From NCBI GenBank assembly GCA_036273515.1, contig DASUHM010000080.1, forward strand, positions 1-44,221: a stretch of DNA of 44,221 bases. Reading direction: 5' to 3'. Both the position numbers and the translations under genes were made by a program. Shown here in pieces: positions 1 to 44,221 of the stretch. Source of the stretch: Gaiellales bacterium. GTDB taxonomy: Bacteria; Actinomycetota; Thermoleophilia; Gaiellales; JAICJC01. The stretch's first letter is position 1. Every line of letters starts with the position of its first letter. The notes under the pieces are model-generated. The model had not been told where the DNA came from, searched no databases, and saw only the letters and a program-made list of their open reading frames with translations.

Positions 1-1
1 G

Positions 2-82
2 AGGACAACGCGAGCGATGGGAGGGGTGGTCGTGTCCACTGCCCGGGCCGGCCGCTCCGCCTACCTGAAGGAGATTCGATGA
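2..82 (+). CDS. 3' end of an unidentified upstream gene (partial)
   Basis: An open frame enters from the left edge and ends at TGA 80-82, sharing ATGA with the next gene's ATG. Only 26 residues are visible, ending in RSAYLKEIR, too few to name a family. The 4-base overlap and the AAGGAG motif inside its last codons, placed to serve the next gene, are typical of an operon, and the downstream half uses G/C at most third positions. It could also be chance open frame, because the 5' part has several A-ending codons. Only sequence to the left would settle this. Confidence 0.4.
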   Translation, partial: RTTRAMGGVVVSTARAGRSAYLKEIR

Positions 83-1230
83 ACAACGCAGCAACACCGT
101 CGAGTCCGCGGATCAATGTCGGCCTGATCGGCGCCGGGTTCATGGGCAAGGCCCACTCGCTGGCGTACGCGGCAATGCCGATGTTCTTCTGGCCGGCGCC
201 GGCTGTGCCGCATCGCCGGATGCTGGCGGAGCTCGATCCGACGGTCGCGCGTGACGCGGCACTCCGGTTCGGTTTCGAGGAGTCCACTAGCGACTGGCGC
301 GCGGTGGTGCAGTCCGACGACGTCGATGTGGTCGACATCTCGGTGCCCAACGACGCGCACGCTGAGATTGCGATCGCTGCCGCGCAGGCAGGCAAGCACG
401 TGATCTGCGAGAAGCCGCTCGCGCGCACCCTCGCCGACGCCGACCAGATGATCGCCGCCTGCCGCGACGCGGGCGTCCTTTTGATGTACGCCGAGGAGCT
501 GTGCTTCGCCCCCAAGTACGTGCGGGCGAAGGAGCTCGCGGACGAGGGCGCCCTCGGCGACGTCCACCTGGTGCGCCAGGGCGAGCAGCACTTCGGGCCG
601 CACTCGGGCTGGTTCTGGGACCCCGACCGGGCCGGCGGCGGCGTGCTCATGGACATGGGCTGCCACGGCATCGAGTTCGCCCGCTGGGTCTACGGCAAGC
701 CGGCGGCCGAGTCGGTCACCGCCGAGCTGGGGACGTTCGTCCACGGCGACAGGACCGCGGCCGAGGATCACGCCGTCGTCACCGTTCGCTTCGCCGGGAA
801 CCGGCTGGGCGTGGTCGAGACGAGCTGGGCGAAGCCGGGCGGGATGGACGACCGGGCCGAGCTGATCGGCTCGACCGGCATCACCTATGTGGACATCCTG
901 CGCGGCTCGGCGCTCATGACCTACAGCGAGAACGGCTACGGCTACGCGGTCGAGAAGGCGCCGCAGACGAGCGGCTGGACGTTCACGATGTTCGAGGAGA
1001 TCTGGAACTACGGCTTCCCGCAGGAGATGCGCCACTTCGTGGAATGCGTCCAGCACGGCTCACAGCCCGCCGAGACGGGCGAGGACGGCCGCGCGGTGCT
1101 CGAGATCATCTACGCCATGTACCGGGCGGCCGGCGACGCCGGCCGCGTGTCGCTGCCGCTCGAGGTCTCGCCGGACGACGCCGCCCGGCCGCCGTATCTC
1201 CTGTGGAAGGAGCCGGCAAAGGCGGGATAG
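79..1230 (+). CDS. Gfo/Idh/MocA family NAD(P)-dependent oxidoreductase
   Basis: This is a 383-residue soluble dehydrogenase of the Gfo/Idh/MocA family, which oxidises or reduces sugars, inositols and related polyols with NAD(P). The Rossmann fingerprint GAGFMG lies at residues 18-23, the conserved EKP with the catalytic lysine at 111-113, and the C-terminal domain has D192 and H196 in DMGCHGIEF, the usual catalytic pair. Length is normal for the family. AAGGAG at 68-73, five bases before ATG 79, supports the start. Its TAG stop overlaps the GTG of the next gene by one base, so the two are probably translated together. The substrate cannot be told; the neighbouring SRPBCC protein gives no firm hint. 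Confidence 0.93.
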   Translation: MNNAATPSSPRINVGLIGAGFMGKAHSLAYAAMPMFFWPAPAVPHRRMLAELDPTVARDAALRFGFEESTSDWRAVVQSDDVDVVDISVPNDAHAEIAIAAAQAGKHVICEKPLARTLADADQMIAACRDAGVLLMYAEELCFAPKYVRAKELADEGALGDVHLVRQGEQHFGPHSGWFWDPDRAGGGVLMDMGCHGIEFARWVYGKPAAESVTAELGTFVHGDRTAAEDHAVVTVRFAGNRLGVVETSWAKPGGMDDRAELIGSTGITYVDILRGSALMTYSENGYGYAVEKAPQTSGWTFTMFEEIWNYGFPQEMRHFVECVQHGSQPAETGEDGRAVLEIIYAMYRAAGDAGRVSLPLEVSPDDAARPPYLLWKEPAKAG

Positions 1231-1667
1231 TGGCCGTCGACGTCGAGACCACCATCGAGATCGCCCGGCCGCGCGCCGAGGTGGCCGCGTTCGCCGCCGA
1301 CCCTGACCACGTCCACGCCTGGTACAAGAACATCACGCGGGTCGAGTGGCTGACCGAGCGGCCGCTCCAGGTCGGCACCCGGCTGGCCTTCGCGGCCGAG
1401 TTCCTGGGGCGGCGGATGGCCTACACATACGAGGTGGTCGAGCACGAGCCCGGCGAGCGGCTGGTGATGCGCACCGCCGACGGGCCGTTTCCGATGGAGA
1501 CGACCTACGTGTGGGCCGACGGCCCGGACGGCTCCACGATCATGGCGCTGCGAAACCGCGGCCGGCCGGCCGGCTTCTCGGCGGTCGCGTCGCCGATGAT
1601 GGCGGCGGGCATCCGCCGCAACAACCGCGGCGACCTGCAGCGGCTGAAGCAGGTTCTAGAGAACTGA
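1230..1667 (+). CDS. SRPBCC family protein (polyketide cyclase/dehydrase-like)
   Basis: This 145-residue protein has the START/Bet v 1-like helix-grip pattern: an opening VETTIEIARP strand, FAADPDHVHAWYKNI helix, then successive strands with YEVVEHEPGERLVM and a C-terminal amphipathic helix ending RLKQVLEN. Such proteins bind hydrophobic ligands, and many serve as cyclases, dehydrases or ligand carriers. The GTG start at 1230 shares its first base with the preceding stop codon, which points to translational coupling with the oxidoreductase. The 3' end overlaps the convergent transglycosylase gene by 12 bases. No catalytic residue can be assigned, so the function stays at family level. Confidence 0.85.
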   Translation: MAVDVETTIEIARPRAEVAAFAADPDHVHAWYKNITRVEWLTERPLQVGTRLAFAAEFLGRRMAYTYEVVEHEPGERLVMRTADGPFPMETTYVWADGPDGSTIMALRNRGRPAGFSAVASPMMAAGIRRNNRGDLQRLKQVLEN

Positions 1668-2459
1668 CGGGAGGCTCGCCTCCCACGCGTAGTACGCGGC
1701 GAATCCGAGCGGGTCGACGGTCATGGCCCGGGCGTACGCGAGCACCGCGTCGACGTAGAGCGTCGAGTGGTTGTAGGCGAAGAGCGCCCGCCGCTGGTCT
1801 CCCGGCGCGCCGGAGCGGTGCAGGTAGTTGGCGGCGCCGAGGATCGCGTCGCGGGCAGAGTTGACGTTCCCGCCGAGGCCGTACGCCCGCCAGGTCGAGG
1901 GCATGAACTGCATCGGCCCCTGCGCGCCCGCGCTCGACCGGTTGACGACGCGGCCGAACGCCGACTCGATCAGGTGCACGGCGGCGAGCGTCTGCCAGCG
2001 GACATGGAACCGGGCCTGGGCGCGGCGGTAGTCCGCGAGCAGCATGCCGGCGGGCAGCGGCGGCACGAGGTGGAGATGATGCACGGGCCCGCTGCTCGGC
2101 GGGCCGGCCAGCCGGCGCAGGTCGACGGCGGCCCGGACGTCGAGCGCGACGGAGGCGCGCAGCGGCCGGCCCAGCTGGGCGAGGGTCCGGCGCGCGAGCG
2201 CCGGCGACGCGGCCAGCCTGTGGACGATCGCACGTTCGGTCGCGGCCGCCCGCAGAACGGCTCGCGGCGGCCGCGAGCGCAGGCCCGGGTCGGCCGCTTG
2301 CCATTCGTGCAGGGCGACGTAGAGCTGGAGGTCAGCGTCCCCGAGGCGCGAGGAGATCGTCGGTGGCGGCGCGACCGGAAGCGGCTTCGCCCCCGACCCG
2401 CCGCACGCCGCGGCGGCGCAGACTGCCGCAAGCACGCTGGCGAGCCGGAGACGTCCCAC
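1656..2459 (-). CDS. lipoprotein lytic transglycosylase (SLT-like)
   Basis: This 267-residue protein begins at GTG 2459 with a short hydrophobic signal ending in a lipobox, with Cys19 in AAAAC, so it is probably lipid-anchored outside the membrane. A helical region (about 40-150) precedes an SLT-type lysozyme-like domain. E165 in HLIESAFG fits the catalytic glutamate, followed by SSAGAQGPMQFMPSTW and later FAYNHS, the usual transglycosylase motifs. Such enzymes cleave the MurNAc-GlcNAc bond of peptidoglycan to give anhydro ends. The open frame continues upstream of 2459, but that part is a shadow of the next gene; the lipobox decides the start. It lies 14 bases after the membrane protein gene 2474-3418 and is probably cotranscribed. 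Confidence 0.88.
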   Translation of the reverse strand: MGRLRLASVLAAVCAAAACGGSGAKPLPVAPPPTISSRLGDADLQLYVALHEWQAADPGLRSRPPRAVLRAAATERAIVHRLAASPALARRTLAQLGRPLRASVALDVRAAVDLRRLAGPPSSGPVHHLHLVPPLPAGMLLADYRRAQARFHVRWQTLAAVHLIESAFGRVVNRSSAGAQGPMQFMPSTWRAYGLGGNVNSARDAILGAANYLHRSGAPGDQRRALFAYNHSTLYVDAVLAYARAMTVDPLGFAAYYAWEASLPSVL

Positions 2460-2473
2460 CCCGTCCAGGATAG

Positions 2474-3418
2474 TCAGCCGGACGCGTGCGCCTCGGGGCG
2501 CACGGCACCCAGCCGCACCTGCCCGAAGAGCACGGACACGGCGATGACCCCGAGGAGCAGGTTGAACGCGAGGATCACCGCCTGCGCGCCGATCGAGTAG
2601 GCCATCACCTGCGACGTGCCGGCGGCGCCGGCCAGGGCGAACACGAGCAGGCCCTGCTGGGCGCCGATCCCGCCGGGCGTGAACGGCAGGGCGGTCGAGA
2701 TCGAGTCGATGACGACGGCGAGCACGGCGTAGCGCAGCGTGGCGGGGATCCCGAACGCGGCCAGCAGCGCGTACGCGGTGCCGACCCGCAGCGCCCAGTC
2801 GAGCACCTGCGGAGCAGCCACGACGCGGGCGAACCGGCCCGGCGAGCGCAGGATGCGAAGGCCGGCCATCACCCGCTGGCAGAAGCCGCGCACGTGGCGG
2901 TTCGCCCACTCCGCGGCCGCCAGCCCCACTCCGGCGACGATCACGGCGATCCCCGCGGCGAGCAGCGCGTGGTCGGCCGTGAACGAGATCTCGAACGCGC
3001 CTGCGTCGGGCAGGTGCACGATCGGCGGCAGCCAGCCGAGCCCGGCCGCGCTGAAAACCATCGCGGCCACGACGACGGCTCCGAACGCCGTCTCGGCGAC
3101 GAGCGTGGAGACGATGGTCGTCACCGAAGCGCCGCCCAGTTCGCGCCGGATGGCGACGACCCGGACGACGTCGCCGCCCCGGAACGGGGCGACCACGTTC
3201 GCGCCGATGCCGGCCACGTAGGCGAGGAACGCCGAGCGCATCGGCACGCGCCGGTCGGGGAACGCGGCGGCGAGAATCCCGCGCCACACGCCGGCCCGCA
3301 CGACCAGGCTGGCCAGGTGGAGCAGCAGCGCGACGGCCAGCGGCAGGAGATGGGTGTCCCCGAAGTGATCGCCCCACGCGGCCGTCGCCGCGCCCAGCTG
3401 GGACAGCTCATCCTGCAT
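2474..3418 (-). CDS. lysylphosphatidylglycerol synthase TM-domain/UPF0104-like membrane protein
   Basis: This 314-residue polytopic protein has about seven or eight hydrophobic segments and the two landmark motifs of the family: ANVVAPFRGGDVVR at about 73-86 and PFTPGGIGAQQG at about 245-256. The family includes the flippase part of MprF and archaeal AglD-like proteins; members flip or modify lipid-linked molecules. The C-terminal aminoacyl-transferase domain of full MprF is absent, so this is only the membrane part. The start is ATG 3418, read on the minus strand. It is upstream of and close to the lipoprotein transglycosylase, which suggests a role at the cell envelope. The transported lipid is unknown. 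Confidence 0.87.
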   Translation of the reverse strand: MQDELSQLGAATAAWGDHFGDTHLLPLAVALLLHLASLVVRAGVWRGILAAAFPDRRVPMRSAFLAYVAGIGANVVAPFRGGDVVRVVAIRRELGGASVTTIVSTLVAETAFGAVVVAAMVFSAAGLGWLPPIVHLPDAGAFEISFTADHALLAAGIAVIVAGVGLAAAEWANRHVRGFCQRVMAGLRILRSPGRFARVVAAPQVLDWALRVGTAYALLAAFGIPATLRYAVLAVVIDSISTALPFTPGGIGAQQGLLVFALAGAAGTSQVMAYSIGAQAVILAFNLLLGVIAVSVLFGQVRLGAVRPEAHASG

Positions 3419-3468
3419 CCACCCACATGGTGCCCCGCCAAGATGAGAGACAGATCAGACTCGGGAAG

Positions 3469-3533
3469 CGGGGTCAGACCCCGAACGAAAGTGCAACGAA
3501 ACTGTCACGGCCGGCGTTCGGGGTCTGACCCCG
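3469..3533. repeat. REP-like inverted repeat, GGGGTCAGACCCC core
   Basis: Two 19-base arms at 3469-3487 and 3515-3533 are perfect reverse complements, separated by 27 bases. Each arm is itself a near-palindrome (GGGGTC, A or T, GACCCC). It fills the gap between two minus-strand genes. Part of it (3504-3535) recurs at 39394-39425 with 28 of 32 bases the same, and the spacer has GTGCAAC, matched in inverse by GTTGCAC beside the second copy. This looks like a dispersed REP/BIME-type element. It may also terminate transcription, but no T tract follows. Confidence 0.8.
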
Positions 3534-3535
3534 AT

Positions 3536-4255
3536 TTACGGCAGCTCGACGCGGCCGAGCGCGCGGGCGGCGATCCACGCCGTGGCGGCCGCGACGGCCA
3601 CCAGCACGATCCCCGCCACCAGCGTGCCCGACACCGGCGCCGCCGCCTGCGGCAGCACGTGGCCGACGAACGCGCGCCCGTACGCGGAGATCGAGAGCTT
3701 CGCGGCCGAGGCGGCGAAGGTCGCGATCGACCCTTCCCAGAGGATGATGTAGAGGACGCCGATCACGATCGGCCGGCGGGTGTAGAGCGAGAGCAGCACC
3801 GACGCGGCGCAGTAGGCCAGGCTGGCCAGCACGACCCCCGCCAGCGGCCAGCCGAGGAGGCCGACGGTGAGGCCGTGGCGGAGGCTGAGCGCGCCGCTCA
3901 CGATCAGGCTCGGGACGAGCAGGAGCAGCGACGCCGTCCACGCCGCCGCGACCTTCGCGACCACGAGCCGGAGCCGCGACTGCGGCGTCGCCACCAGGTA
4001 GAGGATGGTGCCGTCCTCGCGCTCGTCGCCGAAGGCCGAGACGCCGAAGACGAGCGACACAAGCGCCGCCACCGTCGGGACGAAGAGCTGCTGGACGAGG
4101 TCGGAGTAGAACGAGTGGTCGTGGTCGCCGGGCGAGCGCGCGAGCGCGTAGGCGAGCGCCATCAGCACCGGCGTGAGCGCGACGACGACCAGCACGATCG
4201 TGCGCTTCTGCAGGAGCAGCGACCGCAGCGTGAGCCCGTAGACGGCGTCGATCAC
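3536..4255 (-). CDS. ABC-2 type transporter permease
   Basis: This 239-residue membrane protein begins with a cytoplasmic amphipathic stretch and an N-terminal membrane segment (about 20-38), then FGDEREDGTILYLVATP, a signature seen in ABC-2 permeases just before the second segment. Four further hydrophobic segments follow, six in all, as expected for half an ABC-2 exporter. The GTG start at 4255 overlaps the TGA of the upstream ATPase gene as GTGA, so the two are surely partners. It is the last gene of a five-gene minus-strand operon. The substrate is unknown. The downstream inverted repeat at 3469-3533 begins just after the TAA stop. Confidence 0.88.
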   Translation of the reverse strand: MIDAVYGLTLRSLLLQKRTIVLVVVALTPVLMALAYALARSPGDHDHSFYSDLVQQLFVPTVAALVSLVFGVSAFGDEREDGTILYLVATPQSRLRLVVAKVAAAWTASLLLLVPSLIVSGALSLRHGLTVGLLGWPLAGVVLASLAYCAASVLLSLYTRRPIVIGVLYIILWEGSIATFAASAAKLSISAYGRAFVGHVLPQAAAPVSGTLVAGIVLVAVAAATAWIAARALGRVELP

Positions 4256-5196
4256 CGCGCCTGCCCCCGGGCCCGCTCGTGCAGATAGGCGTAGACGCTC
4301 TCGAGGTCGTCCCCCACCGGCTGGATGCCGCGCAGGAGCGTGTCGGTGCGCCTGGCCGCCTGCGGCAGCTCGTGGCTGAGCGCCGCCGGGTCGCTCGTCT
4401 CGATCTCGATCGTCCCGTTCTGGAGCCGCACCGCGTCGACGTCCGCCAGGGCGAGCAGCTCGCGCGCGAGCGAGCGGCCGTCCCGGTCGGGCTCCACGAG
4501 CACCCGCCGCGGCCGCTCGCTGATCAGCCGCCGGATCGCGTCGGTCGCGCCCTCGGCGACCAGGTGGCCGTTCACGAGCACGAGCACGCGCGGCGCCATC
4601 CGCTCGACCTCGTGCAAGACGTGCGACGAGACGATCACCGTGCGGCCCTCGCGCCCGAGCCGGATGAGCAGCTCGATGACGTGGCTGCGCTGGGTCGGGT
4701 CGAGGCCGTTCAGCGGCTCGTCGAGCAGCAGCAGCTCGGGGTCGTGCGCGAGCGCCTGGGCGAGCTTGACCCGCTGGCGCATGCCGTGCGAGAACCCGCC
4801 CACGGGCCGGTCGGCGGAGTCCTCGAGCCCGACCGTCTCGAGTGCCGCAGCGGCCGCGGCCCGGTGATCGGCGACGCGGTGCAGCTCGGCGGAGAGCTCG
4901 ACCACCCGGCGGGCGGTGAGGAACGGCCACGGCGGGCTGTGGTCGGGGACGATGCCGACACGGCGGTAGACGTCGGGCGTGCGCCGCGGGTTCGTGCCGA
5001 AGATCCGCACGGTGCCGCTGCTCGGCGTCGAGAAGCCGGCGCACAGCTTGAGCGTGGTCGACTTGCCGGCGCCGTTGTGGCCGAGCAGGCCGATGACGCC
5101 GCCGTCGGCGGTGAACGAGACGTCCGCCAGGGCGACCGTGTCGCCGAACCAGCGCGACACCGACTCGAACGCGATCGCGGGGGCGGTGTCGCTCAT
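4252..5196 (-). CDS. ABC transporter ATP-binding protein (second of the operon)
   Basis: This 314-residue ATPase has Walker A GHNGAGKST at 39-47, the family signature FSHGMRQR at 135-142 in place of LSGGQ, Walker B LLLLDEP at 155-161 and the H-loop histidine at 192. The FSHGM form and an extra C-terminal domain of about 100 residues are usual for DrrA/CcmA-type ABC-2 exporters. The ATG start at 5196 overlaps the upstream permease stop as ATGA, and its own TGA overlaps the GTG of the downstream permease. It most probably drives the permease at 3536-4255. It differs clearly from the first ATPase of the same operon, so the cluster encodes two transporters or one heteromeric one. Confidence 0.93.
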   Translation of the reverse strand: MSDTAPAIAFESVSRWFGDTVALADVSFTADGGVIGLLGHNGAGKSTTLKLCAGFSTPSSGTVRIFGTNPRRTPDVYRRVGIVPDHSPPWPFLTARRVVELSAELHRVADHRAAAAAALETVGLEDSADRPVGGFSHGMRQRVKLAQALAHDPELLLLDEPLNGLDPTQRSHVIELLIRLGREGRTVIVSSHVLHEVERMAPRVLVLVNGHLVAEGATDAIRRLISERPRRVLVEPDRDGRSLARELLALADVDAVRLQNGTIEIETSDPAALSHELPQAARRTDTLLRGIQPVGDDLESVYAYLHERARGQAR

Positions 5197-6068
5197 CCGG
5201 TGTCCCGCCCGTACCGGACAGCGAGGACGATGATCGCGACCACCATGATCTCCACCGCCGTCGCCGCCCACAGGCTCGCGCTCAAGTGGCCGCGGTCGGT
5301 GTAGCCGGGGTAGAGGCCGCGGGCCGCCTGGATCGGCACGGCTGCGAACGCAAGCAGGCGCAGGTAGTTCTCGTTCAGAGCGTGGGCCAGCACGCCGCCG
5401 ACGATGGTCGGGATCGCAAGGAACGCCAGGTACCCGCCGACCGCGAACGCGCGCCGCGAGGTGAGCGACGAGATCGCGAGGCCGACGAGCGCGTAGAAGA
5501 ACCCGATCAAGAGTCCGGAGCCGATGATCCGGAAGATGTCGACCCAGTGCCGTTCGACGTAGGCGATCGGGTGGATGGCGAACAGCATGTTCCCGGCGTA
5601 GAGGATGAGCGGCGGCGCCAGCGTCACGAGCAGGATCGGCATGAGCGCCGCGAGCACCTTGCCGACCACGTAGTCGCCGCGGCTGATCGCCGTCGAGAAG
5701 TAGAGCGAGAGGGTGCGGTCGCGGCGGTCGGGGCACACCAGCTCCGGGGTGACGACGACGCTGAAGACGAGGATGACGACCCCGATCGCGCCCATGTAGT
5801 CCGAGTACGGCAGCGCCGCCTGGAGCCCGCCGCTCCCCAGCGCGGTCGGCCCGAACAGCGCCCGCAGGCCGAGCACGACCAGCGCGGGCGCGAAGCCGAG
5901 CAGGATGAGCGTGATGGGGATGAGCTTCGTCTTCCATCCGCGGCGGGCGCCGAGCGCGCGCAGGGAGCTCCAGCGCGCGAGCGACCAGATCGCCGCGATC
6001 CGGCCCGCCCGGGGGCCGTCGTACGTGCTGTAGGCGACGTCGGAGACGCGGGCGTCGGCGGCGCTCAT
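5193..6068 (-). CDS. ABC-2 type permease with regulatory-zone pattern TPELVCPDRRDRT
   Basis: This 291-residue membrane protein has a 40-residue cytoplasmic N-terminus, a first membrane segment at about 50-70, and then an external loop and second segment leading to TPELVCPDRRDRTLSLYFSTAISRGDYV. In ABC-2 permeases this cytoplasmic segment (E...R...TL) couples to the ATPase. Four more hydrophobic segments follow. ATG 6068 overlaps the preceding ATPase stop as ATGA, and the stop overlaps the next ATPase start, so there are no gaps. A longer frame to 6146 exists but lies wholly inside the ATPase gene and was not chosen. The partner is most likely the ATPase at 6065-7006. Cargo unknown. Confidence 0.88.
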   Translation of the reverse strand: MSAADARVSDVAYSTYDGPRAGRIAAIWSLARWSSLRALGARRGWKTKLIPITLILLGFAPALVVLGLRALFGPTALGSGGLQAALPYSDYMGAIGVVILVFSVVVTPELVCPDRRDRTLSLYFSTAISRGDYVVGKVLAALMPILLVTLAPPLILYAGNMLFAIHPIAYVERHWVDIFRIIGSGLLIGFFYALVGLAISSLTSRRAFAVGGYLAFLAIPTIVGGVLAHALNENYLRLLAFAAVPIQAARGLYPGYTDRGHLSASLWAATAVEIMVVAIIVLAVRYGRDTG

Positions 6069-7006
6069 CCGATCGCCCCGATCAGCGACTCCTCGAGCGT
6101 GGGCCCGGCCGGCCGCAGCTCGCGCAGGCCGACCCCGGCGGTGCACGCCGCGTCGCGCACGCCGGTGAGCACGCCGTCGGCGTCGCTCCCCTGCACGACC
6201 AGCCAGGCGTCCTCGCCGCCGCCGTCTCGGTGCACGGTCAGGCCCAGCTCCTGGGCGGCGCGGGCGAACCCGTCGGGGTCGCCGACGATCCGCACCCGCA
6301 CGTCTCCGCGCACGGCGGCCGAGGCGTGGTCGATCGCCCGGGTGGCGGCGACCTTGCCCTCGCGCAGGACGATGACCGAGTCGCAGGTGCGGGCGACGTC
6401 CTCGAGCACGTGGGACGACATGACGACGGCGATGTCGAGCTCGGTCGAGAGCCGGCGGACGAGTGCGAGCATCTCCTCGCGCCCGGCCGGGTCGAGGCCA
6501 TTCGTGGGCTCGTCCAGGATGACGAGCCCGGGCGAGTGGACGATCGCCTGGGCCAGGTTGGTGCGCTGCTTCATCCCGACCGAGAAGGTGCGGATGAGCC
6601 GTGAGCGCTCCTCCTCGAGGCCGACCTGGAAGAGCACCTCCGACGCCCGCAGCACCGCCACCCGCCGGGGCAGGCCGCGCAGCTCGCCCATGTGCACGAC
6701 CAGGTCGCGCGCGGTCATGCCCATCGGCAGGCAGCTGTGCTCGGGCATGTAGCCGAGCAGCCGCCGCACCTCCCAGGCAGGCTTCGACGCGTCCATGCCG
6801 AGCACCCTGGCGGAGCCGGCGTCGGCCCGGATCAGTCCGAGCATGACCCGCATCAGCGTCGACTTGCCGGCGCCGTTCGCGCCCAGCAGGCCGACGGCCC
6901 GCTCGCGCACTGTGGCCGTCACGCCGTCGAGCGCGACGATGTTGCCGTAGCGCTTGCTGACGCCTTCGATCTCGACGAGCGGCTCACCGCCGCCATTCCG
7001 GCTCAC
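6065..7006 (-). CDS. ABC transporter ATP-binding protein (first of the operon)
   Basis: This 313-residue ATPase carries Walker A GANGAGKST at 42-50, signature FSVGMKQR at 141-148, Walker B LVILDEPTNGLDP from 161 and SSHVLEDVARTCD as the H-loop region. A C-terminal domain of about 100 residues follows, with VRIVGDPDGFARAAQELG, as in many ABC-2 exporters. GTG 7006 was chosen because it overlaps the upstream stop as GTGA; the frame extends to 7087 but that part is inside the preceding gene. Its immediate partner is the permease at 5193-6068. Being directly after a membrane-anchored LolA-like gene, it may act on a lipid, lipoprotein or peptide substrate, which is inference only. Confidence 0.93.
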   Translation of the reverse strand: MSRNGGGEPLVEIEGVSKRYGNIVALDGVTATVRERAVGLLGANGAGKSTLMRVMLGLIRADAGSARVLGMDASKPAWEVRRLLGYMPEHSCLPMGMTARDLVVHMGELRGLPRRVAVLRASEVLFQVGLEEERSRLIRTFSVGMKQRTNLAQAIVHSPGLVILDEPTNGLDPAGREEMLALVRRLSTELDIAVVMSSHVLEDVARTCDSVIVLREGKVAATRAIDHASAAVRGDVRVRIVGDPDGFARAAQELGLTVHRDGGGEDAWLVVQGSDADGVLTGVRDAACTAGVGLRELRPAGPTLEESLIGAIG

Positions 7007-8169
7007 GCCAGAGATTCTGCCGCAGAGAGGAGCCGCTGCGCCGACTGCGACCCGGCGATCGTGTACGTCACGCCGCCGCGGCTCCACTGGATCACGGAAC
7101 CGAGCGTCGTGTCGAGCTCGTGCGCCTTGACGCCTGCGACCGAGACCGACGGCAGCGCGGAGAGCGGGGACTTCGAGCCGTTCGCGCGCTGCTCGAGCAG
7201 GAACACCGTGCCGAGGCCGCGGCCGTACGTGGCGAGCGCAGCCCGGTGGGAGCCGATCGAGACCGCGCGCAGCTCGTGCTGCGGGAAGCCGGCCAGCCGC
7301 TTCGGAGCCGCGACGCTGAACCCGACCGCCTTCGACACGGCGGCCGCGCCGATGGCCGGCGCGACGTGCGCCTGCCGCATCGGGTGCTCATGCCGGCTGG
7401 GCATGTGCACGTGCACGATCTTCGTACCGGCGGGCGGCGTCATGCTGAGCGCCCGAGCCGGGATCGCGCCGTAGCGGATGCGGGTGACCGAGATCGAGAT
7501 CGCCGCAGTGCTCGACCCACGCGGGAAGATCGCGAAGCGCAGCGGCACCGCGTGGGCGGCGTCCCAGGCCAGGTCGAACTCGCCGAACAGGCCGCCGTTG
7601 TGGCGCGGCGAGACGTGCACCGTGTAGGCCTCGCGGCCGGCGACGTTGCTCGGGATCGCGCCCGAGATGACCGCGAACTTCGAGGCCTGCGCCAGCGCGT
7701 GCGTGATCGCCGCCATCGTCGGCGCGATGGGCTCGGTCGCGGCGCCCTTCTTCTCGTGGTGCTTCACCGGGAGGACGTAGGCGACGTGGTGCTTGCGGTC
7801 GTAGAGCGTCACCTGGTGGCCGTCGTAGGCGACCGAGGTGGTGCCGAGCTGCGACTTGACGACGAGCCGGGCCCGCCCGCCGCCGACCCACACGCTCCCG
7901 GTCGCGCCCTGCAGGAGCGGGTTCGAGGCGAGCGACGTCGAGGAGCCGGCGAGCAGGTGCTGGTCGACCCGGAACTGGGCCGACACGCCGGCCACCGGCT
8001 TGGCCGTGAAGATGCGATGGACGGCGCTCGCGAGCGAGCGCTTGGGCGGCTTGGCGGCGCCGCTTCGCGTCATCGCGTAGGCGGTGACGGAGATCGCCGA
8101 GAGCAGGACGACTGCGAGGACGAGCCAGCCGATCAGGCTGGTGGCGGACGAACGCTTGATGATGCCCAT
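7003..8169 (-). CDS. membrane-anchored LolA/RseB-like extracytoplasmic protein
   Basis: This 388-residue protein has a basic start (MGIIKRSS), one uncleaved-looking membrane segment at about 10-32 and a long outside domain. The domain alternates strands in the manner of the LolA/LppX/RseB fold (for example GSVWVGGGRARLVVKSQ, TSVAYDGHQVTLYDRKHH, REAYTVHVSPRHNGG, LRFAIFPRG). These folds are half-barrels that bind lipids or sense envelope stress. ATG 8169 is chosen over the frame start at 8196 because GGAAGGA stands eight bases upstream. The gene opens the ABC operon, and its stop overlaps the ATPase start by four bases. It may be a substrate-handling or sensing partner of the transporters. The fold call is by eye and is the least certain part. 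Confidence 0.72.
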   Translation of the reverse strand: MGIIKRSSATSLIGWLVLAVVLLSAISVTAYAMTRSGAAKPPKRSLASAVHRIFTAKPVAGVSAQFRVDQHLLAGSSTSLASNPLLQGATGSVWVGGGRARLVVKSQLGTTSVAYDGHQVTLYDRKHHVAYVLPVKHHEKKGAATEPIAPTMAAITHALAQASKFAVISGAIPSNVAGREAYTVHVSPRHNGGLFGEFDLAWDAAHAVPLRFAIFPRGSSTAAISISVTRIRYGAIPARALSMTPPAGTKIVHVHMPSRHEHPMRQAHVAPAIGAAAVSKAVGFSVAAPKRLAGFPQHELRAVSIGSHRAALATYGRGLGTVFLLEQRANGSKSPLSALPSVSVAGVKAHELDTTLGSVIQWSRGGVTYTIAGSQSAQRLLSAAESLA

Positions 8170-8239
8170 GGCACGCTTCCTTCCGGTGAGTCGCATGCAC
8201 CGTACCCATCGACCCTGAGAGCCGCGTGAGGGCGGCGAC

Positions 8240-9940
8240 TCAGGCGGCGCGCCCGGCCTCGGCCCGCGGCACCGGCCCCTGCTCGATCTGCGCCGCGGTC
8301 TGGCCGCCGCGCATGAGCGACGCGCCGGCGGCGACCAGGCAGGCGGTGATCGCGAAGCCGAAGGCAGCGTGCAGGCCGTTTCGGAACGGCTCGGAGATCA
8401 GCTGGGGGAAGAACGAGCGCCCGGTCAGCACGGCCCGCTGGTGGACGGAGAGGGCGTGCAGCGTGCCCGGCCCGAGCAGGTGGCCGATCGGGTTGTAGCC
8501 GAGGAAGGCGGCGAAGAGGATCGAGACCGGGGGCAGGTGCGAGACGTGCGCCGCGGTCTGCGACGGGACGCCGTGGTCGACGAGGCCGGAGTGGATGGCG
8601 TCGGGCAGCGTCGCCGCGAGGCCGAGGATCATGAGCGTGAAGAAGATCCCGATCGAGAGCACCTGGGCGGAGTTCTGGAAGGTCTGGTTCATACCCCCGC
8701 CGGCGCCGCGGTCGGCGGCCGGCAGGCTGTTCATCACCCCGGCCCGGTTGGGCGATGCGAAGAGGCCCATCGAGATCCCGTTCAGCGCCAGCACGGCGGC
8801 GAAGACCGGGTAGGAGAAGTCGATCGGGAGCAGCAGCAGGAGCCCGAAGCTGATCGCGGCGCCGATCATGCCGGCGGTGGCGAAGAGGCGCGGGCCGAAG
8901 CGGTCGGACAGGTATCCCGAAGTCGGCCCCGCTGCCAGCATCCCCAGCGTCAGCGGCAGCATGTAGATGCCGGCCCAGAGCGGCGTCTCGGAGAAGTCGT
9001 AGCCGTGCTGCGGCAGCCAGATCCCCTGCAGCCAGATGATCAGCATGAACATGAGGCCGCCGCGGGCGACCGCCGAGAGGAACGTCGAGAGCGTCCCGAA
9101 GGTGAAGGCGCGGATGCGGAAGAGCGGCAGCCGGAACATCGGGTTCTCGACGCGGCGCTCGATGATCGCGAACGCGACCAGGCTGATGACCGCGCCGGTG
9201 ACGAGGACGATGACGCGGGTGCTCGTCCAGCCGGTGGCGTGGCCGTTCGCCGGCCGGATTCCGTAGGTGACCGCCACCATCAGGAGGACGAGGCCGAGGG
9301 CGAAGGTGACGTTGCCCCACCAGTCGACCGGCGCCCGCTTGCGCACGCCCCGCTCCTCGAGCTTCAGGTAGGCCCAGATCGTCCCGGCGACGCCGACCGG
9401 CACCGAGATGAGGAACACGAGCCGCCAGCTGATCGGCGCGAGCAGCCCGCCGAGCACCAGGCCGACGAACATGCCGCTGACGCCCACGATGTTGTTGATC
9501 CCGAGCGCCATGCCGCGCTGGTTGGACGGGAAGGCGTCGGTGATGATCGCGGCGGCGTTCGCGAGCAGGCAGGCGCCGCCGAGGCCCTGGACGATGCGGA
9601 AGACGATCAGGTAGGTCGCGCCCGCCCGGCCGGTCATCCAGGTCACCGTCAGGAAGAGCGAGGCGACCGTGTAGATGACGAAGCCGAGGTTGTAGATCCG
9701 CACCCGGCCGTACATGTCGCCGAGCCGGCCGAGGCTCACGATCAGCACGCTCGAGACGACCAGGTAGCCCAGGATCATCCACAGCAGGTAGAAGCTGTTC
9801 GAGGGCACGAGCGGGTCGAGCTTGATGCCGCGGAAGATGTCCGGCATCGCGATCAGCGTGATCGACGCGTCAAGTGTCGCGAGCAGGACGCCGAGCGTCA
9901 CGTTCGAGAGCGCGATCCACTTGTACCGGTCGGAAGCCAC
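8240..9940 (-). CDS. MFS drug exporter, DHA2 (EmrB/QacA-like) family
   Basis: This 566-residue membrane protein has about 14 hydrophobic segments. Segment 1 carries LATLDASITLIAMPDI, the DHA2 motif D1 (LDxTIVNVALP-like), and the loop after segment 2 has LGRLGDMYGRVRIYNLG, the MFS motif A. GLGGACLLANAAAIITDAFP matches the motif C/B region. Such proteins export cationic or amphipathic drugs by proton antiport. GTG 9940 is chosen because a MarR gene starts only 42 bases away on the other strand; the open frame to 10159 is a shadow of that gene. No Shine-Dalgarno is visible, but TAGAAT lies seven bases upstream, so the message may be leaderless. The divergent MarR protein probably represses it. 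Confidence 0.92.
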   Translation of the reverse strand: MASDRYKWIALSNVTLGVLLATLDASITLIAMPDIFRGIKLDPLVPSNSFYLLWMILGYLVVSSVLIVSLGRLGDMYGRVRIYNLGFVIYTVASLFLTVTWMTGRAGATYLIVFRIVQGLGGACLLANAAAIITDAFPSNQRGMALGINNIVGVSGMFVGLVLGGLLAPISWRLVFLISVPVGVAGTIWAYLKLEERGVRKRAPVDWWGNVTFALGLVLLMVAVTYGIRPANGHATGWTSTRVIVLVTGAVISLVAFAIIERRVENPMFRLPLFRIRAFTFGTLSTFLSAVARGGLMFMLIIWLQGIWLPQHGYDFSETPLWAGIYMLPLTLGMLAAGPTSGYLSDRFGPRLFATAGMIGAAISFGLLLLLPIDFSYPVFAAVLALNGISMGLFASPNRAGVMNSLPAADRGAGGGMNQTFQNSAQVLSIGIFFTLMILGLAATLPDAIHSGLVDHGVPSQTAAHVSHLPPVSILFAAFLGYNPIGHLLGPGTLHALSVHQRAVLTGRSFFPQLISEPFRNGLHAAFGFAITACLVAAGASLMRGGQTAAQIEQGPVPRAEAGRAA

Positions 9941-9947
9941 CGAGACA

Positions 9948-9953
9948 ATTCTA
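9948..9953 (-). promoter_or_regulatory. -10 hexamer TAGAAT for the MFS gene, leaderless spacing
   Basis: Read on the minus strand, TAGAAT ends seven bases before GTG 9940, the spacing at which transcription would begin at or next to the start codon. No ribosome site is present, in agreement with a leaderless message. No clear TTGACA-type -35 box is seen, so regulator-dependent activity is possible. An imperfect ACAG/CTGT repeat (9953-9965) lies directly upstream. Confidence 0.4.
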
Positions 9954-9969
9954 CAGGCAAACTGTTCAG

Positions 9970-9982
9970 GTATGCTGCATAC
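9970..9982. promoter_or_regulatory. palindrome GTATGCTGCATAC, candidate MarR operator
   Basis: A perfect 6-1-6 palindrome ends at the base before the ATG of the MarR gene. Its left half contains TATGCT, usable as a -10 box six bases before ATG 9983, which would give a leaderless message. A dimeric MarR protein bound here would block its own transcription and probably affect the divergent exporter 30 bases away. The site is in the place expected for autorepression; binding itself is inference. Confidence 0.5.
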
Positions 9983-10411
9983 ATGGCCGAGCCCGAAGCG
10001 GTTGCGAGCGAGCTGCGCGTCGTCCTCGGACGGATCGTCCGGCGTCTGCGCGCCGAGCGCGCCCAGCGCCGCGGCCTCCCGCTCGCCCAGGTGATCGTCC
10101 TCGGCCGGCTCGACCGCGGCGGCCCGTCCGGGATCAGCGCCCTGGCCGCCGCCGAGCACGTCCGCCCGCAGTCGATGGCCGCCACCGTGGCCGCGCTCGA
10201 GAAGGCGGGCCTGGTGGCCCGCACGCCCGATGCGCAGGATCGCCGCCGGGTCGCGATCGACCTGACGCCCGCGGGTCGCGCGGTGCTCGCCGAAGACCGC
10301 GCCCAGCGCGTCGGCTGGCTGGCCGAGTCGATCCGCACCGACCTGAACGCCCGCGAGCGCAAGGTGCTCGCGGAGGCGACGGGATTGCTGGCGCGGCTGG
10401 CGGGGGACTAG
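9983..10411 (+). CDS. MarR family transcriptional regulator
   Basis: This 142-residue protein has the MarR winged helix-turn-helix: SALAAAEHVRPQSMAATVAALEKAGLVARTPDAQDRRRVAIDLTPAG, in which the recognition helix RPQSMAATVAALE is followed by the wing with DRRR, the most conserved part of the family. Helices before and after form the dimer interface. MarR proteins usually repress a divergent exporter and let go on binding a phenolic or drug ligand. Here the DHA2 exporter is divergent with 42 bases between, and a perfect palindrome abuts the start codon. No Shine-Dalgarno is seen. The stop TAG overlaps the stop of the convergent Ig-like protein gene in the tetranucleotide CTAG (10408-10411). Confidence 0.92.
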   Translation: MAEPEAVASELRVVLGRIVRRLRAERAQRRGLPLAQVIVLGRLDRGGPSGISALAAAEHVRPQSMAATVAALEKAGLVARTPDAQDRRRVAIDLTPAGRAVLAEDRAQRVGWLAESIRTDLNARERKVLAEATGLLARLAGD

Positions 10412-12363
10412 AGGTGGAGCGTGACCCAGGGGGTCACGTTGCTGGCATTGTCAATCGCCTCGAACCGAACGATCGTGTTCGGGCCGCCCGGCAGCTGCAC
10501 GCTGGTGCCCTGGAAGTGGCCGGCCCAGCTCCTTCCGCCGTCGTCTGACCAGTCGTAGAGCACGTACTCGATCCCCGAGCCGGAGTCCGAGACGTCCGCG
10601 GTCACGGTGGCCGTCGACCCCGTCTGGGTCGACGAGAGCCGGAGGGTCGGCGGCGTGTCGTCGATCATGGTCGTCGTTGCGCGTGTGGGGGTCGTCCACG
10701 CCGTGACGTTCCCGGCCTGGTCGCTCGCCCGGAAGCGCACCTCGGTGATCCCTTCGCGTGAGATCCACGCCTCGTGGCCGGGCTGGGGGTCGGACCATGT
10801 CCCTCCGCCGTCGGTCGATGTCTCGTACTCGACGCTGGCGAGCCCCGACGTTGCGTCGTCCGCGTACGTGATGACCCCTGACGTGCCGCTCATCCACTCG
10901 CCCGCCCCATACGGCGTGGTCAGGGTGGGCGGCGTCGCGTCGACGTAGACGTAGGCCGAGGCGGCGGTGTTCGTGATCCAGGGGCTCATGTTGCCGGCCG
11001 CGTCGTAGGCCGCGAAGCGGACGTCGGTGACGCCATCGGTCGAGATCGTCACGGAGTCGCCCGGGAGCGGGGCCGACCAGTTTCCAGGCCCACCCGTCTC
11101 GTAGAGGTAGCCGGCCACCCCGGAGCCGGTGTCGGTCGCGCTCGCCGTGACCGTGACGGGGCCCGTCGACCAGGGAGCACTGCCGCCGCTCACCCGCATT
11201 TCCGGTGCGGTCTGGTCGACTGCGGCGGTGGTGTCTGCGTCCGGGATCGTCCAGTCGGACCACATGAGCAGGCTGTCGCGGGCGCGGAACCGCACGAGCG
11301 TCGTCCCCGTGTCGCTGACCGCGACCGATCCGCCCCAGGCCGGGTTGCTCCACGTCGTGCCTCCGTCGACGGACGTCTCGTGCTGGATATCGACCGGGCC
11401 CGGGACGTCGGGGTCGGATGCGGTCGCCGTGATCGTGACCCGGGTGGTGCTCCACGCGGTCGAGCCGCCCGTGGCCGTGACCGTCGGGACCGGGTCGTCG
11501 ATCACGAACTCGCGCTGCGCCCAGTCGCTCGTGTTGCCGGCCCGGTCCGTGGCTCGGAACCGGACGTACGACGTCCCGTTGGCCATCGCGACGTATGCCG
11601 AGTTGTGCTCCGGAGCCGACCATGTCACGCCGTCGGACGAGGTCTCGTACGCGATGTCCGCGAGCCCCGAAAGGCCGTCGGTCGCCTTGGCCAGCACGAG
11701 CACGGGGCCGGTGTCCCAGCCGCCGATGTCGTCGCTACACGCGAGGCTGAGTTGCGGCGGCGTCATGTCGATCGAGACGGGGATCTCCGCCGTCCAGCCC
11801 GAGACATTGTGGGCCCGGTCGCCGGCCTCGAACCGGATCCTGGTCGTGCCCTCATCGGTGATGGTCACGGTCTGCCCTTCCGACTCCTCGGACCCGTCGC
11901 GCAGGATCCAGTAGTCGCCGACCCCCGAGCCGCCCTGGTCGGTCGAGCTGGCGGTAAGCGTGACGGGATGGTTCATCCAACCCCACGGCGCGTCCGAGAC
12001 CGTGGGCGCGCCCGAGACCGTCGGGACGTCCGGGGCGATGAGGTCGGTCGTCCAGCGCCGCTGGGCGGTCGCCACCCGGCCGTTCGCCCGCCACGCCGTC
12101 ACCCGGACGACGTGTGGCCCCGTGTCGGGGTGGACCGTCACGCTGCCGCTCCGACACGGCAGCTCCCGCTCGTCGAACGTGCACACGACCCGGGCGGGCT
12201 TGAAGTTCGCCGTCCAGCGCAGGGACACGGTGGCCCGGCTCGAGTACGTGCCCGGATCGGGGCCGAGCGCGACGTGCGGGCGCACGGCCGCGGACGCGCT
12301 GCCGACGCCGAGGACGGCATGCGCGGCGATCACGCCGAGGAGGAGCCTTGCGGGGAAGCGCAC
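10408..12363 (-). CDS. secreted protein of seven tandem Ig-like (OmpL47-like) modules
   Basis: This 651-residue protein starts at GTG 12363 with a signal peptide (basic start, hydrophobic core to about residue 20, GVGSASAA cleavage region). The rest is seven beta-sandwich modules of about 85-95 residues. Modules 2-7 share a pattern: a TPP or APE linker, W..GPVTVTASATD, SGVAxxxYETSxDGGxTWS, then GTTxVRFRAxDxAGN and a closing W. This resembles the OmpL47/Ig-like modules of surface proteins. Module 1 differs and has two cysteines (CTFDERELPC). No catalytic domain or cell-wall sorting signal is seen, so it may be an adhesin or scaffold released or held by its partner. It follows the EEP phosphodiesterase gene by 50 bases and may be cotranscribed. 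Confidence 0.8.
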   Translation of the reverse strand: MRFPARLLLGVIAAHAVLGVGSASAAVRPHVALGPDPGTYSSRATVSLRWTANFKPARVVCTFDERELPCRSGSVTVHPDTGPHVVRVTAWRANGRVATAQRRWTTDLIAPDVPTVSGAPTVSDAPWGWMNHPVTLTASSTDQGGSGVGDYWILRDGSEESEGQTVTITDEGTTRIRFEAGDRAHNVSGWTAEIPVSIDMTPPQLSLACSDDIGGWDTGPVLVLAKATDGLSGLADIAYETSSDGVTWSAPEHNSAYVAMANGTSYVRFRATDRAGNTSDWAQREFVIDDPVPTVTATGGSTAWSTTRVTITATASDPDVPGPVDIQHETSVDGGTTWSNPAWGGSVAVSDTGTTLVRFRARDSLLMWSDWTIPDADTTAAVDQTAPEMRVSGGSAPWSTGPVTVTASATDTGSGVAGYLYETGGPGNWSAPLPGDSVTISTDGVTDVRFAAYDAAGNMSPWITNTAASAYVYVDATPPTLTTPYGAGEWMSGTSGVITYADDATSGLASVEYETSTDGGGTWSDPQPGHEAWISREGITEVRFRASDQAGNVTAWTTPTRATTTMIDDTPPTLRLSSTQTGSTATVTADVSDSGSGIEYVLYDWSDDGGRSWAGHFQGTSVQLPGGPNTIVRFEAIDNASNVTPWVTLHL

Positions 12364-12413
12364 GGTCTCATCGTGTGCCAGGAGGCACGCGCGGGGATCC
12401 CCCGCCGAGGGGA

Positions 12414-13985
12414 TCAGCGCACGACGAAGTTCGCGCCGGCGATCTTCACGTACAGGTCGTCGCGCAGCAGGTAGACCGTGTAGCGGCCGGGCGTCAGCGG
12501 GACGGCGAAGATGCCGCTCGGGCGCAGCGTGAACGTGCCGTCGATGGCGGAGTGGGTGTAGCGCCAGAGCAGGTACGACGCGACGAGCGGGTTCGCGCCG
12601 CGGTGGTAGATGCCGAGCCAGTCCCAGCGATCGCCGGGCGCGTTCTTCACCGTGACGCCGATCGGCTCGCCGACCGCGAAGACCGGCTTCGTCATCCGCA
12701 CGACCGGTGGCGCCGCGGGCGCGGCGACCCAGAACGGGAACCGCGACAGCGTCTTGCCGTCCCGGCCGAGCAGGACGGCCGCGTAGGCGCCGGCGGCCCA
12801 GCGTCGGCTCGAGAAGCTGACTGTCCTGATCCCGTGTGCGTCGGCGACAGGCCGCGCGGCCACGGTGCTCGCCGTCCCGGCGCGCAGGTGCTCGACGGCG
12901 ACGGCCGTCACCGGCCCGTCCGCGTGGAACGACACCGGCACGGCGTCGCCGATGCGCGCCAGCCGGTGCGGCACGGTGACGACCGCGGGCGGCGTCGCCC
13001 CGCGGACGCGGAAGGTCGAGACCACCAGGCGGTGGTCCGACGGCCACGGCGCCACGGTCGCCGAGACGCCGGGCGCGCCCGGCTCGCCGACGATCCTGCT
13101 CGCAACCGCACGCGCGCCGCGCGAGAAGACGAAGTCGATCCGGTCCTTCGGCTCGCCCAGGAAGAGGTCGACGCCCGGGATCGTGCGGTGCGTCGGCCAG
13201 GTCAGGCCGGGCGTCTTCACCGGATTCGGGTGGACGGCCCGGAACGAGTCGGTGAACCCCGTCGCCTCGACCGCCGCCGAGACCGGCCAGCGCAGCGGGT
13301 AGGGCCGCCACGGCTGGGTGCCGACCGTCGCCTCCGTCCAGTCGCGGAACGAGGGCGAGTTGAAGTCGCCGGTGAGGAAGGTCGGGATGCCGCGCGCGTG
13401 CAGGACGCGGACGGCGGCCAGGTCGGGCTCGATCGCGGGCAGCCGCACGTGCTTCTCCATCGCGATCACCTGTGCCGCGGTCTTTCCGTGTTTCACCCAC
13501 ACCGGCCCGTACGGCGCCGCGGGCAGGTGCACGTTCTCCATCGCGACCACCCGTCCGGGCGACACCTCGACGTAGGTGTAGAGCCCGTTCCCGTCCGGCG
13601 GGTCGACCAGCGGCAGTCGCGAGACGATCTGCATGCGGATGTCGTAGTAGCGCCAGCCGAGGGCATGCGCGATCTGGGGGATCTCGCCGCCGCCCTCCTC
13701 GATCCCGACGACGTCGGCGCCGCTCGCCCGGATCGCCCGGGCGACCAGCGAGGCCTTGATGATCGGGAACTCGTCGGAGATGTCGCAGTTGAACTGGGCG
13801 ACGCGCACCGTCGCAATTGGCGCGTCCGCGACGCCAATTGGCGTGTGGGCAGCGCCCGGGTGGGCAGGGGCCCTGTGGGCAATTGACGTTGGCGCGACGC
13901 CGATTGCCGTGGGCGCCCCGCCATGCGCGGCCGCCGGCGCTCCCCCGCCGCCGAGCACCGCCGCGGCGACGGCCGCCACCAGCAT
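12414..13985 (-). CDS. secreted endonuclease/exonuclease/phosphatase (EEP) family protein
   Basis: This 523-residue protein has a secretion signal, a linker with an internal repeat (about 23-60) and an EEP domain: QFNCDI (64-69), VVGIEEGGG with the metal glutamate near 96-97, ENVHLP (150-155), TGDFNS (205-210, D207 and N209), RIDFVF (282-287) and SDH (316-318, catalytic H318). These fit the Mg-dependent phosphodiesterase fold of DNase I and sphingomyelinase. A C-terminal region of about 190 residues looks like two beta-sandwich domains. ATG 13985 is supported by AGGGGG seven bases upstream; GTG 14003 in frame adds MPGGRA, whose arginine would suit a signal peptide. Substrate (nucleic acid, phospholipid or other) cannot be told. 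Confidence 0.85.
   Translation of the reverse strand: MLVAAVAAAVLGGGGAPAAAHGGAPTAIGVAPTSIAHRAPAHPGAAHTPIGVADAPIATVRVAQFNCDISDEFPIIKASLVARAIRASGADVVGIEEGGGEIPQIAHALGWRYYDIRMQIVSRLPLVDPPDGNGLYTYVEVSPGRVVAMENVHLPAAPYGPVWVKHGKTAAQVIAMEKHVRLPAIEPDLAAVRVLHARGIPTFLTGDFNSPSFRDWTEATVGTQPWRPYPLRWPVSAAVEATGFTDSFRAVHPNPVKTPGLTWPTHRTIPGVDLFLGEPKDRIDFVFSRGARAVASRIVGEPGAPGVSATVAPWPSDHRLVVSTFRVRGATPPAVVTVPHRLARIGDAVPVSFHADGPVTAVAVEHLRAGTASTVAARPVADAHGIRTVSFSSRRWAAGAYAAVLLGRDGKTLSRFPFWVAAPAAPPVVRMTKPVFAVGEPIGVTVKNAPGDRWDWLGIYHRGANPLVASYLLWRYTHSAIDGTFTLRPSGIFAVPLTPGRYTVYLLRDDLYVKIAGANFVVR
13813..13915. repeat. degenerate 66-bp in-frame repeat with CAATTG motifs
   Basis: CAATTG occurs at 13814, 13835 and 13880, and the variant CGATTG at 13901. 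The pairs are 21 bases apart and repeat with a period of 66 (13814 to 13880, 13835 to 13901). Both units share GCAATTG-CG, then GCGACGCC-ATTG-CGTG. In the minus-strand protein they encode two similar linker segments containing IGVAP/IGVAD. The AT-rich core is unusual in this GC-rich sequence. Confidence 0.65.
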
Positions 13986-14033
13986 CGCGCGTCCCCCTGG
14001 CACGGTCGCGAGCCTACCACCGGGGCGGCCCGG

Positions 14034-17000
14034 CTAGGACGCGAGTTCGACGAAGCGGCAGAGCGCGTTCACCAGCCGCATCTGCTCGACCGTCTTGCAG
14101 CGCACGGTCAGGAGGTCGGGGCTGGCGACGAGCACTGCCAGGCACTTCGCCCGCGACACCGCCACGTTGAGCCGGTTCCGCGAGTAGAGGAACTCGGCGT
14201 TTCGGGGCATGTCGTCGCCGCTCGAGGTCGCCATCGAGAAGAAGACGACCGCCGCCTCGCGGCCCTGGAACCTGTCGACGGTGCCGACCTCGACCCACCC
14301 GGGCAGTCGCTCGCGCAGCAGCCGCACCTGGGCGTTGTACGGGGTTACGACCATCACGCCCGCGTCCTTGATCGGCACCGTGCCCCCGTCCGAACGGGTC
14401 ACGGTCGCGCCGGCCAGCAGCTCGAGCTGCGAGGCGATGACCTCGCCCTCCTCGGGCGACTCCCGCCGGTTTCCGCCGTGCGCGACCGGGAACCAGCGCA
14501 GGCCGGTCCCCGACAGGCCGGCGGAGTCGACCCGCTGGGTGGCGCACTCCGGCAGGCTGTGCAGCTCGCCGCGGTAGCTGATCTCGCTGACGAACGCGCA
14601 CACGTCCGGGTGCATGCGCCGGCTGACGTTGATGAAGAGGCCGCGCTCCGGCGCGATGGTGGCGTCTCCGCCGAGCACGTGGGCGAGCGCCGACACCGCC
14701 GTCCCCTCCGGGTGGCCGCCCTGGGCGACGTGCGCCAGTTGCTGGGGATCGCCGAGCAGGATCAGGTTTCGGCAGCTCGTCCCGACGGCCAGTCCGTCCG
14801 CCAGCGACACCTGGCCGGCCTCGTCGACGAGCAGCGTGTCGATCGTGCCCTGCATCTTCTCGCGCGCGAAGAGCCACGACGTGCCGGCGACGAGCAGGAC
14901 GTCGTCGGGCGCGTTCTCGCAGGCGTCGTTCGCGACGTTCTCGATCGACCCGGCGTCGCCGAACGGCGACTCGTACTCGTTCTCCCCGTCGCCGCGCTTG
15001 TACCCCTTGAACGCCACGCCCTCGTCGCGGGCGGTCTCCTCGATCTCGTCGAGCAGGTTGTGGATCGCCTTGTGGCTCGGCGCCGTGACGCCGACGCGCC
15101 GCCCGCGCGCCATCAGCGCGACGGCGATGCGGGCGCCTGCGTAGGTCTTCCCCGTCCCCGGCGGCCCCTGGATCGCGAGCATCGAGTGGTCGAGCCGGAG
15201 GGCCAGGTCGACCGCCTGCTCCACGGTGTAGTCGCCGGCGAGGAGCGGGCCACCGTGCGGGCCTCCCGCGATCCGCGGCAGGTCACGGCGAAGCAGGCCG
15301 CGTGACGCCGGGTAGCCCGTTCCGCCGTCGAGCACGTCCGCGGTCAGGCGGCGCAGCGCGGCCCGCTGCACGCCCGTCGGGAGCGGCTGATCCGGGATGA
15401 GCGACCGCGGCGGCGGATCATCGCCCCACTTCTTCGGCCCGAGCTTCAGGGTCAGCGTGCCGGCGACAGGGTCGATCGCGACGATCTCGGCGCCGCGCTC
15501 GGTGGCGGGGTCGACGACGGCGCCCACGTAGAGCTTCATCGACTGGAGCGGGAACTGCATCGGCACGCCGCGCGACTGTGCCAGCTTGAACTCCGGGCCG
15601 GCCGGGGTCAGGCCGCCGATGGCCTCGTCGTCCTCGTCGCGCAGCTCCTCCTCGGTCATCTCGAGCCGCGTGAAGTACCACCAGTACGCGGGCTTGGCCT
15701 CGCGCCGGTGGTACATCAGGAGCTCGCCGAGCAGCCCGTCGACCGCGTCGCCCGTCGCGAGCAGCCGGTCGCGCAGCGCCGCCGTCTCGGGGTCGATCTC
15801 CTCGGCCGCGTTCTCGGCGCCCTCGGGCGGCGGCCGCCACTCGACCGGCGCGCCGGTCGCGACCAGCTCCGCGCGCAGCCCGAGCAGCCAGTCCCGCAAT
15901 CCGCGGGTGGAGTGCACGTCCTCGGCGTTGTAGAGGGCGATCTCGTCGAGCTGGGCCCGGTCGCGCGTGCCGAGCCAGCTCTCGTACGCGACGATCGACC
16001 CGCCCGCCTCCTTCACCGCGGCGGTGCGCTCGCCCCAGTAGAAGTCCTCCACCTTCTTCAGCGAGTAGCTCTCCTTGGAGATGCGCACGCCCTGGCGGAC
16101 GACCCGGTAGAGGTCGACGAGCGCGCCGGCCCGCAGCAGCGTGTCGACCTGGGCCTCGCGCGTGGCGTGGAACATCGCGAGCCGCTTCAGCATCGTCTCC
16201 TCGATCGCGCCGTAGTGGTAGACGTGGCAGCCTGGGTGCTGCTCGCGCCAGGCCATGATGAAGTCGACCAGCGCCTCGAAGGCCGTCTTCTCCTCCTCGC
16301 TGGAGTGCGCCCAGAACGCCTCGTAGCGCTCCTCGCCGCCGTCGTCCCAGCCGAACCCGAACAGGTAGACGAGGCCGCGGTCGCCGATGTAGGGGTCGCC
16401 CTCGAGGTCGAAGTAGAGGTCGCCGTCCGCGGGCTCGGGCAGGAGGCCGAAGCCGCGGCCGGGCTCGTACGCGAGGAGCTCGTAGCGCTGCTCGCCGGTC
16501 TCGCGCTCGCGCAGCTGGAGCGCCGCCTGGCCGCGCAGCCTGGCCAGCGAATCGCGCGGGATGCGCGTGATCTTTCGCCCGGGATCGATTCCCGCCAGGG
16601 CGGCGAGCGTCGTGATCTCGTCCTGCTCGAGCCGGGCGACCTGGTCGCGGCGGATGCCGGCGACGAGCGAGAGGTGGTCGTCGGCCCGTCGCCGCGTCTC
16701 GCAGTGGTGGCGGTAGTCGCAGATGCCGCAGTGGCCGCAGGGCAGCGGATACGTGTCTCCGAGGCCGGCGGCGATCGTCTCCTCGGCGTACGCTTGGATC
16801 CGGCGCACGTAGGCGGCGAAGTCGTCGGTGCGGTAGCAGTCCCGGCCCCCGTCTCCGAGGAGCACCACGAGCTCGTGCGGCTCGAGCTCCTGGATGCGCT
16901 CGAGCAGCGCGGCGTAGACCGACAGCTGGACGAGGAAGTAGCCCTTCGTCGCGCGGGCCAGCTTCGCGTCGGCGACCTCGTAGCTCCAGTCGCCCAGCGC

Positions 17001-17375
17001 CGAGGGCAGCGGCACGCGCTCGAGGAAGTCGGCATAGCCCCCGAAGCCATCGCCGACGAGCGTCGCCTGGTGGATCACGTCGACGCCGCGGCGCATCGCC
17101 GCGAGCGTCTGCTCGAGCGCGGCCCGGAAGCGGTCTTCGCCCGCGCCGGTCACGACGCGCTCGACGCTTCGCCCGCTCTCCTCGTACGTGGCGAGGATGG
17201 CGGACTCGTGCTGCTCGCCGTAGCGGGCGAGGATGTCGACGTGCGCGCCGCGGCCCGACCGCCGAACGCCGTTGCCGTTGAACCGGGCGATCTCGAGCGC
17301 CATCAGGTGGCGGCACTCGAGCAGGTTGTTCAGGTCGGAGGGAGAGAGGAGCGGCTGATCGTTGTACCTGCGCAT
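14034..17375 (-). CDS. TM0106-type RecB-like nuclease / RNase H-like / SF1 helicase fusion
   Basis: This 1113-residue protein has three parts. The N-terminal RecB-like part opens with LSPSDLNNLLECRHLMALE and ends in a cysteine cluster CGHCGICDYRHHC at about 211-223, possibly an Fe-S site. A YprB-type RNase H-like part begins with DLYFDLEGDPYI near 315 and continues through SLKKVEDFYWG and ALYNAEDVHST. The C-terminal SF1 DNA2/NAM7-like helicase has Walker A GPPGTGKT near 735, VDEAGQ near 845, LLGDPQQL, TVDRFQGRE near 1030 and NVAVSRAK. Such proteins are thought to act in nucleic-acid repair or defence. ATG 17375 was chosen because the longer frame to 19913 lies antisense to the cyclase gene. 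It stands divergent to that gene, with 81 bases between. Confidence 0.9.
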   Translation of the reverse strand: MRRYNDQPLLSPSDLNNLLECRHLMALEIARFNGNGVRRSGRGAHVDILARYGEQHESAILATYEESGRSVERVVTGAGEDRFRAALEQTLAAMRRGVDVIHQATLVGDGFGGYADFLERVPLPSALGDWSYEVADAKLARATKGYFLVQLSVYAALLERIQELEPHELVVLLGDGGRDCYRTDDFAAYVRRIQAYAEETIAAGLGDTYPLPCGHCGICDYRHHCETRRRADDHLSLVAGIRRDQVARLEQDEITTLAALAGIDPGRKITRIPRDSLARLRGQAALQLRERETGEQRYELLAYEPGRGFGLLPEPADGDLYFDLEGDPYIGDRGLVYLFGFGWDDGGEERYEAFWAHSSEEEKTAFEALVDFIMAWREQHPGCHVYHYGAIEETMLKRLAMFHATREAQVDTLLRAGALVDLYRVVRQGVRISKESYSLKKVEDFYWGERTAAVKEAGGSIVAYESWLGTRDRAQLDEIALYNAEDVHSTRGLRDWLLGLRAELVATGAPVEWRPPPEGAENAAEEIDPETAALRDRLLATGDAVDGLLGELLMYHRREAKPAYWWYFTRLEMTEEELRDEDDEAIGGLTPAGPEFKLAQSRGVPMQFPLQSMKLYVGAVVDPATERGAEIVAIDPVAGTLTLKLGPKKWGDDPPPRSLIPDQPLPTGVQRAALRRLTADVLDGGTGYPASRGLLRRDLPRIAGGPHGGPLLAGDYTVEQAVDLALRLDHSMLAIQGPPGTGKTYAGARIAVALMARGRRVGVTAPSHKAIHNLLDEIEETARDEGVAFKGYKRGDGENEYESPFGDAGSIENVANDACENAPDDVLLVAGTSWLFAREKMQGTIDTLLVDEAGQVSLADGLAVGTSCRNLILLGDPQQLAHVAQGGHPEGTAVSALAHVLGGDATIAPERGLFINVSRRMHPDVCAFVSEISYRGELHSLPECATQRVDSAGLSGTGLRWFPVAHGGNRRESPEEGEVIASQLELLAGATVTRSDGGTVPIKDAGVMVVTPYNAQVRLLRERLPGWVEVGTVDRFQGREAAVVFFSMATSSGDDMPRNAEFLYSRNRLNVAVSRAKCLAVLVASPDLLTVRCKTVEQMRLVNALCRFVELAS

Positions 17376-17444
17376 CGCTTCGAGTGTCCGCCGGCGCCGC
17401 GGAAACCTTTCGTACCGTACCGCCCGTCGCCCGGGCCCGTCCCG

Positions 17445-17450
17445 TAAGAT
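17445..17450 (+). promoter_or_regulatory. -10 hexamer TAAGAT for the cyclase gene, leaderless spacing
   Basis: TAAGAT ends six bases before GTG 17457, and no ribosome binding site lies between. This spacing would place the first transcribed base at the start codon. No convincing -35 box is seen 16-18 bases upstream; the intergenic region also has a small palindrome GTACCGTAC (17412-17420). Confidence 0.35.
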
Positions 17451-17456
17451 CGCCCT

Positions 17457-20400
17457 GTGGAGGCTCGTAACGAGAGTCGCGAGCCGGCGGTGGGCGCGCG
17501 GGTTCGCAAGACCGTGACGATCGTCTTCTCCGACGTGGTCGGGTCGACGGGCCTCGGCGAGCGGCTCGATCCGGAGTCGTTCCAGCATGTCATGACCCGT
17601 TACGGCAGCGAGATGCAGCGGGTGCTCGAGCGCCACGGGGGCCGGGTCGAGAAGTTCATCGGCGACGCGGTCATGGCCGTCTTCGGCGTGCCGGTCCTGC
17701 ACGAGGACGATGCCCTGCGGGCCGTGCGCGCCGCGCTCGAGATGCGCACCGCCCTGGCCGACCTCAACCGCGAGCTCGACCGCGAGTACGGCGTCGAGCT
17801 CGGCATCCGCATCGGCGTCCACACCGGCGAGGTGATCACCGACGAGCGCGCGCGCGACCAGGGCCTGATCGCCGGCGACGCCGTGAACGCCGCTGCCCGC
17901 CTGCAGGCCTCCGCGCCCACCGGCGCGGTGCTGATCGGCCCCGAGACGCACCGGCTGGTGGCCTCCGCCGTGCGCGTGCGCCGCCACGGCGACCTGGAGC
18001 TGCGCGGCAAGACCGGCCGCATGCGCACGTGGCGGGTCGAGGGGCTCGCGCCGGACCGCCTGCGCCTGCGCCGGGGCGCCGGCGCCGAGATGGTGGGGCG
18101 GCGGCGGGAGCTGCAGGCGTTGCGCCGCCGCTTCGAGGCGGCCGTCCAGACCCGCCGCTGCGTCGTGACGACGGTGCTCGGCCCGGCCGGGATCGGCAAG
18201 TCGCGGCTCGTGCGCCAGCTCGTCTCCGAGGTCGAGCCGGGCGCGCGCATCGTCGTCGGCCGCTGCCTGCCCTACGGCGAGGGCATCACCTACTGGCCGC
18301 TGAAGGAGATCGTCGACGACCTGGGCGGCGTCGGGGCGCTCGAGCGGCTGATGCCGGGCGAGGAGCAGGACGCGCCGGCCGCGGCGATGGTCTCCGGCGC
18401 GATCGGCCGGTCGCACTCGACGGCGACCGCGCAGGACGTGCAGTGGGCGGTGCGGCGCCTGTTCGAGTCGATCGCGCGGCCGCAGCCGCTCCTGATCGCC
18501 TTCGACGACATCCAGTGGGCCGAGCCGCCGCTGCTCGACCTGATCGAGTACCTGTCCGACTTCATGACGAGCGCGCCGGTGGCCATCGTCTGCCTGGCCC
18601 GCGACGACCTGCTCGAGCGGCGGCCGGCGTGGGCGACGGCGTTCGGGCGCGGAGCGACGCTGCGGCTGCGACCGCTCTCCGACACCGACTCGGCCAAGCT
18701 CCTGCGCGGCCTGGCCGGCCGCGAGGCCGCGCGCCTGCGCCGGTTCGAGATCCTGGCGGCGGCCGAGGGCAACCCGCTCTTCCTCGAGCAGCTCGTGGCC
18801 ATGCGCTCGGACGACCCCTCCAAGGCGGTGCCGCCGAGCATCCAGGCGCTGCTCGCCGCCCGCGTCGACGGGCTGCCGCACCACGCCCGCCGCGTGATCG
18901 AGGCGGCGGCGGTCGAGGGGCGCGAGTTCCACCGCGGTGTGGTGGCCGCGCTGCTCGCCGACCATCACGACGTGGACGTCGACGCCGGCCTCGAGGAGCT
19001 CGAGGCGCTGGAGCTGGTGCGGCCGGCCCAGCGCATCTACGCCGGCGACAGCGGCTACCGCTTCACCCACCTGCTCGTGCGGGACGCGGCCTACGAGCTG
19101 ATCCCGAAGCGGCGCCGGGCCGAGCTCCACGTCGGGTTCGCCGACTGGCTGCGTGGCCCCGCCGCCGAGGAGCGCGAGCTCGACGAGATCATCGGCTACC
19201 ACCTCGAGCGGGCCTACACGTACCGGCGCGAGCTGGGCCGGGTCGACGCCCTGCCCTACCGCGCCCTGGCCGCGGATGCCTCGGGATACCTGAGCGCCGC
19301 CGGCCGCCGCGTCCTGCGCTCCGGCGACCGGGCGGCGGCGGTGAACCTGCTCCGCCGGGCGGTCGCCCTGCGCCCGGCCGAGGATCCCGAGCGGGCCGCG
19401 CTCCTGATCGACCTGGGCGGCATGCTCGGAGAAGAGGGGCGCTTCTCCGAGGCCAACACGGCGCTCGCCCAGGCGACCCGGGTCGCGAAGGCCTGTGACG
19501 ACTCCGCGCTCGTCGCGCGAGCGCAGGTCGAGCGGATGCTGGCGCAGGTGCAGGTCGACCCCGACCGCGTGGCCCGCCAGGCCTCGCGGTTCGGCGGCCA
19601 GCTGGCGCGGACGCTGACCGAGGCCGACGACCATGCCGGCCTGGCCAGGCTGTGGCACCTGCGCGGGCTGCTGTCGTGGATCCGGGCCCGGGCCGGTGAC
19701 GCGTCCGAGTGCTGGCGGTGGGCCGCCGAGCAGGCGTCGTTGGCAGCGGACGACCGCACGCTGGCGGATGCGCTCGGCTGGGAGGCGTCGGCGGCGACGC
19801 AGGGCCCGACCCAGGTCGACGAGGCGTTCGGCCGCTGCACCGAGATCCTGGGTCGCCTGACCACGAACCCGTGGGCGGCGGCGCTCGTGCAGCAGCAGCT
19901 CGCGGGCCTGCACGGGATGCGCGGCGAGTTCGACCAGGCGTTCGCGCTACTCGACGGCGCGGATGAGGCGCTGGCAGGGTTCTCGCCCACGGTCGACGCC
20001 GCGGTGTCGCACCCGGAGGTGCTCGTCTCGATGCTCGCGGGGCAGCCCGCCCGGGCCGAGCGCCACTTGCGCGCAGGGCGGCGCCAGTTGGACACGATGG
20101 GCGAGAAGGCCGTCCTCGCCTCGACCGAGGCGATGCTCGGGATGGTCGTGCTTGCCCAGGGCCGGGTCGACGAAGCGGACCGCCTCGGGCGCCGCTCCGC
20201 CCGGCTTGCCACCGACGGCGACCTCTCGGCGCAGGTGCTCTGGCGCCGGGTGCGGGCGGTTGCGCTGACCGAGCAGCACCGGCCGCGCGAGGCGGAACGG
20301 CTGGCGCGCGATGCGGTCACGCTGGCCGAGCGGACCGACTACCTGAACGACCACGCGGGCGCCCTCGAGGACCTGGCCCGCGTGCACGCGGCGGCCGGCC

Positions 20401-20513
20401 ATGCGGGCGCGGCGCAGAGCGCACGCGAGGCGGCGCTCGACGTCTACCGACGGAAGGGAAATACTGTCAGCAGCGTCAGGTTGGAACGGGCGCTCGCAGG
20501 CGTCGCCTCCTAG
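17457..20513 (+). CDS. class III adenylate/guanylate cyclase fused to AAA ATPase and TPR regions
   Basis: This 1018-residue multidomain protein begins with a class III cyclase domain (about 17-195) in which all canonical residues are present: metal ligands D26 and D70, purine-specifying K66 and D141, and transition-state N144 and R148 in DAVNAAAR. K plus D favours ATP and cyclic AMP. An STAND-like ATPase follows, with Walker A GPAGIGKSR at 242-250 and Walker B LLIAFDDIQWAE further on. The last 400 residues are helical TPR-like repeats. No membrane segment or DNA-binding domain is seen. GTG 17457 seems leaderless. Fourteen bases after its stop begins a run of three small paralogous genes, so this protein probably belongs to their operon. 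Confidence 0.92.
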   Translation: MEARNESREPAVGARVRKTVTIVFSDVVGSTGLGERLDPESFQHVMTRYGSEMQRVLERHGGRVEKFIGDAVMAVFGVPVLHEDDALRAVRAALEMRTALADLNRELDREYGVELGIRIGVHTGEVITDERARDQGLIAGDAVNAAARLQASAPTGAVLIGPETHRLVASAVRVRRHGDLELRGKTGRMRTWRVEGLAPDRLRLRRGAGAEMVGRRRELQALRRRFEAAVQTRRCVVTTVLGPAGIGKSRLVRQLVSEVEPGARIVVGRCLPYGEGITYWPLKEIVDDLGGVGALERLMPGEEQDAPAAAMVSGAIGRSHSTATAQDVQWAVRRLFESIARPQPLLIAFDDIQWAEPPLLDLIEYLSDFMTSAPVAIVCLARDDLLERRPAWATAFGRGATLRLRPLSDTDSAKLLRGLAGREAARLRRFEILAAAEGNPLFLEQLVAMRSDDPSKAVPPSIQALLAARVDGLPHHARRVIEAAAVEGREFHRGVVAALLADHHDVDVDAGLEELEALELVRPAQRIYAGDSGYRFTHLLVRDAAYELIPKRRRAELHVGFADWLRGPAAEERELDEIIGYHLERAYTYRRELGRVDALPYRALAADASGYLSAAGRRVLRSGDRAAAVNLLRRAVALRPAEDPERAALLIDLGGMLGEEGRFSEANTALAQATRVAKACDDSALVARAQVERMLAQVQVDPDRVARQASRFGGQLARTLTEADDHAGLARLWHLRGLLSWIRARAGDASECWRWAAEQASLAADDRTLADALGWEASAATQGPTQVDEAFGRCTEILGRLTTNPWAAALVQQQLAGLHGMRGEFDQAFALLDGADEALAGFSPTVDAAVSHPEVLVSMLAGQPARAERHLRAGRRQLDTMGEKAVLASTEAMLGMVVLAQGRVDEADRLGRRSARLATDGDLSAQVLWRRVRAVALTEQHRPREAERLARDAVTLAERTDYLNDHAGALEDLARVHAAAGHAGAAQSAREAALDVYRRKGNTVSSVRLERALAGVAS

Positions 20514-20527
20514 CAAAAGGAGTTCTC

Positions 20528-20932
20528 ATGCCCAGGCCCATGATGAGTCCCAAGATCGACAAGGTCCTCGAGCTGGCCGCAGACGGGATGTCCGTCGCGG
20601 TTGCCGGGCCGGCAGGCGATTGGGACACGGACACCCTCGCGGCCGTCTACACCGCCGTGGTCTCGCAGGACGTCGGCAACGGATCCAACCCGGCGATCGC
20701 AACCTCGATCGGCTGGTCGGGGAGATACCTACCGCCCGTTCCCGTTCCCTCGGGAACGCCTCCGCCAACTCTGAGATGGGACCTCACGGCGCACGTCGTC
20801 GGGGGTACCCCGCTCGGGGTCGGCGGTGCCACCTGCGCGGCGTGGGCCCTCTACGCGGACACCGACGGTGGCTCCTGGGTGTACGAGTGGAGGCTGCCGG
20901 TGCGGCTTGTGCAGGCCGATCCTGCCGGGTGA
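20528..20932 (+). CDS. small protein of an unrecognised family, copy 1 of 3
   Basis: This 134-residue protein has no family that I recognise. It shares a frame with the next two genes: an internal MSPK[IV], then GPxGxW, D...A, a central Q..., a W between strands (LRWDLTAHVVGG) and a C-terminal AWALYAD followed by YEWRLPVRL. It looks all-beta and soluble, with no signal peptide. It is the most divergent copy, carrying five extra residues before MSPK and a proline-rich insert (PPVPVPSGTPPP). ATG 20528 is preceded by AAAGGAG at good spacing. It lies 14 bases after the cyclase/ATPase/TPR gene, in the same direction. Function unknown; it may be an effector or target of that regulator. Confidence 0.8.
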   Translation: MPRPMMSPKIDKVLELAADGMSVAVAGPAGDWDTDTLAAVYTAVVSQDVGNGSNPAIATSIGWSGRYLPPVPVPSGTPPPTLRWDLTAHVVGGTPLGVGGATCAAWALYADTDGGSWVYEWRLPVRLVQADPAG

Positions 20933-20959
20933 GCGGGGGCCACAGAGAGGAGTTTCGAG

Positions 20960-21301
20960 ATGAGTCCGAAGGTTAATGAGCACCAAAGCCTGCAAAAGGC
21001 GGACGGGAAGTTCGTCATGAAGGGGCCGACCGGCGAGTGGGAGAGTGACGAATCGAAGGCGGCGATCTCGTTCGTGATCACCCAGTCGAAATCCGGCGCC
21101 GTCGCCGCTGGCATGGGGGAGAGCGTCGTGTACGACCGGCCGTCGGACGGCGCCTCGTTCATGTGGACGGCCGATGTCCAGCACCTGGCCGGTCCGCCGT
21201 TCCATCCCGGCCCCGCGGACGTGCACGCCTGGGCCTGGATCGCCGAAGGCGCGGACCTCGGGACGTACGACTGCGACGTGGCGATCACGATCGATCCCTG
21301 A
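20960..21301 (+). CDS. small protein of an unrecognised family, copy 2 of 3
   Basis: This 113-residue protein is closely related to the next gene. Both begin MSPKVN, carry GPTGxW at about 24-29, a VITQ/VIKQ strand, a G[MI]GE motif, RP before a GxSFxW strand, GPADVxAWAxIAE near the end and a final [AP]ITI strand. It is acidic, lacks cysteines except one near the end, and shows no signal peptide or membrane segment. AGAGGAG precedes ATG 20960. Its stop codon lies in sequence that matches the region after copy 3, showing that the 3' boundary was remade by duplication. Function unknown. Confidence 0.82.
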   Translation: MSPKVNEHQSLQKADGKFVMKGPTGEWESDESKAAISFVITQSKSGAVAAGMGESVVYDRPSDGASFMWTADVQHLAGPPFHPGPADVHAWAWIAEGADLGTYDCDVAITIDP

Positions 21302-21327
21302 TCATCCGGCAGAGCGCGGCCGGCCGC
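21296..21327. repeat. duplication scar: remnant of the 3' end of the gene at 21719-22873
   Basis: These 32 bases match 21724-21755 in 28 positions, including a shared 17-mer (21311-21327 and 21739-21755). The second site is the tail of the minus-strand KaiC/XRE/cupin gene. Read on the minus strand, the scar still encodes RPAALCRMIRD, against RPAALFWVIRD in the intact gene. Both sites directly follow the homologous ends of small-gene copies 2 and 3. It includes the palindrome CGCGGCCGGCCGCG (21315-21328). Confidence 0.75.
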
Positions 21328-21354
21328 GGAAGGAAAACGCTCCCAGGGCCGTCA

Positions 21355-21370
21355 TGTGGGTGAACCCACA
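21355..21370. promoter_or_regulatory. hairpin TGTGGGT-GA-ACCCACA before copy 3
   Basis: A 7-base inverted repeat with two bases between stands directly before the ribosome site GGAGGG (21372-21377) of the gene starting at 21387. It could be a protein-binding site or a small RNA hairpin that affects translation of copy 3 alone. No equivalent is seen before copies 1 and 2. Confidence 0.35.
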
Positions 21371-21386
21371 CGGAGGGAACGGCCCC

Positions 21387-21722
21387 ATGAGCCCCAAGGT
21401 CAACAAGAAGCAGAAGCTCGTTGGCGGAAGACTGACGTCCATCAACGGTCCAACCGGTCGGTGGAAGGCAGACGAGAAGGCCGCCGTGGTCACGTTCGTG
21501 ATCAAGCAGGGGAACAACGGCACGACGGCCGTCGGCATCGGGGAAACCCACAAGCTGAACCGTCCGGTGAACGGACGCTCGTTTCGCTGGAGCGCCACCG
21601 TCGACCAGGTCTCGGGCCCGGCCTTCGTGGCGGGACCGGCGGACGTGCAGGCGTGGGCGTCGATCGCAGAGTCGGATGGCCCGTACCTGTACGGCTGGAA
21701 CGTGCCGATCACGATCTCCTAG
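21387..21722 (+). CDS. small protein of an unrecognised family, copy 3 of 3
   Basis: This 111-residue protein begins MSPKVNKKQKL and has the family pattern: GPTGRW at about 22-27, VIKQGNNG, VGIGE, RPVNGRSFRW, GPADVQAWASIAE and a final VPITIS. Unlike copy 2 it has a basic N-terminal third and no cysteine. ATG 21387 is preceded by GGAGGG nine bases upstream. The stop TAG forms the tetranucleotide CTAG with the stop of the convergent gene (21719-21722). Copy 3 is probably the template, because its downstream sequence is the intact neighbour, while copy 2 is followed by only a scrap of it. No signal peptide, membrane segment or known catalytic motif is present. Confidence 0.82.
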   Translation: MSPKVNKKQKLVGGRLTSINGPTGRWKADEKAAVVTFVIKQGNNGTTAVGIGETHKLNRPVNGRSFRWSATVDQVSGPAFVAGPADVQAWASIAESDGPYLYGWNVPITIS

Positions 21723-22873
21723 TCCCTGATGACCCAGAAGAGCGCGGCCGGCCGCTGCGCGATGTTGCGCCACCCGCGGATGCTCGACCGGTCCGCGAGC
21801 AGCGCTTCACCCTGGCGCAGCACCGGCCTGCCGCTCGTCAGCTGCACCTGCACGAGGCCACCGATGACGGCGACGAGTTCGGTGCCCTTGTGGTCGATGT
21901 TCGGGGTCGCGGTCGCGCCCGGCGCGAGCCGGACGAGGTAGGCGCGCAGGCCCGCCTCGGGGTCGTCGAGCAGCGGGATCGGGGTGCCGGTCGGCGCGGC
22001 GGCGGGGTCGTCTCGGCGGCCGAGCCGGTAGCCGGGCGAGACGTGGCCGCGCAGCAGCTCGTCGACGGTGATGTGCAGGTTCGCGGTCAGCGTGAGCAGC
22101 GTCTCGAGCGAGAGGCCGCGCTGGCCGCGCTCGGCCTGTGAGATGGCGCTCGCCGAGACGTCGGCGAGCTGGGCGAGCTGGGCCTGGCTCAGCTGCCGCT
22201 GCATGCGCACGGCCCGCAGCGCCCCGCCGAGCCGGGCGGCCGCCGGCGCCTGGGTCAGCTCGGGCTTCCCGTCCGCCAGCTTGTAGTGGTAGACGCTGCC
22301 CTGCACGCCGACCGGCCGGCCCTCGGCCTTCGCGATCCGCAGGCGGCCGTCGCGGACGACGAGCACGCACTGGGTGACGTCCTCGACGTCGCGGCGCAGC
22401 GGCTCGAACCGCTCGCCCTGGGAGAGCGACCAGTAGGCGATGGCGCCCACCTCGAGCAGCATCGGGCAGCAGCGGGTGAAGAAGCGCCGGGCCATGTCGG
22501 TGCCCCAGCGGGCGGCCATGTCGTCGAGCGGATCGAAGACGAGCAGCGTCCGCGCCTGGGGCTTGGAGCGGCGGCGCACCTCGTTCAGGAGCGCGCCGGC
22601 CTCGGCCAGGGGCGTGTGCGGGCGCGCGTCGATCACACCGAGGCTTGGGTAGTCGCGGTTGATCTTCTCCGGGTCGAGGGTGAGCGTGACGTAGGCGGCG
22701 TGGTCGTAGACCTCGCTGTGCTCGGCGATCGCCGTGAAGAACGGGACGGCCGCGTCGGTGCTGTCCGGCTCGAAAACGACGTTGTCGCCCCAGTAGAGGC
22801 CGTGCAGGGCGCGGTCGAGATCGGCGACCCCGGTGCTGGCGACGGGATAGTGCGCGCTGTCTTGATCCGTCAT
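21719..22873 (-). CDS. KaiC-like domain (no Walker A) / XRE helix-turn-helix / cupin fusion regulator
   Basis: This 384-residue protein has three regions. The first (about 10-200) looks like the KaiC/RadA ATPase fold: STGVADLDRALHGLYWGDNVVF and a Walker B-like LLVFDPLDD, but the place of Walker A reads EPDSTDAAVPF with no GK[ST]. A clear XRE helix-turn-helix follows at about 217-275 (LSQAQLAQLADVSASAISQAERG). The last 80 residues have a cupin pattern (IDHKGTELVAVIGGLVQVQL, then LLADRSSIRGWRN). XRE-cupin regulators are common; the N-terminal addition is not. It stands divergent to a universal stress protein gene, 94 bases apart, which it may control. The ribosome site is weak. Confidence 0.78.
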   Translation of the reverse strand: MTDQDSAHYPVASTGVADLDRALHGLYWGDNVVFEPDSTDAAVPFFTAIAEHSEVYDHAAYVTLTLDPEKINRDYPSLGVIDARPHTPLAEAGALLNEVRRRSKPQARTLLVFDPLDDMAARWGTDMARRFFTRCCPMLLEVGAIAYWSLSQGERFEPLRRDVEDVTQCVLVVRDGRLRIAKAEGRPVGVQGSVYHYKLADGKPELTQAPAAARLGGALRAVRMQRQLSQAQLAQLADVSASAISQAERGQRGLSLETLLTLTANLHITVDELLRGHVSPGYRLGRRDDPAAAPTGTPIPLLDDPEAGLRAYLVRLAPGATATPNIDHKGTELVAVIGGLVQVQLTSGRPVLRQGEALLADRSSIRGWRNIAQRPAALFWVIRD

Positions 22874-22967
22874 CTGGCCCTATGAAGCATTGCTGTCGAA
22901 AATCGGGATTCTCTTCACGATCGCTCTAGCCTGCGACCGACCAAGTTCGGAAAGGAGCGATTTCATC

Positions 22968-23438
22968 ATGGACACCATCATCGTCGCACTCGACGGGGCC
23001 GAGTCGGAGCGGGCACTGCCCGCCGCCCAGGAGCTCGCGACCCAGTTCATGTCGCGCATCGTCGTGGTGCACGTCAACCAGCTCGTCCCCGGCGCCCGCG
23101 GCGGCCGCTTCTCGGTGCATGCCGACGAGGACCTGCGCGTCGCCCGGCTGCACGAGGTTGTTGCGAAGCTGCGCGCGGACGGGTTCGAGGCCGACCTCGA
23201 GCTGGCCGCGACCTCGCTTGGCCATCCCGCGTCGATCATCGCCCGCAAGGCGAAGGAGCACCGCGCCGGCGCGATCGTCATCGCGACTCGCGGCCACAAC
23301 CCGGTCATGGGCGTGCTCACCTCGAGCGTGACGCAGCGGCTGCTGCACGACGCGCCGTGCCCGGTCATGGTCATCACCCCGTCGACGACGCGCGAGACGT
23401 TCCACGCCGTCCGTCGGCCCGAGCCGGTTGCAGCCTGA
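22968..23438 (+). CDS. universal stress protein (UspA family)
   Basis: This 156-residue single-domain Usp begins MDTIIVALDGAESE, the family's first strand and loop, and ends with RGHNPVMGVLTSSVTQRLL then APCPVMVI, the nucleotide-binding loop and last strand. Typical members have GxxGxxxxxxxGS in that loop; here the first glycines are reduced (G..... MG........SS), so ATP binding is uncertain. ATG 22968 is preceded by AAAGGAG at ten bases. The open frame extends upstream to 22890, but that part contains the untranslated leader. It is divergent to the KaiC-like/XRE/cupin gene and is followed by a membrane protein gene 20 bases on. Confidence 0.9.
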   Translation: MDTIIVALDGAESERALPAAQELATQFMSRIVVVHVNQLVPGARGGRFSVHADEDLRVARLHEVVAKLRADGFEADLELAATSLGHPASIIARKAKEHRAGAIVIATRGHNPVMGVLTSSVTQRLLHDAPCPVMVITPSTTRETFHAVRRPEPVAA

Positions 23439-23458
23439 CGGCTCGCTGAAGTAGTCGA

Positions 23459-24085
23459 ATGCTGCAGCAAGGACACGTTCAGCGAGTACTCGGACGTCGA
23501 AGAGGGTCGCGCGGGCTGGGTGGGGCCCGGGCGACCCTCGTCCCGTCCCTGCCCTACCTCGTCCCGCTGGCCGCGGCCGTCGCCGCGTCGCTGGCGGGCT
23601 TCGAGTCCACCTCCGTCTTCGCCGCCGTGGCCGCGTCCGCCGTGCTGTGCGCGTTCGTGCGCACCGGCGTCGAGCACGAGCGGATCGAGCTGCGCCGCGA
23701 GAAGGCCGACGGCTGGCTCAGCACGCGCTGCGGCGAGCAGCCCGACGACCCGATGCTGCTCGCCCGGATCGAGGAGCTCTCCAGCCCGCGTCTGCGAAAG
23801 ACGCTTGCGCGCTCGTTCCGGCGGGTCGCGCGCGACGTGCACAGCTTCGGCCGCCCGATGACGCCGGCGCAGCACAACCGGCGGAACCTGCGGCCGCACG
23901 CCGAGCAGATCCGGCGGCTGGCCGAGCGTCTGGACGACCGCACCCGGCCCGTGGGGCCGCGCGGCATGGCGATGGCCCACCGCCTGGTCACGATGGGCAG
24001 CGGCCCGCTCTACAACTCCCGCCGCGCGCAGGAGCTCCCGGCACACCTGAACGCCACGCTCGGTGCGCTCGACGAGACCGGCTGA
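23459..24085 (+). CDS. hypothetical protein with two predicted membrane segments
   Basis: This 208-residue protein is not recognised. A short basic N-terminus precedes a hydrophobic hairpin at about 27-67 (PYLVPLAAAVAASLAGF, then VFAAVAASAVLCAFV). The remaining 140 residues are charged and helical (ELRREKADGWLS, RKTLARSFRRVARD, RNLRPHAEQIRRLAERL) and probably lie in the cytoplasm. ATG 23459 is the only usual start before the first membrane segment; its ribosome site is weak. It follows the universal stress protein gene by 20 bases. A 9-base inverted repeat (23502-23539) lies inside its first codons. Confidence 0.65.
   Translation: MLQQGHVQRVLGRRRGSRGLGGARATLVPSLPYLVPLAAAVAASLAGFESTSVFAAVAASAVLCAFVRTGVEHERIELRREKADGWLSTRCGEQPDDPMLLARIEELSSPRLRKTLARSFRRVARDVHSFGRPMTPAQHNRRNLRPHAEQIRRLAERLDDRTRPVGPRGMAMAHRLVTMGSGPLYNSRRAQELPAHLNATLGALDETG
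23502..23539. other. inverted repeat GAGGGTCGC / GCGACCCTC
   Basis: Nine-base perfect arms at 23502-23510 and 23531-23539 flank a 20-base loop. It falls just after the universal stress protein gene and inside the first codons of the hypothetical membrane protein. It might weaken transcription between the two genes. No T tract follows, so a classical terminator is not supported. Confidence 0.35.
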
Positions 24086-24091
24086 GCGTCG

Positions 24092-24298
24092 CTAGAAGCC
24101 GCTGCGCGGGTCGCTGTCGCGGCCCGACCACAGATCGCCGCGCCGCTCGGCGCGGTTGTCGGCGGCCATGCCCTCGATGTCTCCGGCGATGTCCTCGCGC
24201 TCCTCGTAGGAGCCCGACCGCATCTCGTCCTCGGCGCGCTTGATGGCGTCGTCGTCGGCCTGCTTCTCGTGCCGTGAGAACCATTGACGTATTCCCAT
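24092..24298 (-). CDS. small acidic hypothetical protein
   Basis: This 68-residue protein starts MGIRQWFSRHEKQADDD and is highly charged, with two likely helices (DDDAIKRAEDEMRSGSYEEREDIAGDIEGMAADNRAERR broken here only by glycine and serine). It has no membrane segment, no cysteines and no metal motif. The composition and the short amphipathic N-terminus (IRQWFSRH) resemble small proteins that lie on the membrane surface, which is a guess. It is the last gene of a minus-strand group with 24362-24553 and 24563-25909, and ends six bases from the convergent hypothetical membrane gene. The ribosome site is weak. Confidence 0.55.
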   Translation of the reverse strand: MGIRQWFSRHEKQADDDAIKRAEDEMRSGSYEEREDIAGDIEGMAADNRAERRGDLWSGRDSDPRSGF

Positions 24299-24361
24299 GG
24301 GCGGCCAGTCTAGTCCGTCGCGGTGTGTCGCGGATCGTCCGAGTGGGACGGTGTCGCGGTG

Positions 24362-24553
24362 TCAGCCCTCGGCGGGGTCGTTCGCAGGCGGCGGCTCTGC
24401 GGCCGGCGTGTCGGGGCCGTAGTCGGCCTGGAGCTCTTCGGAGAGCTCGTCCGACCCGGTCTCCGGCTCGGTGTCGGCCGGCGGATGGCCGGCGCCGACG
24501 ATCTTCGTCCCCCGCGAGGTGATGCGGTCCATGAGGTTGTCGAGCCAGCTCAC
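24362..24553 (-). CDS. small proline- and acid-rich hypothetical protein
   Basis: This 63-residue protein from GTG 24553 reads MSWLDNLMDRITSRGTKIVG and then turns into an acidic, proline-rich tail (DTEPETGSDELSEEL and PAAEPPPANDPAEG) that is probably disordered. The short N-terminal helix is similar in style to the start of the next small gene (MGIRQWFSRHEK). It lies nine bases after the stop of the 448-residue hypothetical gene and is probably cotranscribed. No family is recognised. Confidence 0.5.
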   Translation of the reverse strand: MSWLDNLMDRITSRGTKIVGAGHPPADTEPETGSDELSEELQADYGPDTPAAEPPPANDPAEG

Positions 24554-24562
24554 GGTTCGAGT

Positions 24563-25909
24563 CTAGCGGCGCCGGTTCCGCCGCCGCGACCGGCGCGCGG
24601 CCTTGCGGGCCGCCGTACGATTGGCCGCCGCCGGCCGGCCGGCGTGGACGACGTCCGGCGGCGGCTCGGGGAGCGCCATGGGCAGCCGCCGCCGCTCCTC
24701 GATCGGGAGCGCGTTCCACTCGCCGATCCACGCGTTGACGGCCGCCTCATCGCCGACGTCCACGCCGTCGCGCGCCATGGCGGTCACGAGCGCCTTGGCG
24801 GGGCCGAAGTTGGCGGGGTTGCCCGCAGCCGCGGCGAACTCCGCCGTCAGGTCGACCGCCCTCGCCGAGAGCCCGAGGGCGGCACGGGCCGACATGCGTC
24901 CGCAGTCGCTCAGGAACCGGAACACCTGCGCGACGGCGCCGGGGAAGCGGTCGAGGTCGCCCTCGGCGACGTCGACCTTGCGGGGCACATAGCCGAGCAG
25001 AAACTCGGCCACGTCGTCGTCCGTCCAGGGCGTGTGCACGCCGCCGCAGTAGCCGGCCCGGAACCGGGCCATGTGCGCGCAGGCCTCGACGACGAGCTCG
25101 GCCGTCGCGTCCGGCACCTCGCCCGCCGCACACCAGGCTTCGAGGGCGACGAGCATCCCACCGATCTCGGCATCGACGTCCTCCTCCTCGCCGGCGGGCA
25201 TCGCGGCGGCGAACGCGGGGAGCGCCGGGAGCGCCTCGAGCAGCACCTCCCCGTCGGGGAGGCCCGCCGCGCGGACGAGCAGGTTCACCGCCAGCGTGGC
25301 GTCCTCGGTCGGGCCGACGCCGTGCTCGACGCAGCGACGGGCGCCCGCGATCACGAGCTCGACGGCATCGGTCGGGTCGATTTCGCGGGGCTCGACGCCG
25401 CTCCCGGTGGCCGCGGAATCGAGCATCTCGTCGAGCTCCTGCGTCCCGACCAGGGACGACGCGAAGCCGTCCTTGACCGCGCCACCTGTCTCGGCCTGCT
25501 CAAACAGGAGGGCGAGTATCTGGAAGCCATCCACGCCGGGCCGTCTCGCCGTCACGATCAGGGAGGAGACGGCCTCGCCTGCGTCGAGCAGGTACGCGCG
25601 GTCGGGTGTAAGCCCCCCGTCCTGTGCCTTCCCGGTCACCGCGGCGGCGAGCCCGGAGACCGGCGGTGACGCGGCGACCGCCATCCCATGCAGCAGCCGG
25701 TCGCCGTGCTCCTCGGCCGCGATCATCTCGAGCAGCTCCGCGGCGATCCGCGGCGGCGCGATCGCAAGCGTGGCCGCGAGGTCGAAGCCCGAGCGCTCCA
25801 CCTCGGCCGGGTCGTCGACGGTCGCCATCTCGCGCACCGCCTCCCGGATGGGCTCGGCGAGGCCGCGCCGAAGGCCTTCGAGCTCCTCCTCGGTGACGTC
25901 GGGGAACAT
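24563..25909 (-). CDS. 448-residue helical hypothetical protein with basic tail
   Basis: This protein is not recognised. It is mostly helical and acidic over its first 400 residues, with repeated amphipathic segments that look like an alpha-solenoid (LLVRAAGLPDGEVLLEALP, IGGMLVALEAWCAAGE). A notable segment at about 300-340 reads YCGGVHTPWTDDDVAEFLL followed by VFRFLSDCGRMS. The last 25 residues are strongly basic (RTAARKAARRSRRRNRRR), a possible nucleic-acid or membrane-surface contact. ATG 25909 has no strong ribosome site. The codon use is that of its neighbours, and the frame is long, so it is almost certainly a gene. It heads a group with the two small genes downstream. Confidence 0.75.
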   Translation of the reverse strand: MFPDVTEEELEGLRRGLAEPIREAVREMATVDDPAEVERSGFDLAATLAIAPPRIAAELLEMIAAEEHGDRLLHGMAVAASPPVSGLAAAVTGKAQDGGLTPDRAYLLDAGEAVSSLIVTARRPGVDGFQILALLFEQAETGGAVKDGFASSLVGTQELDEMLDSAATGSGVEPREIDPTDAVELVIAGARRCVEHGVGPTEDATLAVNLLVRAAGLPDGEVLLEALPALPAFAAAMPAGEEEDVDAEIGGMLVALEAWCAAGEVPDATAELVVEACAHMARFRAGYCGGVHTPWTDDDVAEFLLGYVPRKVDVAEGDLDRFPGAVAQVFRFLSDCGRMSARAALGLSARAVDLTAEFAAAAGNPANFGPAKALVTAMARDGVDVGDEAAVNAWIGEWNALPIEERRRLPMALPEPPPDVVHAGRPAAANRTAARKAARRSRRRNRRR

Positions 25910-26099
25910 GCGTGCGAGTGTATCGAGCGGGTCGGCGGGCGGAGGGTTCTGAAACGACCGTGGGAAGCTGCCAGCGCATCTGGCTCGGCTCCTCGCCCGA
26001 CGGCGGAGCGTCCTCAGGGATCTTCAACCGAAGGCCGGTCCGGAGCGAGCCCCGCAGCTTGGGCGTGCGGCGTTTCCGGAGTCTGTGGACGCCCTCCTG

Positions 26100-26753
26100 C
26101 TAGCTCGAATAGGCGCGGCTGGCGTCGACCACCTCGCCCGCGCCCTGGAGCATGCCGATCGCGTCGGCGCTCGTCATCGGCTGCGAGAACATCGGGTAGT
26201 CCTGCGACGTCGCCGACTGCTGCTCCTCCGCGCTGGTGGCGGCGGTGCAGTCGGTGAGCGTGATGACGTCGTAGCCCTTCTCGTAGGCCGAGCGCATGGT
26301 CGACTCGACGCAGCAGTTGGTGAGGAAGCCGCCGAGCATGACCGTCTCGATCTCGCGGCTGCGCAGGATGAAGTCGAGGTTGGTGGTCGCGAAGGTGTCG
26401 AGACCGCGCTTGCCCTCGACGACGATGTCCGATTCAGCAGGCTTCATCTCGTCGCAGATCTCGGCGCCCCAGGTGCCCTTGACGAAGGCGGTCGAGTCGA
26501 TCACGCCCTTCAGGATGCCGTAGACCTTGTCGTGGTTCCCGAGCTCGCCGTACCCGGGCGCGAACGTGATCGGCGCGTGGATGACCGTGGCCCCGGCCCT
26601 GCGCGCCTCGTCGGCCATGCGGCGCGAGTTGGCGAGCATGCCGGAGTCGTCCATGACGCCCTTTACGGCATCGTGCAGGGCGCCCCCGTCGGTCGTGAAG
26701 TCGTTCTGGAACTCGATCAGGACGACAGCGGTCTTTGCGGGGTCGACATCCAT
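26100..26753 (-). CDS. isochorismatase-family cysteine hydrolase
   Basis: This 217-residue enzyme has the complete triad of the isochorismatase-like fold: D18 in LIEFQNDF, K115 in EGKRGLD and C148 in FLTNCCVEST, where the residue before the cis-peptide and the following V match the family. The fold covers nicotinamidases, ureidoacrylate and N-carbamoyl amidases and others. The substrate cannot be fixed from the sequence. The region after the triad is longer than in nicotinamidases, with SATSQDYPMFSQPM. ATG 26753 has GGGAGG at a fair distance. It stands alone between the DUF488 gene and the long hypothetical gene; 190 bases on its 3' side hold nothing I can identify. Confidence 0.9.
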   Translation of the reverse strand: MDVDPAKTAVVLIEFQNDFTTDGGALHDAVKGVMDDSGMLANSRRMADEARRAGATVIHAPITFAPGYGELGNHDKVYGILKGVIDSTAFVKGTWGAEICDEMKPAESDIVVEGKRGLDTFATTNLDFILRSREIETVMLGGFLTNCCVESTMRSAYEKGYDVITLTDCTAATSAEEQQSATSQDYPMFSQPMTSADAIGMLQGAGEVVDASRAYSS

Positions 26754-26911
26754 GGTGGCCTCCCGTGCGCGTGGTGGAGGTCAAATGTAGCGCTGTCCGG
26801 GATACGGGTGCCAGGCGGAGAGCCGGAGGCAACAGCGCGCTCAAGCGCCGTGAAGAACGCCGGTTCAGTCCAGCCGTGCGCTTCGATGGTGAACACGTCC
26901 GCCAACGGCAT
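26717..26911 (-). CDS. possible small ORF between DUF488 and the isochorismatase-like gene
   Basis: A 64-residue frame starts at ATG 26911, twelve bases after the DUF488 stop, and reads MPLADVFTIEAHGWTEPAFF, with a protein-like composition and few arginines. GGAGG lies only one base before the ATG, too close for a normal ribosome site. Its end overlaps the isochorismatase-like start by 37 bases. Its third-base GC is lower than in the surrounding genes. It fills an otherwise empty 169-base gap. It may be real, a decayed piece or chance. Confidence 0.25.
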   Translation of the reverse strand: MPLADVFTIEAHGWTEPAFFTALERAVASGSPPGTRIPDSATFDLHHAHGRPPWMSTPQRPLSS

Positions 26912-26922
26912 GCCTCCGTTGT

Positions 26923-27477
26923 CTATGCGACGCGCTTGCGCGACCGCGATGCCGCCGCGTGCTCTCCGAACAGCGTCTCCTGCCCGTCGGTGATCATGGC
27001 CATGATCTCGGCGTGCGAGCGGATCGCGCCCTCCTCGTCGATGTGGGCGACGGGCACGCCGTTTGCGACCAGTTTCTCGGCGACGAGCTTCGTCCGGTGG
27101 CACTCCTGCGGCTTTCCTTCGCTGCACATGATCGCGATCCGGTGGCCGGCTTCCCATCCTGCCTCGAGGCGCTCGAGGCCGGCATGGAATGCCGTCCGAA
27201 GGCGAAGGCGGCCGTAGTCGACGTGTCCCGCCTCGTCTCGCGTCTCCGGGTCGTCGGGCATTCCCCCGAGCGAGTCGCCCATGAACAGATAGCGGATGCG
27301 ATGGGCTTCGAGTTCCGCCGCCAGCGCGCGCTTCGAAAACTCGGGTTTGAACTTGGAGTAGGGCGCCGACCGGACGTCGACGAGATACTGGACGCCCGCC
27401 GCCTGGAGCGCGTCGACGAACTCGGGCATCGAGCGGGCACCGTAGCCGATGGTCAGAATATGCCGACCCTGCTCCAT
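26923..27477 (-). CDS. DUF488 family protein
   Basis: This 184-residue protein has the DUF488 landmarks: LTIGYGARSMPEF at the start, the strand and loop VDVRSAPYSKFKPEFS, and the cysteine motif MCSEGKPQECHRTKL. The family is widespread and of unknown biochemical role; the CSE...CHR motif suggests metal or thiol chemistry. The C-terminal ITDGQETLFGEHAAASRSRKRVA ends in a basic tail. ATG 27477 is used, with only a weak ribosome site. The gene stands divergent to the truncated SNF2 helicase fragment, 44 bases away. Confidence 0.88.
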   Translation of the reverse strand: MEQGRHILTIGYGARSMPEFVDALQAAGVQYLVDVRSAPYSKFKPEFSKRALAAELEAHRIRYLFMGDSLGGMPDDPETRDEAGHVDYGRLRLRTAFHAGLERLEAGWEAGHRIAIMCSEGKPQECHRTKLVAEKLVANGVPVAHIDEEGAIRSHAEIMAMITDGQETLFGEHAAASRSRKRVA

Positions 27478-27521
27478 GCGCCCACTCTATCGGTGGGCTC
27501 CGACGGCGAGGGGCGGCGTTC

Positions 27522-27878
27522 GTGGAGGATCACAGCCATGCGACGCTGGTGCTATCGCTGCGCGCGGGCGGACAGGGTCTGAACCTGCAAGACGCCTCAT
27601 ACGTCGCGCACGTCGACCGGTGGTGGAACCCGGCGGTCGAGCGACAGGCCGAGGACCGTGCCCACCGTCTCGGTCAGCGGTATCCCGTGACCGTCTATGA
27701 CTACGTCTGCGCGGACACGATCGAGGAGCGGATCGAGGAGATCCTCGAGCGCAAGCAGGGCCTCTTCGACCGCGTGATCGACGACGTTTCCGCCGACGTC
27801 CGGACGCTCCTGACGGCGGAGGAGCTGTTTGGAGTTGTGGGCCTATCGCCGCCGAGATCTCAGAAGGAGGACGCATGA
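27522..27878 (+). pseudogene. 3' remnant of a SNF2-family helicase
   Basis: Only the last 118 residues of a SNF2 helicase are present. LSLRAGGQGLNLQDASYV is motif V and the region before motif VI, and WNPAVERQAEDRAHRLGQ is motif VI with its arginine fingers. The ending LLTAEELFGVVGLSPP is typical for bacterial SNF2 proteins. A complete protein would be about 900 residues or more, and the Walker A and B lobes are missing; upstream lies the divergent DUF488 gene. GTG 27522 could start a short protein, but without the ATPase lobes it cannot be a helicase. It ends in an ATGA overlap with a short frame (27875-28000), suggesting a former operon. Confidence 0.8.
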
Positions 27879-28000
27879 GGTACGTACGCGACGACTACGA
27901 CGGCGGTCAACCGCCGACTCACGGCGGCCCATCGTGGGCGGACGTTTCGGATCGACATCAGCGGACGCGACACCGGTGGAGCTATCGGGCTCAACCCTGA
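27875..28000 (+). pseudogene. short truncated frame after the SNF2 remnant (possible SWIM-protein start)
   Basis: A strong AAGGAGG stands before ATG 27875, which overlaps the helicase fragment's stop as ATGA. The frame has 41 codons and begins MRYVRDDYDGGQPP. SNF2 helicase genes in actinobacteria are often followed by a SWIM zinc-finger gene with a similar N-terminus; the conserved GGI and WW motifs that should follow are absent, and the frame soon ends. I read it as a frameshifted or deleted stub, but the family assignment is inference from the context and a few residues. Confidence 0.4.
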
Positions 28001-28024
28001 TTCGGTCCTGACGATCACACGTCT

Positions 28025-28219
28025 GTGCACCGGACCCGCCAACAGCTCGGCCCTGTGGCCGCCCGCGTCGTCGCCGGCCTTCAGGTATGCAGCCGCTGCG
28101 GCAGGCGCCAGCCGGTCGACGACTTCCATCGCGATCGGACTCGGCCGACGGGTATCGATGTCTGGTGCAAGTGCTGCAAGCGGGAGTACGACGCCGATCG
28201 CTCCGCCGGTCTCGCATAG
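28025..28219 (+). CDS. small zinc-ribbon protein (endonuclease VII-like N-terminal motif)
   Basis: This 64-residue frame from GTG 28025 has two CxxC pairs, CSRC and CKCC, separated by PVDDFHRDRTRPTGIDVW. This arrangement (CxxC, FxxD, G, CKxC, RxY) is that of zinc ribbons in phage-type recombination endonuclease VII/HNH proteins. Only the ribbon is present; no nuclease core follows. It could be a small zinc protein in its own right or the front end of a lost nuclease. It lies inside the degraded stretch after the SNF2 remnant, and its composition is not far from a shadow frame, so the confidence is moderate. Confidence 0.45.
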   Translation: MHRTRQQLGPVAARVVAGLQVCSRCGRRQPVDDFHRDRTRPTGIDVWCKCCKREYDADRSAGLA

Positions 28220-28247
28220 GCCCGGCCGGCACCCTTGCAGCCGAGCC

Positions 28248-28682
28248 TCACACAGCTGCGACGTCCTCGCCGAGAACCTCCCCGCGGACATACTCCGTGA
28301 AGTCCTCGGCCGATGTGAAGAACCGGTAGCCGAACCGACCCGCCGCGGCCTCGACCTGCGACCCCTCGTTCAAGAGGACGGCCACCGGCTCGGAGCGGCC
28401 TGGCTGGAGGCCGTCGGGCCAGGCGACATCGAGCACCGCAGCCTGCTCGCCCGTGACGGGATCGACGACGGCGCCTGCCCGCCGTGCAGGAACGCATTCG
28501 CTCCACCTTCCACAGCTCAGGATCCATGGGGATCCAGTGTGAGGAGATGACGCCGGGCTGGCGCCCCTCCAACTCCGGGATATACGCCTCGGGAAGCCTG
28601 TCCGAGAAGGCGGCAGCGCGTCCCGCAGGTCCGGAACGTCGGCGAGCGGTTCTGACGACCATGTCGGGAGGGTCGCGCACAC
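28248..28682 (-). pseudogene. decayed gene with two apparent frameshifts, unknown function
   Basis: A protein-like sequence runs on the minus strand but changes frame twice. One frame reads SSEPLADVPDLRDALP, a second continues with SDRLPEAYIPELEGRQPG and PMDPELWKVERMR (from about 28615 to 28500), and the first frame resumes with GAVVDPVTGEQAAVLDVAWP, through VAVLLNEG, to FGYRFFTSAEDFTEYV and the stop at 28248. Two compensating frameshifts would explain this. I do not recognise the family. It might also be assembly error in a GC-rich run. Confidence 0.5.
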
Positions 28683-28833
28683 GACCGCGTGTTCGCGGGC
28701 GGGATCGAGGAGGTCGCCGCGGCCGTCGTCACCTCGATCACAGAGGGCGTCACCTCGCCCACGGCCTCTCAGCTCGCGGCCGCCATGCCGCCCCGGATCG
28801 TACGCGCCGCCACCGGCGGCGCGACGGTTCGCA
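28683..28833. other. short stretch without a confident gene, inside the degraded region
   Basis: A plus-strand frame from GTG 28689 reads VFAGGIEEVAAAVVTSITEG with G/C-ending codons, but it has no ribosome site, and its continuation runs into antisense of the Thr/Val-rich membrane gene. It may be a leftover piece of a gene. Nothing else was seen here. Confidence 0.3.
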
Positions 28834-29559
28834 CTACGTCGTCACAGTCACGGTCACCGTCGACGCCGGCAACGTGATGGTCACCGGCGGCCCGAACACC
28901 GTTGTCGTCGGCCCGGTCACGCTCTGGATGACCGTGGTGACCGTCGTCACCGTGTTGTTCACCGTTGTGGTGTTCGTCTTGGTATCCGTCGTCGACACGG
29001 TCACCGGCACCTTGATCGTGCGGTTCACGTCGACCTTGACCGGCACGGTCTTCCCGGACACGACCGTGTTCGCCGGGAGCTTGACGGTGCGCGCGGGGAT
29101 GTGCACGGTCTTGCCCTTCACCTTGACCGTGAGCGCCGGCGTGGAGATGTAGCGGCTGCCGTCGATCGTCACGACCTTGCCCTTCAGCTTGACGGTGCTC
29201 ACGAGCACCGCGGCATTCGCGTGACCGCCCACAGCACCCCCTAGCCAGAAGCCGCCCACGATCAGCGCGAGCGCTGCAACCGCACCCGGGATCGCGTGCC
29301 ACGGGCGCATCCGCTCGCGCGCGGCGATCAGCCAACCAGCCTCTCGCCACCGCTCCCGGGCGTCGTCGATCGCCGGCAGATGCGGCTTGCGCCCCTGCCA
29401 GCCGCGGCTGCTGTCGTGCATCCGGTCGCGCACGCCGTCCAGGTTCGGGCGCTTCCCGCGCAGGCCGCTCGCCCGCGTGCGGAAGCCTCCTGCCCGGTCG
29501 CGGAGCCCGTCCATGGCGTCCAGCAGTCGGCCCTTCAGGTCTTCGAATCGGCCTCCCAT
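28834..29559 (-). CDS. single-pass membrane protein with Thr/Val-rich outer domain
   Basis: This 241-residue protein has a basic, arginine-rich cytoplasmic N-terminus of about 85 residues, one membrane segment at about 89-110 (IPGAVAALALIVGGFWLGGAV), then a 130-residue outside part rich in threonine and valine. The outside part has near-repeats such as KVVTIDGSRY, ALTVKVKGKTV, RTVKLPANTVV and runs of TVTTVTTV, which favour an elongated beta structure. Nothing catalytic is seen. It has the look of a cell-surface or stalk protein, with the repeats perhaps targets for modification. The ribosome site is weak. It lies 81 bases after the ARPP-1 gene in the same direction, and the boundary region contains a single DnaA-box-like sequence. 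Confidence 0.72.
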   Translation of the reverse strand: MGGRFEDLKGRLLDAMDGLRDRAGGFRTRASGLRGKRPNLDGVRDRMHDSSRGWQGRKPHLPAIDDARERWREAGWLIAARERMRPWHAIPGAVAALALIVGGFWLGGAVGGHANAAVLVSTVKLKGKVVTIDGSRYISTPALTVKVKGKTVHIPARTVKLPANTVVSGKTVPVKVDVNRTIKVPVTVSTTDTKTNTTTVNNTVTTVTTVIQSVTGPTTTVFGPPVTITLPASTVTVTVTT

Positions 29560-29640
29560 GAGAAGTCCCAGACTCTACCAGTCGGATCTCCACAGAGTGA
29601 CGGGTTATCCACGCAAATTGCGGAACCCATGACTGGCCGC

Positions 29641-30525
29641 TCATGCGTATGCGGAGAGCTGCAGCAGCTCGCCGTCCAGCTCGAGCCCGGTGGCCGCCAC
29701 GACCTTGGTCGCCGCCCGCAAGTCGGTGCCGAGTCCCGCCGACCCGCGCCGGGAGAGGGGCACGAGCGAGAGCCGGTGCAACATCCGGTTCACGGGCTCG
29801 ATCCCGGCGGCGGGCCGGTCGAGCTGATCGAGGGCGTCCATCAGGTACCCCTCGAGCAGCTTGCCGTGATGCTCGGCGTACGCGTCCGGCCGCGACAGGT
29901 AGTCGATGCAGGTGTGCCCGTCCGGCAGGACGAGGATGACCCCGCACTGGCCGGGCCGCGCGGGGAACGCCTCGCGCAGCTCGCGCAGCGCCGCCCGGTG
30001 GTGGGTGAAGAGGTCGGCATGCGCGGCGGTCGGCGAGGAGACGCCGCGGCGGTGCGCCTGCTCGCCGATCGCGCTCCACACCTCGCTCTGGGCAGCGCCG
30101 CGCACGAGCGGATCGGCCCCGAGCACCCGCGCCTTGCGCAGGCGCAGCTCCGGGCCGGCGGTGTGCGTCGCGGCGGCGAACGCCGCCGAGCGCCTCCGCC
30201 ACCGGCCGGCCTCGACGCAGCTCACCGGGATCGGCGTCAGCGACCGCGGCGCCACGAGCACCGTCAGGTTGAGGATCCGGTTCTGCTTGGCCCCGATCAG
30301 TTCCTCGCCGTCGTAGAGCAGCACCCGCTCGTCGAGCGGGTTCTCGACCACGAGCTCGGGTACCGTCCCGTCCGGCCCCGTCTCGGTGATCCGCACGCCG
30401 CGGCGCAGGCCGTCGGCGAGCGTCGCGTAGGCGGCCTCCGGGTCGCGGCGCGGGTAGAGCGGGACCACCGTGATCCCACGGTGGACGGTCGGCTCGTCGA
30501 GCTGGGCGGGCAGGGTGATCGGCAT
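29641..30525 (-). CDS. ARPP-1 family domain protein
   Basis: This 294-residue protein begins with ITVVPLYPRRDPEAAYATL, then GVRITETGPDGTVPELVVEN, DERVLLYDGEELIGAKQNRI and PVSCVEAGRWRRR, which I recognise as the ARPP-1 (DUF6569-type) domain. That domain was named for its association with ADP-ribosylglycohydrolase and rhodanese-phosphatase genes; its own activity is not established to my knowledge. No signal peptide is present. ATG 30525 has GAGGAGG about ten bases upstream, but this ribosome site lies in the right arm of a 7-base hairpin. The gene is the last of a probable four-gene minus-strand operon with an ImmA/IrrE peptidase, an XRE-like protein and a sigma factor. Confidence 0.8.
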   Translation of the reverse strand: MPITLPAQLDEPTVHRGITVVPLYPRRDPEAAYATLADGLRRGVRITETGPDGTVPELVVENPLDERVLLYDGEELIGAKQNRILNLTVLVAPRSLTPIPVSCVEAGRWRRRSAAFAAATHTAGPELRLRKARVLGADPLVRGAAQSEVWSAIGEQAHRRGVSSPTAAHADLFTHHRAALRELREAFPARPGQCGVILVLPDGHTCIDYLSRPDAYAEHHGKLLEGYLMDALDQLDRPAAGIEPVNRMLHRLSLVPLSRRGSAGLGTDLRAATKVVAATGLELDGELLQLSAYA

Positions 30526-30536
30526 GTGTGCGGGGC

Positions 30537-30560
30537 CTCCTCGTGGCGTTTGCCGAGGAG
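30537..30560 (-). promoter_or_regulatory. hairpin covering the ARPP-1 ribosome binding site
   Basis: On the minus strand CTCCTCG (30560-30554) pairs with CGAGGAG (30543-30537) across a 10-base loop. The second arm contains the Shine-Dalgarno GAGGAG for ATG 30525. In the message this would mask the ribosome site, so ARPP-1 may be translated only when the hairpin is opened, for instance by ribosomes leaving the upstream gene or by a regulator. The structure is seen; its effect is inference. Confidence 0.45.
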
Positions 30561-30584
30561 ACGTCCGCCGGGCCGGCGCGATCC

Positions 30585-31145
30585 TTACATGCCTCTCCAG
30601 CGGTCGACCTCCGCCTGCAGGTCGACCGGCAGGGCCTGCAGATAGCCGAGCGTGACCAGGCGGAAGCCCATCGCCACGTCGGAGACGCCGAAGCGCCCGG
30701 CCAGCGCGATGGGGTCGGGGCCGTCGCGGTCGGCCGCCTCGCGCACCATTCCCTCGGGCATCAGCAGCTCGGCGGCGAAGCGGTTGGCCTCGCGCTCGCG
30801 GCCCCGTTCGCTGGCCTGGGCCGTCTCGACGTCGGCCGGACGGCACAGCACCGCCGCGCCGTCGGAATGAAGCAGGTGGTGGCCGATCTCGTGCGCGACG
30901 GTGAAGCGGCGCCGCGGCCCCGGCTCGTCGCGGCGCACCCAGATCTCCCACCGCGCCGGCAGCAGCACACCAGACAGCTGGGCCGCCGTCGTCGCGCCGG
31001 CGATCGGGCCGAGGTCGTCCGCCGCCCGCACCCGCAGACAGCACAGGCTGGCCGCCAGCTCCTCCACGTCGACCGGCGGGACGGAGGCCGCGTACACCCC
31101 GCAGAAGCGGTCGAGCGCCTCGCGGGCGGCGACGAGCTCATCCAC
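30585..31145 (-). CDS. ImmA/IrrE family metallopeptidase
   Basis: This 186-residue protein has the zinc motif HEIGHH at 85-90 and the third ligand in EREANRFAAELLMP (E119), which is the ImmA/IrrE (M78) peptidase signature. Family members cut repressors, releasing stress or mobile-element genes. GTG 31145 overlaps the stop of the upstream XRE-like gene by eight bases, so the two are coupled. No helix-turn-helix is present in this protein, but its upstream neighbour has one; ImmA peptidases often act on just such a neighbour. Three cysteines occur near residues 15-36. The longer frame to 31259 was rejected since it is arginine-rich shadow. Confidence 0.9.
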   Translation of the reverse strand: MDELVAAREALDRFCGVYAASVPPVDVEELAASLCCLRVRAADDLGPIAGATTAAQLSGVLLPARWEIWVRRDEPGPRRRFTVAHEIGHHLLHSDGAAVLCRPADVETAQASERGREREANRFAAELLMPEGMVREAADRDGPDPIALAGRFGVSDVAMGFRLVTLGYLQALPVDLQAEVDRWRGM

Positions 31146-31725
31146 CGGTGAAGAGGTCGTCGATCTCGGCGACGCGCGGGGCCGTGCTCGCCTCCTCCAC
31201 CACCGGAGGCGGTGCGCCGGCCGGCGCCGCGCGCATGAACGCCGACGCGGCGGTCGCACCCGCGGGCGGCGGCACGATCCCCCGCCCCAGCTCGAGCAGC
31301 GCCTCGGGCACCTCCAGGATCTTCGCCAGCGCCGCCACCACCGGCGGGCGCACCCGCGTCGGCGCCAGCTGCCCAGTCTCCAGCTCGTGCACGTACTCCT
31401 CGACCTGCGCGTTCGCGTCGGGATGACCCAGCGCTGCGGCCAGCCGTGTGACCAAGGTCCCCCGCGTCGTTCCCCGGCGGGCGCGAAGCGCGGGGAGCAG
31501 CTCCGGCCACGCCCGGGGCGGCTCGCTGAGCGGGTCGGCGGCCCTCGCGTCCACCTCGGCCTCGGTGATGTCCGTGCGCGGGTTGGCGGCCAGATAGGCG
31601 GCGAGCATGGCCCCCAGCGGCTCGCGGTCTACCTCCCCGGCGGCGGCAATCGCGGCCGCCGGGTCGGGTTGCTCGCCCCGCTCCCACGCGGCGACGAAGT
31701 CGTTGAACACGGCCTCGGCCCTCAC
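31138..31725 (-). CDS. XRE-like helix-turn-helix protein (ImmA-associated)
   Basis: This 195-residue protein has an N-terminal helical part (VFNDFVAAWERG, then DREPLGAMLAAYLA) and, at about 80-145, a degenerate XRE-type helix-turn-helix: LPALRARRGTTRGTLVTRLA, AALGHP, then EEYVHELETGQLAPTRVRP and VVAALAKILEVPEALL. The ELE.G.L pattern and helix spacing match XRE proteins. The last 50 residues are Ala/Pro-rich and end in EIDDLFTGG. GTG 31725 overlaps the sigma-factor stop as GTGA, and its own stop overlaps the ImmA/IrrE start. By analogy with ImmR/ImmA pairs, it could be the repressor or anti-sigma-like partner that the peptidase cleaves. Confidence 0.72.
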   Translation of the reverse strand: MRAEAVFNDFVAAWERGEQPDPAAAIAAAGEVDREPLGAMLAAYLAANPRTDITEAEVDARAADPLSEPPRAWPELLPALRARRGTTRGTLVTRLAAALGHPDANAQVEEYVHELETGQLAPTRVRPPVVAALAKILEVPEALLELGRGIVPPPAGATAASAFMRAAPAGAPPPVVEEASTAPRVAEIDDLFTGG

Positions 31726-32297
31726 CGCTCGAGCTCCCTGCGCATCCGGTCCATCGCACGGAAGAAGATCACATCGACGTTGCCGCGGCTGATCTTCAGC
31801 CGCTCGGCCATCTCGTCGCCTTTCAGCCCACCCCACAGCCGACCCCAGACGATCTCGCGCTGCCGCTCGTCGAGCACCGACAGCAGCTGCTCGACGACGA
31901 TCGCGTCGTAGCCGTCCTCCTTGGCGCCCACCCCGTCGAGCGCGTCAAGCGACGCGCCCGCCGGCTTCCGGGTCTGGAAGTGGGTGGCGATGACGCGCTG
32001 GGCCATGACGACGAGCAGGCCGGCTGGCGTCTCGATCGGCTTCGACCGCAGGTAGACGACGCGCACGAACCGCTCGTAGACCGTCGACTCGAGGTCGTCC
32101 ACCATGTCAATTGGCGTCTTGGAAGCGACAATTGCCCGGACGAGCCCCCGATTGCGCTCATACACCAGCGCCACACACCGCTTGGCCGTCTCGACGCCCG
32201 CCGCGCCTTCCGTATGGGACTCGCGCGCGTGCGCGACCAGCTCCGCGTCGGACATGCGCTGGAGCGCGTCGAAGGAGGTCGGCCGTTCGTTCCCCAC
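31722..32297 (-). CDS. sigma-70 family (ECF-like) RNA polymerase sigma factor
   Basis: This 191-residue protein has a sigma-2 region (ALVYERNRGLVRAIVAS, DMVDDLESTVYERFVRVVY) and a sigma-4 helix-turn-helix (LDERQREIVWGRLWGGLKGDEMAERLKISRGNVDVIFFRAMDRMRREL). No sigma-3 domain is found, as in ECF factors. GTG 32297 is the first possible start; ATG 32255 is an alternative. No ribosome site is seen. It opens the operon with the XRE-like, ImmA/IrrE and ARPP-1 genes, the first two by 4- and 8-base overlaps. It may be freed when the downstream peptidase acts. Two CAATTG motifs 21 bases apart (32108, 32129) lie within it. Confidence 0.88.
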   Translation of the reverse strand: MGNERPTSFDALQRMSDAELVAHARESHTEGAAGVETAKRCVALVYERNRGLVRAIVASKTPIDMVDDLESTVYERFVRVVYLRSKPIETPAGLLVVMAQRVIATHFQTRKPAGASLDALDGVGAKEDGYDAIVVEQLLSVLDERQREIVWGRLWGGLKGDEMAERLKISRGNVDVIFFRAMDRMRRELER

Positions 32298-32356
32298 CGG
32301 CGCGAAAGCTTAAGCCACATACGCAAAGCGTCGCGCGCCGGCCCGCGCGGCTTACA

Positions 32357-35300
32357 TCAGGTCTTGCGCGTGCGCAGATACAAGGTCGGCACGAGGAACA
32401 GGTTGAGCAGCGTCGACGTCGCCAACCCACCGAGGATGACGAGCGCCATCGGGTACTCGATCTCCGCCCCCGGGATCTCGCCCGACATCACCAGCGGCAC
32501 CAGCGCCAGCCCGGTGGCGAGCGCCGTCATCAGGATCGGCGCCAGCCGCTCGCGCGAGCCGCGCAGCACGAGGTCGACGCCGAACTCCTGGCCCTCCTCG
32601 CGCTCGAGGTGCTGGTAGTGGTTGATGAGCAGGATGCCGTTCCTCGCTGCGATGCCGAACACCGTCAGGAATCCGACCAGAGAGCCCAGCGAGATGATGC
32701 CGCCCGCCGCAAACGCCGCCAGGAGGCCACCCACCAAAGCCAAAGGCAGCGTCAGGAACGAGAACGTCGCCACCCTCCAGCTGCCGATGCACGTTTGCAG
32801 CAGCAGGAAGATGCCAATTGCCGCCGCGAGGCCGAAGGCGAAGAGCCGGCCCTGGGCCTGCTCGCGCTCGGCGAACTCGCCCACGAGCTCCGTGTGGTAC
32901 TCGTGCGGCATCTGCACGTTCTGGAGCCGGTCGCGCACGTCGGCGACGACCGAGCCGAGGTCGCGCCCCTTGACGTTCATGCCGACGTCGATGCGGCGCG
33001 AGTTGTCCTCGCGCGAGATCTGGTTGGGGGTCGAGCTGACGTACACCTTGGCGACGTCGGACAGGAGCACGTGGCCGCCGCCGGGCGTGTCGAGCGGCAG
33101 GTCGCGGATGCTCTGCACGTCCTTGCGCGCCCTCGGCACGCTCCACGCCATGATGTCGTACACCTTGCCGTTCACGTGCAGGTCCGAGACCTCCTCGCTG
33201 GCCACGATGACCGCCGCCTGGCGGCGGATGTCGCCCGGCTTGAGCCCGTACAGCGCCGACTTGCGCAGGTTGGGCACGACCCGGATGTACGGCACGTCGA
33301 CCTGGAGCTCGGTGCGCAGGTCGACGACACCCTTGATGCCCTTCAGCGCGTGGTGCACCGCCGCCGCCTCCTCGCGCAGCGTGTCGAGGTTCGGGCCGAA
33401 GATGCGCACGGTGATCGCCTCGCTCGAGCCGGCCAGCACCTCGTCGATGCGCTCGTTCAGGTAGGTGGTCTGCTCGCGGAAGAGGCCCGGATAGGCGTCG
33501 ACGGTCGCGCGGATCTGGTCGAGGGTCTTGTTGTAGTCGGCGTGCGGATCGAGGCTGAGCCAGTCCTCGGCGAAGTTGATGCCGTTGATCTCCTCGCCCT
33601 GCACCGCCCGGCCGATGTGCGCGCCGAAGCCGCGCACGCCGGGGATGGCGCGGAAGTCGCGGCTGGCCCGCTCGGTGATGCGGACGACCTCCTGGTGGCC
33701 GGTGCCCGGCCGCGTCACCCACAGGGCCAGGAAGTCGCGCTCCTTGAACGTCGGGAAGAGCGACTCGCCCAGGTACGGCGTGACCGCCACCCCGGCCACG
33801 AGCGTCGCGGCGGTCGCCACGTACACGACGGACGGCCGCCGCAGCACCCGCCGCAGAAGGGCGGAGTAGCCGCGCTGGAGCACGCGCACGAGCGGCGGCT
33901 GCTGGTCATTCAGCGGCGCCCGCGCCAGCAAGAGCAGGGCCAGCGCCGGCGTGACCGTGAGCGCCACCACCATCGACGCCAGCACCGCCAGCCCGTAGGA
34001 GAGCACGAGCGGCTTGAAGAACGACCCGGAGACGCTCTGGATGAAGAACACCGGCACGACGGCCAGCACGATGATCAGCGTCGCGTAGACGATCGCCCGC
34101 CGCACCTCGAGCGACGCCTCGAGCACGACCGAGCTCGCCGGCGCCGGATGCCCGGCCGCGCGGTTCTGGCGCAGGCGGCGGACGATGTTCTCTATATCGA
34201 TGATCGCGTCGTCGACCACCACCCCGACCGAGATCACGAACCCGGCCAGCACCATCGTGTTGATCGTCTCGCCGCGGTAGTAGAGGACGAGCGCCGCCGC
34301 CATCAGCGAGAGCGGGATCGCCGCCAGGCTGATCACCGCCGCCCGCCACTCGAACAGGAACGCCACCAGCACGACGACGACCAGCAGCGTCCCCAGGAGC
34401 AGCGTGTCGGTCAGGTTCGAGATCGAGATCTCGATGAACGTGGCCGGCCGGAAGATGTGGTTGTCGATCTGGATGCCGGGCAGGCCCGGGCGCATCTCGT
34501 CGATCGCCTTGTCGATCCCGCGGGTCACGTCGAGCGTGTTCGCCCACGGGAACTTCTCGACGACGAGCAGCAGGCCCTGCTTGTCGTTGATGACGGCGTC
34601 GCCGAAGAGCGGCTGGTGGCCCCAGGTCATGATCCCGAGATCGCCCAGCGTGAGGGCGGTGCCGTCGCCCTTGAAGCGGCCGGGGATGGTGATCCGCGAC
34701 ATCGACTCGGGCGTGAACACCGGCAGCACGTGGTGGATGCCGAGGCGCTGGTTGGGGCTGTCGATGAACCCCCCGACCCGGTTCTTGGCGGCGTCGGTGT
34801 ACTTGAGCAGGCCGAAGTCGAGCGCGTCCGAGGCGACCGACTGGGCGTAGTCGATGCTGATCCGGTGCTGCTTCAGCTTCTCCGGGTCGAACTGCAGCTG
34901 GAGCTGCTTCCAGCGGTCGCCCCAGAGGTTCACGTTGGCGACGCCGGGCACCGCCATCAGCCGCCACCGGATCGTCCAGTAGGCGATCATCGAGAGGTCG
35001 GTGAGGCTCATGCGGTCGGTGGTCAGGCCGATCTTGATCGCCCGGCTCGTGGCCGAGAGCGGCTGCAGCACCCAGGGGATGCCGGCCGACGTCGGCAGGC
35101 TCGGGATCGCGATCGCCACCCGCTCGTTCACGAGCTGGCGGGCCTCGAGGCTGTCGGTGCCGCGCTTGAAGATGAGCGTGATCGACGACAGCCCCGGCAC
35201 CGTCTTCGAGCGCATCACGTCGAGGCCCGGCGTCGAGTTCAGCGACTGCTCCATCGGGATCGTGATGAGCTGCTCGACCTCCCCGGTCGACATGCCCAGG

Positions 35301-35458
35301 CCTTCGGTCTGCACCTCGACGAACGGCGGCGCGAACTCGGGGAAGACGTCGACCGGCATGTCCCGCACCCGGGTCGCGCCCAGGGCCATCATGCCGACGG
35401 CCAGCGCGACGACGATGAACCGGAAGTGCAGGCTCGACCTGACGATCCAGCGCATCAT
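32357..35458 (-). CDS. RND efflux permease, HME (CzcA/CusA-like), second of the operon
   Basis: This 1033-residue protein has the full RND layout: an N-terminal membrane segment with MPVDVFPEFAPPFVEVQTE, a first large outer loop, membrane segments 2-6 with GVVVDDAIIDIENIVRR near residue 405-420 (segment 4, with the proton-relay DD), a second outer loop and segments 8-12. The PVDVFPEF start and the length are those of heavy-metal (HME) types, but the metal-binding methionines were not traced. ATG 35458 is ten bases after the adaptor gene's stop. It lies third in the operon: permease, adaptor, permease. Two different permeases in one operon suggest a heteromeric pump or two pumps that share one adaptor. 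Confidence 0.93.
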   Translation of the reverse strand: MMRWIVRSSLHFRFIVVALAVGMMALGATRVRDMPVDVFPEFAPPFVEVQTEGLGMSTGEVEQLITIPMEQSLNSTPGLDVMRSKTVPGLSSITLIFKRGTDSLEARQLVNERVAIAIPSLPTSAGIPWVLQPLSATSRAIKIGLTTDRMSLTDLSMIAYWTIRWRLMAVPGVANVNLWGDRWKQLQLQFDPEKLKQHRISIDYAQSVASDALDFGLLKYTDAAKNRVGGFIDSPNQRLGIHHVLPVFTPESMSRITIPGRFKGDGTALTLGDLGIMTWGHQPLFGDAVINDKQGLLLVVEKFPWANTLDVTRGIDKAIDEMRPGLPGIQIDNHIFRPATFIEISISNLTDTLLLGTLLVVVVLVAFLFEWRAAVISLAAIPLSLMAAALVLYYRGETINTMVLAGFVISVGVVVDDAIIDIENIVRRLRQNRAAGHPAPASSVVLEASLEVRRAIVYATLIIVLAVVPVFFIQSVSGSFFKPLVLSYGLAVLASMVVALTVTPALALLLLARAPLNDQQPPLVRVLQRGYSALLRRVLRRPSVVYVATAATLVAGVAVTPYLGESLFPTFKERDFLALWVTRPGTGHQEVVRITERASRDFRAIPGVRGFGAHIGRAVQGEEINGINFAEDWLSLDPHADYNKTLDQIRATVDAYPGLFREQTTYLNERIDEVLAGSSEAITVRIFGPNLDTLREEAAAVHHALKGIKGVVDLRTELQVDVPYIRVVPNLRKSALYGLKPGDIRRQAAVIVASEEVSDLHVNGKVYDIMAWSVPRARKDVQSIRDLPLDTPGGGHVLLSDVAKVYVSSTPNQISREDNSRRIDVGMNVKGRDLGSVVADVRDRLQNVQMPHEYHTELVGEFAEREQAQGRLFAFGLAAAIGIFLLLQTCIGSWRVATFSFLTLPLALVGGLLAAFAAGGIISLGSLVGFLTVFGIAARNGILLINHYQHLEREEGQEFGVDLVLRGSRERLAPILMTALATGLALVPLVMSGEIPGAEIEYPMALVILGGLATSTLLNLFLVPTLYLRTRKT

Positions 35459-35468
35459 CGGGAGCGGC

Positions 35469-36179
35469 TCACTCGCCTTCGATCTGGAACTCGGTCCCGA
35501 GCAGCTCCTCGCCGCCGACGCTCACGATCCGCGTCCCGGCAGGCGGGCCGGACGTGAGCACGGCGGTGTCGCCGTCGACCTCGTCGATGACGATTGGCGC
35601 GCGCACGAACGTCAACGGCGCGACCTGCGTATACACCCAGGCGCCGCCGTCGATCCAGTAGATCACCGAGGAGTACGGCACGGTCTCCATCTGGCCGCCG
35701 CCCTTCTGCGCCAGCTGCACGCGCAGCTTCTGGCCGGGGTGGACGGTGCTGCCGTCGAGCCGGTAGTAGCGCGCGCCGCCGCCCCCGGGCTGTCCCGGAG
35801 GCGGCGCCTGGGCCGGGGCGATGAGGTCTTCGCCGCCCAGGCCGAGGATGCGCGCCGGGCGTGACGCGTCGACGCTCCCTGCCGAAGCGCCGGGAAGCGT
35901 CACCCGCACCGCGACGCTGCCGTTCCCGTCCGTCGCCACGACCGTCCCCGGCACGACCAGGTTCCGGTCGACGGAGCCGGTGGCGACCGTCGTCGTCTCG
36001 AGGCCGATGCGCTTGGCCGCGCTCGGCTGCAGCACCACCTTGGAGAGGTCGGAGTCCTCGACCGGCTCGACCCTGGCGGGCCCGTCGCTGTTCTCCTCGG
36101 CCGCCGCCGAGTAGCCGCATGCCGACACGGTCAGCGCGGCCGCGATCAGAAGCAGGTATGTCATGGCTCGGCGCGGCAT
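35469..36179 (-). CDS. RND/HlyD-type adaptor lipoprotein, short
   Basis: This 236-residue lipoprotein has a basic start (MPRRAM), a hydrophobic segment and lipobox VSAC, so it is anchored at its N-terminal cysteine. The rest has the beta-barrel parts of a membrane-fusion protein: AKRIGLETTTVATGSVDRNLVVPGTVVA is the first barrel strand region, then HPGQKLRVQLAQKGG and VPYSSVIYWIDGGAWVYTQV, and DTAVLTSGPPAGTRIVSVGGEELLG ends the membrane-proximal part. The long helical hairpin of ordinary adaptors is missing and only Pro/Gly-rich linker stands in its place. GGAGGACC precedes ATG 36179. It lies between two RND permease genes and probably serves both. Confidence 0.85.
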   Translation of the reverse strand: MPRRAMTYLLLIAAALTVSACGYSAAAEENSDGPARVEPVEDSDLSKVVLQPSAAKRIGLETTTVATGSVDRNLVVPGTVVATDGNGSVAVRVTLPGASAGSVDASRPARILGLGGEDLIAPAQAPPPGQPGGGGARYYRLDGSTVHPGQKLRVQLAQKGGGQMETVPYSSVIYWIDGGAWVYTQVAPLTFVRAPIVIDEVDGDTAVLTSGPPAGTRIVSVGGEELLGTEFQIEGE

Positions 36180-36191
36180 CCGGGTCCTCCG

Positions 36192-39100
36192 TCAGGTGGT
36201 CGCGGGTTCGGTGGTGGGGCGGGGCTCGGCCTCGCGGCGCGGCCTGACGGCGGCGTACACCGCCGGGACGAGGAACGCGGTCACGAGCGTCGCCGTGATC
36301 AGCCCGCCGAAGACGACGATCGCGATCGGCTGGGCCAGCTCCTGGCCGGGAATCGTCCCCGTGACGATCAGCGGGACGAGCGCGACCATCGTCGCGATTG
36401 CGGTGGTCAGGAGCGGCCCGAGCCGCTCGCCGGCCGCCTCGACCACCGCGGTCGAGCGCGTGCGCCGCCCGTCCTCGGCCTCGAGCGCGGCCGCCTGGCC
36501 GACGACGGCGATGCCGCCGCGGACGGCCACCGCCAGCACAGCGATGAACCCGGCCAGCGTCGCCAGCGTGATGTCGAGCTGGAACAGGAACGCCGCCAGC
36601 ACGCCACCGGAGAGCGAGACGGGCAGCGTGAGCGTGAGGAGCGCCGCCAGCCGCCAGCTCGAGAAGGCCGCCTGCAGCAGCAGGAAGATGCCGATCAGCG
36701 CCGCCAGGCCCGACGCGAACATGCGCCGGTGGAGCGTCTCGGCGCTCTGGTAGGAGCCGATGACCTCGGCGTGGTACTCGAGCGGCATCGGCGTCGAGGC
36801 CAGCTTGTGCTCGATGTCCGAAACGACCGCGCCCGGGTCGCGGCCGTTGGCGTCGAGGCCGATGTCGATCCGCCGCGACACGGCGTCGCGCTGGATCACG
36901 GTCGGCGTCGGGCTGATGCGGACGTTCGCGACGTCCTCGAGGCGGACGTGCCCGCCGGTGGGCGTGTCGATCAGCAGGTTCTTGATCGACGTCAGGCTGC
37001 TGCGGCTCTCCGGCGTGCTCCAGACGACGACCTGGAACACCTTCTGCTGCTCGAACAGGCTGCCCACCTCGAGCCCCGCGAGCATCGTCGCGGCGGCGCG
37101 GCGCACGTCGCCGGGCTTCAGGCCGTAGACCTTCGCCTTGGCCAGGTCGACGCGGACCTCGATGTTCGGCTGCTCCGGCGGCTGCTCGACGGTCAGATTG
37201 GAGACGCCGTCGACGTGGGAGAGCATGTCGCGCACGTGCCCGGCGGTGTTTCGCAGCGTCCCGAAGGCGGGGCCGAAGACGCGCACGGTGATGTCGTTGC
37301 CGGTGCCGGTGTCGAAGTGCTTCACCCGCTCGTCGAGGTAGGTGCTCACATTCTCGGAGACGCCCGGGTAGCCGGCGACGGCGTCCTTCACCTGGCCCAC
37401 GGTCTTCGAGTAGTCCGCGTCGCCCTTCACGGTCACCCACAGCTGCGCCGAGTTCACGTCGACGATCTGGTCGCCGAGCACAGCCCGGCCCAGATGGGCG
37501 CCGACGTGGGCGACGCCCGGGATCGACCGCACCTCGGATCCGACCCGCGCCGTCAGACGGGCCATCTCGGGCTCGGACGTCCCCGGCGCCGCGGTCCAGC
37601 GCACGACCAGGTTGCGGTCGTGGAAGGACGGCAGGAGCGACTGGGAGAAGAACGGCGCGGCGGCCAGCGCCAGCACGAGCACGGCTGCGGAGATCAGGTA
37701 GACGATCCGCGGCGCCCGCACGACGCGCTCGACCAGCGGCGTGTAGCGGCCGCGCAGCCTGGCGAGCAACGGCGATCCGGCCCCGTCGCTGGAGGAGCCG
37801 TGGGTGAAGAGCAGCATCGCCAGGGCCGGCGTCACGGTCACCGACACCACCAACGACGCCAGGATCGCAAGCAGGAGGGAGAACACGAGCGGCTCGGCCA
37901 CCGCCTGGTCGACGCCCTCGGAGAAGAGGTACGGCAGCAGGGGCAGGAGCGCGATCAGCGTCGCGTAGACGATGCCGCGGCGGGCGGCGACGGCCCCGTC
38001 CAGCACGAGCTCGTGGGCCGGTGTCTCGCGACCCTCCTCGCGGTCGGCCCGGATACGGGCGGCGATCGTGCCGGTGGACGTGACCGCGTCGTCGACCAGG
38101 ATCGCGAGGGCGATCAGGAGGCCGGCCACGATCATCAGGTTCACGGTCTCGCCGCGCAGGTCGAGCACGAGCAGCGCCGCGGCCAGCGAGATCGGGATCG
38201 CGACGACGGCGATCAGGCCGCTGCGCCAGCCGTGCAGCAGCCAGCCAAGGGCGGCGATCAGGAGCACGGCGCCGGCGATCAGCGCGATCTGCAGGTTCGA
38301 GATCGAGTCGTCGATGTAGCTGGCCGGCTGCGACACCGACGTGTCGATGCTGATCCCGGCCAGGCCCGGCCGCAGCCGGTCGAGCGCGGCCTCGACGCCG
38401 CGGGTGACGTCGAGCGTGTTCGCGTTCGGGAACTTCTCGACGACGATCAGGCTGTCCTCGTTGCCGGTCAGCAGCGCGTCGCCGATCAGCGGCTGGTGGT
38501 CGGCCGTCACGTTCGCGACGTCGGAGAGCTTGAGCGGCGCGGCGCCGTCGACGCCGACCTTGGCCAGGTCGGCCGCGGTCGAGATCGGGAAGATGTGGCG
38601 CACCTCGAGCCGCTGCGAGGGCGTGTCGATCCAGCCGCCGCTGCCGGGCGTCGAGGCCTGCAGGAAGGTCAGCGGCGACACCCACATCGCGTTGCCGGTC
38701 GTGCGCACGATCTGGTCGAGCGAGATGTTGGCGGCGAGCAGCTTCTGCGGCTGCACCTGCACCTGCAGCTGGCGCTCGCGCTGGCCCCAGATGGCGACGT
38801 TGGCGACGCCGGGGACGGCCAGCAGCGCCGGGCGGATGTTCCAGCGGGCGAGGACGCCCATCTCGATCGGCGAGATCCGCTTCGACGACAGGCCGATCAT
38901 CATCACCCGGTTCGTGGTCGAGAGCGGCTGGATGATGATCGGCGGCTTGGCCACGTTCGGGATCGCGAACGAGAGCGTGAGACGCTCCTGCACGAGCTGG
39001 CGGGCCCGCAGAACGTCGGTGCCGGGTTCGAAGCTGAGCACGATCGACGAGAGCCCCGGCACCGACGTCGAGTGGATCGACGTCAGCCAGGGCGTGCCGT

Positions 39101-39317
39101 TCAGGAGCTCCTCGAGGTTCAGCGTCACGAGGCTCTCGACCTCGGGCGCGGACAGCCCGAGCGCCTCGGTCTGCACCTCGATCTGGGGCGGGGCGAACTC
39201 GGGCAGCGCGTCGACCGGCATGGTGCGCGCCTGCTGGACGCCGGCCACCAGGACCGCTGCCCCCAGCGCGATCACGAGCAAACGGAAGCGCAGCGCTCCG
39301 TCGACAACCCACCGCAT
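36192..39317 (-). CDS. RND efflux permease, HME-like, first of the operon
   Basis: This 1041-residue protein has the same layout as the third gene: MPVDALPEFAPPQIEVQTEAL near the start, a first outer loop with RLEVRHIFPIS, segments 2-6, ALAILVDDAVTSTGTIAARIR near residue 400-420 carrying the DD pair of segment 4, a second loop and segments 8-12. The helix after DD differs from the other permease (TSTGTIAARI against IDIENIVRRL), so the two copies are old paralogues. GGAGGAG precedes ATG 39317 by about eight bases. The promoter has three GTGACG repeats with 11-base period, and the SARP regulator gene lies just upstream. An unneeded outer-membrane channel gene is not found here. Confidence 0.93.
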   Translation of the reverse strand: MRWVVDGALRFRLLVIALGAAVLVAGVQQARTMPVDALPEFAPPQIEVQTEALGLSAPEVESLVTLNLEELLNGTPWLTSIHSTSVPGLSSIVLSFEPGTDVLRARQLVQERLTLSFAIPNVAKPPIIIQPLSTTNRVMMIGLSSKRISPIEMGVLARWNIRPALLAVPGVANVAIWGQRERQLQVQVQPQKLLAANISLDQIVRTTGNAMWVSPLTFLQASTPGSGGWIDTPSQRLEVRHIFPISTAADLAKVGVDGAAPLKLSDVANVTADHQPLIGDALLTGNEDSLIVVEKFPNANTLDVTRGVEAALDRLRPGLAGISIDTSVSQPASYIDDSISNLQIALIAGAVLLIAALGWLLHGWRSGLIAVVAIPISLAAALLVLDLRGETVNLMIVAGLLIALAILVDDAVTSTGTIAARIRADREEGRETPAHELVLDGAVAARRGIVYATLIALLPLLPYLFSEGVDQAVAEPLVFSLLLAILASLVVSVTVTPALAMLLFTHGSSSDGAGSPLLARLRGRYTPLVERVVRAPRIVYLISAAVLVLALAAAPFFSQSLLPSFHDRNLVVRWTAAPGTSEPEMARLTARVGSEVRSIPGVAHVGAHLGRAVLGDQIVDVNSAQLWVTVKGDADYSKTVGQVKDAVAGYPGVSENVSTYLDERVKHFDTGTGNDITVRVFGPAFGTLRNTAGHVRDMLSHVDGVSNLTVEQPPEQPNIEVRVDLAKAKVYGLKPGDVRRAAATMLAGLEVGSLFEQQKVFQVVVWSTPESRSSLTSIKNLLIDTPTGGHVRLEDVANVRISPTPTVIQRDAVSRRIDIGLDANGRDPGAVVSDIEHKLASTPMPLEYHAEVIGSYQSAETLHRRMFASGLAALIGIFLLLQAAFSSWRLAALLTLTLPVSLSGGVLAAFLFQLDITLATLAGFIAVLAVAVRGGIAVVGQAAALEAEDGRRTRSTAVVEAAGERLGPLLTTAIATMVALVPLIVTGTIPGQELAQPIAIVVFGGLITATLVTAFLVPAVYAAVRPRREAEPRPTTEPATT

Positions 39318-39369
39318 AACGAGCTCCTCCCCAGGTCTCTCTCGGTGCCGCCAAGGAGATATCAGGCGC

Positions 39370-39398
39370 CCGTCACCGCGCCGTCACGGGGGCGTCAC
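39370..39398 (-). promoter_or_regulatory. three direct repeats GTGACG[GC], 11-bp period: candidate SARP operator
   Basis: On the minus strand the heptamers GTGACGC (39398-39392), GTGACGG (39387-39381) and GTGACGG (39376-39370) repeat exactly every 11 bases. SARP regulators bind heptamer direct repeats with this period, the last one eight bases before the -10 box; here TATCTC begins at 39361, after an 8-base gap. The site stands 53 bases before the RND operon's first ATG, and a SARP-type gene is the immediate neighbour. The outermost repeat overlaps the flank of the dispersed element at 39394-39426, so that copy may be coincidental. Confidence 0.6.
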
Positions 39399-39405
39399 GG
39401 CCGAA

Positions 39406-39426
39406 GTTCGGGGTCAGACCCCGAAC
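39406..39426. repeat. REP-like palindrome GTTCGGGGTC-A-GACCCCGAAC
   Basis: A perfect palindrome with ten-base arms around a central A. It is the same core as at 3469-3533, and the flank is also shared: 39394-39425 matches 3504-3535 in 28 of 32 bases. GTTGCAC (39434-39440) next to it is the inverse of GTGCAAC (3491-3497) next to the first copy. It lies between the SARP gene and the RND operon. Confidence 0.75.
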
Positions 39427-39461
39427 GGGGGGCGTTGCACTTCCGCGCAGGGACCGCGCAT

Positions 39462-39495
39462 GGGGCCAGGCCCCGCGCCGGCGGGGCCTGGCCCC
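39462..39495. repeat. hairpin GGGGCCAGGCCCCGC with 4-base loop
   Basis: Fifteen-base perfect arms (39462-39476 and 39481-39495) enclose GCCG. The core GGGGCCAGGCCCC differs from the nearby GGGGTCAGACCCC by a paired change, T to C with A to G, as expected if structure is preserved. It follows the SARP gene's stop (39504) and could stop its transcription, although no T tract follows. Confidence 0.7.
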
Positions 39496-39503
39496 GGTTT
39501 GGC

Positions 39504-40229
39504 CTACGCCGCCGCGCCGGGGAGCGCGAGCTCGTCCGGCAGGAGCCCGGACACGAGCTCGCGCATCTGCGCGGAGGGCGGCAGGCCGATCCGGGTCAGC
39601 GTCAGCCGCTCGTACAGGTGGTACTGGCGGATCGCCTCGAACGAGTTGCCGTCGGCGAGGTGGACGCGGATCATCAGCCGGTGGGCGGTCTCGCGCAGCG
39701 GCTCGCGCGCGAACACCGCCAGGGCCACCTCGAGCGCCTGGGAGCGCGTCCCGGCGGCGAGCATCCGCTCCGAGAGGGTCTCCATCGCGTGCAGCGAGAG
39801 GTGGCGGTGGTGCTCGCGCTCGACGATCACCCACTCGTCGTCCCAGTCGGGCAGGAGCTCGCCGGCGAGCGTGGCCCAGTCGGCGACCGCCTGGAGGTCG
39901 GGCGCCGGCTCGTCGAGGAGCGCGCGCGAGAGGGCGGTGGTGTCGCGGTAGTCGACCCGCACCGACGGCGCCAGCGAGAGCTGCGCGTCGCGTACCTCGA
40001 TCACGTCGGCGCCGGCCTGCTGCACCCGCCACAGGGCCGAGCGCAGGCTGGCGTACGCACGCTCCTCCGGGCTGTCGAGCCACAGCGACCCGGCCACCTG
40101 CGCCCGCCGCAGCGGGTGCGGATGGAGGGCGAGGAAGGCGAGCACTCGCTGTGCGCTGTGCGGCACCGAGACCGGTCTGCCGTCACAGGTGAGCTCGAAG
40201 CAGTCAAGAAGCCGGAGGTTGGACTTCAT
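39504..40229 (-). CDS. SARP/BTAD-domain transcriptional regulator
   Basis: This 241-residue protein has an OmpR-like DNA-binding domain (about 1-95: LLDCFELTCDGRPV, then SAQRVLAFLALHPHPLRRAQVAGSLW and ASLRSALWRVQQAGADVI) and a BTAD all-helical domain (about 105-235, with LPDWDDEWVIVEREHHRHLSLHAMETLSE and SFEAIRQYHLYERLTL). This is the short SARP form, without ATPase or TPR. SARPs activate adjacent operons by binding direct repeats with 11-base period; such repeats stand before the RND operon that follows. ATG 40229 has a weak ribosome site. Its promoter overlaps the end of the histidine kinase gene. It could thus link the two-component system with the pump. Confidence 0.9.
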   Translation of the reverse strand: MKSNLRLLDCFELTCDGRPVSVPHSAQRVLAFLALHPHPLRRAQVAGSLWLDSPEERAYASLRSALWRVQQAGADVIEVRDAQLSLAPSVRVDYRDTTALSRALLDEPAPDLQAVADWATLAGELLPDWDDEWVIVEREHHRHLSLHAMETLSERMLAAGTRSQALEVALAVFAREPLRETAHRLMIRVHLADGNSFEAIRQYHLYERLTLTRIGLPPSAQMRELVSGLLPDELALPGAAA

Positions 40230-40253
40230 GAATTTTTCATCTTTCTCTCTTGA

Positions 40254-40283
40254 AACCTAAACGTTTCGATCGGCACGTGTCAA
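40254..40283 (-). promoter_or_regulatory. promoter TTGACA-N18-TAGGTT for the SARP gene
   Basis: On the minus strand a perfect -35 TTGACA (40283-40278) overlaps the kinase gene's stop codon, and TAGGTT (40259-40254) is an acceptable -10 at 18 bases. ATG 40229 lies 24 bases further. GAAAC/GTTTC arms (40252-40256, 40263-40267) form an inverted repeat over the -10 region, a possible operator. The stretch is clearly AT-richer than its surroundings. Confidence 0.5.
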
Positions 40284-41662
40284 GGTCCAGCCGCCGGTAA
40301 TGTGACCCAGACATCAGTGCCGCCGCCCGCACGGTTGCGGACGTGGGCGGCGCCGCCGTGCGCCTCGGCGATCATGCGCACGATCGAGAGGCCGAGGCCG
40401 GTGCCGCCGCTGTGGCCGCGGGCGACGTCGGCACGGGTGAAGCGCTCGAACGCGCGGTCGACGAAGTCCGCCGGCATCCCCGGGCCGTGGTCGGCCACGT
40501 GCAGCTCGACCGTGCCGTTCGCGTCCGCCGTCGAGAGCTCGACGTCGCCGGCGCCGTGCCGCAGGGCGTTGTCGATCAGGTTGCCGAGCGCCTGCTCGAG
40601 GCGGACGCGGTCGCCTCGCAGCGAGGTCTCGCCACCGGGGTCGAGCGCGATCCGGCGGCCGGTCTCCTGCGCCCGCCACTCGAACCGGCTGGCGGTCGAG
40701 GCGAGCAGGTCGGCCGTGTCGAGCGGCTCGATCCGAAGCGCCAGGCGGCCGGCGTTCGACTGCGCGATCAGCAGCAGATCTTCCGCCAGCTGCACGAGCC
40801 GGTCGACCTCGACCGAGCTGCGCTTGACCGCCTCGCGCAGGTCGTCGGCCGACTCGGCGTGGCGCAGGGCGAGCTCGAGCTCGGTGCGCAGGAGGGTGAG
40901 CGGCGTGCGCAGCTCGTGGCCCGCGTCGGCGACGAAGCCGCGCTCGCGCTCGATGCCCGCCTCCAGCCGGGCCAGCATGGCGTTCAGGGTCTCGCCCAAC
41001 CGCTGGATCTCGTCGCGCGTCTGCGGCACCGGCAGGCGCTCGCCCGGATTCGCCGCCGAGATCGACGCGGCCCGCTCCCGCATCGAGTCCACCTGGCGCA
41101 GCGAGAGGCCGGCCAGGAGGTAGCCCGCGAGCGACGCCAGGATGAGCGCGATCGGGCCGGCGATCAGGAGCTCGTTGCGCAGGCCGGCGAGCGTCTCGGT
41201 GCGGTTCTCGCGGGTCGCCCCAACGACGAGGATGAGGCGCCGCCCGCCGCGCGAGACCGGCGTCGCCAGGAACCGGGACGGCTCGTTCAGCCCTGGCAGC
41301 GCGTGCACGTTGGCGAAGATGGTGCCGCGGCGGGCGGCCTGCACCTGGGCCGGCGTCAGCACGCGGGCGACCCGGAGCGGGGCGGTGGCGTCGAGCACGC
41401 GCCCGTGCGCGTCCAGCAGCTGGGCGTAGGCCTCGCCCTTCTCGACGAATGGGTGCGGGCCGGTCGTGGCGAGCGACATGTGCGGGTCGTGGACGATGGT
41501 CGTCATGTCGAACGCGCGCAGCTCGAGCTCGCGGTCGAGCGCGGTCTGGAGCTCGCCGCTGATACGGACGTAGAGCAAGAGGCCGGTGGCGAGCAGGACG
41601 ACCGCCATCGCGGCCGCGAACGCCGCCGCGACCCGGATCCGAATCGGGGCGCGGCGGATCAT
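40280..41662 (-). CDS. sensor histidine kinase (two-component, HAMP type)
   Basis: This 460-residue kinase has membrane segments at about 11-32 and 164-186 enclosing a sensor loop of 130 residues, a HAMP region (about 187-235), H249 in DAGHELRTPLTLLRTELELA as the phospho-acceptor, and ATP-binding boxes NLIDNALRHGAGD, DHGPGMP and GHSGGTGLGLSIVRMIAEAHGG. The sensor loop has no recognised fold. ATG 41662 overlaps the response-regulator stop as ATGA, so the pair is one operon. The longer frame to 42232 is a shadow of the regulator gene. Signal unknown; the adjacent SARP gene and RND operon suggest toxic compounds or metal. Confidence 0.93.
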   Translation of the reverse strand: MIRRAPIRIRVAAAFAAAMAVVLLATGLLLYVRISGELQTALDRELELRAFDMTTIVHDPHMSLATTGPHPFVEKGEAYAQLLDAHGRVLDATAPLRVARVLTPAQVQAARRGTIFANVHALPGLNEPSRFLATPVSRGGRRLILVVGATRENRTETLAGLRNELLIAGPIALILASLAGYLLAGLSLRQVDSMRERAASISAANPGERLPVPQTRDEIQRLGETLNAMLARLEAGIERERGFVADAGHELRTPLTLLRTELELALRHAESADDLREAVKRSSVEVDRLVQLAEDLLLIAQSNAGRLALRIEPLDTADLLASTASRFEWRAQETGRRIALDPGGETSLRGDRVRLEQALGNLIDNALRHGAGDVELSTADANGTVELHVADHGPGMPADFVDRAFERFTRADVARGHSGGTGLGLSIVRMIAEAHGGAAHVRNRAGGGTDVWVTLPAAGP

Positions 41663-42336
41663 TCCTCGGCGGCGCGCAGCCGGTAGCCGCTGCCGCGCAC
41701 CGTCTCGAGCGTCTGGCGGCCGAACGGCACGTCGATCTTCGCCCGCAGGTGGCCGACGTAGACGTCGACGACGTTCGAGCGGCCCTGGTAGCCGACGTCC
41801 CACGCGCGCTCGAGCAGGTGCGCCCGCGGCAGCACGTCGCCGGGCCGGCGCATGAACGTCTCGAGGAGGGCGAACTCCTTGGCCGAGAGGTCGATCGCCG
41901 CGTCGCCGCGGTGGACGGCGCGGGTGGCCGGGTCGAGCCGCAGGTCGCCCACCTCGAGCACCGTCGGCCGCTCGTGGTCGCCGCGGCGGATCAGGGCGCG
42001 CAGCCGGGCCAGCAGCTCGGGCCAGGCGAACGGCTTCACCAGGTAGTCGTCGGCCCCCGCGTCGAGGCCGGTGACGCGGTCGTCGACCGAGTCGCGCGCG
42101 GTCAGCATCAGCACCGGCGTCCACACCGCCTCGCCGCGCAGGCGGCGGCAGGCCTCGAAGCCGCTGATGCCCGGCAGCATGATGTCGAGCACGATGGCGT
42201 CGTAGGTGGTCTCGGCCGCCATCCCCAGGCACTCCTCGCCGTCGGCGGCGACGTCGACCGCGAAGCCCTCCCGGGAGAGGCCCTTGCGGATCAGCTCCGC
42301 CATGTGCGGCTCGTCCTCGACCACCAGCACGCGCAC
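41659..42336 (-). CDS. response regulator, OmpR/PhoB family
   Basis: This 225-residue regulator begins MRVLVVEDEPHMAELI, with acidic E7-D8, phospho-acceptor D51 in IVLDIMLPG, T79-like switch in LMLTARD and lysine in DYLVKPFAW. The C-terminal winged helix has LRLDPATRAVHRGDAAIDLSAKEFALLETFMR and GSGYRLR, the OmpR-type DNA-binding domain. GTG 42336 is the start, with GGAG about eight bases upstream. It is cotranscribed with the kinase gene. The intergenic region to the divergent gene has two TTCAT repeats 11 bases apart, a possible own binding site. Confidence 0.93.
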   Translation of the reverse strand: MRVLVVEDEPHMAELIRKGLSREGFAVDVAADGEECLGMAAETTYDAIVLDIMLPGISGFEACRRLRGEAVWTPVLMLTARDSVDDRVTGLDAGADDYLVKPFAWPELLARLRALIRRGDHERPTVLEVGDLRLDPATRAVHRGDAAIDLSAKEFALLETFMRRPGDVLPRAHLLERAWDVGYQGRSNVVDVYVGHLRAKIDVPFGRQTLETVRGSGYRLRAAEE

Positions 42337-42348
42337 GTCGCGTCTCCG

Positions 42349-42364
42349 TTCATCAATCCTTCAT
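42349..42364. promoter_or_regulatory. direct repeats TTCAT, 11-bp apart: candidate response-regulator site
   Basis: TTCAT at 42349-42353 and 42360-42364 have an 11-base period, as do PhoB/OmpR-type binding sites. They stand 13-28 bases upstream of the response-regulator GTG 42336 and 77 bases from the divergent RibD-C/DHFR-like gene. The second lies in the palindrome CTTCATGAAG (42359-42368). Autoregulation is plausible but only inferred. Confidence 0.4.
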
Positions 42365-42440
42365 GAAGGCCAAGCGTAGATGAGTTTGCGCGGACCGTCC
42401 GGTCTCCCCACCAGCACACCCTCAACCTGGAGGATCTGAA

Positions 42441-43031
42441 ATGGGAAGGATCGTGGTGTCGGAGTTCGTCTCGCTCGACGGTGTGATGGAGGATCCCGGC
42501 GGGTCCGAGGGCACGCCCTCGGGCGGCTGGGCCTTCAAGTTCGAGCGCGGCGCCGACGGCGACGCCTACAAGCTCGAGGAGCTCCGCGACGCCGAGGCGA
42601 TGCTCCTCGGCCGGGTCACCTACGCGGGCTTCGCCGCGGCGTGGCCGTCCATCGAGGACGAGCAGGGCTTCGCCGAGAGGATGAACGGCATGCCCAAGTA
42701 CGTCGTCTCCTCGACGCTCGAGCGGGCCGATTGGCAGAACTCGACCATCCTGCCGGGCGATCCGGTCGCCGAGGTGACCGCGCTCACGGCCCGGCTGGAC
42801 GGAAACATCCTGGTCGCCGGCTCGGCGTCGCTCGTCCACACCTTGCACGACGCGGGCCTCGTGGACGAATATCGGCTGATGATCTACCCGACCGTGCTCG
42901 GCAGCGGCAAGCGCCTGTTCCGCGACGGCGCCGGCGCCGCCGGCTACGAGGCGGTCGACGTGCGTCCGGCCGGCGCCGTCGCCCTGATGACGCTTCGGCC
43001 GCTCGTCGAGGGAGGCGCGGCCGCGGCATGA
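42441..43031 (+). CDS. dihydrofolate reductase/RibD C-terminal-like family protein
   Basis: This 196-residue protein begins VVSEFVSLDGVMEDPGG, then EAMLLGRVTYAGFAAAWPS, KYVVSSTLERADWQNSTIL, ILVAGSASLVHTLHDAGLVDEYRLMIYPTVLGSGKRLF, the landmarks of the RibD C-terminal/DHFR-like fold. Such proteins bind NADPH; most of this subgroup are of unknown substrate. Length is usual. GGAGG stands eight bases before ATG 42441. The stop TGA overlaps the ATG of an AraC-type gene as ATGA, so the two are one operon. The VOC gene follows, a common set in actinobacteria. Confidence 0.9.
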   Translation: MGRIVVSEFVSLDGVMEDPGGSEGTPSGGWAFKFERGADGDAYKLEELRDAEAMLLGRVTYAGFAAAWPSIEDEQGFAERMNGMPKYVVSSTLERADWQNSTILPGDPVAEVTALTARLDGNILVAGSASLVHTLHDAGLVDEYRLMIYPTVLGSGKRLFRDGAGAAGYEAVDVRPAGAVALMTLRPLVEGGAAAA

Positions 43032-43462
43032 AGCCCGTCCCCCCGGCCCGGCACCTGCTGCGTGCCAAGGACCTGATCGACGCCCGCTACCGCGAGCGCC
43101 TCGACGTGGAGGCGCTCGCGCGGGCGTCCCACCTCTCGCCCGCCCACTTCAGCCGCGAGTTCCGCCGCGCCTTCGGCGAGGCGCCGCACCAGTACCTGCT
43201 CACCCGCCGGCTGGAGCGGGCCGCGGCCCTCCTGCGCCACACCGACCACTCGGTCGCCGACATCTGCATGGCGGTCGGCCTGCGTAGCGTCGGCTCGTTC
43301 ACGACCAGCTTCGGCCGCGCCTACGGGCTCTCGCCGACCGCCTACCGCGCCGCCCATCCGCCCGCCGCAAACCGGGTTCCCGTGCCCGGTTGCCTCGCCC
43401 TCGCCTGGGCGCGGAAGCCGTCCAGCACGTTTCGAGAAGACACCGCGCTGGCCGCTGGCTAG
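43028..43462 (+). CDS. AraC family regulator, DNA-binding domain only
   Basis: This 144-residue protein is essentially one AraC DNA-binding domain: LLRAKDLIDARYRERLDVEALARASHLSPAHFSREFRRAFGEAPHQYLLTRRLERAAALL is the first helix-turn-helix, and SVADICMAVGLRSVGSFTTSFGRAYGLSPTAYR is the second. The sugar- or ligand-binding domain of ordinary AraC proteins is missing, and a 35-residue tail ends the protein. ATG 43028 overlaps the preceding stop. It might regulate its own operon and the VOC gene 36 bases downstream; pairs of this AraC type with VOC genes are common. Confidence 0.9.
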   Translation: MKPVPPARHLLRAKDLIDARYRERLDVEALARASHLSPAHFSREFRRAFGEAPHQYLLTRRLERAAALLRHTDHSVADICMAVGLRSVGSFTTSFGRAYGLSPTAYRAAHPPAANRVPVPGCLALAWARKPSSTFREDTALAAG

Positions 43463-43498
43463 CGTGGTCTCAATCGAGATTCCCACGGGAGGGAAACC

Positions 43499-43915
43499 AT
43501 GCTGAAGAAGCTGACCAACGTGAACGTCTGGGTGCACGACCAGGAGGAGGCGCTCGCCTTCTACACGGAGAAGCTGGGGATGGAGGTGCGCGCCGACGTC
43601 ACCCTGCCCGAGCTGGGCGGGTTTCGCTGGCTGACGGTCGGGCTGCCCGGCCAGGACGACGTCGCCCTCGCCCTCATGACCGTGCCGGGGCCGCCCGTCT
43701 TCGACGACGAGACCCGGGCCGCGCTCGAGACGCTCGTCGCCAAGGGCGCCGCCGGCGGGCTCTTCTTCTCGGTCGACGACTGCCAGTCCGCCTACGAGGA
43801 GCTCGTCAAGCGCGGGGTCGAGTTCTCGCAGGAGCCGACCGAGCAGCCGTACGGCATCGACGCCGGGTTCCGCGACGCCTCCGGGAACCATTTCCGGATG
43901 GCGCAGTCCCGGTAA
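43499..43915 (+). CDS. VOC (glyoxalase/bleomycin-resistance) family protein
   Basis: This 138-residue protein has two beta-alpha-beta-beta-beta units: NVNVWVHDQEEALAFYTEKLGMEVRADV and LFFSVDDCQSAYEELVKRGVEFSQEP, ending with YGIDAGFRDASGNHFRMAQ, the VOC fold. Metal ligands of the glyoxalase type (H, E, H, E) are only partly seen, so it may be a binding rather than a catalytic protein. GGGAGGG precedes ATG 43499 by about six bases. It follows the AraC gene in the same direction and may be its target. Substrate unknown. Confidence 0.9.
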   Translation: MLKKLTNVNVWVHDQEEALAFYTEKLGMEVRADVTLPELGGFRWLTVGLPGQDDVALALMTVPGPPVFDDETRAALETLVAKGAAGGLFFSVDDCQSAYEELVKRGVEFSQEPTEQPYGIDAGFRDASGNHFRMAQSR

Positions 43916-43928
43916 CGCCTCAGAACCC

Positions 43929-43972
43929 TGCGGCCTCGGACGTGGCACGATCATCGCGTGTCCGAGGCCGCA
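43929..43972 (+). promoter_or_regulatory. 13-bp inverted repeat covering the ltrA start codon
   Basis: TGCGGCCTCGGAC (43929-43941) and GTCCGAGGCCGCA (43960-43972) are perfect reverse complements with 18 bases between. The second arm starts at the last base of the GTG start (43958-43960) and covers the first four codons. It may act as terminator for the VOC gene, or as an RNA hairpin that hides the ltrA start. The pairing is seen in the sequence; the role is inferred. Confidence 0.55.
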
Positions 43973-44221
43973 GTCGAGCCAGCGCGCAACGAGCACCAGG
44001 TCACGCCCCTGGAGCTCTTCTTCGACCTCGTCTTCGTCTTCGCGATCACGCAGGTCACGACGCTGCTTGCGCACCACCCGACCTGGGGCGGAGTGTTTCG
44101 AGGGATGCTCATGCTGGCCGCGCTGTGGTGGGCCTGGACGGGCTACGCCTGGCTGACCAGCACGATGGACGTGGACGAGGGCGGCGTTCGCCTCGCGATG
44201 CTCGCCTCGGTGGGCGCGATG
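43958..44221 (+). CDS. ltrA: low temperature requirement protein A (LtrA), 5' part
   Basis: Eighty-eight codons are visible before the window ends. The start, HQVTPLELFFDLVFVFAITQVTTLL, is the family's hallmark, with TPLELFFDLVFVFA the first membrane segment; a second follows (GMLMLAALWWAWTGYAWLTS). LtrA proteins have about ten or more membrane segments and 350-400 residues; their biochemical role is not clear, although a member was named for growth at low temperature. GTG 43958 is chosen because it puts the usual 12-14 residues before TPLELF; no ribosome site is seen, and the start is covered by a 13-base inverted repeat. Confidence 0.88.
   Translation, partial: MSEAAVEPARNEHQVTPLELFFDLVFVFAITQVTTLLAHHPTWGGVFRGMLMLAALWWAWTGYAWLTSTMDVDEGGVRLAMLASVGAM

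Follow-up and report, generated by a model that had tools for sequence, protein, structure and literature searches.

The locus described here lies in a window of 44,221 bp (the whole stretch that was analysed, contig DASUHM010000080.1 of the Gaiellales assembly GCA_036273515.1) and comprises four genes, all on the minus strand, which encode a sigma factor, an XRE-like protein, an ImmA/IrrE-type (M78) metallopeptidase and ARPP-1 (Table 1). The first three genes overlap by 4 and 8 bp and are separated from ARPP-1 by a gap of 59 bp, which agrees with the coordinates of a preliminary description that had taken all four for a single operon. For the first three genes this reading holds, but ARPP-1 is better regarded as a separately promoted target, as a sigma-type promoter is predicted in the 59-bp gap, its -35 part overlapping the stop codon of the peptidase gene. 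The Thr/Val-rich protein encoded 81 bp downstream of ARPP-1 is a possible operon tail; in a sister genome (G002, locus L031) a homologue of 214 aa occupies the equivalent place and is followed by an AddB-AddA-like gene pair. No defence operon was recognised in the window itself.

Table 1. Genes and predicted regulatory features of the locus (positions in the window)
Feature	Position	Strand	Remarks
Sigma factor (ECF type, two-domain)	31722..32297	-	191 aa, GTG start
XRE-like partner	31138..31725	-	195 aa, GTG start
ImmA/IrrE (M78) metallopeptidase	30585..31145	-	186 aa, GTG start
ARPP-1 (PF20208)	29641..30525	-	294 aa, ATG start
Predicted sigma-type promoter of sigma operon, GTAAG-N18-GAC	32330..32355	-	motif match
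Predicted sigma-type promoter of ARPP-1, GTAAG-N18-GAC	30563..30588	-	motif match
Inverted repeat CTCCTCG-N10-CGAGGAG	30537..30560	-	between ARPP-1 -10 element and start codon
Thr/Val-rich protein	28834..29559	-	241 aa, 81 bp downstream of ARPP-1

Pfam, AF2 modelling and Foldseek all assign the sigma factor the two-domain fold (sigma2 and sigma4) of ECF systems. It matches Sigma70_r4_2 (9.7e-9) and also Sigma70_ECF, and its AF2 model (pLDDT 81.5) is most similar to E. coli sigmaE-RseA (1or7, E 6e-5), with AlgU, BldN and SigW among the further Foldseek matches. ImmA/IrrE peptidases cut repressors and thereby free mobile-element, radiation-response and immune genes. The peptidase of the locus shows an M78 domain alone (PF06114, 1.3e-19) with an intact HEIGHH motif, H85, E86, H89 and the downstream E117 being invariant; the C-terminal HTH and GAF-like domains that IrrE possesses are absent, and sensing of ssDNA is therefore not given by homology. 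It is recognised by the capP model of PADLOC (1.6e-26), and the nearest sequence in the PDB is CapP (7t5t, 5.9e-9), followed by IrrE. ARPP-1 matches PF20208 over residues 8-293 (2.6e-76), and sequence comparison revealed no structurally characterised relative; a role of the family in ADP-ribose conflict biology is suspected.

The XRE-like protein belongs to no named family in Pfam or NCBIfam, where a weak match to HTH_31 (3.8e-4, below the cut-off of the model) was the only one, and it was not matched by the CapH model in PADLOC. It consists of a three-helix N-terminal domain (residues 1-50), an XRE HTH (73-147), a disordered linker (151-182) and a C-terminal helix; in an alignment of 20 family members R165 in the linker and D189, L191 and F192 in the helix are invariant, as are residues of the HTH. 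In its AF2 model (pLDDT 75) the HTH resembles the N-terminal domain of CapH (7t5u, TM by target 0.71) and DdrO (6jq1), none of the Foldseek matches reaching E < 0.001. The alignments behind the two AF2 models are shallow, with 5 and 4 sequences.

Within the class Thermoleophilia, 102 of 399 genomes encode a member of the XRE family. In 49 out of 55 XRE loci with long enough flanks, the sigma gene immediately precedes the XRE gene, mostly with overlaps of -8, -4 or -1, and in 51 out of 55 a peptidase gene is found within 1.5 kb of the XRE gene. Dozens of genomes show the succession of sigma factor, XRE-like protein and peptidase, with start/stop overlaps of the same kind, and the gene set therefore cannot be attributed to chance. 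Neighbourhood comparison thus confirms the trio within the set of the preliminary description as a real module, whose core of sigma factor, XRE-like protein and M78 peptidase is, by sequence comparison, conserved across the class. A minority of XRE loci have no peptidase gene nearby, and in family f2 and much of f10 the peptidase gene is convergent; a profile search of genome contigs with the peptidase alignment mostly matched unrelated M78 peptidases. In the open literature searched, we found no described precedent for an ECF system composed of a sigma factor, an HTH partner and an M78 peptidase. Pairs of M78 peptidases and XRE proteins have been treated as a putative toxin-antitoxin system, for example in Brucella (PMC10538038). 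The trio might likewise combine a type II toxin-antitoxin pair with a sigma gene that is a mere bystander, or it might belong to a mobile element or a prophage. We reject this explanation as highly improbable: the sigma gene nearly always overlaps the XRE gene, the module keeps a stable chromosomal place in genus g6, and neither the XRE-like protein among 72,556 plasmid records nor ARPP-1 among 50,697 phage records had a match.

A bipartite ECF-type promoter motif, GT[AC]AG-N18/19-GAC, which occurs in the GTAAG form and, in three families, as GTCAG, was found upstream of 47 out of 75 sigma genes and 32 out of 43 ARPP-1 genes but only 65 out of 954 other genes. It is strand-specific, and its spacing is sharply 18-19. 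The window contains exactly two matches to GTAAG-N18-GAC, before the sigma gene and before ARPP-1, where 0.20 are expected, and the sigma factor is predicted to be autoregulated from a promoter with ECF-like spacing. The -35 variant agrees between sigma and ARPP-1 promoters lineage by lineage: families f1, f2, f3 and f5 have GTAAG only (20 sigma and 24 ARPP-1 promoters; GTCAG 0), families f8, f10 and f11 have GTCAG only (22 and 7; GTAAG 0), and differences in sigma region 4.2 accompany this split. PafBC-type (RecA-independent) promoters, which carry a TAnnnT -10 element, were considered for the TGTCAG half and rejected, since no such element follows it. At SbcCD-type loci the motif was not found upstream of the sigma gene, and this subtype may therefore use another promoter. 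An extended form of the motif has 4 matches in the genome to which the window belongs, including the sigma-operon promoter, and the backward control also gives 4, so that no wider regulon is shown there.

ARPP-1 is more loosely associated, with the XRE gene no more than 5 kb away at 20 of 66 ARPP-1 places. In families with the module the motif precedes ARPP-1 in 40 out of 49 cases, also where ARPP-1 is far from or unlinked to the module, and it is found at none of 8 ARPP-1 genes in families f6 and f7, both of which lack the module. It is thus well supported by this lineage-specific motif that the sigma factor turns on ARPP-1, in cis and in trans, and the tie between the two that was suspected previously is upheld. 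In contrast, the notion of a self-contained switch is not wholly accurate, because ARPP-1 often lies elsewhere with a sigma-type promoter of its own and because other genes carry the motif. An inverted repeat covers the likely ribosome-binding site of ARPP-1 and is longer than in 60 out of 60 shuffles; other ARPP-1 genes have paired equivalents diverged in sequence.

Among genes other than sigma and ARPP-1, the distance between motif and start is 33-39 nt for 24 out of 66 cases, compared to 1 out of 67 on the reverse strand. These genes include PDDEXK nuclease-helicases, an SbcD-like nuclease and a complete Zac anti-phage cassette (ZacABC), which in genome G372 adjoins sigma-XRE; in genome G009, HmaA adjoins the peptidase gene. 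The motif is also seen at genes for VWA, HD_4, AAA and small unknown proteins. AddAB-like, Mre11-Rad50-like, PDDEXK nuclease-helicase and Zac genes that adjoin the module or bear the motif lend support to the earlier idea of a response to damage or phage, the trigger itself being deduced by analogy, and the motif indicates that the sigma factor turns on DNA-repair and anti-phage genes along with ARPP-1. Alternatively, the trio might be a general stress or metabolic regulator whose proximity to genes of repair and defence stems from genome islands and not from function, which would fit the position of the module beside gltB-like housekeeping genes in family f2 and the motif at VWA, HD_4, AAA and small unknown genes. 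We consider this quite improbable, however, since in two families nuclease-helicase genes have the motif, in the matching -35 variant, at leaderless spacing, and ZacA has it at -37.

Several known systems share parts of this arrangement. As in CapH/CapP, an XRE-type HTH protein and an M78 peptidase occur beside defence genes, the peptidase is of CapP type with an intact HExxH...E signature and has CapP as its closest solved relative by sequence, and Foldseek lists the N-terminal domain of CapH with the matches of the XRE-like HTH. Here, however, a sigma factor is added, whose gene overlaps the XRE gene, and the targets carry sigma-type promoters; moreover, the HTH is N-terminal in CapH but central in the XRE-like protein, with a three-helix domain before it and a disordered tail and end helix after it. 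Among the annotated loci, no CBASS genes were recognised. IrrE (PprI)/DdrO of Deinococcus likewise combines a peptidase and an XRE regulator with dispersed DNA-repair targets and autoregulation. Repression by DdrO depends on its binding to RDRM sites (PMC5552922), whereas the mark of the regulon is here an ECF-type promoter, the peptidase has the catalytic domain only, and the targets differ. ECF/anti-sigma systems such as ECF41 share the two-domain sigma factor, a partner gene that overlaps its own, a small number of targets close to the sigma gene and an autoregulated bipartite promoter, TGTCACA-n16-CGTC for ECF41 (PMC3426412) and TGTCAG or YGTAAG followed by GAC here; yet the partner is an HTH protein without a recognised anti-sigma domain, and the M78 peptidase is a third component. 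The same ARPP family has been reported in conflict neighbourhoods with ARG, phosphatases, restriction endonucleases/helicases, WYL and HIRAN genes, and linkage to a sigma-XRE-peptidase module with promoter control is not among the contexts in the accessible part of that report (Viruses 2022, PMC9503650). Among the annotated neighbours of ARPP-1 no ARG gene was recognised; a DUF488 protein is encoded 2.2 kb away.

The module, its conservation, the motif and the presence of the motif at sigma, ARPP-1, repair and defence genes are supported by comparative sequence analysis. The best explanation, which we think somewhat likelier to be right than wrong, is a damage switch like those of CapP and IrrE but built on a sigma factor, i.e. 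a cytosolic, protease-gated ECF switch. At rest, the XRE-like protein would keep the sigma factor, by a presumed direct binding, or sigma-dependent promoters silent. The trigger would be damage, probably via ssDNA, which activates CapP and PprI and leads to ssDNA-triggered cleavage by CapP (PMC13373217, PMC10904395). The peptidase might then cut within the disordered linker of the XRE-like protein, possibly close to R165, parting the HTH portion from the conserved C-terminal helix, and the freed sigma factor would use GTAAG-N18/19-GAC promoters to transcribe the operon that encodes it as well as its targets. Besides sigma itself, the most conserved of these targets would be ARPP-1, joined by lineage-specific DNA-end-processing nuclease-helicases and anti-phage modules.

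This model assigns an anti-sigma role to the XRE-like protein, in which neither Pfam nor NCBIfam recognises an anti-sigma domain and for which Foldseek gives XRE HTH folds. With no such family match and an HTH that appears intact, the protein might instead repress by binding DNA, or serve as a co-activator. As a repressor of the sigma operon, comparable to CapH and DdrO, it would be cut by the peptidase, whereupon the sigma factor would be made and ARPP-1 switched on; the fold of the HTH, its invariant residues and the same type of peptidase are consistent with this. We nevertheless consider a repressor unlikely, as inspection by eye revealed no consistent operator beyond the bipartite motif in sigma upstream regions, and as the sigma promoter is of sigma's own type, so that sigma activity is likely a control point. 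In addition, the near-universal overlap of sigma and XRE genes suggests a stoichiometric protein partnership. Such a partnership could also be an activator complex of both proteins, with the peptidase ending the response by removal of the XRE-like protein: sigma and XRE are the tightest pair, and the peptidase gene is sometimes missing or convergent. In the characterised M78/XRE pairs, however, it is a negative regulator that is destroyed (PMC10904395, PMC13373217), and we regard an activator complex as very improbable.

More tentatively, with belief and doubt about evenly balanced, the protease-gated sigma switch may represent a damage and defence response of the entire class Thermoleophilia. 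Its soluble anti-sigma factor would be an HTH protein belonging to a new family, and an ImmA/IrrE peptidase would destroy this protein. The response would be an IrrE/CapP-type switch with a dedicated sigma output, with ARPP-1 as core effector beside DNA-end-processing and anti-phage genes. An ImmA/IrrE-type peptidase apparently wired to a sigma factor would mean that a single cut activates a dispersed regulon. Thanks to the promoter motif, this regulon can be read from sequence and ARPP-1 acquires a firm regulatory context, so that one can ask directly whether damage induces ARPP-1 through the sigma factor.

The window is contig C80 of a draft genome of 4.07 Mb. The genes for the sigma factor, the XRE-like protein, the M78 (ImmA/IrrE) peptidase and ARPP-1 lie at the places given in the preliminary description and are all encoded by the minus strand; the overlaps between the first three measure 4 and 8 bases, and 59 bases separate the peptidase gene from ARPP-1. 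The end of the upstream neighbour, an RND transporter gene (ACR_tran), is found 59 bp ahead of the sigma gene. The gene names proposed earlier agree with family searches for the sigma factor (Sigma70_r4_2, 9.7e-9), the peptidase (Peptidase_M78, 1.3e-19) and ARPP-1 (family ARPP-1, 2.6e-76), whereas the XRE-like protein showed only a weak HTH_31 match under the cut-off (3.8e-4) and no NCBIfam match. The sigma factor was modelled as a two-domain ECF sigma factor (pLDDT 81.5), with Foldseek matches to E. coli sigmaE with RseA, AlgU, BldN and SigW. In the predicted XRE-like protein, an N-terminal domain of three helices precedes the XRE HTH, and a disordered linker then leads to a helix at the C-terminus. 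Its HTH fold is similar to those of the CapH NTD, DdrO and C-proteins, with no Foldseek match passing E 0.001. Linker residue R165 is invariant across 20 family members, as are D189, L191 and F192 of the terminal helix. The peptidase contains HEIGHH and the downstream E117; its nearest solved structure by sequence is CapP, followed by IrrE, whose extra domains it lacks.

The XRE-like family is present in 102 of 399 genomes and 44 of 128 genera of the class Thermoleophilia (profile search, mostly full-length matches), and in a phylum-wide sample only one of the 15 matching genomes (out of 396) lies outside this class. At 49 of the 55 loci with enough flank the sigma gene is directly upstream of the XRE gene, usually overlapping it by 8, 4 or 1 base, and at 51 of the 55 an M78 peptidase gene is found within 1.5 kb (co-directional at 33, convergent at 18). 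The latter fraction is somewhat biased because some loci were first retrieved by peptidase similarity; later loci, retrieved by the XRE-like protein alone, gave the same picture. ARPP-1 is less tightly linked: at 20 of 66 ARPP-1 places the XRE gene is no more than 5 kb away (four families, all orientations). Counted by genome, 40 carry both genes versus 16 expected (Fisher 1.6e-12, ignoring genome kinship).

Side-by-side reading of upstream regions revealed a common bipartite element ahead of the sigma and ARPP-1 genes: GTAAG or GTCAG, 18 or 19 bases, and GAC, often followed by T. Its architecture is similar to that of known ECF promoters, for example that of ECF41 (TGTCACA-n16-CGTC; PMC3426412), and its occurrence depends sharply on these two spacings. 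It was detected within 250 bases upstream of 47/75 sigma, 32/43 ARPP-1, 5/96 peptidase, 2/88 XRE and 65/954 other genes, and on the opposite strand at 6/75, 3/43 and 65/954 sigma, ARPP-1 and other genes, respectively. GTAAG-N18-GAC occurs exactly twice in the window, compared with 0.20 expected.

Features in the window and at related loci (L, locus; G, genome; f10, a family within the class)
Feature	Location	Position	Remark
GTAAG-N18-GAC before sigma	window	32330-32355	
GTAAG-N18-GAC before ARPP-1	window	30563-30588	
Inverted repeat	window	30537-30560	from ARPP-1 -10 region to ribosome-binding site
Apparent decayed S1-domain gene	window	28081-28800	same-locus copy intact in G001 and G002 (638-698 aa)
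Short ORF, probably truncated helicase gene	window	27522-27878	only Helicase_C end (SNF2-like)
DUF488 protein	window	26923-27477	same strand, 2-4 kb downstream of ARPP-1
Isochorismatase-family hydrolase	window	26100-26753	same strand, 2-4 kb downstream of ARPP-1
WYL-domain regulator gene	L032 (G001)	708-1646	55 bp upstream of sigma gene
ZacABC anti-phage cassette	L097	6972-11592	directly after sigma-XRE; motif 37 nt ahead of ZacA
HD_4 (small alarmone-hydrolase-like) protein	L113 (f10)	7849-8463	with sigma motif
HD_4 (small alarmone-hydrolase-like) protein	L131 (f10)	7928-8533	with sigma motif

As the pattern was derived from these same sequences, independent controls matter. ARPP-1 genes of the module-bearing families carry the motif in 40 of 49 cases, including ARPP-1 genes on contigs other than that of the module, versus none of eight in f6 and f7, two families without an XRE match; some of the 40 come from draft genomes in which the XRE gene went undetected. 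The -35 variant is lineage-specific and identical at both promoters: families f1, f2, f3 and f5 use GTAAG (20 sigma, 24 ARPP-1 promoters) and never GTCAG, while f8, f10 and f11 use GTCAG (22 and 7) and never GTAAG, and the commonest residues at positions 172, 179 and 181 of the sigma region 4.2 helix differ between these groups. Of the 66 cases at the remaining genes, which played no part in defining the motif, 24 lie 33-39 nt ahead of the start codon, the position expected for leaderless transcripts; the reverse strand gave 1 of 67 and eight control motifs 0 or 1. In the complete genome G009 a stricter form has eight matches, compared with one for the backward control; the sigma gene, a peptidase gene and the two ARPP-1 genes are included in the eight.

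Genes that carry the motif at leaderless spacing include those for PDDEXK/RNase H/SF1 helicases of ~1100 aa, found in f3 and f10 (MkoA-like in PADLOC), a PDDEXK AddB-like protein, an SbcD-like nuclease, VWA proteins and ZacA. In genome G372 a ZacA-ZacB-ZacC cassette comes after sigma-XRE (the contig ends within ZacC); in G372 and G002, a sister of the window genome, AddB-AddA-like genes follow ARPP-1 in the same direction, and in G009 an HmaA-like gene follows the second peptidase copy. A Mre11-Rad50-like pair directly follows the peptidase at loci L140, L142 and L149, and less clearly at L037 and L038; in this subtype the motif was not found upstream of sigma. The first three loci represent a six-gene operon (sigma, a ~150 aa protein with no Pfam match, XRE-like protein, M78 peptidase, Mre11-like, Rad50-like) that is spread over f8, f10 and G473, a genome of another class.

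The inverted repeat at ARPP-1 shifts in sequence between lineages in other genomes while pairing is kept, and may serve as an operator or as a hairpin acting on translation; upstream stems average 5.4, compared with 3.9 after shuffling, and 10 of the 27 reach p<=0.05 without correction. Further downstream, the apparent S1-domain remnant was recognised by eye via a common 'TLPTWSSEPL' stretch, and the DUF488 protein and the hydrolase may have a bearing on the phosphatases reported as partners of ARPP. WYL regulators are reported alongside ARPP (PMC9503650).

Sequence comparison supports the module and its conservation as well as the predicted sigma control of ARPP-1. The XRE-like protein would bind the sigma factor, and by analogy with CapH/CapP and DdrO/PprI, where cutting of the HTH partner is stimulated by ssDNA (PMC13373217, PMC10904395), the peptidase would cleave its XRE-like partner within the linker; the trigger, too, is proposed by this analogy. 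ARPP-1 may act on ribose moieties, as the paper describing ARPP suggests (PMC9503650). What is new compared with CapH/CapP and DdrO/PprI is the coupling to a sigma factor that has a regulon of its own. No account of the module was found in the open literature searched, whose coverage is incomplete. The trio is a genuine regulatory module of class-wide distribution; it is akin to CapH/CapP and IrrE/DdrO but based on an ECF sigma factor, and ARPP-1 is its most conserved predicted target.
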